A stretch of 36,925 bases of DNA from assembly GCA_003241845.1 (NCBI GenBank), contig QBMN01000021.1:1-36925 (forward strand), written 5' to 3'. Both the position numbers and the translations under genes were made by a program. How positions within the stretch are numbered: position 1 is the first letter of the stretch; each line of letters begins with the position of its first letter. Source of the stretch: Shackletoniella antarctica (GTDB taxonomy: Bacteria; Cyanobacteriota; Cyanobacteriia; Phormidesmidales; Phormidesmidaceae). Of the stretch, positions 1 through 36,925 are shown in pieces. Below the pieces are notes generated by a model. It did no database searches. It saw nothing but the letters and a program-made list of their open reading frames with translations, and was not told where the DNA came from.

Positions 1-1052
1 TGGCCCGCTTGCAGGGGCGGGGCCGGGGTGCGGCTCTGCCACAGCGGCTCTGACTCGTTGGGGTAGAGGTCGCGCACGTCTTGAATGTCGCGGTCAACTA
101 AATGGCCTCGGCTAATGTAGCGGCGCATCAGCTCCAGACCCTGATTGTTCACCGCCCGACGAAACAGCGCATCGCGGGAGGCTTGGCCGTAGATCCAGAG
201 GTCGTCAACGCTGTCGGCCACTGAGTTGGGGCCAACCCCTCGGGGGTAGCGCACGTAGTCAAACAGCACCCCGTCGGGCCGTCGCCGCAGCACGGCTCCC
301 AGCATGCTGCTGTAGTCGGCCTGGGCCTGGGGATGGTAGGGGTCGACAAAAACTTCGTCGGGGTTACTGGAAGCCCCGGCCTTGGCATAGGCATAGGTGG
401 TTTGGCCGCGACCGTTGAGGGCCAGCACCTGCTCGCGATCGCTCCTCAACCCGTAGGAATAGCCGAAGTTGAGCGTAAACATCCAGGCGTCCATTCGCAG
501 GCCTCGCTGACGGCCTTTTTCTAGCGCCTCGGCAAACAGGTCGCGGCGCTCGTAGCCAGCTTTTTGCACCACCGAGGGCCAGATGGTGGGGTTGTCGGCC
601 TTGGGCAGCAGCACCTGGCCACCGTAGAAAACCTCAACGTAGACCTCGTTATAGCCGAGGTTAACCATGCGATCAAACAGGGCGTCTAAAATGCCGGGCT
701 GTAGATCGCAGGGGTACATGCGCACCCACACCGCCTGGCGCTGGGGCCAGGTGCGGCTGCGGCACTGGCGCAGGTCTTCGGTGTGCTGACGCACCATGGC
801 CTGGTACTGCTGCTGGGCGGTGGCATCGCCGGTCAGGGCAGCTTTGCGCAGATTCTCTTTGGCCAGGGCGGCATCTTGGGTGACCTGGCAGTAGGCATTG
901 AGGGCCTGAGCTTGCCCAGTGGTACCGGCGATCGGCAACACCCCCAGCACCCCCAGCCCAGAAGCCAGGGCAATACCTGGCCCTAAGAGCGTCTTGGTCA
1001 GTCGTCGCTGTAGCGAACTGCGAAGCCGAGCAGTGGAAAACAGACTGACCAT
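1..1052 (-). CDS. GHL10-type family 10 glycosylhydrolase-like protein, 3' end cut by window edge
   Basis: An open frame runs from ATG at 1052 to the window edge (350 codons, no stop), so the C-terminus is missing. The first ~50 residues have basic residues, then a hydrophobic stretch and an Ala-rich end (GTTGQAQA), consistent with an export signal. After an Ala/Gln-rich helix come the blocks AVWVRMYPCD, LGYNEVYVEVFYGGQ, GLRMDAWMFTLNFGYSYG and PDGVLFDYVRYPRG. This is the strand/loop order of TIM-barrel GHL10 (PF02638-like) proteins. Proteins of this type are common in cyanobacteria; they are presumed to act on an extracellular or cell-wall glycan, but substrates are mostly unknown. No clear Shine-Dalgarno sequence precedes the ATG. 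The family assignment rests on motif memory; the enzymatic role is inference. Confidence 0.75.
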   Translation of the reverse strand, partial: MVSLFSTARLRSSLQRRLTKTLLGPGIALASGLGVLGVLPIAGTTGQAQALNAYCQVTQDAALAKENLRKAALTGDATAQQQYQAMVRQHTEDLRQCRSRTWPQRQAVWVRMYPCDLQPGILDALFDRMVNLGYNEVYVEVFYGGQVLLPKADNPTIWPSVVQKAGYERRDLFAEALEKGRQRGLRMDAWMFTLNFGYSYGLRSDREQVLALNGRGQTTYAYAKAGASSNPDEVFVDPYHPQAQADYSSMLGAVLRRRPDGVLFDYVRYPRGVGPNSVADSVDDLWIYGQASRDALFRRAVNNQGLELMRRYISRGHLVDRDIQDVRDLYPNESEPLWQSRTPAPPLQAG

Positions 1053-1184
1053 AGGGGCAAAGACAAGGGGAATAAAAAGACAGTGGCATGTGCCGGCGGG
1101 ATGTGCCGCAACCTAGGGTAGCGCTCTGAGCTTAAGCCCAGCTGAGTTGAGGGGACGGTTAAAACTGCTGCCCCCGCCAGACTC

Positions 1185-1227
1185 CTGAAGCCAGACATCC
1201 GAAGCCAGACCCCTGAAGCCAGCCATC
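1185..1227. repeat. Short tandem repeat, about 14 bp x 3
   Basis: Three adjacent imperfect units built on CTGAAGCCAGACATC lie between the divergent-facing ends of the two flanking minus-strand genes. The middle unit lacks two bases. No coding or regulatory role is visible. Confidence 0.6.
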
Positions 1228-1259
1228 ATAGCGAAAGCGGCTGAGCTAATCACGTTCTG

Positions 1260-1325
1260 TACCAAGTCCACCGCGAGATCCGTAGTTTTCCCACGGGCAG
1301 AACCCCACTTCTAGACTCAATTTGG
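1260..1325. repeat. MITE-like palindromic element, family B, copy 1
   Basis: About 66 bp starting TACCAAGTCCA and ending ATTTGG. It contains the core GTAGTTTTCCCACGGGCAGA, which recurs almost unchanged in opposite orientation at 30666-30730. The right end lies one base from the stop codon (1327-1329) of the neighbouring minus-strand gene. The terminal inverted repeat has decayed in this copy (ACCAA survives on both sides). It has no coding capacity, so any mobility would need a transposase elsewhere. Confidence 0.6.
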
Positions 1326-1326
1326 T

Positions 1327-1695
1327 TTATTTGTCCTCGTCGGGAAACCTATCTTCTTGCAGAACAGCTAGGGGAGTAGAAAAAAGAGTGTCGAAGTCTA
1401 GTTCTGGCAGGTTAGCCAGCAGCGCCTGGAGCTTCATGCGCTGAATGTAGGGCCAGCCGCCGTTGACCTCAATGTCTCTCAGCAGGGCGTACAGATGTTG
1501 GCGGTTGTCGGGTAGGGCGTCGTAAAAGAGGGTTTCGCAGATGTCACGGTGGCGTTCTTCGAGCAGCCGCAGCAGGGCCAGCAGGGCGGTGCTTTTGCCC
1601 TGGCATTCGAGGGCGACCTGATCGATCAGCTTAGATAACTGGTCTAAATCCTCCGGCAGGGTGTCGATGCGATCGGTGGGAGGGTAATCAGCCAT
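1327..1695 (-). CDS. Conserved-looking hypothetical protein, 122 aa
   Basis: A 122-residue soluble, mostly helical, acidic protein that starts MADYPPTDRIDTLPEDL and ends DRFPDEDK. It has no signal peptide or membrane segment, and I recognise no domain or catalytic motif. Leu/Glu-rich segments (LLALLRLLEERHRDICETL and MKLQALLANLPELDF) suggest a helical bundle, perhaps a small scaffold or regulatory protein; that is only a structural impression. ATG at 1695 is the only sensible start. The gene stands alone: its upstream region faces psbO, which is transcribed the other way. A palindromic element begins directly behind its stop codon. Confidence 0.6.
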   Translation of the reverse strand: MADYPPTDRIDTLPEDLDQLSKLIDQVALECQGKSTALLALLRLLEERHRDICETLFYDALPDNRQHLYALLRDIEVNGGWPYIQRMKLQALLANLPELDFDTLFSTPLAVLQEDRFPDEDK

Positions 1696-2097
1696 GGGGT
1701 CAGCGCAGAATGGGGGATCAGCTCAATGCTAGCTGCCTACAAATAAAGGTAATTCCAAGCTTTTGTAAAGCCCTAGTAGATAATTGGCCGAGGGCCTTCT
1801 GCCCAAACGCATCTATCTCCGGCAGCGACCCAGCGCTACGAACCGAGATTCTAGAAAAGAGTCCCAGAGCCATGTAGAATGCTTACTTGAGGCTCTACTG
1901 GCCAAGGGCAGACCCAGCATTGTTGCCGGGTTGAGGAGCAGGTTGCTGCGATCGCTCGCCATGGCCAACAAACGGCCCCCAGGGGCTACTGTGCCAGAGT
2001 CATTCTGGCGAGTGCCGTAGAGGCCCAGAGCCAATGGCTGTCGCATGATTTGAGTAGTTTGACAGCGCCTTTTACATACTAAATTTTGAGGTAGACC
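1696..2097. other. 402-bp divergent intergenic region upstream of psbO
   Basis: This region separates the small minus-strand gene from psbO. It should hold both promoters. A TTGACA hexamer sits at 2059-2064, but it is close to the gene and lacks a convincing -10 at normal spacing, so I do not call a promoter. The psbO ribosome-binding site is TGAGGT at 2087-2092, six bases before the ATG. Open frames on both strands here have unconvincing compositions and are not called. Confidence 0.5.
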
Positions 2098-2919
2098 ATG
2101 AGGTATCGCGCCCTCCTAGTTGCGTTCTTGGCCATCTGCCTGAGTGTACTGACAGCCTGTAGTGAAGCGCCCAGTGCCACCAGTAGTGTGCCGTTGACCT
2201 ACGACCAGATTAGAAATACTGGTCTGGCCAACAAGTGTCCCCAGCTTTCTGAAATGACCCGGGGCAGCCTTGCCCTTGAAGATGGCAAAACCTACCAGCT
2301 GGTGGGCATGTGCATCGAACCCACCGCCTACTTCGTTAAAGAAGAGGCTTCTAAGCGCCAAGAAGCAAGCTATGTGCCCGGCAAGGTGCTTACCCGCTAC
2401 ACCTCCAGCCTCGATCAGGTGCGCGGTGATATCACCCTGGAATCTGACGGTAGCCTGCTGTTCTCTGAAACCGGCGGCATGGATTTCCAAGCCATTACCG
2501 TGCAGCTGCCCGGTGGTCAGCAAGAGCCGTTCCTGTTCACGGTTAAAGGGCTGGCCGCTCTGTCGCAGCCTGGGCAAGGCGGTTTGACCACCTCCACCGA
2601 CTTTGAGGGCGACTACAAGGTGCCTTCCTACCGCACCTCTAACTTCCTTGACCCCAAGGGTCGCGGTCTGGCCACCGGCTATGACACCGCTGTAGCTCTG
2701 CCCGGCAGCGGCGACAGCGAGTATGCAGAGGAAAACATGAAATCCTTTGACATCGGTCAGGGCCATATTTCCTTGCGCGTTTCTAAGATTGATGGCTCCA
2801 CTGGCGAGATTGGCGGCACCTTTGAGGCTGAGCAGCCCTCTGACACCGACATGGGTACCGCTAAGCCTGTCGATATCAAGTTGCAGGGCGTGTTCTACGC
2901 TCGTCTTGAAGAGGTGTAA
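2098..2919 (+). CDS. psbO: Photosystem II manganese-stabilizing protein PsbO
   Basis: PsbO is the 33-kDa extrinsic subunit on the lumenal face of photosystem II. It stabilises the Mn4CaO5 cluster and supports oxygen evolution. The 273-residue product has the family's usual length and landmarks: LTYDQI near residue 33, Cys47 (GLANKCPQL) and Cys72 (VGMCIEP), which form the conserved disulfide, TRYTSSLDQVRGD, TSTDFEGDYKVPSYRTSNF, LDPKGRGLATGYD and a C-terminal GVFYAR. The N-terminus is a signal sequence ending LTAC at Cys21. That is a lipobox, so this PsbO is probably lipid-anchored, as I recall for some other cyanobacterial PsbO proteins. The SD TGAGGT precedes the ATG. The gene is monocistronic, with a strong terminator 38 bp downstream. 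Confidence 0.98.
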   Translation: MRYRALLVAFLAICLSVLTACSEAPSATSSVPLTYDQIRNTGLANKCPQLSEMTRGSLALEDGKTYQLVGMCIEPTAYFVKEEASKRQEASYVPGKVLTRYTSSLDQVRGDITLESDGSLLFSETGGMDFQAITVQLPGGQQEPFLFTVKGLAALSQPGQGGLTTSTDFEGDYKVPSYRTSNFLDPKGRGLATGYDTAVALPGSGDSEYAEENMKSFDIGQGHISLRVSKIDGSTGEIGGTFEAEQPSDTDMGTAKPVDIKLQGVFYARLEEV

Positions 2920-2957
2920 GACAGCCTCTCCCTAGCCCCCTAATTGTCTTAAACCTC

Positions 2958-2986
2958 AGGAAGGAGCATTGCTCCTTCCTTTTTTT
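2958..2986 (+). terminator. Rho-independent terminator of psbO
   Basis: A perfect 10-bp stem (AGGAAGGAGC pairing with GCTCCTTCCT), a 3-nt ATT loop and a following run of T residues. It lies 38 bp past the psbO stop codon. Confidence 0.9.
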
Positions 2987-3017
2987 ACGGCCTCATCTCC
3001 CCAGCTACTGGGTCGCC

Positions 3018-3713
3018 CTACTCTGCCGCATCCAACAGCCCCACCTGAGCTAGTTGGCCCGCATCGTCTAGCATCGCCACCACCGCTTGACCAGAGCCAG
3101 GGAAGACGCCCGTTAGCGCGGTGATATTGACCTGGTGGGTGACCATGACAATCACTCCCTGGTTGGGCTGCTCGCGGAGGTAGCGCTGCACCTGGGCGGT
3201 TTGCTGGGCGGCGGTATTGCGATCGCGAAAGAATGAGTTAATTGGCTCAAACGGCTCCACTGGCCCCAAATCCATCAGCTCAGCGGTATCGAGACAGCGG
3301 CACCACTGGCTAGAGAGCACCCGCACCCCAGAAATTTGCCGCTGGCGAAAGGCCGCCCCAATGCGCTGCGCTTGAGCCTGCCCCGCTGGCGACAGATTGC
3401 GCTGGGTAGCGCAGTCATCGAGGCGAAAGCTGGCGGGGTCGCCGGTGCCGGGGGCTAGGGCGTGGCGCAGCAGAACCACGTAGAGCCGCTCATCGGCCCG
3501 CTGAAGGTGATCCCATACTGTGACCGGCTCTGGGCGGGGCGCTGCTGGAGCAAGTAAATCTTCTGGGGTTGTTTGCCCTAGGGTCAGCACAGCCAGCGCT
3601 GGCTCTAGGGGCCTCGGAGCATTGCCGATCTGCCCGCTGGAGCAACTCATGGCCAGCAGCCCTACGGCACCCACTAGCCCTACTAAGCGCTGCTTCTGGA
3701 TTGGTCTGGGCAT
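3018..3713 (-). CDS. Histidine phosphatase superfamily (branch 1) lipoprotein
   Basis: A 231-residue exported protein. The N-terminus (basic residues, then hydrophobic LVGLVGAVGLLAMSC) carries a lipobox with the lipidated Cys near residue 24. The phosphatase core shows LLRHA in place of the canonical RHG; this variant is usual in the SixA-like/exported subset. It continues with DDCATQRNLSPAGQAQAQRIG, the cysteine-rich SSQWCRCLDTAE arginine-box region and the second histidine motif VMVTHQVN. The first His should be the phosphate acceptor and the second His part of the phosphate pocket. The substrate is unknown. The gene ends in convergent orientation with psbO. ATG at 3713 has no clear SD, but the signal peptide begins immediately after it. 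Confidence 0.85.
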   Translation of the reverse strand: MPRPIQKQRLVGLVGAVGLLAMSCSSGQIGNAPRPLEPALAVLTLGQTTPEDLLAPAAPRPEPVTVWDHLQRADERLYVVLLRHALAPGTGDPASFRLDDCATQRNLSPAGQAQAQRIGAAFRQRQISGVRVLSSQWCRCLDTAELMDLGPVEPFEPINSFFRDRNTAAQQTAQVQRYLREQPNQGVIVMVTHQVNITALTGVFPGSGQAVVAMLDDAGQLAQVGLLDAAE

Positions 3714-3814
3714 GGGGTAAAAGACTGATCGAGATCACAGATTTACCTTACCAACATCACCCTAGTCTTGGGTGGCTATCACCACGCGCATCAGCCCTTT
3801 AGGAGATATTACTT

Positions 3815-3898
3815 ATGTCGCGTGAAACCCCCTGCCATGGCTGCTTCCCCCATCGTCTCTGCCCAAGTTGCCCCCATCGCAGATCGCCTGCAAACTAA
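3815..3898 (+). other. 27-codon Cys-rich ORF with the best local ribosome-binding site
   Basis: ATG at 3815 has the best SD in the area (AGGAG at 3801-3805, nine bases away). It opens a 27-residue frame with CHGC and CPSCPH, ending at TAA 3896-3898. It overlaps the start of the exported protein gene at 3837 in another frame. It may be a leader peptide, a remnant of the true start made out of frame by an indel, or chance. It is listed because it decides how the next gene's start is read. Confidence 0.3.
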
Positions 3899-4325
3899 TC
3901 TGCGCCGCCTAGCCACCGCCGCCGCCGCCGTGATTGGGCTGTCTGCCATGGCCGCTAGCGCATCGGGCAGCACTCCCACCCTGTTCAATGGCACCTACCT
4001 CTACGGCGAGTCGCCCGTTGCCGAGACCCTCGGGGCCGTCTACTTTGTCTTTGAAGCCAAGGATGGTCAGGTGTCCGGGGCCATTTATCAGCCCTCGTCT
4101 TCCTTTGACTGCGTGCGCGGCACGGTGGGTAACAGTGCCCTCGACCTGGTGATCACCGATGCCTACGACCAAACCGAGTCACCCTACTCAATGGCGTTGG
4201 TGGGAAATTCCACCGTGGCCAGTACCAGCGGAGGAGGTGCCCCCACGCAGCTGGAGGGTATGCATGCGATCGCCACCCTTTCTTCCCTCGATTACCAACT
4301 CCTCGCCACCTGCACCAGCCGCTAG
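3837..4325 (+). CDS. Exported conserved cyanobacterial hypothetical protein
   Basis: From ATG 3837 the product is 162 residues. It has an N-terminal basic region (DRLQTNLRRLA), an Ala-rich hydrophobic core (TAAAAVIGLSAMAASASG) and a small secreted domain containing FNGTYLYGESPVAETLGAVY, YQPSSSFDC and a C-terminal LLATCTSR. The two cysteines could form a disulfide after export. I recall proteins with the FxGxYLYGxSP and QPSSSFDC blocks in many cyanobacteria, without a known function. The start is uncertain: GTG at 3822 is in frame but 16 bases from the SD, and ATG 3837 is further away. The upstream SD fits only an out-of-frame ATG at 3815. A one-base sequence error or a real frameshift near 3815-3837 could explain this. 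Confidence 0.65.
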   Translation: MAASPIVSAQVAPIADRLQTNLRRLATAAAAVIGLSAMAASASGSTPTLFNGTYLYGESPVAETLGAVYFVFEAKDGQVSGAIYQPSSSFDCVRGTVGNSALDLVITDAYDQTESPYSMALVGNSTVASTSGGGAPTQLEGMHAIATLSSLDYQLLATCTSR

Positions 4326-4676
4326 GCTCAGGGCTAGCTTGTAGAATCAGTGCAGGGCTGGGCAGGCGGTCAAAAACTTTTGCCAGTCCTTGGCGATCGC
4401 AGGCATCCTCAACCGATGCCTAGAGGGGGCAAACCATGCGAAACCCAGCTTTTCGCCGGGGAGACGTCATCATCTCGCCAGGGTTTCCCAATTTGCAGCT
4501 GACGGCTGACCAGATTTTTGCAGCCGGGCAGTAGTTACAGGACTTCCTCGATAAAAAAAGCCGCTGTGATCGCCATGGTGCTAGCCGGTTTAAAGGCCTA
4601 ATTCAACCCGAGTGGGACGAGCTAAGTCCCTCGCCGAGACGCATTTATGGGCTGGGGGTTGCCCCTATCCAACCCC
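4326..4676 (+). other. Intergenic decay zone with a possible antitoxin N-terminal fragment
   Basis: No intact gene lies here. A short frame from ATG 4437 reads RRGDVIISPG, then FPNLQLTADQIFAA, then a stop. Those pieces resemble the start and the middle of a DUF433-type antitoxin with the centre missing. The remainder to 4676 has stops in the frame that continues into the recognisable antitoxin C-terminus. Deletion debris of an antitoxin gene is inference. Confidence 0.35.
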
Positions 4677-4781
4677 CCAAAGATCGATCAGTTTCTTGAA
4701 TGGTTTCCTGGTGTAACCCGGGCACAGGTAGAGGCTCTTTTGGATTATGAACTCACTGCATTAAACCAGTCCGCTAGTTAA
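4677..4781 (+). pseudogene. Remnant of DUF433-family antitoxin (C-terminus only)
   Basis: The frame ending at TAA 4779-4781 reads PKIDQFLEWFPGVTRAQVEA, then LLDYELTAL. This closely matches the C-terminal part of DUF433 antitoxins of the type paired with DUF5615 toxins. The conserved upstream part (the FRGTR-type segment) is absent in frame. The stop overlaps the next ATG as TAATG, the translational-coupling geometry usual in these pairs. It is taken as a decayed antitoxin. Confidence 0.6.
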
Positions 4782-4873
4782 TGAAAATCCTGTTCGATCA
4801 AGGAACACCAGTTCCCCTCCGTCGTTATTTGCCAGGACATGCGACAGATATAGCAATCCTATTTGATTTGTGA
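4781..4873 (+). pseudogene. Truncated DUF5615/PIN-like toxin (first ~23 codons only)
   Basis: ATG 4781 begins MKILFDQGTPVPLRRYLPGH, the characteristic opening of DUF5615 PIN-like toxins (family length about 110-120 residues). Homology stops after about 23 codons, exactly where a palindromic element starts at 4849. The frame then closes at TGA 4871-4873 after 30 residues. None of the later catalytic segments (the TDQ-type acidic block) were found downstream. The gene is broken and should be non-functional. Confidence 0.65.
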
Positions 4874-4941
4874 AATGGAGATCCTTGTTAGATAAGGCTT
4901 TTAAGCCTCTTTCTCTTCAGTAATCACGACGGATTGCTATA
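4849..4941. mobile_element. 93-bp MITE-like element with 11-bp perfect inverted ends
   Basis: TATAGCAATCC at 4849-4859 is exactly mirrored by GGATTGCTATA at 4931-4941. The interior is AT-rich and non-coding. It interrupts the DUF5615-type toxin frame. Ends in TA/TATA would suit a Tc1/mariner-IS630-type mechanism with a TA target duplication. No transposase is present in the window. Confidence 0.6.
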
Positions 4942-4971
4942 CTATCCTGCTGAGATCAGAACAATATCTTC

Positions 4972-5268
4972 TCAGAGCCGGCCTTGCCAATACTTTGGGT
5001 CGCGCTTGCTATGAAAACAAGCTACCACAGCAACAAATTCTTGTTCGAAGACGTACAAGACGCCGTATGGGAATCGTCTAACCAGTGCCCGTCGAGCCTT
5101 TTTGTAGACGATAGGATGACTCTGTGGATTTCGGCCGATACCGGATAAGCAATTGTCTACAGCCCTGATAAACTCGGAGCCTAATCCAGACAGTTGCGCC
5201 TCGTACCACTCAAAGCCATCTTGAATATCTAACTCCGCCTCAGGACGGATAATTAGGTGGTATCTCAT
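4972..5268 (-). CDS. RelE/ParE-family toxin of a type II toxin-antitoxin pair
   Basis: A 98-residue basic protein with the family's compact layout: MRYHLIIRPEAELDIQDGFEWYE at the start, SGLGSEFIRAVDNCLSGI in the helical hairpin, HPIVYKKARRALVRRFPYG, then strands VLYVFEQEFVAVVACFHSKR and a DPKYW end. The block RALVRRFPYGVLY and the final HxxRDPxxW are typical of ParE/RelE-like toxins annotated in cyanobacteria. The cellular target (ribosome-bound mRNA or gyrase) cannot be read from sequence. The start overlaps the antitoxin stop by four bases (ATGA), giving translational coupling. Confidence 0.85.
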   Translation of the reverse strand: MRYHLIIRPEAELDIQDGFEWYEAQLSGLGSEFIRAVDNCLSGIGRNPQSHPIVYKKARRALVRRFPYGVLYVFEQEFVAVVACFHSKRDPKYWQGRL

Positions 5269-5492
5269 TGAGAGAACCCAAGACGTTGCTTAACCTCTTC
5301 CCATGTCGAGCCCGCTGTTGGATCTTGTTGATATCCGTCTAAACGACGGTCTAGCTCTTGTTCCTGAACCTGTGTAAGGGGTAGTTGATCTTGATGTTCC
5401 AAAATACTATCCCAGAGATCCTCGGCTAACTGAATGCGTTCGGCCACGCTCAGTTGTGAGATTTCAACCTTCAGGAGAGGATGACCACTCAT
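5265..5492 (-). CDS. Antitoxin, addiction-module (Unstab_antitox-like) family
   Basis: ATG at 5492 gives 75 residues, the usual length. The sequence contains VEISQLSVAERIQLAEDLWD, SILEHQDQLPLTQVQEQELDRRL and the C-terminal WEEVKQRLG. This matches the addiction-module antitoxin family that accompanies RelE/ParE-like toxins. It should neutralise the downstream toxin and probably autoregulates. A longer frame upstream opens only at TTG 5549 and adds residues not typical of the family, so ATG 5492 is preferred. The pair lies directly downstream of rbcS on the same strand but behind a terminator, so it is probably an independent unit. Confidence 0.8.
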   Translation of the reverse strand: MSGHPLLKVEISQLSVAERIQLAEDLWDSILEHQDQLPLTQVQEQELDRRLDGYQQDPTAGSTWEEVKQRLGFSQ

Positions 5493-5578
5493 TGGCAGGT
5501 ACCCGGTGAGGTGATGTAGCCTACTGTAGCGCAATGCCCAACCTACCAAGGCTGATAACTGTTTGGCTGCAAAACCAC

Positions 5579-5610
5579 AAAAGGCGGCAAGGATTTCCTC
5601 GCCGCCTTTT
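5579..5610 (-). terminator. Terminator of the rbcLXS operon
   Basis: AAAAGGCGGC at 5579-5588 pairs perfectly with GCCGCCTTTT at 5601-5610. An inner AGGA/TCCT extends the stem. Read on the minus strand it ends in a TTTT tract 33-64 bp past the rbcS stop. It separates the Rubisco operon from the toxin-antitoxin pair. Confidence 0.85.
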
Positions 5611-5642
5611 GACTCGTTGTCTAACCCCTTACGAGTAAGACC

Positions 5643-5990
5643 TTAGTAGCGGTAGCCGCTGCTGGTGGCACCGGGCTTGTGCACGATAAAGCTAGCAATC
5701 TGGCACTGCTTGACGTTGTCAAAGCCCACCACACGGATGTAGCAGTTAGGGTACTCAGAGCGGCAGGCCTGTACTTCGCTCAGCACTTCTTGGGTAGAGG
5801 TGGCGTTAAACAGGGGCAGCTTCCACAGAGTCCAGTAGTAGGTTTCGGGGTTAGACTCTTCGTCAAACTCAATGGCGGGGAAATAGCCCTGCTTGAGAAT
5901 GTAGGCAATTTGCCGCTCAATCTGAGCATCAGTCAGAGGGGGCAGGTAAGACATCGTTTCAAAACGACGCTCTTTAGGCAGAGTTTTCAT
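5643..5990 (-). CDS. rbcS: Ribulose-1,5-bisphosphate carboxylase small subunit
   Basis: A 115-residue small subunit that caps the L8S8 form IB Rubisco in the carboxysome. It begins [20 protein letters not shown] and contains the family blocks [47 protein letters not shown] and [11 protein letters not shown]. Length is normal for cyanobacteria. It is the last gene of the operon, 64 bp after rbcX, and a strong terminator follows. The final ATSSGYRY tail is slightly longer than the shortest cyanobacterial versions. Confidence 0.98.
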
Positions 5991-6054
5991 AGGTCCTCGC
6001 TAGGTTAACTAGGGTGCGATAAACAAAATGAGCAACAGAGTTGAGGTTAATCGC

Positions 6055-6483
6055 CTACTCAGGGGCCGGGTCAGCTTCAGCGGTAGATTCTTGCGGGACA
6101 TCAGTGTCGTTAGCAAAATCAGAATCTACGGTATGTTCGGCATCTCCGAGTTGAGTAATGCGCTCTAAATGCTGGCGGCGGTGTTCCATATTGGCCTGCT
6201 GGATGCTGGTGACCACCATTTCTGGCAAAAACTCGCAGATACCCTCTGCAATGTGCTGCCGCACGGTCATCACTCGCATTGCCAGGTCTGGACTCTCAGT
6301 TAGTAGGGCAATCAGGTAGGCTTCGCCATCCTGAAGCGCTTCTTTAGTCGAGAACCCGTTGAGCCAGTGGGCACGGGCGGGGTTGGTTTCCTTTAGCTGA
6401 TTCAGCACTGTTTTCACAGCCTGAAAGGTGACATAGCTAGTGAGCACCTTAGCGGTCTCTTTAGCCGATTGCTTCAGGTCCAT
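6055..6483 (-). CDS. rbcX: Rubisco assembly chaperone RbcX
   Basis: RbcX is a homodimeric helical chaperone that clamps the C-terminal tail of RbcL and helps form the L8 core. The 142-residue product has the family start MDLKQSAKETAKVLTSYVTF, the QLKETNP loop and the helices containing LNGFSTKEALQDGEAYL and VMTVRQHIAEGICEFLPEMV. After about residue 110 comes an acidic, low-complexity tail (DSDFANDTDVPQE and so on). This tail varies in the family. The gene is central in the rbcL-rbcX-rbcS order that typifies many beta-cyanobacteria. Confidence 0.97.
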   Translation of the reverse strand: MDLKQSAKETAKVLTSYVTFQAVKTVLNQLKETNPARAHWLNGFSTKEALQDGEAYLIALLTESPDLAMRVMTVRQHIAEGICEFLPEMVVTSIQQANMEHRRQHLERITQLGDAEHTVDSDFANDTDVPQESTAEADPAPE

Positions 6484-6573
6484 CGGTGTCTCTCGAAGAT
6501 TGACATAGACCCCGCCAGAGGGCGGTTGGTAGCCCTGATCTAAGCCCGAAGGCTAGGAAGATTCGGTAACTTA

Positions 6574-6606
6574 GGCAGCAATCTCGAAAATTTTCGGCTT
6601 GCTGCC
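6574..6606 (-). promoter_or_regulatory. Strong hairpin between rbcL and rbcX
   Basis: GGCAGCAA (6574-6581) pairs perfectly with TTGCTGCC (6599-6606). Within it, CGAAAATTTTCG is itself a 12-bp palindrome. It begins 68 bp past the rbcL stop, with no T-run directly after it on the minus strand. It could stabilise the rbcL mRNA end, act as a partial terminator or mark a processing site, so that rbcL is expressed above rbcX and rbcS. The structure is seen; the role is inferred. Confidence 0.6.
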
Positions 6607-6673
6607 GGTCGATAGGCTAGCCAACGTGCCCTGAGCCGTTCTGTGGCGAATACCGAGGTACCCGCTTGCCAAC

Positions 6674-8104
6674 TTAGAGCGTGTCGACGGTGTCAAACTC
6701 GAACTTGATTTCCTTCCACAGGTCGCAGGCGGCGGCCAGTTCGGGCGACCACTTGCAGGCTTCGCGGATGATGTCGCCGCCTTCGCGGGTGAGGTCACGG
6801 CCTTCGTTACGGGCCTGAACGCAGGCTTCAAGCGCCACGCGGTTAGCGGCTGCACCAGGCGCATTACCCCAGGGGTGGCCCAGGGTGCCACCACCAAACT
6901 GCAGCACCGAGTCGTCGCCGAAGATCTCTACCAGAGCGGGCATGTGCCACACGTGGATACCGCCGGAGGCCACAGCCATGACGCCGCCCATGGAAGCCCA
7001 GTCTTGGGTGAAGTAGATGCCGCGAGACTTGTCTTGCTCGATGTAGTTTTCGCGTAGCAGGTCAACAAAGCCCAGGGTGCTGGCGCGATCGCCCTCCAGT
7101 TTGCCCACCACAGTACCGGTGTGGATGTGGTCACCGCCGGACATGCGCAGGCACTTGGCCAGCACGCGGAAGTGGATGCCGTGGTTTTTCTGACGGTCGA
7201 CCACCGCGTGCATGGCGCGGTGAATGTGCAGCAGCATGCCGTTGTCGCGGCACCAGTGCGACAGGGTGGTATTGGCGGTAAAGCCAGCGGTAAAGAAGTC
7301 GTGCATGACGATGGGCATGTTGAGTTCTTTGGCGTACTCAGCCCGCTTCAGCATTTCTTCACAGGTACCAGCGGTCACGTTCAGGTAGTGACCCTTGATC
7401 TCACCGGTTTCAGCCTGGGCTTTGTGGATAGCGTCGGCCACAAACAGGAAGCGATCGCGCCACCGCTGGAAGGGCTGAGAGTTGATGTTTTCGTCATCTT
7501 TGGTGAAGTCAAGGCCACCGCGCAGGCACTCGTACACGGCCCGGCCATAGTTTTTGGCCGACAGACCGAGCTTGGGCTTAATGGTGCAGCCCAGCAGCGG
7601 ACGACCGTACTTGTTGAGGCGATCGCGCTCCACCTGAATGCCGTGGGGAGGGCCTTGGAAGGTCTTCAGGTAGGCAACAGGAATCCGCAAATCTTCGAGA
7701 CGCAGGGCGCGCAGAGCCTTGAACCCAAACACGTTGCCCACCAGGGAGGTCAGCAGGTTGGTGACAGAGCCTTCCTCAAACAGGTCGAGGGGGTAGGCCA
7801 CGTAGCAGATGTACTGGTTGTCTTCGCCGGGTACCGGCTCGATGTCGTAGCAGCGACCCTTGTACCGATCCATGTCGGTCAGTAGGTCAGTCCACACCGT
7901 GGTCCAGGTGCCGGTAGACGATTCAGCGGCCACGGCGGCGGCGCACTCTTCGGGCGGCACGCCGGGCTGGGGGGTCATCCGAAACGCCGCCAGGATGTCA
8001 GTATCCTTGGGGGTGTAGTCCGGAGTGTAGTAGGTCAGTTTGTAGTCCTGAACCCCGGCTTTATAGCCCGATTTTGACTGAGTTGTTGTCTGAGAGTAAG
8101 ACAT
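6674..8104 (-). CDS. rbcL: Ribulose-1,5-bisphosphate carboxylase/oxygenase large subunit (form IB)
   Basis: The catalytic subunit that fixes CO2 onto ribulose bisphosphate in the Calvin cycle. The 476-residue product has [10 protein letters not shown] near residue 22, the TIKPKLG loop (Lys176, Lys178), the carbamylation and metal site [10 protein letters not shown] (Lys202, Asp204, Glu205), HIHRAMHA (His295), loop 6 GTVVGKLEG (Lys335) and the [10 protein letters not shown] phosphate loop. All active-site residues are present. Numbering is one higher than in spinach. The ribosome-binding site GGAAGGGAG lies just before the ATG. The upstream leader is long. It is the first gene of rbcL-rbcX-rbcS and should be highly expressed and light/carbon regulated. 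Confidence 0.99.
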
Positions 8105-8595
8105 ATCTCCCTTCCTGTGAATCTAAGAAATTCCTCAAGCGAACCCCTGCAGCTCAGCCGCACAAGACAAGCCTCCTCGGTTAAGGAAGCCTTGCTCGGC
8201 CTAAGCTCCGGTCAGTCCACGCCAATCTGAGACGAGTAGAAATACCAAAGCAACTCCCCGGACAGCCCTCAAGACGGCTACCTTACAAAGTGCTTTTAGT
8301 ATTTTTGATTACCGTATGGTTAGCATAATATCAGCGATTGGATAAGTTTAATTTTGGAAGATCTGTATACATTCATAACTAAAGACTATGAATCAAGGTG
8401 AACCAACGTGTGGGTTTCTCAAGTTCTTTGAAGCAGGTCGCGTTCTGCGTACCGAGAGTGCGGGCCAACAAAATCTGCCTAGGGACGCCGCTCCCTGAGA
8501 TTGCCGATATACTATAACGCTTGAGGCGCTCAAATCCTTTAAGGACAATCCATTAGAGGCTGTTGCACGCCACCGCAAAACGTGGGGAGAGAGAT
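8105..8595. other. 491-bp divergent region between rbcL and the beta-propeller gene
   Basis: It holds the rbcL leader (about 200 nt, CT/CG-mixed) and its probable promoter on the minus strand, plus the 5' region of the propeller gene on the plus strand. On the plus side, TTGAGGCGCTCAA at 8521-8533 is a 5-3-5 inverted repeat downstream of the AT-rich run TATACTATAA at 8509-8518. These could be a -10 region and an operator. A frame from TTG 8563 adds 11 codons to the propeller gene but is less likely than ATG 8596. Confidence 0.5.
8325..8351 (-). promoter_or_regulatory. Candidate rbcL promoter
   Basis: On the minus strand, TTAAAC (8346-8351) and TATTAT (8325-8330) are separated by 15 bases in the most AT-rich part of the region, giving a leader of roughly 215 nt. 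The spacing is short for a sigma-70 promoter, so this is tentative. Confidence 0.35.
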
Positions 8596-9633
8596 ATGTT
8601 AAGCCTGCTGATTCTATCGTCGCTAACACTGTCACCGGGGAGACTTCATCCCCTACCCTCTGCCCCCTACGCCACCCTCCGGGAATCTGCCCCACAGCTA
8701 TCTCCCTCTCCCCTGCAACCTACACCTCTGGCACAGGCTGCGATCGCCAACGACTACCGGGTCACCGCCCTACAGCCCGACTTTACCGGCGATCTCTGGA
8801 TCGGCTCTTGGGCCGGTCTCTCACGCATCAACCCCGAAACTGGCCGCATACTCCAGCGGGTGAGAATGCCCAGTCGCACCCTCGAATCGCTGGCCCAAGA
8901 TCGGGTCGGGCGCATTTGGGTAGGCACCTTTGACGGTCTAGTGCGGGTTGACCCTCGCACCAACGTGATCACGGCCCAAAACTTTACCCTGCCCTCCAAC
9001 CGGGTGCTGTCTCTGCTGATCGACAGTCGCGGCTTTCTCTGGGCCGGTACCGATCGCGGCCTGGTCATGATCAGCCCCGATCGCGGCCTGCTGATGACCA
9101 CCGTGCAGCGCCTGCCGGGGGTGAGCGCCAACGCCCTCGCCCTCGACGGCAACAACAACCTCTGGGTCGGCACCCTCAGCGGCCTAGTGCAGATCAATAC
9201 GGCCAATGCCTTCCCCATTCGCGAAGTCGGTGACCTGCCCGGCGGCGCGGTGCAGTCGATTACCCTCGGCCCAGAGGGGAATCTGTGGGTCGGCACTGCC
9301 AGCAGTCTGCTGGTCGTAGATCCGGTGCGGTCTGAACTGGTGCGATCGGTGGGGACAATGCGCGATCGCAACGTCCAATCCACTGAGTTCGACAATGCCG
9401 GCAATCTTTGGGTGGGCACCACCGCCGGTCTGTTTAAGATCAAACCCGATAGCGGTGAATTGCTGGGTCAGGTGCCCTCGTTGCCCTCGGGGCGCATCCT
9501 GTCGCTTTCGCCCAATACGGGCAACAAGATCTGGGTCGGCACCAGCGAAGGGCTGGGCTGGGTCAGCCTCACCACCGGCGAAGGCAACCCTCACTGGGGC
9601 TTGGTTAGCCCCACCGTCGTCCAAACCCGCTAG
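8596..9633 (+). CDS. Secreted seven-repeat beta-propeller (two-component-regulator propeller type)
   Basis: From ATG 8596 (purine-rich GGGGAGAGAGAT directly before it) the product is 345 residues. A hydrophobic start (MLSLLILSSLTL) and a Pro/Ser-rich linker ending in LAQAA suggest export. The rest is seven repeats of about 40 residues, each with the core [D/N/F/K/R]-[L/I]-W-[V/I/A]-G-[T/S]-x2-G-L: DLWIGSWAGL, RIWVGTFDGL, FLWAGTDRGL, NLWVGTLSGL, NLWVGTASSL, NLWVGTTAGL and KIWVGTSEGL. These are Reg_prop (PF07494-like) motifs and would close one seven-bladed propeller. In large sensors such domains precede histidine kinases, but here the propeller stands alone. The ligand is unknown. Confidence 0.8.
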   Translation: MLSLLILSSLTLSPGRLHPLPSAPYATLRESAPQLSPSPLQPTPLAQAAIANDYRVTALQPDFTGDLWIGSWAGLSRINPETGRILQRVRMPSRTLESLAQDRVGRIWVGTFDGLVRVDPRTNVITAQNFTLPSNRVLSLLIDSRGFLWAGTDRGLVMISPDRGLLMTTVQRLPGVSANALALDGNNNLWVGTLSGLVQINTANAFPIREVGDLPGGAVQSITLGPEGNLWVGTASSLLVVDPVRSELVRSVGTMRDRNVQSTEFDNAGNLWVGTTAGLFKIKPDSGELLGQVPSLPSGRILSLSPNTGNKIWVGTSEGLGWVSLTTGEGNPHWGLVSPTVVQTR

Positions 9634-9685
9634 AAATTTTAGAAGTCTTAATACTCCTAGGGTAGCGCCAGGTGACCAACCAAAT

Positions 9686-10339
9686 CTATGGTTGAGTAAC
9701 CGCATAAACACGCACGGGAAACGTGCCAAAGCTTTGAATCTTGACGGGTACAGCGTGGAGCTTAAAGCTCGACTGGGGAAGGCTTTCGAGGTTGCACATA
9801 TGCTCAACGATGGGAATATCTGCACCCAGCAAGATCGAATGCACGGGGCGATAACCATCGCTAGTGTCGTCAATATTGAGTGAGTCAATGCCCACCAGTC
9901 GAGCGCCAGCGGCTCGGAGCCACTCTGCCGCCGCTGCGGTTAGGAAGGGATGCCCCTCAAAGTACTGAGCTGTGCGCCAGTGCTGAGCCCACCCAGTGTG
10001 TACGAGTATGGCTTTGCCCTGAACCTCTGCCCCTGCAAACAACTCTGGGCTGATCGCCCGTTGCGCTGGGTCAGCCCGGAACACTAGCCCTTCAACATCG
10101 GCGATGGATTCTAGATCTAGTTCTGATAGGTCTTTGCCATCGGCATAGCGGTGGAAGGGCGAATCGATGTAGGTGCCGGTATTTGCCGCCATTTCGATTT
10201 TGCCAATGTGGAAAGTGGTGCCTTTGGCATAGTGGGCCTGCGAGGCTTCCCGGCTGAGAAAATCACAAATGATGGGGCCAGGGATACCTTCGTAGGTAAT
10301 CATGCCGTGCTCCACGGTGTGGCTCAGGTCAATCAGCAT
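9686..10339 (-). CDS. Cyclase-family (kynurenine-formamidase-like) hydrolase
   Basis: A 217-residue protein of the PF04199 cyclase fold: MLIDLSHTVEHGMITYEGIPGP at the N-terminus, ANTGTYIDSPFHRYADGKDL, ILVHTGW, GARLVGIDSLNIDD and VHSILLGADIPIVEHMCNLE. Relative to the zinc sites of bacterial KynB as I recall them (His50, His54, Asp56, His60, His160, Glu172), the matching residues here are Asn53, Tyr57, Asp59, His63, His167 and Glu179. Two histidines of one metal site are replaced and the other site is kept. I recall proteins with NTGTYxD in other bacteria, so this may be a subfamily trait. The substrate is unknown. The gene lies 84 bp downstream of a bilin-lyase gene on the same strand. Confidence 0.8.
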   Translation of the reverse strand: MLIDLSHTVEHGMITYEGIPGPIICDFLSREASQAHYAKGTTFHIGKIEMAANTGTYIDSPFHRYADGKDLSELDLESIADVEGLVFRADPAQRAISPELFAGAEVQGKAILVHTGWAQHWRTAQYFEGHPFLTAAAAEWLRAAGARLVGIDSLNIDDTSDGYRPVHSILLGADIPIVEHMCNLESLPQSSFKLHAVPVKIQSFGTFPVRVYAVTQP

Positions 10340-10390
10340 TCACTCTTCTTCAACAACGGTAATAACTAGAATACTAATCTGAGTGAACCC

Positions 10391-10412
10391 TGGCCTAGCA
10401 GCATCTAGGCCA
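10391..10412. promoter_or_regulatory. Perfect 8-bp hairpin between two minus-strand genes
   Basis: TGGCCTAG at 10391-10398 pairs with CTAGGCCA at 10405-10412 around a 6-nt loop. It lies between the bilin-lyase and cyclase genes. No T-run follows on the minus strand, so it is a weak or attenuating structure at best. Confidence 0.4.
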
Positions 10413-10423
10413 CAAAATTAACC

Positions 10424-10960
10424 TCAAACCCGAGTTTCTAGATACTGCCCGATCATGATCTCCTCCCCAGCGCGGGAGATCACGGTTTGGCGGGTGCGAT
10501 AGCGCTGGCCGATCAGCCGCAGTTCTTCTTCAAAGGATGAATCGTTGTACTGGGTTTTGAGCACCAGGGTGCGGCTGTCGTTGAAGTGGTAGTGGGCGAT
10601 GACGGGCTTAGGGGTGGCAAAGCCGCGATCGCGATACAGCGTCTGCCCCCGTGCCCCAAAAATGGTGCTGCCCTTCACAGGTTTCTTGCCCGTGCCCACG
10701 TAGTCACTCTCCCAGGCAACGGTGGTGCCGCAGATCAGGGGTTTGCTGGGGTCAAGCTGGTGCAAGTCAGCCAGTTCTAACAGTTGGGATGCCCCAGCAG
10801 GCAAGAACTCGATGGTGATCTGGCTGACTACCTCCTGGGTTTCGCCACTTTTGAGCGTGTAGTAGCGGCGCTCTGATCGCCAGTCTCCGGCGGTCTCTTG
10901 AAAGAAAGACCGAACCAGAGGCTCAGCCAAAATGCGGGCGGTGTCAGCGGAGAAGGGCAT
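10424..10960 (-). CDS. cpcS: CpcS/CpeS-family phycobiliprotein bilin lyase
   Basis: ATG 10960 gives 178 residues. The product has the lipocalin-like CpeS-family blocks: FFQETAGDWRSERRYY at the start, QITIEFLPAG, CGTTVAWESDY, GSTIFGARGQTLYRDRGFA, and a strongly conserved end containing SSFEEELRLIGQRYRTRQT and GEEIMIGQYLETRV. Enzymes of this group attach phycocyanobilin (or related bilins) to a Cys of phycobiliprotein subunits (Cys82/84 sites of allophycocyanin and phycocyanin beta) during phycobilisome assembly. A TTG three codons upstream is also possible, but ATG is favoured. The gene is divergent from a second lyase-like gene 288 bp away. Which subunit it serves cannot be told from sequence. 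Confidence 0.85.
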   Translation of the reverse strand: MPFSADTARILAEPLVRSFFQETAGDWRSERRYYTLKSGETQEVVSQITIEFLPAGASQLLELADLHQLDPSKPLICGTTVAWESDYVGTGKKPVKGSTIFGARGQTLYRDRGFATPKPVIAHYHFNDSRTLVLKTQYNDSSFEEELRLIGQRYRTRQTVISRAGEEIMIGQYLETRV

Positions 10961-11248
10961 AGTCAATCATCCAGGCGAACGGACATAGAACGAGAGAAGT
11001 CAATCTATAAAGCCGGATTGTCGCATTTCTTAACTTCAGGCTTTTTCATCATAGTGGGCAGATATGGCCCCGGCAATTGCCCGAGCGGGGTATTTAGCGA
11101 AACCTGCCGTTCATCCTACGCAGCTCTCCAGAAGCTTCTGTAAGCATTAATACTTAATTTCTTTGATCCATAGCTTTTAGCGACTGGTCAGGGCACCTGC
11201 AAACCCTGGTAACGTAAGAACTGCCGCACATACCCTGGGGCTAGAGCG

Positions 11249-11806
11249 ATGGATTTGGCTGATATCACCTATTTCTTTGACTGCTGCATTGGCCAGTGGT
11301 CGATTGAGCGCACCTACCATTACATGGCCCAGCAAGAGATAGAGCGATCGCACACTGACTTCCGTGTCGATGCCATCACCCCCGACCTGCGCCGCAAAGT
11401 GCTCACCGACAACGGCTACGGCAAAGTGGATGAGATCGACTCCCTCCCCGGCTTCCAGCTCGCCTTCCACACCGTCTCCGACAAAGGCGAAGAAGTCACC
11501 CAGGAGCTGCGGGCCTTGTTTGTGCCCCAGCAGCAGGTAGGAACAGTGCTGAGGGGAGACTATCTGCGCGATCGCGCCTACGAAGAAGACCGCCCGATCA
11601 TCTCCAGCTTCACCTACGACCAGAGCAACCGCGAACTGCTCATGACCACCCCCTACACCAAAGTTGTCTCCGTCGATTCCATTCTGCTCGTCAACCCCAC
11701 CACCCGCATCCGCCGCATTCTCAACTACAAGCGCCCCGCTGATGGGGAGCCGCTGGATAGCCTAGTGCTGGTGGGGTTTGGGGTGGAGCAGAAGGTGAGT
11801 GGGTGA
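11249..11806 (+). CDS. Second CpcS/CpeS-like bilin lyase family protein
   Basis: A 185-residue protein with the same opening logic as the CpeS group: ITYFFDCCIGQWSIERTYHY, then FRVDAITPDLRRKVL, a central strand region LAFHTVSDKGEEVTQELRAL, and the later DRAYEEDRPIISSFTYD, LLMTTPYTKVVSVDS and LNYKRPADGEP. It looks like the CpcU/CpcV side of the CpeS superfamily. Such proteins form heterodimers with CpcS-type lyases or act on their own. Pairing with the divergent lyase at 10424 would be consistent with a heterodimeric CpcS/CpcU lyase; that is inference. The stop lies within GTG/GGATG-rich DNA that continues as a minisatellite. Confidence 0.65.
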   Translation: MDLADITYFFDCCIGQWSIERTYHYMAQQEIERSHTDFRVDAITPDLRRKVLTDNGYGKVDEIDSLPGFQLAFHTVSDKGEEVTQELRALFVPQQQVGTVLRGDYLRDRAYEEDRPIISSFTYDQSNRELLMTTPYTKVVSVDSILLVNPTTRIRRILNYKRPADGEPLDSLVLVGFGVEQKVSG

Positions 11807-11810
11807 GGGA

Positions 11811-11834
11811 GTGGATGGGTGGATGGGTGGATGA
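11811..11834. repeat. 8-bp minisatellite x 3 (GTGGATGG)
   Basis: GTGGATGG, GTGGATGG, GTGGATGA in tandem start four bases past the stop codon of the bilin-lyase-like gene. The last codons of the gene (GTGAGTGGGTGA) look like degenerate units of the same repeat. Confidence 0.7.
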
Positions 11835-11854
11835 GTTTAGCCATACTGTCCGCC

Positions 11855-11972
11855 GAGCCTGGGACTCAAAGTCCCAGGCTCAAAGCAGAAATCCTCTAAC
11901 GAGGATTGGGAGCTAAGTTCCCCAGTCTGCTTTAGCAGACTTCCGCCATGGGCCAGGGAGTTCACTCCCTGG
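11855..11972. repeat. Cluster of four different perfect hairpins
   Basis: Four consecutive perfect inverted repeats within 118 bp: 11855-11881 (12-bp stem GAGCCTGGGACT, loop CAA), 11890-11907 (7-bp stem AATCCTC), 11924-11941 (stem AGTCTGCT) and 11953-11972 (9-bp stem CCAGGGAGT). The segment GGGAGCTAAGTTCCCC at 11908-11923 between the second and third is also imperfectly self-complementary. The region lies between the bilin-lyase-like gene and rpmG, has no coding frame and resembles REP-type intergenic repeats. A transcript in either direction could fold into a row of stems. Confidence 0.75.
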
Positions 11973-12061
11973 TGGTTGTGGTCTGGCATTGCCTACCCTA
12001 CCCCTGCTCCCCATATTTGCCCCCAGTTTCGCAAAATCAAATTTGGCAGATCTGAGCAGCC

Positions 12062-12089
12062 TGTGAAATAATGAGAGACTGTGTATTAT
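12062..12089 (+). promoter_or_regulatory. Candidate promoter of rpmG-rpsR
   Basis: TATTAT at 12084-12089 with a weak -35-like TGTGAA at 12062-12067 (16-base spacing) in the AT-rich stretch after the hairpin cluster. The start would fall about 25 nt before the rpmG ATG. Tentative. Confidence 0.35.
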
Positions 12090-12120
12090 TTTTGCCCGCC
12101 CTATTTTCAGGTAAACAGTC

Positions 12121-12309
12121 ATGGCCAAAGGCGTCCGCCTCGTCATCACCCTAGAGTGCACCGAATGCCGGACTAACCCCGACAAGCGCTCTAACGGTGT
12201 ATCTCGCTACACCACCCAAAAGAATCGTCGCAACACGACCAACCGCATCGAGCTCAAGAAGTTCTGCACCCACTGCAATAAGCACACCGTTCACAAAGAG
12301 ATCAAGTAA
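12121..12309 (+). CDS. rpmG: 50S ribosomal protein L33
   Basis: A 62-residue large-subunit ribosomal protein of the zinc-binding type, with two Cys pairs (Cys13/Cys16 in LECTECR and Cys49/Cys52 in FCTHCNK). It also has the conserved [12 protein letters not shown] segment. It starts six bases upstream of rpsR and is cotranscribed with it. A zinc-free paralogue, if any, is outside the window. Confidence 0.98.
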
Positions 12310-12315
12310 GCACCC

Positions 12316-12531
12316 ATGGCCTATTTCCGTCGTCGAGTATCTCCAATCAAGCCCGGAGACCCCATTGACTACAAAGATGTGGATCTTCTCCGTAAGTTCA
12401 TCACCGAGCGCGGCAAAATTTTGCCCCGCCGCATCACTGGCTTGACCGCTAAACAACAGCGGGCACTCACCACTGCCATCAAGCGGGCGCGTATTATCTC
12501 CCTGCTGCCCTATGTGAATGGGGAAGGCTAG
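12316..12531 (+). CDS. rpsR: 30S ribosomal protein S18
   Basis: A 71-residue small-subunit protein. Recognised by [33 protein letters not shown] and the basic end [18 protein letters not shown]18 pairs with S6 on the platform of the 30S subunit. The L33-S18 neighbourhood, followed by an RNase II/R gene, is a conserved cyanobacterial arrangement as I recall. Confidence 0.98.
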
Positions 12532-12566
12532 GCTAATCTGGGGATGGCGATCGCTAGGGTGTTGGC

Positions 12567-14609
12567 TTGGTTGACAAAGGAACGCTAGTCGAATTTAAGC
12601 ACCAGGGGCAGCCCCGGCTCGGGGTAGTAGAACGGCCCGAGGGCAAAAAAAACTGGGTGGTGATCGACGAGCGTGGTCAAGCCCACACCCTGCATCCCCG
12701 CGACCTCACCTACGAGGTCAGCGGCAACACCTATAGCCCCGCCGACATTGCCCCCTTCGCGGCAGAGGCCGGGGACTATATTGATCCGTCTAGTCTAGAG
12801 ATAGCCTGGGAGTTTTTTACCGAGTCCGGAGAGGCTGCTGACCCGGTTTCTTTGGCGCAGCTGCTGTTTTCTGACCAAGGCCCCACCTTCTGCTACGCAG
12901 CCCATCGACTGCTGGTAGATGACAAAATTTTCTTTAAGCAAAAGGGCGATCGCTACGAACCGCGCTCTGCGGCCCAGGTTGACGAACTGCGCCTGCAAAT
13001 TGAGCGCGAGACCCAGCGCCAGCAAGAGTGGGAGTCATTTTTGACCAAGGCTCGCCAGGGGTTAGCAGGGGATGCCGTGGCTTGGGAGAAGGGCGATCGC
13101 CCCCGCCTTGAGACCCTCGAACGCCTGGCTATGTTTGGCGATGAGTCAAACCAGCGCGCCCAGGCGGCAGAAATTCTCAATGCTCTGAATATTGCGCCAA
13201 CGGCGGCGGGTGCATTTGATACCCTAGTGGCACTGGGGCTATGGAGCGTCCACGAAAATCTGGCCCTCAGGCGCAGCCAAATTCCCGGCCACTTTTCTGA
13301 GGAAACCCTTACCATGGCGCCGCAGCGTCTACAGTCTCCACCGCCAGACGCCGATACCCAGCGACTAGACCTTACCCACCTCAAGGTCTACACCGTAGAT
13401 GATGCCAGCACCCAAGAAATTGACGACGGCCTTAGCCTCGAGACCTTAGCAAACGGTAGTCAGCGCCTGTGGGTACACATCGCCGACCCTACCCGCTGGC
13501 TGCTGCCCGGCGATGAGCTAGATCTTGAGGCCCGCCGCCGCTGCACCACGGTCTATCTGCCCACCGGCATGATTCCCATGTTTCCCCTAGAGCTGGCCGC
13601 TGGGGCCATGAGCCTGATTCAGGGCCAAACCTGCTGCGCCCTCAGCTTTGGCATTACCCTCACCGACGCAGGCGACATTCAGGATTACAGCATTCACCCC
13701 ACCCAGATTCGCCCCACCTATCGCCTGACCTACGACGATGTCGATGAAATGCTGGAGCTAGGCATCACCGCTGAGCCAGAGATCCACGGGCTGGCGCAGT
13801 GGGCCAAGGTGCGCGGCCAGTGGCGGCTCACCCAGGGAGCCATCAGCATCAATATGCCCGAGTCGAGCATCAAGGTGTCTGAGGCGGAAGACAACATTGT
13901 AATTGAGGTGCTTGACGACTCCATGGCCCGGCAAATGGTGGCCGAAATGATGATCTTAGCCGGAGAAGTGGCCGCCCGCTACGGCCAAACCCACGCCCTG
14001 GCCATCCCCTTTCGCAGCCAGCCCCAGCCTGAGCTACCCTCCGACGAAGAGCTGATCTCACTGCCCACGGGCTGGGTGCGCGACTCGGCCATTCGCCGCT
14101 GCATGACCCGCAGTGAAGTGGGCGTTACCCCCAGCCGCCACGCCACCCTGGGGCTAGACAGCTACAGCCAAGTGACGTCGCCCATTCGCCGCTACCTCGA
14201 CCTGGTGACCCATTTTCAGCTCAAGGCCCACCTGCGGGGCGAGCCGCTGCCCTTTTCGTCTACGGAAGTGACTGAGCTAGCGATCGGGGCCAGCTCTGCC
14301 GCCTACGAAGCCACCCTGGTCGAGCGCCAGACCAAGCGCTACTGGGCCTTAGAATACCTGCGCCGTCATCAAGATCAGCCCTGGGATGTGATGCTGCTGC
14401 GCTGGCTGCGCGAAGACGAAGGCCTCGGGCTGATCATGGTTGAAGACCTGGGCCTAGAACTGGCCATGCGCTTTAACCGGGCCGTCGCGCTGGGGGAACA
14501 GTTTCAGGTGCGGGTCAGCCACGCCAGCCCCCGCCAAGATGTGATCCGCTTTGAAGAAGTTGTCCCAGAAAGTGAAGCCGCGACCGAAACCATCGTCACG
14601 GCCAGCTAG
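12567..14609 (+). CDS. RNase II/RNase R family 3'-5' exoribonuclease
   Basis: A 680-residue RNB-domain exoribonuclease that degrades RNA processively from the 3' end (mRNA turnover, rRNA maturation). The N-terminal ~260 residues hold a small beta domain (GTLVEFKHQGQPRLGVVER) and helical linker. The catalytic RNB domain begins near residue 270 with the acidic cluster VDDASTQEIDDGLS (Asp278, Asp286, Asp287; Glu284 where E. coli RNase II has Asp). It continues through LWVHIADPTRWL and ends with the SQVTSPIRRYLDLVTHFQL motif. A short C-terminal region follows. The start is TTG 12567, the only codon giving the usual VxKGTLVEF N-terminus, with AGGGTG about six bases upstream. It begins 35 bp past rpsR, so cotranscription is likely. 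Confidence 0.92.
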   Translation: MVDKGTLVEFKHQGQPRLGVVERPEGKKNWVVIDERGQAHTLHPRDLTYEVSGNTYSPADIAPFAAEAGDYIDPSSLEIAWEFFTESGEAADPVSLAQLLFSDQGPTFCYAAHRLLVDDKIFFKQKGDRYEPRSAAQVDELRLQIERETQRQQEWESFLTKARQGLAGDAVAWEKGDRPRLETLERLAMFGDESNQRAQAAEILNALNIAPTAAGAFDTLVALGLWSVHENLALRRSQIPGHFSEETLTMAPQRLQSPPPDADTQRLDLTHLKVYTVDDASTQEIDDGLSLETLANGSQRLWVHIADPTRWLLPGDELDLEARRRCTTVYLPTGMIPMFPLELAAGAMSLIQGQTCCALSFGITLTDAGDIQDYSIHPTQIRPTYRLTYDDVDEMLELGITAEPEIHGLAQWAKVRGQWRLTQGAISINMPESSIKVSEAEDNIVIEVLDDSMARQMVAEMMILAGEVAARYGQTHALAIPFRSQPQPELPSDEELISLPTGWVRDSAIRRCMTRSEVGVTPSRHATLGLDSYSQVTSPIRRYLDLVTHFQLKAHLRGEPLPFSSTEVTELAIGASSAAYEATLVERQTKRYWALEYLRRHQDQPWDVMLLRWLREDEGLGLIMVEDLGLELAMRFNRAVALGEQFQVRVSHASPRQDVIRFEEVVPESEAATETIVTAS

Positions 14610-14736
14610 CTGAGCCATGTCCGCAGTGCCCCAGCGGTGCTCGCGATCGCTGCTGTAGCCTGTATATCAGACAACAGCTGACCGAGTTTGGTAACTATGG
14701 CATCACTATTCAGCGTTCTGCACAGCATGAGATGTT

Positions 14737-15765
14737 ATGGCCCACCAACAGGTTTACCCCAGAGGATGCACGTTTGCCGAATCAGACTGGGATGCGCTGC
14801 AGCCCTTTTGGTATCCCATTGCCTTTAGCCACGATGTCACCGATCAGCCCGTTACCGCCACCCTGTTAGATCAGCGGCTGGTGATTTGGCGCACCAGCGC
14901 CGGGCTTTCGGTGGCCAACGACATCTGTTTGCACCGGGGCATTCCCCTCAGCATGGGCTGGGTGAAAGACGACCACCTGGTGTGCAAATACCACGGGTTT
15001 CACTACTCGCCAGAGGGGCAGTGCGTCAAGGTGCCCGCCAACCCCGAGGCCAATATCCCCAAAAAACTTTGCCTTAAGACCTACCCGGTCAAAGAAGCCT
15101 ACGGCCTGGTGTGGACGACCCTCAGCGACGGCGACCAGTATCCGCTGCCCGACCTGCACGAGTGGGATGACCTCGAGTACCAGCAAATTTTGCCCGAGTC
15201 AGTAGATTTAGACGCGGCAGCGGGGCGACAGATCGAGGGTTTCTTAGACGTCGCCCACTTTGCCTGGGTGCATACCGAAACCTTTGGCGATGCCAACAAT
15301 CCGGTGGTGCCCCACTACGAAGTTATCCCCACCGAGCAGGGTCTGCGGGCAGAATACCTCAGCACCGTGAGCAATTTCCCTAAGGGGCTGCAAGACCTGG
15401 CCCCGGCAGATTTTAAGTGGCTGCGGGTGTTTGAAGTATTTTTGCCGTTTACGGCCAAGCTAACGGTGAATTTTCCCGGAGAGGATCGGCTGTGCATTCT
15501 CAATGTAGCTAGCCCCATATCAGCCCGCAAGACGCGGATTTTTGTGCCAATTTGCCGCAACTTCGACAAAGATCAGCCGCTAGAGCCGGTCTACGAGTTT
15601 AACTACCAGGTGTTTGCAGAAGATAAGGAGGTGGTAGAGGCCCAGTACCCCGAAGACCTACCCTTCGATATGTCAGCAGAATCACACATTGGAGCCGATA
15701 AAACCTCCATTGCCTACCGCCGGGGGCTGCGATCGCTCGGGCTGGGGGCAGTCTACACCGCCTAG
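14737..15765 (+). CDS. Rieske [2Fe-2S] oxygenase (ring-hydroxylating/PaO-like family)
   Basis: A 342-residue Rieske non-heme iron oxygenase subunit. The Rieske cluster ligands are Cys64 and His66 (DICLHRG), then Cys83 and His86 (CKYHGF). The mononuclear iron site is seen in EGFLDVAHFAWVHTETF, with Asp171, His174 and His179. The layout resembles cyanobacterial members related to pheophorbide a oxygenase, chlorophyllide a oxygenase and vanillate-type demethylases. It lacks the C-terminal membrane segments of the plant PaO/TIC55 group. The substrate could be a tetrapyrrole, carotenoid or aromatic compound; sequence alone does not decide. Electrons would come from a separate reductase or ferredoxin. 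No redox partner gene is adjacent. Confidence 0.88.
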   Translation: MAHQQVYPRGCTFAESDWDALQPFWYPIAFSHDVTDQPVTATLLDQRLVIWRTSAGLSVANDICLHRGIPLSMGWVKDDHLVCKYHGFHYSPEGQCVKVPANPEANIPKKLCLKTYPVKEAYGLVWTTLSDGDQYPLPDLHEWDDLEYQQILPESVDLDAAAGRQIEGFLDVAHFAWVHTETFGDANNPVVPHYEVIPTEQGLRAEYLSTVSNFPKGLQDLAPADFKWLRVFEVFLPFTAKLTVNFPGEDRLCILNVASPISARKTRIFVPICRNFDKDQPLEPVYEFNYQVFAEDKEVVEAQYPEDLPFDMSAESHIGADKTSIAYRRGLRSLGLGAVYTA

Positions 15766-15870
15766 CTGGTTGCAGAAGTCAGATTGACGCGTAGTCAGTT
15801 GAAGCCCGCCAGAGCAGTGCTCACGTGATGAGACCTGCTCTGGGCTGAGATTCAACCCCCCTAGTTCAGC

Positions 15871-15994
15871 GCCGTAACAGTCCTACCAATAGCCCCCTTA
15901 AAAAGGGGGCAAGAACCGTCGAATCCGATCCCCCCGGTTCATGGCTGTAGCAGTCTAATCAGTGACCCCCCTTTTCAAGGGGGGCTGGGGGGAT
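15871..15994. repeat. Tandem pair of CCCCC-TT-AA-GGGGG palindromic elements
   Basis: Two related units, 15871-15910 and 15944-15984, both read GC(C/T)GTA(A/G)CAGTC followed by a C5-6 TT / AA G5-6 hairpin. The hairpins are 15892-15910 (GCCCCCTT with AAGGGGGC) and 15966-15984 (CCCCCCTT with AAGGGGGG). The second is enclosed by GATCCCCCC (15927-15935) and GGGGGGATC (15987-15994). A relative lies at 34335-34400. The rest of 15766-16049 shows no gene. Confidence 0.65.
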
Positions 15995-16049
15995 CTCCGC
16001 CCCAGGTCTTTACCAGGAAGAAACTCCCTACCTGACTGATCGCACTAGG

Positions 16050-16174
16050 CCTAGTGGTCTGTCAACATTAAGACTTGGGATTATGGCTACTTCTGGCATG
16101 GTTGCTGCACGGTGCATTGCTTCGCGAATGCACCCTACGTAGATCCCCAAGATTAAGCCTGACAAACCACTAGG
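16050..16174. mobile_element. 125-bp MITE-like element overlapping the end of grxD
   Basis: CCTAGTGGTCTGTCA on the left is matched on the right by TGACAAACCACTAGG, continuing inward through CATTAAGACTTGGG / CCCCAAGATTAAG. This gives imperfect inverted ends of about 32 bp. In the centre GGTGCATT (16111-16118) and AATGCACC (16127-16134) make another hairpin. The TA at each end would fit an IS630-type TA duplication. The right end reaches into grxD: its TAG stop (16170-16172) is part of the CCACTAGG terminus. No coding capacity. Confidence 0.65.
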
Positions 16175-16493
16175 ACGCCAGCGCGATCTCCACCATTTCC
16201 TGGAGCTTGCCGTTTTGGTACAGCTCGATCAAAATGTCTGACCCGCCGAGAAACTCTCCGTTGACATAGACCTGGGGAATCGTGGGCCAGTTGGAGTACT
16301 CTTTAATGCCCTGGCGAATGTCGGCGTCGGCCAGCACATCAACGGTCTCGAAGGGCGCCCCCAGCACGTTGAGAATTTGTACCACGTTGTTGGAGAAGCC
16401 GCACTGGGGCATCAGCTTATTGCCCTTCATAAACACCATGATGGTGTTGTTTTGCACCAGCTGGTCGAGTCTTTCTTTAGTTGCTGAATCCAT
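16170..16493 (-). CDS. grxD: Monothiol glutaredoxin, Grx4/GrxD type (CGFS)
   Basis: A 107-residue monothiol glutaredoxin with the CGFS active site at residues 31-34 (MPQCGFSN), the cis-Pro block WPTIPQVYVNGEF and GGSDIL. These bind glutathione and a bridging [2Fe-2S] cluster. CGFS proteins handle iron-sulfur cluster trafficking and iron sensing. They partner with BolA, whose gene lies immediately upstream on the same strand. The length is normal, but the stop codon is contributed by a palindromic element abutting the gene. ATG 16493 gives the usual N-terminus. Confidence 0.96.
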   Translation of the reverse strand: MDSATKERLDQLVQNNTIMVFMKGNKLMPQCGFSNNVVQILNVLGAPFETVDVLADADIRQGIKEYSNWPTIPQVYVNGEFLGGSDILIELYQNGKLQEMVEIALAS

Positions 16494-16543
16494 AGCGTCA
16501 ATACCTTTGCAGAACGGAATAAACAGTCAAAGCGAAGCAGTAC

Positions 16544-16798
16544 TTAGGCACTTTGAGCGGCCCAGTCTTCTGGGGTATATGTCTTCAAGGCTAGCGCATG
16601 AATGGCCTCGGAGGACATCGCCTCTCGTACCGCGCCATAGACTAGCTGATGCTGCTGCACCAGGCTGCACCCCGCAAACTGCGATGACACCACCACTACC
16701 TGGTAATGATCGCCGCCGCCGGTCAAATCTTGCACTTCAACGCTGGCATCGGGCAGGCCAGCCTTAATCATGATGCTAACCTGGTCGGGAGTAATCAT
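16544..16798 (-). CDS. bolA: BolA-family protein
   Basis: An 84-residue BolA fold: [38 protein letters not shown], the helix [17 protein letters not shown] and the [12 protein letters not shown] end. The GDHYQ segment and the conserved HxL/H...K pattern match YrbA-type BolA proteins. These pair with CGFS glutaredoxins through a shared [2Fe-2S] cluster. It lies 50 bp upstream of grxD on the same strand; cotranscription is expected. ATG 16798 is the family start. Confidence 0.93.
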
Positions 16799-16974
16799 GG
16801 GATCGTTTCTTTCTGGTGGTGAATGATCTAGAGAGGCTTACATACCCTTACACCATCTTGCCAGGAGTACACCTGATTTGACAGAGGCAGCCCAGAGAAT
16901 CTGGCGCTGATTGACAGAGGGCGAAAACAGCCCTGCTGCGCCCATGCCACAGCCTATCTATTTAGCCGGGAGAT

Positions 16975-17559
16975 CTACTCAACCGGGGCTTCGGGGGCAA
17001 CCGGCGTGGTAGCGGCCCGGCCAGCGTAGGGTTCATCCACGAAGCCCAGTTCAAACAGCTGTTGGTAGGCGCGCTGGCCCAGATCACGGGTGGGCTGCTG
17101 ACTGCGCAAAATTTCCATCAAAAAGGGCACAGCCTCATTGGGCTGGTCTTGGGCACGGTGAACCAGGGCTAGCTGGTAGGAGGCCTGGTCACGCAGCTGG
17201 GCTGTTTCTAAGGCTTTATCGCGGTTGCTGCGGTTGATTTGGGTGTCGATGCCGACAAACATTTGGGCCAGCTCTTGGTAGTAGGTCGAAAGCTGGTTGA
17301 AGCTGTCGCGCGCCTGGGTGAGCTTTTCTTGGGCTAGGGGGTAGTTTTGGTTGGCGATCGCAGCGCTGGCTTCGGTCATCAGCTGCTGGCCACCGGCGAT
17401 GCTGAGGCTGCTAGTGGCCTGATTCAGCGGGCGAACCGGTTCAGATTCGGTGGTCTGGGCCAATGCCGCTCCAGACATTCCCCCTGCCAGGGCTACGGAC
17501 AGCGCAGCGGCGGCACAGCCACCCAGGGAGTAACGCAGAAAACGGCGAGTAACGACCAT
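16975..17559 (-). CDS. Exported helical (TPR-like) hypothetical protein
   Basis: From ATG 17559 the product is 194 residues. It has a basic start (MVVTRRFLRYSLGG), a hydrophobic Ala/Gly core and a cleavage-like GAALAQ. The mature part is helical, with ANQNYPLAQEKLTQARDSFNQLS, QLRDQASYQLALVHRAQDQPNEAV and RAYQQLFELGFVDEPYAG. This spacing suggests two or three TPR-like helical hairpins, but no repeat is strong enough to name the domain. A GTG 39 bases upstream is possible but would precede the natural signal peptide. It may be a periplasmic or thylakoid-lumen scaffold; the role is unknown. The Pro/Ala-rich end (TTPVAPEAPVE) is probably disordered. Confidence 0.7.
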   Translation of the reverse strand: MVVTRRFLRYSLGGCAAAALSVALAGGMSGAALAQTTESEPVRPLNQATSSLSIAGGQQLMTEASAAIANQNYPLAQEKLTQARDSFNQLSTYYQELAQMFVGIDTQINRSNRDKALETAQLRDQASYQLALVHRAQDQPNEAVPFLMEILRSQQPTRDLGQRAYQQLFELGFVDEPYAGRAATTPVAPEAPVE

Positions 17560-17733
17560 AGATAAAACGTGGTGAGGGACAACCGAACTGAAAATCACTG
17601 AGGTATCTTATCATTTCGGTATGGCGTAACGCCTAATTTCATGCCCAGTAAGGCAACTGTCCCAGGGCAATGAGTTCTAGGGCGATTCTGGGGCAATAGG
17701 GAGTATGGCCATAGCCTTGTGAAAGACTGTTCT

Positions 17734-17761
17734 GGGAGCTAGATGCTCCCATCTAGTTCCC
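17734..17761 (+). promoter_or_regulatory. 12-bp leader hairpin just before the prcA-like gene
   Basis: GGGAGCTAGATG (17734-17745) pairs with CATCTAGTTCCC (17750-17761) with a single G-T wobble and loop CTCC. It encloses two alternative shorter stems, GGGAGC/GCTCCC and CTAGAT/ATCTAG. Nineteen bases separate it from the ATG, and in that stretch GGGT (17767-17770) can pair with ACCC (17777-17780) right at the start codon. No SD is visible. It may be a cis-regulatory leader or a REP-type repeat. Confidence 0.55.
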
Positions 17762-17780
17762 AACCGGGGTTAAATCACCC

Positions 17781-19889
17781 ATGACTGCATCTCCCGCCGA
17801 CCCTTACTCCCCCAGCGGCAGCGGCCCTCGTCGCGAATTTCGGGGCGAGATCTTGCAGCGCGGCGGTGAAGAGCTGCTGCTAGAGAAGGTGGCGGGCCGA
17901 TTTACGACCCGCCTCGCCGATCCGGCTGATCTGGAGGCGGTGCAGCAGCGACTTAACCCCGTAGCCGTGAGGGCGGTGGCGGGCGGGCAGCTAGTGGAGT
18001 GGCAGGTACCTGAAACTGCCCTGGAATCAACCCTGGCCCTGGCTCGGCAAAATGCTTCAGTGCTGTTTGCTAGCCATGTGTATCGCTTGGCCGATAGCCC
18101 TCAAACCTGGGTTTATCTGACGGATCAGCTAACGGTGCAGTTTGCCCCAGATCTGGCAGCCCCAGCCGTTGAGGCCATCCTGGGAGGCCTCGGCTTAGCC
18201 ATTGAAAAATCCTTGGTAGGGATTCCCAATACCTTTGTGGTTAAAGTCACCCGGTTAGCCACCGAAAACCCCATCAAGCTGGCCAACCGGCTAATGGCCT
18301 CTACTGCCGTGCTGGCGGCAGAGCCTAACCTAGCCATCGAAATGGAGAGCCTCTACCGCCCCACGGATGATCGATATCCCCAGCAGTGGCACCTATTTCA
18401 CAACGGCGGCGCCAACCTGGCGGCGGGGTCACACATCTTTGCTGAGGCCGCCTGGGATACGACGCGGGGGGCGCGATCAGTAGTGATTGCCGTCAGCGAC
18501 GACGGGTTTGATTTGAACCACCCCGATCTGCAAGGGGTGGGCAAGCTGGTGGCCCCGGTAGATTTGCAAGATCGAGACGCGGTGCCCCTGCCCACCCGGC
18601 AGAACGAGAACCACGGCACGGCGGTGGCGGGCCTGGCCATTGGCGAAGAAAATGCCACCGGCATTGTCGGGGTGGCTCCAGGCTGCGCGTTCCTGCCCAT
18701 TCGCACCACGGGCTTTATTGACGACGGGGCGATCGAGCAGCTGTTTGACGAAGCCGTGCGCCGGGTGGCCGACGTGATTGTCTGTAGCTGGTCTGCTGCC
18801 GCCAATTATTTTCCGCTCACCCTGCGGCAGACCAATGCGATCACGCGGGCGGCGACCACGGGGCGCAGCGGCAAGGGCTGCGTGATCGTGTTTTCGGCGG
18901 GCAATGCCAACCGCCCCCTGAGCGGCACCATCAACGAGACCCAGTGGCCCCAAAATGCTCTCAGTGGCCCTACCCGATGGTTGAGCGGGTTTGCCATTCA
19001 CCCCGATGTGATTGCGGTGTCGGCCTCGACTAGCCTAGGGGCAAAGGCGGCCTATAGCAACTGGGGTGAGCATATTGCGGTGGCGGCTCCCAGCAACAAC
19101 GCGCCCCCCAGCATAGCGCTGCCTCGGGTGGGCAATGTGACCACAGGGCCGCCGCTGCGTCAGTTTCAGCCGGGGCTGGGCATGGTCACGAGCGATCGCA
19201 CCCAGGGGGCCGGCTACAGCGGCGACAACTTTACCAATGCCTTTGGCGGCACCTCTAGCGCTTGCCCGGTGGTGGCTGGGGTGGTGGGGCTAATGCTGTC
19301 GGCCAACCCCAACCTGACGGCCCGCCAGGTGCGCGAAATCTTGCAGGGCACCGCCGACAAAATTGTCGATCGCAACCCCGACCCCCAGCTGGGTCTTCAG
19401 TACGGCACCTACGATGCCAACGGCCACTCCCAATGGTTTGGCTACGGCAAGGTGAATGCGGCAGCAGCGGTGCGCGAAGCCCAGCGACGGGCCTTTGTGG
19501 GGCGGCAGATGGGCCGGGCGGTGCAGCAGCAAAACCAAACGGCCCAGGCGATTCCCGACAACCAGCCGAATGGAGTAGAGAGCAGTGTTGCCGTGGCGGC
19601 TACAGGAACGGTGACCGACATCCAGGTGCAGGTCAGCATCGATCACGAGTTCCTGGGAGATATCAGCCTCACCCTGGTTGCCCCCGGTGGCGCTACCGTG
19701 CTCTTGCAGGGGCGAACCCTTGGCCGCCAGCGGGAGCTGCGCCATACCTATTCTTTGCAAACCACGCCGGTGTTAACGCGACTGATTGGCCAGCCCGCCC
19801 AGGGTACCTGGCGACTGCGGGCGGTGGACGGCGCCACTGGTGCCACTGGCACGCTGCGGAGCTGGGGGCTAACCCTAGGGGTGAGCTAG
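17781..19889 (+). CDS. prcA: Subtilisin-like serine protease with C-terminal P-domain (PrcA-like)
   Basis: A 702-residue S8 peptidase. Residues ~20-200 form an N-terminal prodomain-like region. The catalytic domain shows Asp240 (AVSDDGFDLNHPDL), His278 (NENHGTAVAG), the oxyanion Asn in VFSAGNANRP and Ser492 (GGTSSACPVVAG). The C-terminal ~130 residues (VQVSIDHEFLGDISLTLVAP, GTWRLRAVDG, GTLRSWGLTLG) form a proprotein-convertase P-domain. The layout and lack of an obvious signal peptide resemble the calcium-dependent protease PrcA of Anabaena. Naming is by resemblance, and Ca2+ dependence is inferred from the family. A strong hairpin lies just before the ATG. It is convergent with the ExoD-like gene; the stops are two bases apart. 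Confidence 0.88.
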   Translation: MTASPADPYSPSGSGPRREFRGEILQRGGEELLLEKVAGRFTTRLADPADLEAVQQRLNPVAVRAVAGGQLVEWQVPETALESTLALARQNASVLFASHVYRLADSPQTWVYLTDQLTVQFAPDLAAPAVEAILGGLGLAIEKSLVGIPNTFVVKVTRLATENPIKLANRLMASTAVLAAEPNLAIEMESLYRPTDDRYPQQWHLFHNGGANLAAGSHIFAEAAWDTTRGARSVVIAVSDDGFDLNHPDLQGVGKLVAPVDLQDRDAVPLPTRQNENHGTAVAGLAIGEENATGIVGVAPGCAFLPIRTTGFIDDGAIEQLFDEAVRRVADVIVCSWSAAANYFPLTLRQTNAITRAATTGRSGKGCVIVFSAGNANRPLSGTINETQWPQNALSGPTRWLSGFAIHPDVIAVSASTSLGAKAAYSNWGEHIAVAAPSNNAPPSIALPRVGNVTTGPPLRQFQPGLGMVTSDRTQGAGYSGDNFTNAFGGTSSACPVVAGVVGLMLSANPNLTARQVREILQGTADKIVDRNPDPQLGLQYGTYDANGHSQWFGYGKVNAAAAVREAQRRAFVGRQMGRAVQQQNQTAQAIPDNQPNGVESSVAVAATGTVTDIQVQVSIDHEFLGDISLTLVAPGGATVLLQGRTLGRQRELRHTYSLQTTPVLTRLIGQPAQGTWRLRAVDGATGATGTLRSWGLTLGVS

Positions 19890-19891
19890 CT

Positions 19892-20512
19892 CTAAAACAA
19901 ACGGTTACTAAGGAAATCGATACCGGTCTTAACGGCCTCATAGCCAAAGGTCAAGATCAGCGTAGTGAGAACGCCGCCCATCGCGCACAGCACCAGACCG
20001 CCCAGGCTAATGGCCCCGTCGTCGTCGAGCAGGCCAAAACCTGTCACAAAAATACCTATGGCAGGCAGGGTGTTGGTCAGCGGAATGGGCATCATCATCG
20101 AAACCGCCATCAGGGCAATGGCGACGCCGATCACAGTGCGCCCGGGCAGGCTGGTGCAAACCGGGGTCATGCGGGGGCGGGCGATCGCCTCTAGACGCCT
20201 GAGCCAGGGGATACCGGCCCCAATAATTTTCTGCACCGTGGCCAGGTCAAACTGGCGGGTCTTCCAGCCTTCGGGCACCCAGGGGCGGGTGCGCCCAGCG
20301 ATCAGCTGCACCGCCAGCAAAAAAATCACAATGCCAAAGGGTACCGAATAGCCCGGTGCCGGTATGGGCAAGGCCGAGGGCAGGGCCAGCAGCACAAACA
20401 AGAAGCCAAAGGTGCGCTCCCCGGCCAGATCAAGCACTTCTTTAAGGCTGACTTTGGAGGTGCTAACCTCTTCAAAAAAGTAGCGGTTTAGTTCGGTCGA
20501 AAGGCGGGCCAT
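19892..20512 (-). CDS. ExoD-family inner-membrane protein
   Basis: A 206-residue polytopic membrane protein. It has a short N-terminal helix, then hydrophobic blocks FGFLFVLLALPSALPIPAPG, VPFGIVIFLLAVQLIAG, TVIGVAIALMAVSMMMPIPL, LPAIGIFVTGFGLL and ISLGGLVLCAMGGVLTTLIL. The motif LPSALPIPAPGYSVPFGI and the RPWVPE segment are typical of ExoD (PF06055). The family is named for an exopolysaccharide-related Rhizobium gene; its biochemical role is unknown. The acidic DDDGAI before the last helix is also seen in the family. ATG 20512 is the start. Confidence 0.85.
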   Translation of the reverse strand: MARLSTELNRYFFEEVSTSKVSLKEVLDLAGERTFGFLFVLLALPSALPIPAPGYSVPFGIVIFLLAVQLIAGRTRPWVPEGWKTRQFDLATVQKIIGAGIPWLRRLEAIARPRMTPVCTSLPGRTVIGVAIALMAVSMMMPIPLTNTLPAIGIFVTGFGLLDDDGAISLGGLVLCAMGGVLTTLILTFGYEAVKTGIDFLSNRLF

Positions 20513-20587
20513 AGGAGCTTGTATAGGAGACAGGGATGGATAAATTATCGTCGGTGCCAGCTGGGGAAGCTTCCCTGGATAGCTAAA

Positions 20588-20614
20588 AGCGATCGCCCAT
20601 TCCCGGCGATCGCT
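20588..20614. repeat. Inverted pair of HIP1 octamers forming a 10-bp hairpin
   Basis: AGCGATCGCC (20588-20597) and GGCGATCGCT (20605-20614) each contain the cyanobacterial HIP1 octamer. Together they form a perfect 10-bp stem with a 7-nt loop, about 75 bp upstream of the exoD-like start and downstream of the hydrolase promoter side. Confidence 0.65.
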
Positions 20615-20713
20615 ATATCGAGGCTACTCTATCAAATTCAAAGGCTCAGCTAGCGGTTTGGCGGTGGAGATTCACCCCAGCTTTGCAGAGGCCAGGGAGT
20701 TTTTCGGGGCGGT

Positions 20714-21568
20714 TTAGCGCCGTGCCAGCACATAGTCTTGCAGAAACTGGCGCAGCTGCCCCTCAAACTCATCTTCCGCCCAGTCTAGAAGATCGTTGTG
20801 GTCGGCCCTGGGCACTAGCCACAGCGATTTCTGCCCGCTGGTGGCATTGTAGAGCCGTTCGCTCATGGTAGCGGGCACTGAGGCATCGGCCAGACCATGC
20901 AGGTATAGGGCAGGCACCTTTAACTGCTTCACCTTAGTCACTGAGTCAAACTTCTGGGTGAGCAGCCGCCGCACCGGAAACCAGCGGTTGTACTGAGACA
21001 GGGTGGCCATGTCAGCCATAGCGGTAAACGATCCTTCTACCACCAGGCCCGCCAGATGGGGAATGTGGCAGGCTAGCTCAGTGGCGATCGCCCCGCCGAG
21101 GGAATGGCCATAGATCACCAGCTGCTGCGGCTCAATGCCTTTGGCCGTCTGCAAAAATTGCCAGGCGGCCCAGGCATCTTCATAGAGTTTTGGCTCACTG
21201 GGGAAGGGGCCAGAGCTAAGACCGTAGCCGCGATAGTCAATGGCAAGCACATTGGCATCGAGCGATCGCAGCGCCATCGCCTTGCCCAGATTGCTAGACA
21301 CGTTGCCCGCGTTGCCGTGCAGGTATAGAAACGTCAGGTCGGTGCTGTGATCGGCGGGTAGCCACCAGCCGTGCAGCTTGCCACCCTCCCCATTCACAGG
21401 CACCCAAACATCTTCATAGGCCAGCCCAAAGGTGCTGGGGGTGGTCTCTAGGCTAGGGCTAGGGAAATACATCATTCGGCGCTGAGATAGCCATAACCAG
21501 CCGCACAGCGCACCATAGACTAAGCCTGCAATACCCAAGACGCCAAGCAAAAAATTGAGAAGGGGCAT
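20714..21568 (-). CDS. Membrane-anchored alpha/beta hydrolase (Bem46/ABHD13-like)
   Basis: A 284-residue serine hydrolase with an N-terminal membrane helix (LNFLLGVLGIAGLVYGALCGW). The fold shows the oxyanion block FLYLHGNAGNV, YRGYGLSSG, the nucleophile elbow YGHSLGG (Ser156), Asp228 (HGLADASVP) and His257 (RADHNDL), so the triad is complete. The RRMMYFPSP segment after the helix is typical of the Bem46/YfhR-like group that faces the periplasm or membrane. Esterase or acyl-hydrolase activity is likely; the substrate is unknown. ATG 21568; standalone gene. Confidence 0.88.
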   Translation of the reverse strand: MPLLNFLLGVLGIAGLVYGALCGWLWLSQRRMMYFPSPSLETTPSTFGLAYEDVWVPVNGEGGKLHGWWLPADHSTDLTFLYLHGNAGNVSSNLGKAMALRSLDANVLAIDYRGYGLSSGPFPSEPKLYEDAWAAWQFLQTAKGIEPQQLVIYGHSLGGAIATELACHIPHLAGLVVEGSFTAMADMATLSQYNRWFPVRRLLTQKFDSVTKVKQLKVPALYLHGLADASVPATMSERLYNATSGQKSLWLVPRADHNDLLDWAEDEFEGQLRQFLQDYVLARR

Positions 21569-21855
21569 GAAGGGAAGGGTAAAAGGGAAGGGTAGATGAG
21601 AGCGGTTTACGGCCCAAAAGCCAGCGATACTCTAAATCTTGCTCTTCATTATGGAGGATTCGCCCGATTTATCCATGCCACCTTGTGACGATTTTTCTGT
21701 AGCTAACGGGTTAGGGAAAGTATCCTCACTCCTGACCATCTAGATAGCCCAGAACAGAGTCAACCGGCGGTAGATTCTGTTCCCTGCCTCGTTGCTGCTA
21801 ATCTCCGCTGCGTCCACCAGCTCTAGCCTTTGGCGGTAGCCCTCACCACTGACTC

Positions 21856-21959
21856 ATACCAAATCCTGCTTGTTCATCCCCGATTCAACTAGGCGCATGC
21901 AATGCGCCCCTACGGTTTGGCGTTTTGGGAATCGGGGTTATGTGATTCGGATTTGGTAT
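21856..21959. mobile_element. 104-bp MITE-like element, family A, copy 1 (touches gatA stop)
   Basis: ATACCAAATCC at 21856-21866 is mirrored by GGATTTGGTAT at 21949-21959. The centre contains the palindrome GGCGCATGCAATGCGCC. The reverse complement matches 25883-25969 over most of its length, so this is a repeated element. Its last base pair is the A of the gatA TGA stop. The rest of the 390-bp gap (21569-21855) shows no gene, only AT/GC-mixed DNA with no clear hairpin. Confidence 0.7.
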
Positions 21960-23410
21960 CACTTATTCTCTGGCACCCGCTTGTGCCACTCCGTCGCCTG
22001 CTCGTAGGCATAGCCCACCTCAAACAGCAGGTCTTCGCGCAGGGCATTGCCGATGATCTGTAGACCGATGGGCAAGCCCTGGTCGTCAAAGCCGCAGGGC
22101 AGGCTCAGCCCCGGCAAACCGGCCAGGTTAACCGGAATCGTCATCAGGTCAGAGAGATACATACTGAGCGGATCATCGACCTTTTCGCCCGCTTTAAAGG
22201 CGGTGGTGGGGGCGGTGGGGCACACCAGCACATCCACCTGGCTGAAGGCAGTTTCGAAGTCTTGCTTGATCAGAGTGCGTACTTTTTGGGCCTTGAGGTA
22301 GTAGGCGTCGTAGTAGCCCGCCGACAGCGCATAGGTGCCGATCATGATACGGCGCTTGACCTCGGCCCCAAAGCCCTCGGCCCGAGTTTTGGTGTACATC
22401 GACATCAGGCTGTCACTGTTGCTGCGGGCACCGTACTTAACTCCGTCGTAGCGGGCCAGGTTGGACGAGGCCTCTGAGGGCGCAATGATGTAGTAGGTGG
22501 GCAAACCGTAGGCGAACCGGGGGCAGGAGATCTCTTGAACCTCAGCGCCGAGATCCTTAAGCTGCTGAATGGCGGTGGCGGTGGCGGCTCTCACCTGCGG
22601 GTCAATGCCCTCGGCGGCAAAGGTTTCGGTAATAATGCCAACCTTGCGGCCTTTGAGGCCGGTCTTGAGGTACTGGCTGTAGTCGGGAACTTTGACATCG
22701 AGACTAGTGGAGTCGCGGGGGTCGTGGCCCGCAATGCCCTGGAGCAGTAGGGCGGCATCTTCTACGGTGCGGGTCAGCGGGCCGATCTGATCGAGCGAGG
22801 AGGCGTAGGCCACCAGACCAAAGCGCGACACCAAACCATAGGTGGGCTTGAGCCCCACCACACCGCAAAACGAGGCGGGCTGGCGGATCGAGCCGCCTGT
22901 ATCTGACCCCAGGGCAGCGGCGCATTCCCCAGCGGCCACGGCGGCAGCAGAGCCACCGGAGGAGCCGCCCGGTACGCGGGTGACATCCCAGGGGTTGCCG
23001 GTGACCTGGTAGGCAGAGTTTTCGGTGGAGCTGCCCATGGCAAACTCGTCGAGGTTGGTTTTGCCCAGAGCGATCGCCCCTGCATCTCGCAGCCGCCCGG
23101 TCACGGTCGATTCGTAGGGGGGCACAAAGTTCTCTAGAATTTTTGACCCGCAGGTGGTGCGCACGCCCTCGGTGCAGAGATTATCTTTGAGCGCGATGGG
23201 AATACCGCTCAGCATACCGATATCTTCGCCAGCGGCAATGCGGGCATCGACCTGGGCCGCCTGGGCCAGAGCCTGATCGCCTGTCACCGTCAGGTAGCTG
23301 TGAAGGGTGGGTTCCAGGGCTGCAATCTGGTCAAGGTATGCCTGGGTGATCTCTACCGCAGAGCGTTCTTTGCTAACCAGCTGTTGATGCAGAGCGCGGA
23401 TGACAGACAT
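21959..23410 (-). CDS. gatA: Glu-tRNA(Gln)/Asp-tRNA(Asn) amidotransferase subunit A
   Basis: A 483-residue amidase that releases ammonia from glutamine for GatCAB, which converts mischarged Glu-tRNA(Gln) to Gln-tRNA(Gln). The Ser-cisSer-Lys triad is intact: Lys75 (IALKDNLC), Ser150 ([10 protein letters not shown]) and Ser174 ([10 protein letters not shown]). Length and the [11 protein letters not shown] and [14 protein letters not shown] blocks are normal. AAGGAG precedes the ATG at good spacing. The stop codon abuts a palindromic element. gatB and gatC are not in the window, as is usual in cyanobacteria, where the genes are scattered. Confidence 0.98.
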
Positions 23411-23571
23411 GAGACTCCTTGACAGTAAATCCTGAGCGGGCGGTAGTAGTCAACAAGGTACCAGTATAAGTAAGGATGGGGCGCGACGCGGTGCTTGGGT
23501 TAGGTTTCTCTAGCGCCCACGGGTCGCCCTAGCGTTGGCAAGAGAAGATCGCGGAGAGCCGTCTGTTAAAA

Positions 23572-23901
23572 ATGTCTCTAGAGAACCTGGCACGGAATGA
23601 TCAGCGCTATATCGACAGACATTTACGGGGCACGCAGCAGATGCAGCGAGAGCTAAGCCGGACAGGCAGTGCCGATGTTTTCGTTGATGAAGCGATGCTG
23701 CGGTGGGTTGAGCAAAAGCTGCTTCAAAATGTCATTTTCACAGGAAGAGTGCGTGGGGCTGATCAATACGGTTACCTGTTCAATGATGTGATCGGCTATA
23801 GAATAGACCTAAAGGGCAGCGAGATTCCTCTGTGCTACGGGGAACTGAAGATTAAGGACGGTAGATATCATGCCATCCCTCGAACAAAGGCAAGCTACTG
23901 A
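23572..23901 (+). CDS. Unknown protein, first gene of an overlapping two-gene unit
   Basis: A 109-residue soluble protein: MSLENLARNDQRYIDRHLRG, MQRELSRTGSADVFVDEAMLRWVEQKLL, then beta-rich FTGRVRGADQYGYLF, GYRIDLKGSEIPLCYGELKI and GRYHAIPRTKASY. I have seen similar small cyanobacterial proteins but recall no function. The helical N-half plus beta-rich C-half ending in a basic/aromatic HAIPRTK could suit a small nuclease- or toxin-like fold; that is speculation. The next gene starts inside its 3' end (32-bp overlap), so the two are surely coupled. No SD is close to ATG 23572 (GGAG lies about 15 bases away). Confidence 0.65.
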   Translation: MSLENLARNDQRYIDRHLRGTQQMQRELSRTGSADVFVDEAMLRWVEQKLLQNVIFTGRVRGADQYGYLFNDVIGYRIDLKGSEIPLCYGELKIKDGRYHAIPRTKASY

Positions 23902-24106
23902 CTGGGAATTTGTCGAGGTCTGGACTGATGCGACCTCACGGGTGCCCTATGTGCTTGTGCTGGTGGCCGATCGCGAAGGGTGCAAAATTTACGACCCCAA
24001 AGAAGATTATCGACAGGTCTTTGCCGCTCCCACCTACGAAGAGGCCAAGCTATGGCTCGCAGAAGATGAGTATGAGCGGGTAGACGGTCGTCTTACCGAT
24101 ACCTAA
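23870..24106 (+). CDS. Unknown protein, second gene of the overlapping unit
   Basis: A 78-residue acidic protein: DWEFVEVWTDATSRVPYVLVLVADREGCKIYDPKEDYRQVFAAPTYEEAKLWLAEDEYERV (read as several blocks). Two or three strands (VPYVLVLVAD, CKIYDP) are followed by an amphipathic helix (TYEEAKLWLAEDEYERV). It starts 32 bp inside the upstream gene; AAGGA lies about a dozen bases before the ATG. I do not know the family. Small size, acidity and overlap would suit an antidote or partner of the upstream protein, but no evidence decides this. Confidence 0.65.
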   Translation: MPSLEQRQATDWEFVEVWTDATSRVPYVLVLVADREGCKIYDPKEDYRQVFAAPTYEEAKLWLAEDEYERVDGRLTDT

Positions 24107-24287
24107 AGGCTCTGGAATAGGGTAGTCTCTGCCGCTTTGCTCCACGTACCTGTAGCCTGATACCCGTAGCCGATCGCAAAACTGCCCGGCTAAGATAAAG
24201 CTAGTCAATTTACACAATCATGTCGGTTTGCTGCCTGTGGCCCATTTCTTTCCAGCGTGGGGTAGGCGGTGAAGTTCGGCTTCTTTT

Positions 24288-25904
24288 ATGGCACACACTA
24301 CGCTATTTCAGCTGTTGCAGCGGGCCGTTGCGAAGGCGTCTTGGGCTGAAAACTGTTCTGAATCTAATAATTCTAAATCGTCAGCAGGGGCAACCCTGTC
24401 GCGGCGGAGCCTGCTGCGCTGCTCGGCCCTGGCGGCAGGCACGCTGGCCCTTGGAGAATTCAACCCCCGAGGGTTCAATACGGTAGACGGCGGCCCCCGC
24501 ATTGCGATCATAGGGGGCGGCATCGCCGGGTTAAATGCGGCTTACACCCTGCAAAAGCTGGGCCTATCGGCCACCATTTACGAGGCCAAGCCCTACGTGG
24601 GCGGACGCATTCAGTCGCGGCAGGGGCTGGTGGTGCCGGGTCTGGTGAATGACCTGGGGGCTGCGTTTATCAATTCAGAGCACGCTGACATGCTTGCTCT
24701 GGTGGCAGATCTGGGCTTAGAGCTGTTTGATCGCCGCACCCTGACCGAAACGCTGCCTTTTCCAGAGGTGGCCTTTTACTTTGGGGGGCGCACCATTAGT
24801 GAGGCCGAACTGGTGGAGGCGCTGCTGCCTCTGGCTGAGCAGATTGGCCGAGATGGGTCGCTGCTGCTGGAGGATTTTGACCGCTACGCCCCTCAGTTTG
24901 ACGCGCTGTCGGTGGCCGATTATCTAGACTTTCACCAGGACAAGGTGGGGCGGCGGTACGTGCGATCGCTGCTCGAAGCCACCATTCGCACCGAGTACGG
25001 GGTCGAGGCCCACGAGTCGTCTGCGCTACAGCTGATCTACAACCTGCCTCGGGTGCGCAATCGTCGGGCTGAGCCACTGACTGCCGATGAGCTGTTCTTG
25101 GTCAAGGGCGGCACCGGGCGCATTCCCCAAGCCTTGGCGGCGCGGTTAGAGCATTCTGTAAAAACCGGCTGGCGGCTGCGATCGCTCCAGAGCCAGGGCG
25201 ACGAGTTTCGCCTCAGTTTTGATCAGGGCACGGTTGCAGCCGACTACGTGATTTTGGCCCTGCCCTTTCCGGCGCTGCGGCGAGTCAACCTAGCCCTAGA
25301 TTTGCCCGATACGTTACGACAGTTCATCGCCGAGTGCGGCCCTGGCCGCAATGAAAAGCTGTTTGCGGGGTTTACCCATCGCCCCTGGCTACAGCCCCGA
25401 GGGTTTACCGGCGGAGCCTGGAGCGACCTGGGCTACAGCGGCCTGTGGGATGACACCCAGCGCCAGCCCGAGCACCGCCAGGGGGTGCTGACCTTCTTTT
25501 TAGGGGGCGATGAACTGGGCCGAGCCGAGGGGAATGTGGCGGAGCGGGGGCGAGAGCTGGTGGGCCGTACGGTGCCTTATTTGAGAGAACTGGAGGGGGC
25601 GGCGGGCGATCGCTACGCCCGCACCGCCTGGGCCAAAGACCCAGATTTTGGCGGGGCCTACAGCACCTTTGGGCCGGGGCAATACCTCAAATTCAAAGAC
25701 TTTCTCTATGTGGAGTCTGACCAGCCAACGGAGCGGCAAACGGTAGCCGTGGGCAACCTGGCTTTTGCCGGCGAGCAGTTTAGCGATGAGTACTACGGCT
25801 ACATGAATGGAGCGGCCCAGACCGGAAGACTGGCGGCGGGGGCGATCGCCGCTAGTTGGCTAGGACAACGACAGTTGACCTCATACCAAATCCGAATCGC
25901 CTAA
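24288..25904 (+). CDS. Flavin monoamine oxidase / L-amino-acid-oxidase-like protein with Tat-type signal
   Basis: A 538-residue FAD enzyme. Residues ~38-55 carry a twin-arginine-like signal (LSRRSLLRCSALAAGTLALG), so export of the folded flavoprotein is likely. The dinucleotide-binding motif is RIAIIGGGIAGLNAAYTLQ with the downstream EAKPYVGGRIQS. The C-terminal FAD motif is LAFAGEQFSDEYYGYMNGAAQTG. Blocks LVKGGTGRIPQALAARL and YVILALPFPALRR fit the amine-oxidase family. It should oxidise an amine or amino acid, releasing peroxide and ammonia. The last six codons (YQIRIA) and the stop lie inside a repeated element, so the native C-terminus was probably different. ATG 24288 has no clear SD. 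Confidence 0.85.
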   Translation: MAHTTLFQLLQRAVAKASWAENCSESNNSKSSAGATLSRRSLLRCSALAAGTLALGEFNPRGFNTVDGGPRIAIIGGGIAGLNAAYTLQKLGLSATIYEAKPYVGGRIQSRQGLVVPGLVNDLGAAFINSEHADMLALVADLGLELFDRRTLTETLPFPEVAFYFGGRTISEAELVEALLPLAEQIGRDGSLLLEDFDRYAPQFDALSVADYLDFHQDKVGRRYVRSLLEATIRTEYGVEAHESSALQLIYNLPRVRNRRAEPLTADELFLVKGGTGRIPQALAARLEHSVKTGWRLRSLQSQGDEFRLSFDQGTVAADYVILALPFPALRRVNLALDLPDTLRQFIAECGPGRNEKLFAGFTHRPWLQPRGFTGGAWSDLGYSGLWDDTQRQPEHRQGVLTFFLGGDELGRAEGNVAERGRELVGRTVPYLRELEGAAGDRYARTAWAKDPDFGGAYSTFGPGQYLKFKDFLYVESDQPTERQTVAVGNLAFAGEQFSDEYYGYMNGAAQTGRLAAGAIAASWLGQRQLTSYQIRIA

Positions 25905-25969
25905 CCCTGATTTCTACAAGGACAAACCGCAGGGGCGCATTGCATGCGCCTGGTTGAATCGGGGGTAAC
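25883..25969. mobile_element. MITE-like element, family A, copy 2 (reads into the amine oxidase gene)
   Basis: ATACCAAATCCGAATC followed by an AACCC(T/C)GATT block, CAAACCG(C/T)AGGGGCGCATT, GCATGCGCCT and GTTGAATCGGGG matches the reverse complement of 21856-21959 with few changes. The left end is intact; the right end is lost after about 25969. The element supplies the last base of a Ser codon, six further codons and the TAA of the amine oxidase gene. Confidence 0.7.
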
Positions 25970-26026
25970 TATCCAGCGGAGGTAGCTACGCTAGTGAGGC
26001 TTCTATCGTAAGCAGAAATATAAGCA

Positions 26027-26060
26027 AAAAGCCTCAAAACCAGAGGGTTTCGAGGCTTTT
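26027..26060. terminator. Bidirectional terminator between amine oxidase and BI-1 genes
   Basis: AAAAGCCTC (26027-26035) pairs with GAGGCTTTT (26052-26060), with an inner AAACC/GGTTT stem. T-runs exist in both directions. It is placed between convergent genes and best serves the minus-strand BI-1 gene, whose stop is 33 bp away. Confidence 0.85.
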
Positions 26061-26092
26061 GGATGGTCTGAGGATCGCTCCCAAGGCGCTGA

Positions 26093-26818
26093 CTAGTCGC
26101 GGTTGATGGCGATCAGCAGACGCAGAATGAAGACAAACAGGTTGATGTAGGTGAGGTACATCGACAGGGCTGCCGACAGGTACTGCTCGTCTTTATAGGT
26201 GCGGGGCAGAATGAAGAAATCCACCACCGAAGCGCCGCAAAACACCAGCACGCCAAAGGCCGAAATGGCGATGTCGAGAAACTGGGGAACAGGGCCACCA
26301 AACAGGGAAAAGACAAACTGACCCACCACCGCCAGCAGCACAGCGACAACGCCCATGCCGATGGTTTTGGTGAGGGCGAAGCCGTCTTCTTCAGACAGGT
26401 TAGAGCCGATCTGGCGGGCGGCAATAAAGACGACACCGCAGGCCAGGGCCGATGCCCCAATGCCGGTCACGCCGACCCCAGCAGTACCCAGTGCTACCGC
26501 CAGCAGACCGCTGAGGGTGTAGCCCGTCAGCAGGCTGTAGGTGGCCAGCAGGGGCAGGGCAGTGCTGTCGTTGCCCTTAGAGGCGACGTTCATCGCCACA
26601 AAGAACAGCGCAATTTGAGCAATGAGCGCCACCCAAAAGGTGGGCATAAAAATGGCCGGGTTGGTGGCCATTACGCTCAGACCGCCAAAGGAGCCTAAGG
26701 CAGTCAAAATCAGCCCGCCGCCGACGAAGGGCAGCGCTTTTTTAATTACGTTGGGGCCGATGAGAGTCTGGCCCTTAGCCTTGCTGATGGCTTCACGAAA
26801 GTTGCTGGTATTACTCAA
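26093..26818 (-). CDS. Bax inhibitor-1 / YccA family membrane protein
   Basis: A 241-residue protein with about seven hydrophobic helices: ALPFVGGGLILTALGSFGGL, MPTFWVALIAQIALFFVAM, LATYSLLTGYTLSGLLAVAL, IGASALACGVVFIAARQI, GVVAVLLAVVGQFVFSLFG, FLDIAISAFGVLVFCGASVV and YLTYINLFVFILRLLIAI. The YLTYINLFxxxLRLL end with nearby acidic residues is the BI-1 signature region. Family members act as pH-sensitive Ca2+ leak channels or interact with membrane proteases. The start is TTG at 26818, supported by GAGGA at 26826-26830 and by the expected SNTSNFREA N-terminus; no ATG is available for 50 codons. Confidence 0.9.
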   Translation of the reverse strand: MSNTSNFREAISKAKGQTLIGPNVIKKALPFVGGGLILTALGSFGGLSVMATNPAIFMPTFWVALIAQIALFFVAMNVASKGNDSTALPLLATYSLLTGYTLSGLLAVALGTAGVGVTGIGASALACGVVFIAARQIGSNLSEEDGFALTKTIGMGVVAVLLAVVGQFVFSLFGGPVPQFLDIAISAFGVLVFCGASVVDFFILPRTYKDEQYLSAALSMYLTYINLFVFILRLLIAINRD

Positions 26819-27016
26819 AGCCCTATCCTCAAAAACGAAATAGATTTGGCAAAATAGATTTGGGTGCCCCGGTCAGGGCGATCGCACAGACTAAATCTAG
26901 CTGTAGCACTAGCTTAGCCGCTCAATCTGGGCAGACTGTTTTTCCTTATCATTTTAGTCAACTTTACTCGGCTAGGTGGCTAGGCCGAGGTGTGGATATC
27001 TACCCGTAGGCTAGCC

Positions 27017-27042
27017 TAGAGCTACCTAAACAGGTAGCTCTA
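27017..27042. repeat. Perfect 11-bp stem palindrome
   Basis: TAGAGCTACCT (27017-27027), loop AAAC, AGGTAGCTCTA (27032-27042). No T-run follows. It resembles the isolated hairpins near rpmG and prcA in size and form. Confidence 0.7.
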
Positions 27043-27056
27043 GGCCATTTGCCAGG

Positions 27057-27095
27057 CCCAAGAACCGAGCCCAAGAACCAGGCCCAAGAACCGAG
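27057..27095. repeat. 13-bp minisatellite x 3
   Basis: CCCAAGAACCGAG, CCCAAGAACCAGG and CCCAAGAACCGAG in tandem, starting 14 bp after the adjacent hairpin. Non-coding. Confidence 0.75.
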
Positions 27096-27156
27096 CTAAA
27101 GAGCAGGGGGCAACTACCGCCAGACGAGAGGCAACGATTTTTAAGGAGTAGTGAGG

Positions 27157-27723
27157 ATGGTAGTTGACATAGACAGAGCCAAGAGCTGCAAAGGTAGATG
27201 GCGATCGCCCAATTTCTGGAGGGCGGTGCACCACCTAATCTGGCGAGGTAGCGCTGGTCTCGGGCTAGCGCTGCTCTGGGCACCGCTGGTTCAGGCGCAA
27301 GCGACCCCCACTATTCAGTCAGACCGGATTATTCGCTCCAGCCCAGTGATTATCCGACGACGGCCGATCATCATTCAGCAGTCGCCAGTGAACCCGACGG
27401 TAATCATTGTGCCGCCTTACCCGGTGCCCCATCGCGAAGAGACCCAGATTAGGGTAGAGCTTGATGCCCGAGGCCGCGAGTGGGGCACCGTTTATCTGAA
27501 TGGTCGGGTCGTACATCGGCCCGGCAACTTTGACCGCCAAAAAACTCTCTACCTGCCCCCCGGCGGCTATCGGCTCGAAGTTACCGGCGTGGTGCGCTCT
27601 GACCTGTGGGCTAGCGGCTACCTCGACCTGGGCCGCGACAGTTCTCGACTGGTGGTGGTGCGGTTTTCTCAGGCCGACGGGGTGAGCGTCTCAGGCAGCC
27701 CCTACGTGTGGATTCCAGATTAG
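27157..27723 (+). CDS. Exported hypothetical protein, PEGA-like beta domain
   Basis: From ATG 27157 (AAGGAG eight bases upstream) the product is 188 residues. GTG 27151 is too close to the SD. The N-terminus has a basic region and a hydrophobic stretch (SAGLGLALLWAPLVQAQA), a probable signal peptide with an AQA site. A Pro/Ile-rich basic linker (IIRRRPIIIQQSPVNPTVII) follows. The C-terminal ~95 residues are beta-rich, with GTVYLNGRVVHRPG, TLYLPPGGYRLEVTG and LVVVRFSQADG. The L-x-P-x-G-x-Y-x-L-x-V pattern resembles PEGA-type surface domains. A role at the cell surface is possible; no function is known. Confidence 0.7.
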   Translation: MVVDIDRAKSCKGRWRSPNFWRAVHHLIWRGSAGLGLALLWAPLVQAQATPTIQSDRIIRSSPVIIRRRPIIIQQSPVNPTVIIVPPYPVPHREETQIRVELDARGREWGTVYLNGRVVHRPGNFDRQKTLYLPPGGYRLEVTGVVRSDLWASGYLDLGRDSSRLVVVRFSQADGVSVSGSPYVWIPD

Positions 27724-27756
27724 GGTTGAGGCGGCGATCGCCTCAGACGCTCACGG

Positions 27757-27812
27757 CCCAGTCAACTAACCCCAGTCAACTAACCCCAGTCAACTAACCC
27801 CAGTCAACTAAC
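27757..27812. repeat. 14-bp minisatellite x 4 containing the pgi stop codon
   Basis: CCCAGTCAACTAAC is repeated four times without change. On the minus strand the last unit contains the TAG that ends pgi (27808-27810). Confidence 0.9.
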
Positions 27813-29397
27813 CCAGGGCGGCAATCTTAAGCGCCTCGGGATGGCCTGGGTTGCCGTGGATCACCAGGCTGCGCTGGTTGGCATGGAGGTGACGCGCGAT
27901 CGCATAGATTGTCTCCACCGCATCAGGGGCACCGGCCTGGGCGGCTAGCTCCGCTAGGGTTAACGGCTCAGGGCTTTGGGCCAGGGCCTTGACCACCGCC
28001 TGCTGGAGGTCGAGCACCCCAGAGGCGGCCAGCTTGCCCGCCTCAACCCCCGGCTGGTGGTAGGCATTGATATTTACCAGCGAGGCGTAGAAGCCTACCG
28101 CCCGCTCATAGAGCGCGATCAGCGCCCCAACCGTGTGGGCGTTGACCTCGGGCAGGGTCACAGTGATCGAGCCTCGACTGTTTTCGTACAGGGCTTTGCG
28201 GGTGCCCTGCAAAAAACCAAACAGGTAGTCGCCGCTGGTGGTGCCGGGTTCTATTTCTACCGAGTCGCCGACCCGGTCTTTAAGCACCTCAACAAAGGTG
28301 ACAAAAAAGCTGGCCACCCCGTCCCGCAGCTGCTGCACATAGGCATGCTGGTCGGTGGAACCCTTATTGCCGTAGACGGCGATGCCCTGGTAGACCACAT
28401 TGCCGTCGAGGTCTTTTTCTTTGCCCAGCGACTCCATCACCAGCTGTTGCAGGTAGCGGCTAAACAGCAGCAGACTGTCTTTATAGGGCAGCACCACCAT
28501 GTCTTTTTCGCCCTTGCCGTTGCCCGCGTAGTACCAGGCCAGGGCGATCAGGGCCGCGGGGTTGCGGCGCAGGTCGGGCACACGGGTGGCGGCATCCATC
28601 TCTTTGGCTCCGCCGAGAATAGAGCGAATGCTGATGTTTTGCAGGGCCGCAGGCAGCAGCCCCACCGCCGATAGCTCAGAGGTGCGCCCCCCCACCCAGT
28701 CGCGCATGGGGAAGGTGGTGAGCCAGCCCTCACCGATGGCCTGGTTCTCTAGCTTGCTGTCTCGCCCGGTCACGGCGACGGCCTGTTTAGGAAAATCTAG
28801 CCCCCGCTGCTCAAATCGGGTGCGCACCTCGACCATGCCGTTGCGGGTTTCGGCGGTGCCGCCCGACTTAGAGATGACAATCACCAGGGTGGTGGGCAGC
28901 TTGTCTTCGAGCCGGGCCAAAATGCGATCAATGCCCTCGGGGTCGGTGTTGTCGATAAAGTGAATCGCCAGCGGCGGAAAGTCTGGCCCCAGGGCCTGGG
29001 CAACAAACTGCGGCCCCAGAGCCGAGCCGCCAATGCCGATGGAGAGCACATCGGTAAAGCGCTCTTGCCCAGGGGGGGTGATGCCGCCGGTACGCACCTG
29101 GCTGGCAAACTGCTCAATGCTGGTCAGGGTTTCGAGAATGTCTTGCTTGAGCTCGGGGGTAGGGGCCAGGTCGGCATCGCGCAGCCAGTAGTGGCCTACC
29201 ATACGGTCTTCGTCGGGGTTGGCGATCGCCCCCGCCTCCAGAGCGGCCATATCGGCAAAGGCTTTGGCAAAGCGCGGCTGCATGCTGGCCACAAAGGCAT
29301 CGTCAAAACCCATGCGGCTAACATCTAGGTAAAAGCCCAGGCCTTCGTTGTAGTAGAGCCAGTCTTTATAGCGTTGCCAAAGGGCGGCTGCATCCAT
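27808..29397 (-). CDS. pgi: Glucose-6-phosphate isomerase
   Basis: A 529-residue enzyme interconverting glucose-6-phosphate and fructose-6-phosphate in glycolysis, the oxidative pentose phosphate pathway and glycogen/sucrose metabolism. Diagnostic blocks: [50 protein letters not shown], and later [18 protein letters not shown] and [12 protein letters not shown] near the active-site Lys. Length fits the cyanobacterial version. GAGGAG lies about ten bases before ATG 29397. The stop codon falls in a perfect 14-bp tandem repeat, so the exact 3' end may differ between strains. The CNB-domain gene lies 172 bp upstream on the same strand. Confidence 0.98.
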
Positions 29398-29569
29398 CCT
29401 AATTACTCCTCGGTCTAAACCGTATTCACTAACATCCTGAGGTGCAGTTTAGAGGATAGGACGGATGCCGTGACACAAAGGGTGGTTAAACATACTGCTA
29501 GGCCATAGTCCGGTGAGATCAAGCCAGAAACCGCTCACAACTGCGCTTTGCCCCACGCCCGCCCCGCGC

Positions 29570-29941
29570 CTACACCAAGGCCTTAAAGCTGCGCAGTCGA
29601 GTCGAGAGACTGCGAATTACCTCCAGGGCAAACAGCGGCGTCTCTTGCACCAAAAACATAAAGTGAGCTCTGTCGACCGCCGCCAGCTTGCAATCGGTCT
29701 TGGCCACCGCCGTAGAGGCCCGCACAGAGGGAATTTGCACCAGCGCCCCTTCGCCAAATATGTCGCCGTGGCTAATGGTCTCAACGGTATGACCCTGCAC
29801 ACGCATTTCTACCTCGCCTTCAAGGATCCCGTACATGACCTCGCCAGGGGTGTCGGCTTCAAAAATGGTCTCCCCAGCTTTGACCTCATGAATGTGGGGA
29901 GAGGTCATGAATAGCTCAATTACCCGGGTCGGTTCCAGCAT
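29570..29941 (-). CDS. Stand-alone cyclic-nucleotide-binding domain protein
   Basis: A 123-residue single CNB domain (Crp/Fnr-type sensor fold without a DNA-binding helix-turn-helix). Blocks: IHEVKAGETIFEADTPGEVMYGILEGEVEMRVQGHTVETIS (several strands), the phosphate-binding-cassette region HGDIFGEGALVQIPSVRASTAVA with the acidic Glu and basic Arg, and a final helix PLFALEVIRSLSTRLRSF. It may sense cAMP/cGMP and act by protein contact. The effector is unknown, and the altered cassette (GEGALVQIPSVRAS) makes nucleotide binding uncertain. It is divergent from mscL, 271 bp away. Confidence 0.85.
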   Translation of the reverse strand: MLEPTRVIELFMTSPHIHEVKAGETIFEADTPGEVMYGILEGEVEMRVQGHTVETISHGDIFGEGALVQIPSVRASTAVAKTDCKLAAVDRAHFMFLVQETPLFALEVIRSLSTRLRSFKALV

Positions 29942-30212
29942 GGTGAGGCAGTTTTCATCGCAGTTCGCTGCAATCTTACAACCCTACTGATGACCCCAGG
30001 GTTAACAGCACTTTAAGCCAGCGCCCGCAGCCTGGCACAATCAGCCTGCCAACCTAAGATGCTCAGCCCCTGGCCGCAGCCAGCAACAGAACTTGGTCTA
30101 TGTAGCTACGGGCCAAAGCCTGCTTTGGCCATAGCCAGTAGATTCTTTTTTTCGCCTGTACTAATGTGTATCTTGATCTTTGAGAAGTACAACCGGCGAG
30201 GAGTAGAACGCT

Positions 30213-30653
30213 ATGGCCAACGGTGTAGGGGGCCGACGCATCCGCGTTAGCAGTGTTTGGGAAGACTTCAAAGCATTTGCCCTGAAGGGCAGCGTGGTCG
30301 ATCTGGCCGTGGCGGTGATCATTGGCACGGCCTTCGGGGCCATCATTAGCTCTCTGGTCGAAGATATTCTCATGCCCGCCATCATTAACCCGCTGCTGTC
30401 ACAGGCTGGCACCGACTGGCGTGAGGCCGTAGTGGGGCCAGGTATTCGCCTGGGCAGCTTCTTTGGCACCATCATCGACTTTTTAATTATTGCCCTGGTG
30501 CTGTACGTGATCATTCGCGGCTTTGAGCGCCTTAAGCGCAGGGCAGCGCTAGAAGCAGCCGCAGCCGCAGCCGCAGAACCCAGTATCGAGGAAAAGCTCA
30601 ACGACACCCTTACCCGCCTGACCGACTACCTAGAAAGCCGCCCTAGACAATAG
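30213..30653 (+). CDS. mscL: Large-conductance mechanosensitive channel MscL
   Basis: A 146-residue channel that opens under membrane tension to release solutes on osmotic downshock. N-terminal WEDFKAFALKGSVVDLAVAVIIGTAFGAIISSLVEDILMP (in blocks) gives the first helix with the Gly/Ala-packed pore. The second helix is FGTIIDFLIIALVLYVIIRG. An Ala-rich linker and a C-terminal coiled helix (EEKLNDTLTRLTDYLESR) follow. GAGGAG at 30198-30203 is nine bases before the ATG. A palindromic element starts 12 bp after the stop. Confidence 0.97.
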   Translation: MANGVGGRRIRVSSVWEDFKAFALKGSVVDLAVAVIIGTAFGAIISSLVEDILMPAIINPLLSQAGTDWREAVVGPGIRLGSFFGTIIDFLIIALVLYVIIRGFERLKRRAALEAAAAAAAEPSIEEKLNDTLTRLTDYLESRPRQ

Positions 30654-30665
30654 CTAAATAAACCT

Positions 30666-30730
30666 CATCCAAGTCCAGAAGTGGAGTTCTACCTGTGGGA
30701 AAACTACAGATCCCGATCTGGACTTGGTAT
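30666..30730. mobile_element. MITE-like palindromic element, family B, copy 2
   Basis: CCAAGTCCAGA (30669-30679) is perfectly mirrored by TCTGGACTTGG (30717-30727), and the outer bases AT/AT extend it. Its reverse complement carries the same TAGTTTTCCCAC core seen at 1260-1325. It lies 12 bp past mscL. Ends (ATACCAAGTCC) resemble those of family A (ATACCAAATCC), so both may use one transposase. Confidence 0.65.
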
Positions 30731-30842
30731 ATCAGCCAAATAGTAGACGCCCAGCAGGTTTAACCCGCCTGACCCAAGGCAGAGGCAAAAGTCAGCCAGA
30801 GTCGCTATAGTGATGGCTAAAGTTTGCCTCTGCCTTACCCCT

Positions 30843-31049
30843 ATGCCTTCCCAGCGTCAAATGCAGCTCATCCAGTTTCTTCAGACTGAGTTGGCGATCT
30901 CGTCTGAGGCGATCGCCATGGGACTGCGCAAAGCTGGGCAGGCCACCAATCTGCTGCCCATGGCGCTATGGCAGTACGGCCTCGTTAGCACAGAACAACT
31001 CAGCCAAATTTTTGACTGGCTAGAGGAAGTTGGCCCGGCCGCCTCATAA
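30843..31049 (+). CDS. DUF2949-type small cyanobacterial protein
   Basis: ATG 30843 gives 68 residues: MPSQRQMQLIQFLQTELAIS, AIAMGLRKAGQATNLLPMALWQYGLVSTEQLSQIFDWLEEV. This is the DUF2949 pattern, a single helical domain of unknown function found across cyanobacteria. The family N-terminus favours 30843. ATG 30813 or GTG 30810 upstream would add about ten residues, but TATAGT there looks like a -10 box. No SD is visible. Confidence 0.75.
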   Translation: MPSQRQMQLIQFLQTELAISSEAIAMGLRKAGQATNLLPMALWQYGLVSTEQLSQIFDWLEEVGPAAS

Positions 31050-31172
31050 AACAGGCATGCCCAAGGGGAAAACCTCTGGGCAGACACCCTTCTAGCAGAG
31101 AGCAGCGATAAAACTTAGGCGACATCTGGAAAATAGTTTCCCCAATGGTGGGCAGTGCCCGCCCTACGGCGG

Positions 31173-31532
31173 CTAAAATTCGTCGTCGCTGTAGCCCGTG
31201 GGCGCTTCGTTGTCCCGCTTCGACCCCAAAAGCTCTAGATTATCAACTTTGATCAGAGGCTTGGAACGGGGAGTACCTGATGCCCGATCCTGCCAGTGGT
31301 CGAACTTGAGTGCCCCGCTGACACCGATTAGGCTTCCCTTGCGCACATAGTTGGCCGCAATTTCGGCGGTTTTGCCCCAAAGCTCTAGATTAAACCAATC
31401 GGGTTTGTCGTCTCGGCTTGACCGCCGCCGCACCGCTAGGGTCAAATTGCACACCACCGTACCCGACTCAAAATACTTAACCTCGGGGTCAGTGCCAACT
31501 CGACCCACTAGAGTGACCACATTGATCGTCAT
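31173..31532 (-). CDS. ssb: Single-stranded DNA-binding protein
   Basis: A 119-residue OB-fold SSB: MTINVVTLVGRVGTDPEVKYFESG, VVCNLTLAVRRRSSRD, PDWFNLELWGKTAEIAANYVRKG, LIGVSGALKFDHWQD and KPLIKVDNLELLG. The short tail ends YSDDEF, the acidic partner-binding tip. The compact length without a long Gly/Pro linker is usual for cyanobacterial SSB. It protects single-stranded DNA in replication, recombination and repair. It is divergent from mreB across 321 bp. Confidence 0.95.
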   Translation of the reverse strand: MTINVVTLVGRVGTDPEVKYFESGTVVCNLTLAVRRRSSRDDKPDWFNLELWGKTAEIAANYVRKGSLIGVSGALKFDHWQDRASGTPRSKPLIKVDNLELLGSKRDNEAPTGYSDDEF

Positions 31533-32885
<1,353 letters not shown>

Positions 32886-32928
32886 GGTCACCTAGGGTCG
32901 CGTCCGAGTTGTCATCTACCCAGAAAGT

Positions 32929-33750
32929 ATGTTTGCCCTACGCCGCTGGTGGACACGTCACGCCCTTAAAGCGGGAATGGTCACCCTGGCCGTTTCCTCA
33001 GCCTGGCTATTGCGAGCCAGCGACGGTGCTCTGATCTATGAGACCTATCACTGGGTAACTCGGCCCTTACAGGCTGGGCTAAGCCGCGAGCAGCAGTTTG
33101 AAAATAGCTATATTCTAGAACTTCAGCAGCGCATTGTTGAGCTAGAAAATCAAAACCGGGCGCTCCAGACCCTCGAAGCCTACGAAGACACGATTACCGC
33201 TGAGGGTTTGCGCGCCACCGTGATCGGTCGCGGAGCCGATCACTGGTGGCAGCACGCTATTCTTAATCGGGGCAGCCGCAGCGGGGTCGCCGTTGGCTAC
33301 GTGGTGACTGGCCCCGGTGGGTTAGTGGGCCGGGTGGTGGCGGTGTCGCCCAGCACATCGCGGGTGCTGTTGGTCAGTGATCCCACCAGCCGAGTCGGTG
33401 CTAAGGTCAGCCGCAGCCGGGCCATGGGCGTCGTGCGCGGGCAGGCTAACAACCGGGTGGTGATGGAGTTTTTTGAGAAGCTGCCCGATGTCAACGCGGG
33501 AGATGTGATTGTCACCTCCTCCTACAGCCGACTGTTTCCAAGGGATATTCCCCTGGGGCGAATCGAGTCGATCGACTTAACTAAAAGCCCCGCCCCGGAG
33601 GCGGTGATCCAGCTGTCATCGCCGCTGCCGGTGCTAGAGTGGGCGGTGATTCATCCCTTTGCCCCCCAGGAGACAATCGATGCCCCGGTGCTGCCCGGCA
33701 CCGATCCGCAGAATGGTCTTGTGCCCGATGGCGATGGGGCGGGCCTATGA
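32929..33750 (+). CDS. mreC: Rod-shape-determining protein MreC
   Basis: A 273-residue bitopic protein: cytoplasmic start, a membrane helix (AGMVTLAVSSAWLLRA), a periplasmic coiled coil (ILELQQRIVELENQNRALQTLEAYEDT), then beta domains with ATVIGRGADHWWQHAILNRGS, TGPGGLVGRVVAVSPSTSRVLLV and the NAGDVIVTSSYSRLFPRDIPLG block. It links MreB to the elongasome and its synthases. It starts 43 bp after mreB. Its TGA overlaps the ATG of mreD. The Pro-rich C-terminal tail is likely disordered. Confidence 0.95.
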   Translation: MFALRRWWTRHALKAGMVTLAVSSAWLLRASDGALIYETYHWVTRPLQAGLSREQQFENSYILELQQRIVELENQNRALQTLEAYEDTITAEGLRATVIGRGADHWWQHAILNRGSRSGVAVGYVVTGPGGLVGRVVAVSPSTSRVLLVSDPTSRVGAKVSRSRAMGVVRGQANNRVVMEFFEKLPDVNAGDVIVTSSYSRLFPRDIPLGRIESIDLTKSPAPEAVIQLSSPLPVLEWAVIHPFAPQETIDAPVLPGTDPQNGLVPDGDGAGL

Positions 33751-34319
33751 ACCCAAGTATGCGCGTGTCATCACTGCCGCTGTGGCGGCGTCCCTGGGTG
33801 CTCAACAGCGCCGTCACCGTCGCTTCGGTAGCGGCGTGCCTACTGCTTTTGCCCAGTCGAATTCCGGGGATGCAGCTGCTGGGGGTATCGCCCCACTGGC
33901 TGCTGATCTGGGTGGTGGCCTGGAGCATTAGGCGCACCCAGTGGGAAGCGGCGATCGCCGGTCTAGTCTTGGGCCTGCTGCAGGATGCCATGACCTCCCC
34001 TGACCCGACTCACACCCTCAGTCTAATTGTGGTGGGGGTGCTGACGGCGCGGCTGCAAAAGCAGCGCTATATGCAAGAAGACATTGTTTCCGTGGCGCTG
34101 ATTGTGTTTGCCATGGCGGTAATCGCCGAAACTGTGCTGGCGCTACAGATCAGCTTTCACCAGCTGATCTCGATGGACTCTCTCTACCCGCCCCTGGGCA
34201 AGATCTGGCTTTTCCACCAGCGCATCGCCCTCAGCTCAGCGATTTTGAGCAGCCTGTGGGCACCGGCCCTCTACTACCCCCTCAACCGCTGGTGGGATCG
34301 GTACTCCCTAAAATCTTAA
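33747..34319 (+). CDS. mreD: Rod-shape-determining protein MreD
   Basis: ATG 33747 overlaps the mreC stop (ATGA) and gives 190 residues, the family length. A longer frame upstream is antiparallel noise over mreC. About five membrane helices: WVLNSAVTVASVAACLLLLP, LLGVSPHWLLIWVVAWSI, AAIAGLVLGLLQDA, SLIVVGVLTARL and SVALIVFAMAVIAETVLAL, plus a C-terminal one. The GLLQDAMTSPDPTHTLSLIV block is typical of cyanobacterial MreD. It acts with MreC in the elongasome; here translation is coupled to mreC. Confidence 0.92.
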   Translation: MNPSMRVSSLPLWRRPWVLNSAVTVASVAACLLLLPSRIPGMQLLGVSPHWLLIWVVAWSIRRTQWEAAIAGLVLGLLQDAMTSPDPTHTLSLIVVGVLTARLQKQRYMQEDIVSVALIVFAMAVIAETVLALQISFHQLISMDSLYPPLGKIWLFHQRIALSSAILSSLWAPALYYPLNRWWDRYSLKS

Positions 34320-34334
34320 AAAGAGATCCTCTCT

Positions 34335-34400
34335 GATCCCCCAGCCTCTCGCCGTCAAAGACCCACGCAATACCCCCCTTAATAAGGGGGCAGGGGGGAT
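34335..34400. repeat. CCCCCCTT/AAGGGGG palindromic element, third copy
   Basis: CCCCCTT (34374-34380) pairs with AAGGGGG (34384-34390) around AAT, enclosed by GATCCCCC (34335-34342) and GGGGGGAT (34393-34400). Same architecture as 15927-15994. It may double as the mreBCD terminator, but no T-run follows. Confidence 0.6.
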
Positions 34401-34443
34401 TCTTCTCTCACCAGTTTAGAAATTTCTACAAAAGCCCAGCAGA

Positions 34444-35181
34444 CTAAAGACGCCGCCGCCCTAGGGTAGTCTGCTGTTGCAGATTTTGGCAGGCCGTCCA
34501 GAGGTTGGCCATTAGGTGGGTGGGGCGAAAGCCCTGGAGGTAGCTGCTGCTGCGAATGCCGCAGGTCACCGCAACGGTGTCAATGCCGAGGGTTTGTCCG
34601 GCCATGATGTCGGCTTCGGTATCGCCAATCATCCACGACTGGCTCAGATCATGGCCCTGGCGCTGCTGGGCTGCGATCGCAGTCTGGAGCCGATCTATTT
34701 TGTGGCTGGCCTGATTTTTGTAGGCCGCCTCAGCCTCGGGCATGCCGTACAAATCGGTAATCGCCCAGCAGAGGTCGTGCTGATCTAAAAAGCGCAGCAC
34801 CTGGTTGGGGGGCCGCAGGGTAACCAGCACCACCCGCACACCGCACTGGCGCAAAATGTCTAGCCCTTCTCGGGCCTGGGGCTGCACCTGGTCGTAGTCG
34901 AGCAGGCTGCCGTGGTTGACAATGCGGCTGACCTGATTCAAGAAACCGTCGATCTGCTGGCCCTCCAGCCCAGACCAGTGGGCAATCTGGCGATCGGGCA
35001 CGCGGTTTTGCTTAAAGGTCCAAAACTGAGCCTTTGACAGACAGCGCACGGCTAAATCATTGCCCTGGGCCTGGGCCGCAGTTTTGGCCCAGTCTAGCCC
35101 CTGGCGGTAGGTAGCGTAGTAGCGCTCAGAGACATCGGCGATCGGGCCGTCGAAGTCGCAAAAAACAGTGATTGCAGACAT
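34444..35181 (-). CDS. HAD-family hydrolase (phosphoglycolate-phosphatase-like)
   Basis: A 245-residue haloacid-dehalogenase phosphatase: motif I FCDFDGPIAD (nucleophile Asp9, acid/base Asp11), a helical cap (residues ~20-100, SGLEGQQIDGFLNQ), motif II VVLVTLRPPNQ, a Lys region and motif IV WMIGDTEADIMAGQTLG. The DxDG-P form (in place of DGT) is common in cyanobacterial members. Substrate unknown; sugar- or glycolate-phosphates are plausible. It is convergent with mreD and stands alone. Confidence 0.85.
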   Translation of the reverse strand: MSAITVFCDFDGPIADVSERYYATYRQGLDWAKTAAQAQGNDLAVRCLSKAQFWTFKQNRVPDRQIAHWSGLEGQQIDGFLNQVSRIVNHGSLLDYDQVQPQAREGLDILRQCGVRVVLVTLRPPNQVLRFLDQHDLCWAITDLYGMPEAEAAYKNQASHKIDRLQTAIAAQQRQGHDLSQSWMIGDTEADIMAGQTLGIDTVAVTCGIRSSSYLQGFRPTHLMANLWTACQNLQQQTTLGRRRL

Positions 35182-35560
35182 AGGCTACGGAAACTCCCCA
35201 CGGTTAAGGACAACTCGGCGGACAGTACCCAAGGTTGCCATGCCAGAAACTTCGTAACGATTTCTTTACAAATTTCAAGGCTCACTTACCATAGCAACCC
35301 AAACTCAAAATGACCACTGAGTATTCCCTGACTCCATCGGCCCTGGCGGATACATCGCCGGATGAGATCGGATGAGAATGGTCTCACATAATTTCCACAG
35401 GGAGTCTAAGTAGGGGGGGCAAAATCAAAACTGGGGTATTGGATCTATTGATCAATATCCACGATTTTTGACTAAAGATTTTGGAACTTATTAAGGGTTT
35501 AACCGGTCATTAAGCTTAGTTTAAGGAGCCCAGCTTTTCCTAGGGCCTTGGGAGGTCGTT
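35182..35560. other. 379-bp region upstream of the glycosyltransferase gene
   Basis: No gene is seen. It contains a direct repeat CGGATGAGA (35359-35367 and 35369-35377), a short hairpin TGAGA/TCTCA (35373-35386), a 12-bp palindrome TATTGATCAATA (35446-35457), then an AT-rich stretch with TTGACT and TATTAA at short spacing (about 35467-35493). These are candidate promoter or operator parts for the downstream gene. The HAD gene's start is at the left edge. Confidence 0.45.
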
Positions 35561-36874
35561 TTGCGCTCACCAAATCCAGCTCGAAAACAGGTTACAGCTC
35601 TAGAGCCAACGGCGGTGAGTTCTGTGGCTAAAGGCGGTGCTAGGGTGGCCCCAATCTCTCGTCAGGGGCCGGGCAGCCGCCTGCGGGTGGTGCTCTACTC
35701 TCACGACACCATGGGGTTGGGCCACAAGCGCCGCAATTTGCTGATTGCCCAGGCTCTCAGCGGTGCGGGCCTAGATGCCGATATTTTGCTGATTAGCGGT
35801 ATGGGCGACGCCAGTGTGATGCCAGCGCCGGTGGGTATTGACATGCTGACCCTGCCCGCTCTCTACAAGGCTGCCGATGGACAGTATGAGGCGCGGCGGC
35901 TCAACCTGTCCCTAGAGGAAATTGTCGAGCTGCGATCGCAGCTGATGCTGGCCGCTGTCAAAAACTTTCGACCCGATGTGCTGATTGTTGACAACGTGCC
36001 TCGGGGGGCGGTGCGCGAGCTAGACCCGACGCTGGAATACATTCATCGCTACCTACCCACCCGCTGTGTGCTGGGCCTGCGCGACGTGCTCGACACCCCC
36101 GCCACCGTGCGTCGTGACTGGAAGCGGGCCGAGAACATTGCTGCCATTCGCCGTTATTACGATGCTGTGTGGAGCTACGGTGACCCCGCGATCTATGACC
36201 CCCGACGAGAGTACCGCTGGCCTGCCGATATTACGGCTAAGGTTCGCCCCCTGGGCTACCTCGACCCTCGCGCTCGGCTCAACCAGGTTAGCGCTGCGGC
36301 CTGCGCCCAAATTCAGCGCCTGGGGCTGCCCCTGGATCGTGACCTGGTACTGTGCCAGGTGGGCGGTGGCCAAGATGGCACTGCCCTCGCTGAAGCCTTT
36401 GCCAGGGCCACATTTCCTGCGGGCAGTCTAGGGGTTTTGCTGATGGGGCCGTTTATGCCTGTCGAGGCTCAGCAGCGGCTGCGGACCCTGGCCCAGGTAA
36501 ACCCTCGGCTGAGCCTAGTCGACTACCTGGCTGAGCCGACGCTGCTGCTAGAGCGGGCCAGTCGCGTGGTGGCCATGGGGGGCTACAACACCACCTGCGA
36601 ACTTTTGGCGTACCAAAAACCGGCACTGATAGTGCCCCGTATTTCCCCCCGCCAAGAGCAGTGGATTCGGGCCGATCGCCTGCATCGTCTGGGCCTAGTT
36701 GATCTGCTACACCCCGCTCAGCTTAGTCCCCAAGCGCTGACAGACTGGCTGCATCGCCCCTTGCCCTCTGACCGCACCGGTTTTGAAGTGAACCTCAGGG
36801 GCTTAGACAATCTGGTGGCCGAAGTGCAACGGCTGCTGGTGGCTGCAACGTTGCCAACGTCCCAGGCCTCTTAG
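35561..36874 (+). CDS. GT-B-fold glycosyltransferase (MurG/GT28-like C-terminal domain)
   Basis: A 437-residue GT-B protein. After a ~35-residue basic leader the N-terminal domain begins RVVLYSHDTMGLGHKRRNLL, the nucleotide-sugar-transferase glycine-rich block. The C-terminal domain shows LVLCQVGGGQDGTALAEAF and the donor-binding MGGYNTTCELLAYQKPALIVPR, as in MurG/MGDG-synthase-like enzymes. The TTG start at 35561 is supported by GGGAGG five bases upstream; the first ATG lies 50 codons on, inside the domain. Donor and acceptor are unknown; a cell-envelope glycolipid or polysaccharide is plausible. There is no partner gene before the window ends. Confidence 0.8.
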   Translation: MRSPNPARKQVTALEPTAVSSVAKGGARVAPISRQGPGSRLRVVLYSHDTMGLGHKRRNLLIAQALSGAGLDADILLISGMGDASVMPAPVGIDMLTLPALYKAADGQYEARRLNLSLEEIVELRSQLMLAAVKNFRPDVLIVDNVPRGAVRELDPTLEYIHRYLPTRCVLGLRDVLDTPATVRRDWKRAENIAAIRRYYDAVWSYGDPAIYDPRREYRWPADITAKVRPLGYLDPRARLNQVSAAACAQIQRLGLPLDRDLVLCQVGGGQDGTALAEAFARATFPAGSLGVLLMGPFMPVEAQQRLRTLAQVNPRLSLVDYLAEPTLLLERASRVVAMGGYNTTCELLAYQKPALIVPRISPRQEQWIRADRLHRLGLVDLLHPAQLSPQALTDWLHRPLPSDRTGFEVNLRGLDNLVAEVQRLLVAATLPTSQAS

Positions 36875-36925
36875 CTTTTTCAGGAGCCTGGGAGCGGGGC
36901 AGTCTTCCCCTACGCCTTCCCCCCT

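What the first reader, a model, noticed from the sequence alone, without database searches (positions are those of the whole stretch)
25883..25969. A repeated MITE-like element supplies the last codons and stop of the amine oxidase gene
The element beginning ATACCAAATCC at 25883 is a near-copy (opposite orientation) of 21856-21959. The amine oxidase reading frame runs into it, so SYQIRIA and the TAA stop are element-derived. This is a visible case of a small non-coding element rewriting a protein C-terminus.
Basis: seen in the sequence. Interest (0 to 1): 0.6.

Follow-up and report, generated by a model that had tools for sequence, protein, structure and literature searches.

The report
Mobile repeat supplies a protein's tail
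A small mobile DNA repeat landed in the end of an amine oxidase gene of a cyanobacterium and now encodes its last six amino acids and stop; sister copies do the same to a few other genes or sit exactly in stop codons, a real but largely known kind of effect.

Summary
Window 25884-25966 is a right-truncated, inverted copy of a 102-bp mobile repeat (MITE), TACCAAATCC...GGATTTGGTA; the intact window copy is 21857-21958. None of 10 homologue tails read has YQIRIA; the sister gene lacks the element and ends WPASLPGC. But the tail is unconserved and lies outside the Pfam domain, so the change is probably neutral.

Beyond the finding: four other copies give genes a second element-encoded tail (TKSESHNPDSQKAKP-like). 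For an amidohydrolase, homology to 25 of 25 other genomes stops at, or within nine residues of, the element border. TAA and TGA are themselves TNA targets: 15 of 111 copies examined sit exactly in a stop codon, gatA in this window included (10 of 55 testable, 3.65 expected, P=0.0013). The likely parent is a 1147-bp IS with an IS630-type transposase but a TNA duplication. MITE-derived C-termini are published for other bacteria, so this is a new member of a known kind.

The parts
24288..25904 (+). Amine oxidase ORF, 538 aa; host codons 1-532, element codons 533-538 (YQIRIA) and TAA
   Evidence: Translation; PF01593 E 1.3e-50 at residues 79-520
25881..25883 (+). Left copy of the target duplication, TCA, in frame as Ser532
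   Evidence: TNA duplication exact in 17 of 23 copies; sequence. The right copy is lost here, so the duplication at this site itself is inferred from the family
25884..25966 (-). Truncated MITE copy, inverted relative to 21857-21958; its right ~20 bp are lost
   Evidence: 88% over 82 nt; best matches elsewhere are other copies in the same genome, 86-88%; native flank from 25967
25884..25904 (+). Element-encoded tail YQIRIA and stop TAA
21857..21958 (+). Intact 102-bp MITE copy with perfect 10-bp ends
   Evidence: folds as one hairpin, -40.8 kcal/mol, z -5.5
21854..21856 (.). Left target duplication TCA of the intact copy
   Evidence: L034
21959..21961 (-). Right target duplication TCA of the intact copy, which is the TGA stop codon of gatA (21959-23410, minus strand)
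   Evidence: PF01425
26027..26060 (.). Terminator-like hairpin between the amine oxidase and the convergent Bax1-I family gene (26093-26818, minus strand)
   Evidence: PF01027

Best explanation
A non-autonomous transposon (MITE), of a family probably derived from an IS630-type insertion sequence, transposed into the TCA codon near the 3' end of the amine oxidase gene. It cut off the old tail and put six element codons and a TAA in its place; a later deletion removed the element's right end and some native DNA. The same can recur because the element's ends carry fixed short reading frames: the right end gives YQIRI(T/A)* when the duplicated TNA is itself a codon, and TKSESHNPDSQ.AKP* in the next frame. 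The family accumulates at gene ends because insertions inside genes are lost and because its TNA target includes the stop codons TAA and TGA, which the duplication restores. Shown here: the family, its ends, the TNA duplication, the reading frames, the differing tails, the stop-codon overlaps. Inferred: the order of events at this gene, near-neutrality for the enzyme, and that the IS630-type transposase moves the MITE.
For: Multi-copy family with perfect ends and TNA duplication; present in 22 of 26 genomes of the genus. Frame enters the element and stops at its TAA. Sister lacks it and has another tail; 0 of 10 homologue tails has YQIRIA. A more distant homologue shares GTTGACCTC in frame just before the border and then reads GHITAA*, as expected if the insertion was into coding DNA. 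Four more genes with an element-encoded tail; amidohydrolase homologues in 25 of 25 other genomes match only to residue 413-422, border after 413.7. IS with the same ends and TNA duplication.
Against: The right duplication at this site is lost, so the insertion point cannot be proved from the site alone. The tail is unconserved already upstream of the border, so homologues do not show a sharp switch. Two relatives carry elements 13 bp after the native stop, which leaves room for insertion outside the frame followed by a deletion. No expression or protein data.
Confidence: 0.8

Rival explanations
1. The element first landed just after the native stop codon, as in two relatives, and a short deletion then removed the stop and fused the frame to the element. 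The tail is element-derived either way, but the fusing event was a deletion.
For: In CCT1 (L069) and LEGE 06152 (L066) relatives of the element start 13 bp after the TAG stop of the same gene. Delihas 2007 and the Coxiella EnhC case describe lost stops or indels that join a gene to a repeat (passages).
Against: The left TNA (TCA) is in place and in frame next to the intact tip. The window copy is closest to other copies of its own genome, and the CCT1 copy is not among its matches at E<=1e-6, so it is not the same insertion. The homologue L031 continues in frame past the same point.
Confidence: 0.17
2. The overlaps with gene ends mean nothing beyond where insertions are tolerated; there is no preference for stop codons.
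For: My ORFs were called with a simple codon score trained on 11 window ORFs; the test was made after the first cases were seen; sites near promoters may be purged; tip choice favoured TNA.
Against: The null compares only TNA sites within the same non-coding gap and gives 10 of 55 against 3.65 expected, P=0.0013. Of the five stop-overlapping ORFs sent to Pfam, four are recognised families.
Confidence: 0.4
3. The element-encoded tails are used: they were kept because they help the protein or its mRNA (for example by a stable 3' hairpin).
For: Intact copies fold strongly and lie at 3' ends of genes.
Against: The window copy has lost its right arm and no longer folds better than shuffles (z -0.9). 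The tail lies outside the domain and changes freely between species. Only a few of 111 copies give a tail.
Confidence: 0.05

Closest known systems
RU-1/ERIC repeat fusions in enterobacteria (Delihas 2007, PMC2759123; passages read)
   Same: A short mobile repeat at the 3' end of a gene removes the normal stop and encodes a C-terminal extension beyond the conserved domain (amidase ECA3499).
   Different: Unrelated repeat; TA duplications reported there, TNA here.
QMITE1/QMITE2 of Coxiella burnetii (PMC5896051; passages read)
   Same: MITE copies overlap gene 3' ends by 1-50 bp and supply C-terminal residues (EnhC in strain Dugway).
   Different: Different sequence, size and duplication (7-9 bp for QMITE2).
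RUP of Streptococcus pneumoniae (107 bp, thought to be moved by IS630-Spn1; passage in PMC2229807)
   Same: About the same size and copy number; ends shared with an IS630-type element.
   Different: RUP inserts at TA; this family duplicates TNA, and its parent's one readable empty site holds no TA.
IS1031 group of the IS5 family (passage in PMC12016507)
   Same: 3-bp TNA target and direct repeat.
   Different: Different terminal repeats and transposase family; the likely parent here is IS630-type.
Rickettsia palindromic elements (review PMC10969869, passages)
   Same: Mobile repeats that add peptides to unrelated proteins.
   Different: RPEs sit in frame inside ORFs; here in the pooled copies none lay inside a called ORF with 60 bp on both sides, and only gene ends are affected.

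Membership tests
MITE | Short, multi-copy, no transposase gene | tested here: met
   102 bp; 44 matches in one genome, 22 of 26 genomes of the genus
MITE | Terminal inverted repeats | tested here: met
   Perfect 10-bp ends in the intact copy; both tips recognised in 24 of 30 copies
MITE | Target-site duplication | tested here: met
   TNA identical on both sides in 17 of 23. In the pool, exact in 42 of 69 with both tips, where tip choice favoured TNA
MITE | Ends shared with an autonomous IS | tested here: met
   1147-bp IS, both ends alike; that it moves the MITE was not tested
IS630 family (likely parent IS) | IS630-type transposase | tested here: met
   NF033545: C-terminal half 141.3 bits, N-terminal half 71.5 bits, cut-off 100; DDE_3 and HTH_33. 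The two halves lie in overlapping frames
IS630 family (likely parent IS) | TA target duplication (recalled rule; RUP passage in PMC2229807) | tested here: not met
   TNA duplicated exactly in 5 of 6 copies; empty site joined at TCA restores an IS5 transposase without a gap. So it works with an IS630-type transposase but is not a typical member
IS1031 group (IS5 family) | TNA target with an IS5-type transposase | tested here: not met
   TNA met, transposase not: IS630-type. PF13340 gave no match in the window's genome; other IS5-type transposases do occur there

The most novel reading that the evidence does not exclude
A lineage of IS630-type elements has changed its target from TA to TNA. Its MITEs thereby use stop codons (TAA, TGA) as self-repairing landing sites and repeatedly hand neighbouring genes one of a few ready-made C-terminal peptides, so that one mobile repeat seeds the same tail on unrelated proteins across the genus.
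Probability: 0.4. Interest if true: 0.6.

Novelty: new member of a known kind. Interest (0 to 1): 0.4.

Why it matters
It gives a clean, countable example of how a non-coding repeat adds codons to unrelated proteins, and suggests a simple rule, a target that contains stop codons, that lets a transposon sit at gene ends without harm. It also warns annotators that identical C-terminal peptides on unrelated Nodosilinea proteins can come from a repeat.

Tried and rejected
Parent IS: PF13340 in four genomes gave no match in the window's genome, and none of the 23 loci listed had a good pair of MITE tips around it. PF01609 loci (23) were not parents either, but one (L268) proved to be split by the likely parent IS.

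Same insertion inherited at the amine oxidase locus: rejected for the window copy, because its best matches are in its own genome and its sister lacks one. The CCT1 and LEGE 06152 elements both start 13 bp after the stop; I judged them different by eye only, did not align them, and cannot exclude that those two share one insertion.

Papers: searches showed no description of this family in what they listed, which for most was only part of the hits: 15 of 41, 15 of 37 (57), 15 of 456 (64), 10 of 49 (65), 10 of 22 (80). That is no proof that none exists. In one search four papers held the terms; I opened one, where 'TNA' matched another word; the other three I saw in the listing only. Six papers were seen in passages; none was read whole.

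Results against a simple story: for the EamA gene (L156) only 7 of 14 other loci could be read to the stop by my script, the rest were dropped, and two of the seven end one residue past the border. For the kinase-like gene (L190) eight homologues have long variable tails and no sharp border. The cupin gene (L059) was not compared with homologues. L174 was flagged as running into an element, but its tip is unclear and it is not counted. In one search three homologues (L003, L005, L007) were read on the wrong strand and not used; L002, L004, L006 repeat L065, L064, L068. A check was off by one base and redone. An early note gives 18-19 of ~24 exact duplications; the right count is 17 of 23. A first script failed on a missing file.

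Full report
What is there. The window lies in a 4.7-Mb draft genome (G000:C133) whose nearest named relatives are Nodosilinea and Leptolyngbya. Element 1 (21857-21958) is an intact 102-bp element with perfect 10-bp ends TACCAAATCC...GGATTTGGTA that folds as one hairpin (-40.8 kcal/mol, z -5.5). Element 2 (25884-25966) is an inverted, 88% similar copy whose right ~20 bp are gone; native DNA shared with the sister species resumes at 25967 (24 of 37 bases, 0 of 100 shuffles as good). The truncated copy no longer folds better than chance (z -0.9).

Borders. Thirty of the 44 matches in the genome were fetched. Of these, 23 have both tips and both flanks, and in 17 the three bases outside the tips are the same on both sides and read TNA. 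So A25883 belongs to the target duplication TCA (25881-25883), which is exactly codon 532. The element gives TAC CAA ATC CGA ATC GCC TAA, i.e. YQIRIA and the stop. The intact copy in this orientation and frame would give YQIRIT*. The right-hand duplication at this site is lost with the element's end.

Homologues. The amine oxidase domain (PF01593) covers residues 79-520. Tails of 10 distinct homologues were read: none has YQIRIA; four end in -LA. The nearest (88% identical, MAG Leptolyngbya sp. DLM2.Bin27, sister in the tree with support 99/99) has no element there and ends ..SWLKRRWWPASLPGC, where the window has ..SWLGQRQLTS|YQIRIA. The tails differ already upstream of the border, so this gene alone shows no sharp switch. 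A more distant homologue (L031) shares GTTGACCTC in the same frame just before the border and then reads GHITAA*, which fits direct insertion into coding DNA. In CCT1 (L069) and LEGE 06152 (L066) relatives of the element start 13 bp after the native stop of the same gene. The window copy's closest matches are other copies of its own genome, so this gene end took at least two separate insertions, perhaps three. In PCC 7104 (L067) the frame runs through a terminator-like hairpin instead (by eye). The tail is a drifting zone.

Is it a one-off? I pooled 111 copies from three genomes (57 G000, 37 G012, 17 G003). The loci came from match lists, cut short for G012 and G003, and are not every copy. 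Six were flagged as having a flanking ORF that ends inside the element; five are clear and one (L174) is not. All five enter through the same end. Besides the amine oxidase they are an amidohydrolase (L058..KWSHTKFESHNPDAQNAKL*), a cupin protein (L059..TKSEPYNPDSIKAKP*), an EamA transporter (L156..NTKSESHSPDSQKAKP*) and, in G012, a diacylglycerol-kinase-like protein (L190..NTKSELHNPDSQTAKP*). For the amidohydrolase, all 25 other genomes searched match only up to query residue 413-422, with the element border after 413.7; of 14 other homologues read, 13 end at 413-415 and one at 420. For the EamA protein, the 7 of 14 homologues that could be read end at 307-317, border 315.7. For L190 eight homologues have long variable tails and no sharp border. 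L059 was not compared.

Stop codons as targets. The duplication of element 1 is the stop codon TGA of gatA. Seven relatives end gatA within a few residues of the same place, six with TAG and one with TGA. In the pool, 15 of 111 copies have the duplication exactly at the in-frame stop of a flanking ORF. Since TAA and TGA are TNA, some of this is expected. I therefore compared each copy with the other TNA sites of its own non-coding gap. Fifty-seven copies have both tips and TNA on both sides; two were dropped because the joined site fell inside a called ORF. Of the other 55, 10 are in stop codons against 3.65 expected, P=0.0013; the other five of the 15 lack a tip or a TNA on one side. Caveats: simple ORF calls, a test made after the first cases were seen, and tip choice that favoured TNA.

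Likely parent. One search showed by chance an apparently complete IS in G012: 1147 bp between TCA duplications, with ends TACCAAATCCGACTTGTATACC.. and ..GGGGGTATGTGACTCGGATTTAGTA, like both ends of the MITE. Its two overlapping ORFs meet near a run of seven A, which suggests a frameshift (inferred). They match the IS630 transposase profile (NF033545; 71.5 and 141.3 bits, cut-off 100), HTH_33 and DDE_3. Relatives of its C-terminal half occur in 15 of 26 genomes. Of 16 loci scanned for tips, six IS copies from five genomes have both close tips, and in five the TNA duplication is exact; a more distant relative (L297) has weaker tips and TAA/TTA flanks. One copy sits in an IS5 transposase gene: joining its flanks at one TCA gives RRLGGLSVAMPV, without a gap there against intact RRLGRLSVALPV of Leptolyngbya boryana. 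That target holds no TA. That IS630 elements normally duplicate TA is recalled, with support from the RUP passage in PMC2229807. In the window's genome only a 56-residue relic of this transposase was found (77%), in a draft of 287 contigs.

What it means. Precedents are published: RU-1 fused to an amidase (PMC2759123), QMITE overlaps in Coxiella (PMC5896051), RPEs in Rickettsia (review PMC10969869); I read passages only. So the finding is a new member of a known kind. The TNA target with self-restoring stop codons, from an IS630-type parent, is the part most likely to be new.

Noticed in passing
L268:324-1470 (same IS as in L291), L292, L293, L294, L315: IS with an IS630-type transposase in two overlapping frames whose target duplication is 3 bp, TNA, instead of the TA recalled for IS630; one empty site confirms TCA.
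   Followed up: partly
window 1260-1317 and 30672-30729: A second inverted pair (84% over 58 nt) with a related tip, TACCAAGTCC; perhaps another MITE family of the same kind.
   Followed up: no
L066, L069 just after the amine oxidase stop: Relatives of the element both start 13 bp after the TAG stop of the same gene in LEGE 06152 and CCT1; shared insertion or a favoured site.
   Followed up: partly
L067 (PCC 7104), amine oxidase 3' end: The reading frame runs through what looks like the terminator hairpin, so the last residues are terminator-derived.
   Followed up: no
L064, L066, L068, L069 amine oxidase tails: Four of 10 homologue tails of different length end in -LA; drift or a weak C-terminal signal.
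   Followed up: no
L102 (G000:C229:8540-8940): An element-like tip after TAA is followed by what looks like another insertion inside the element.
   Followed up: no
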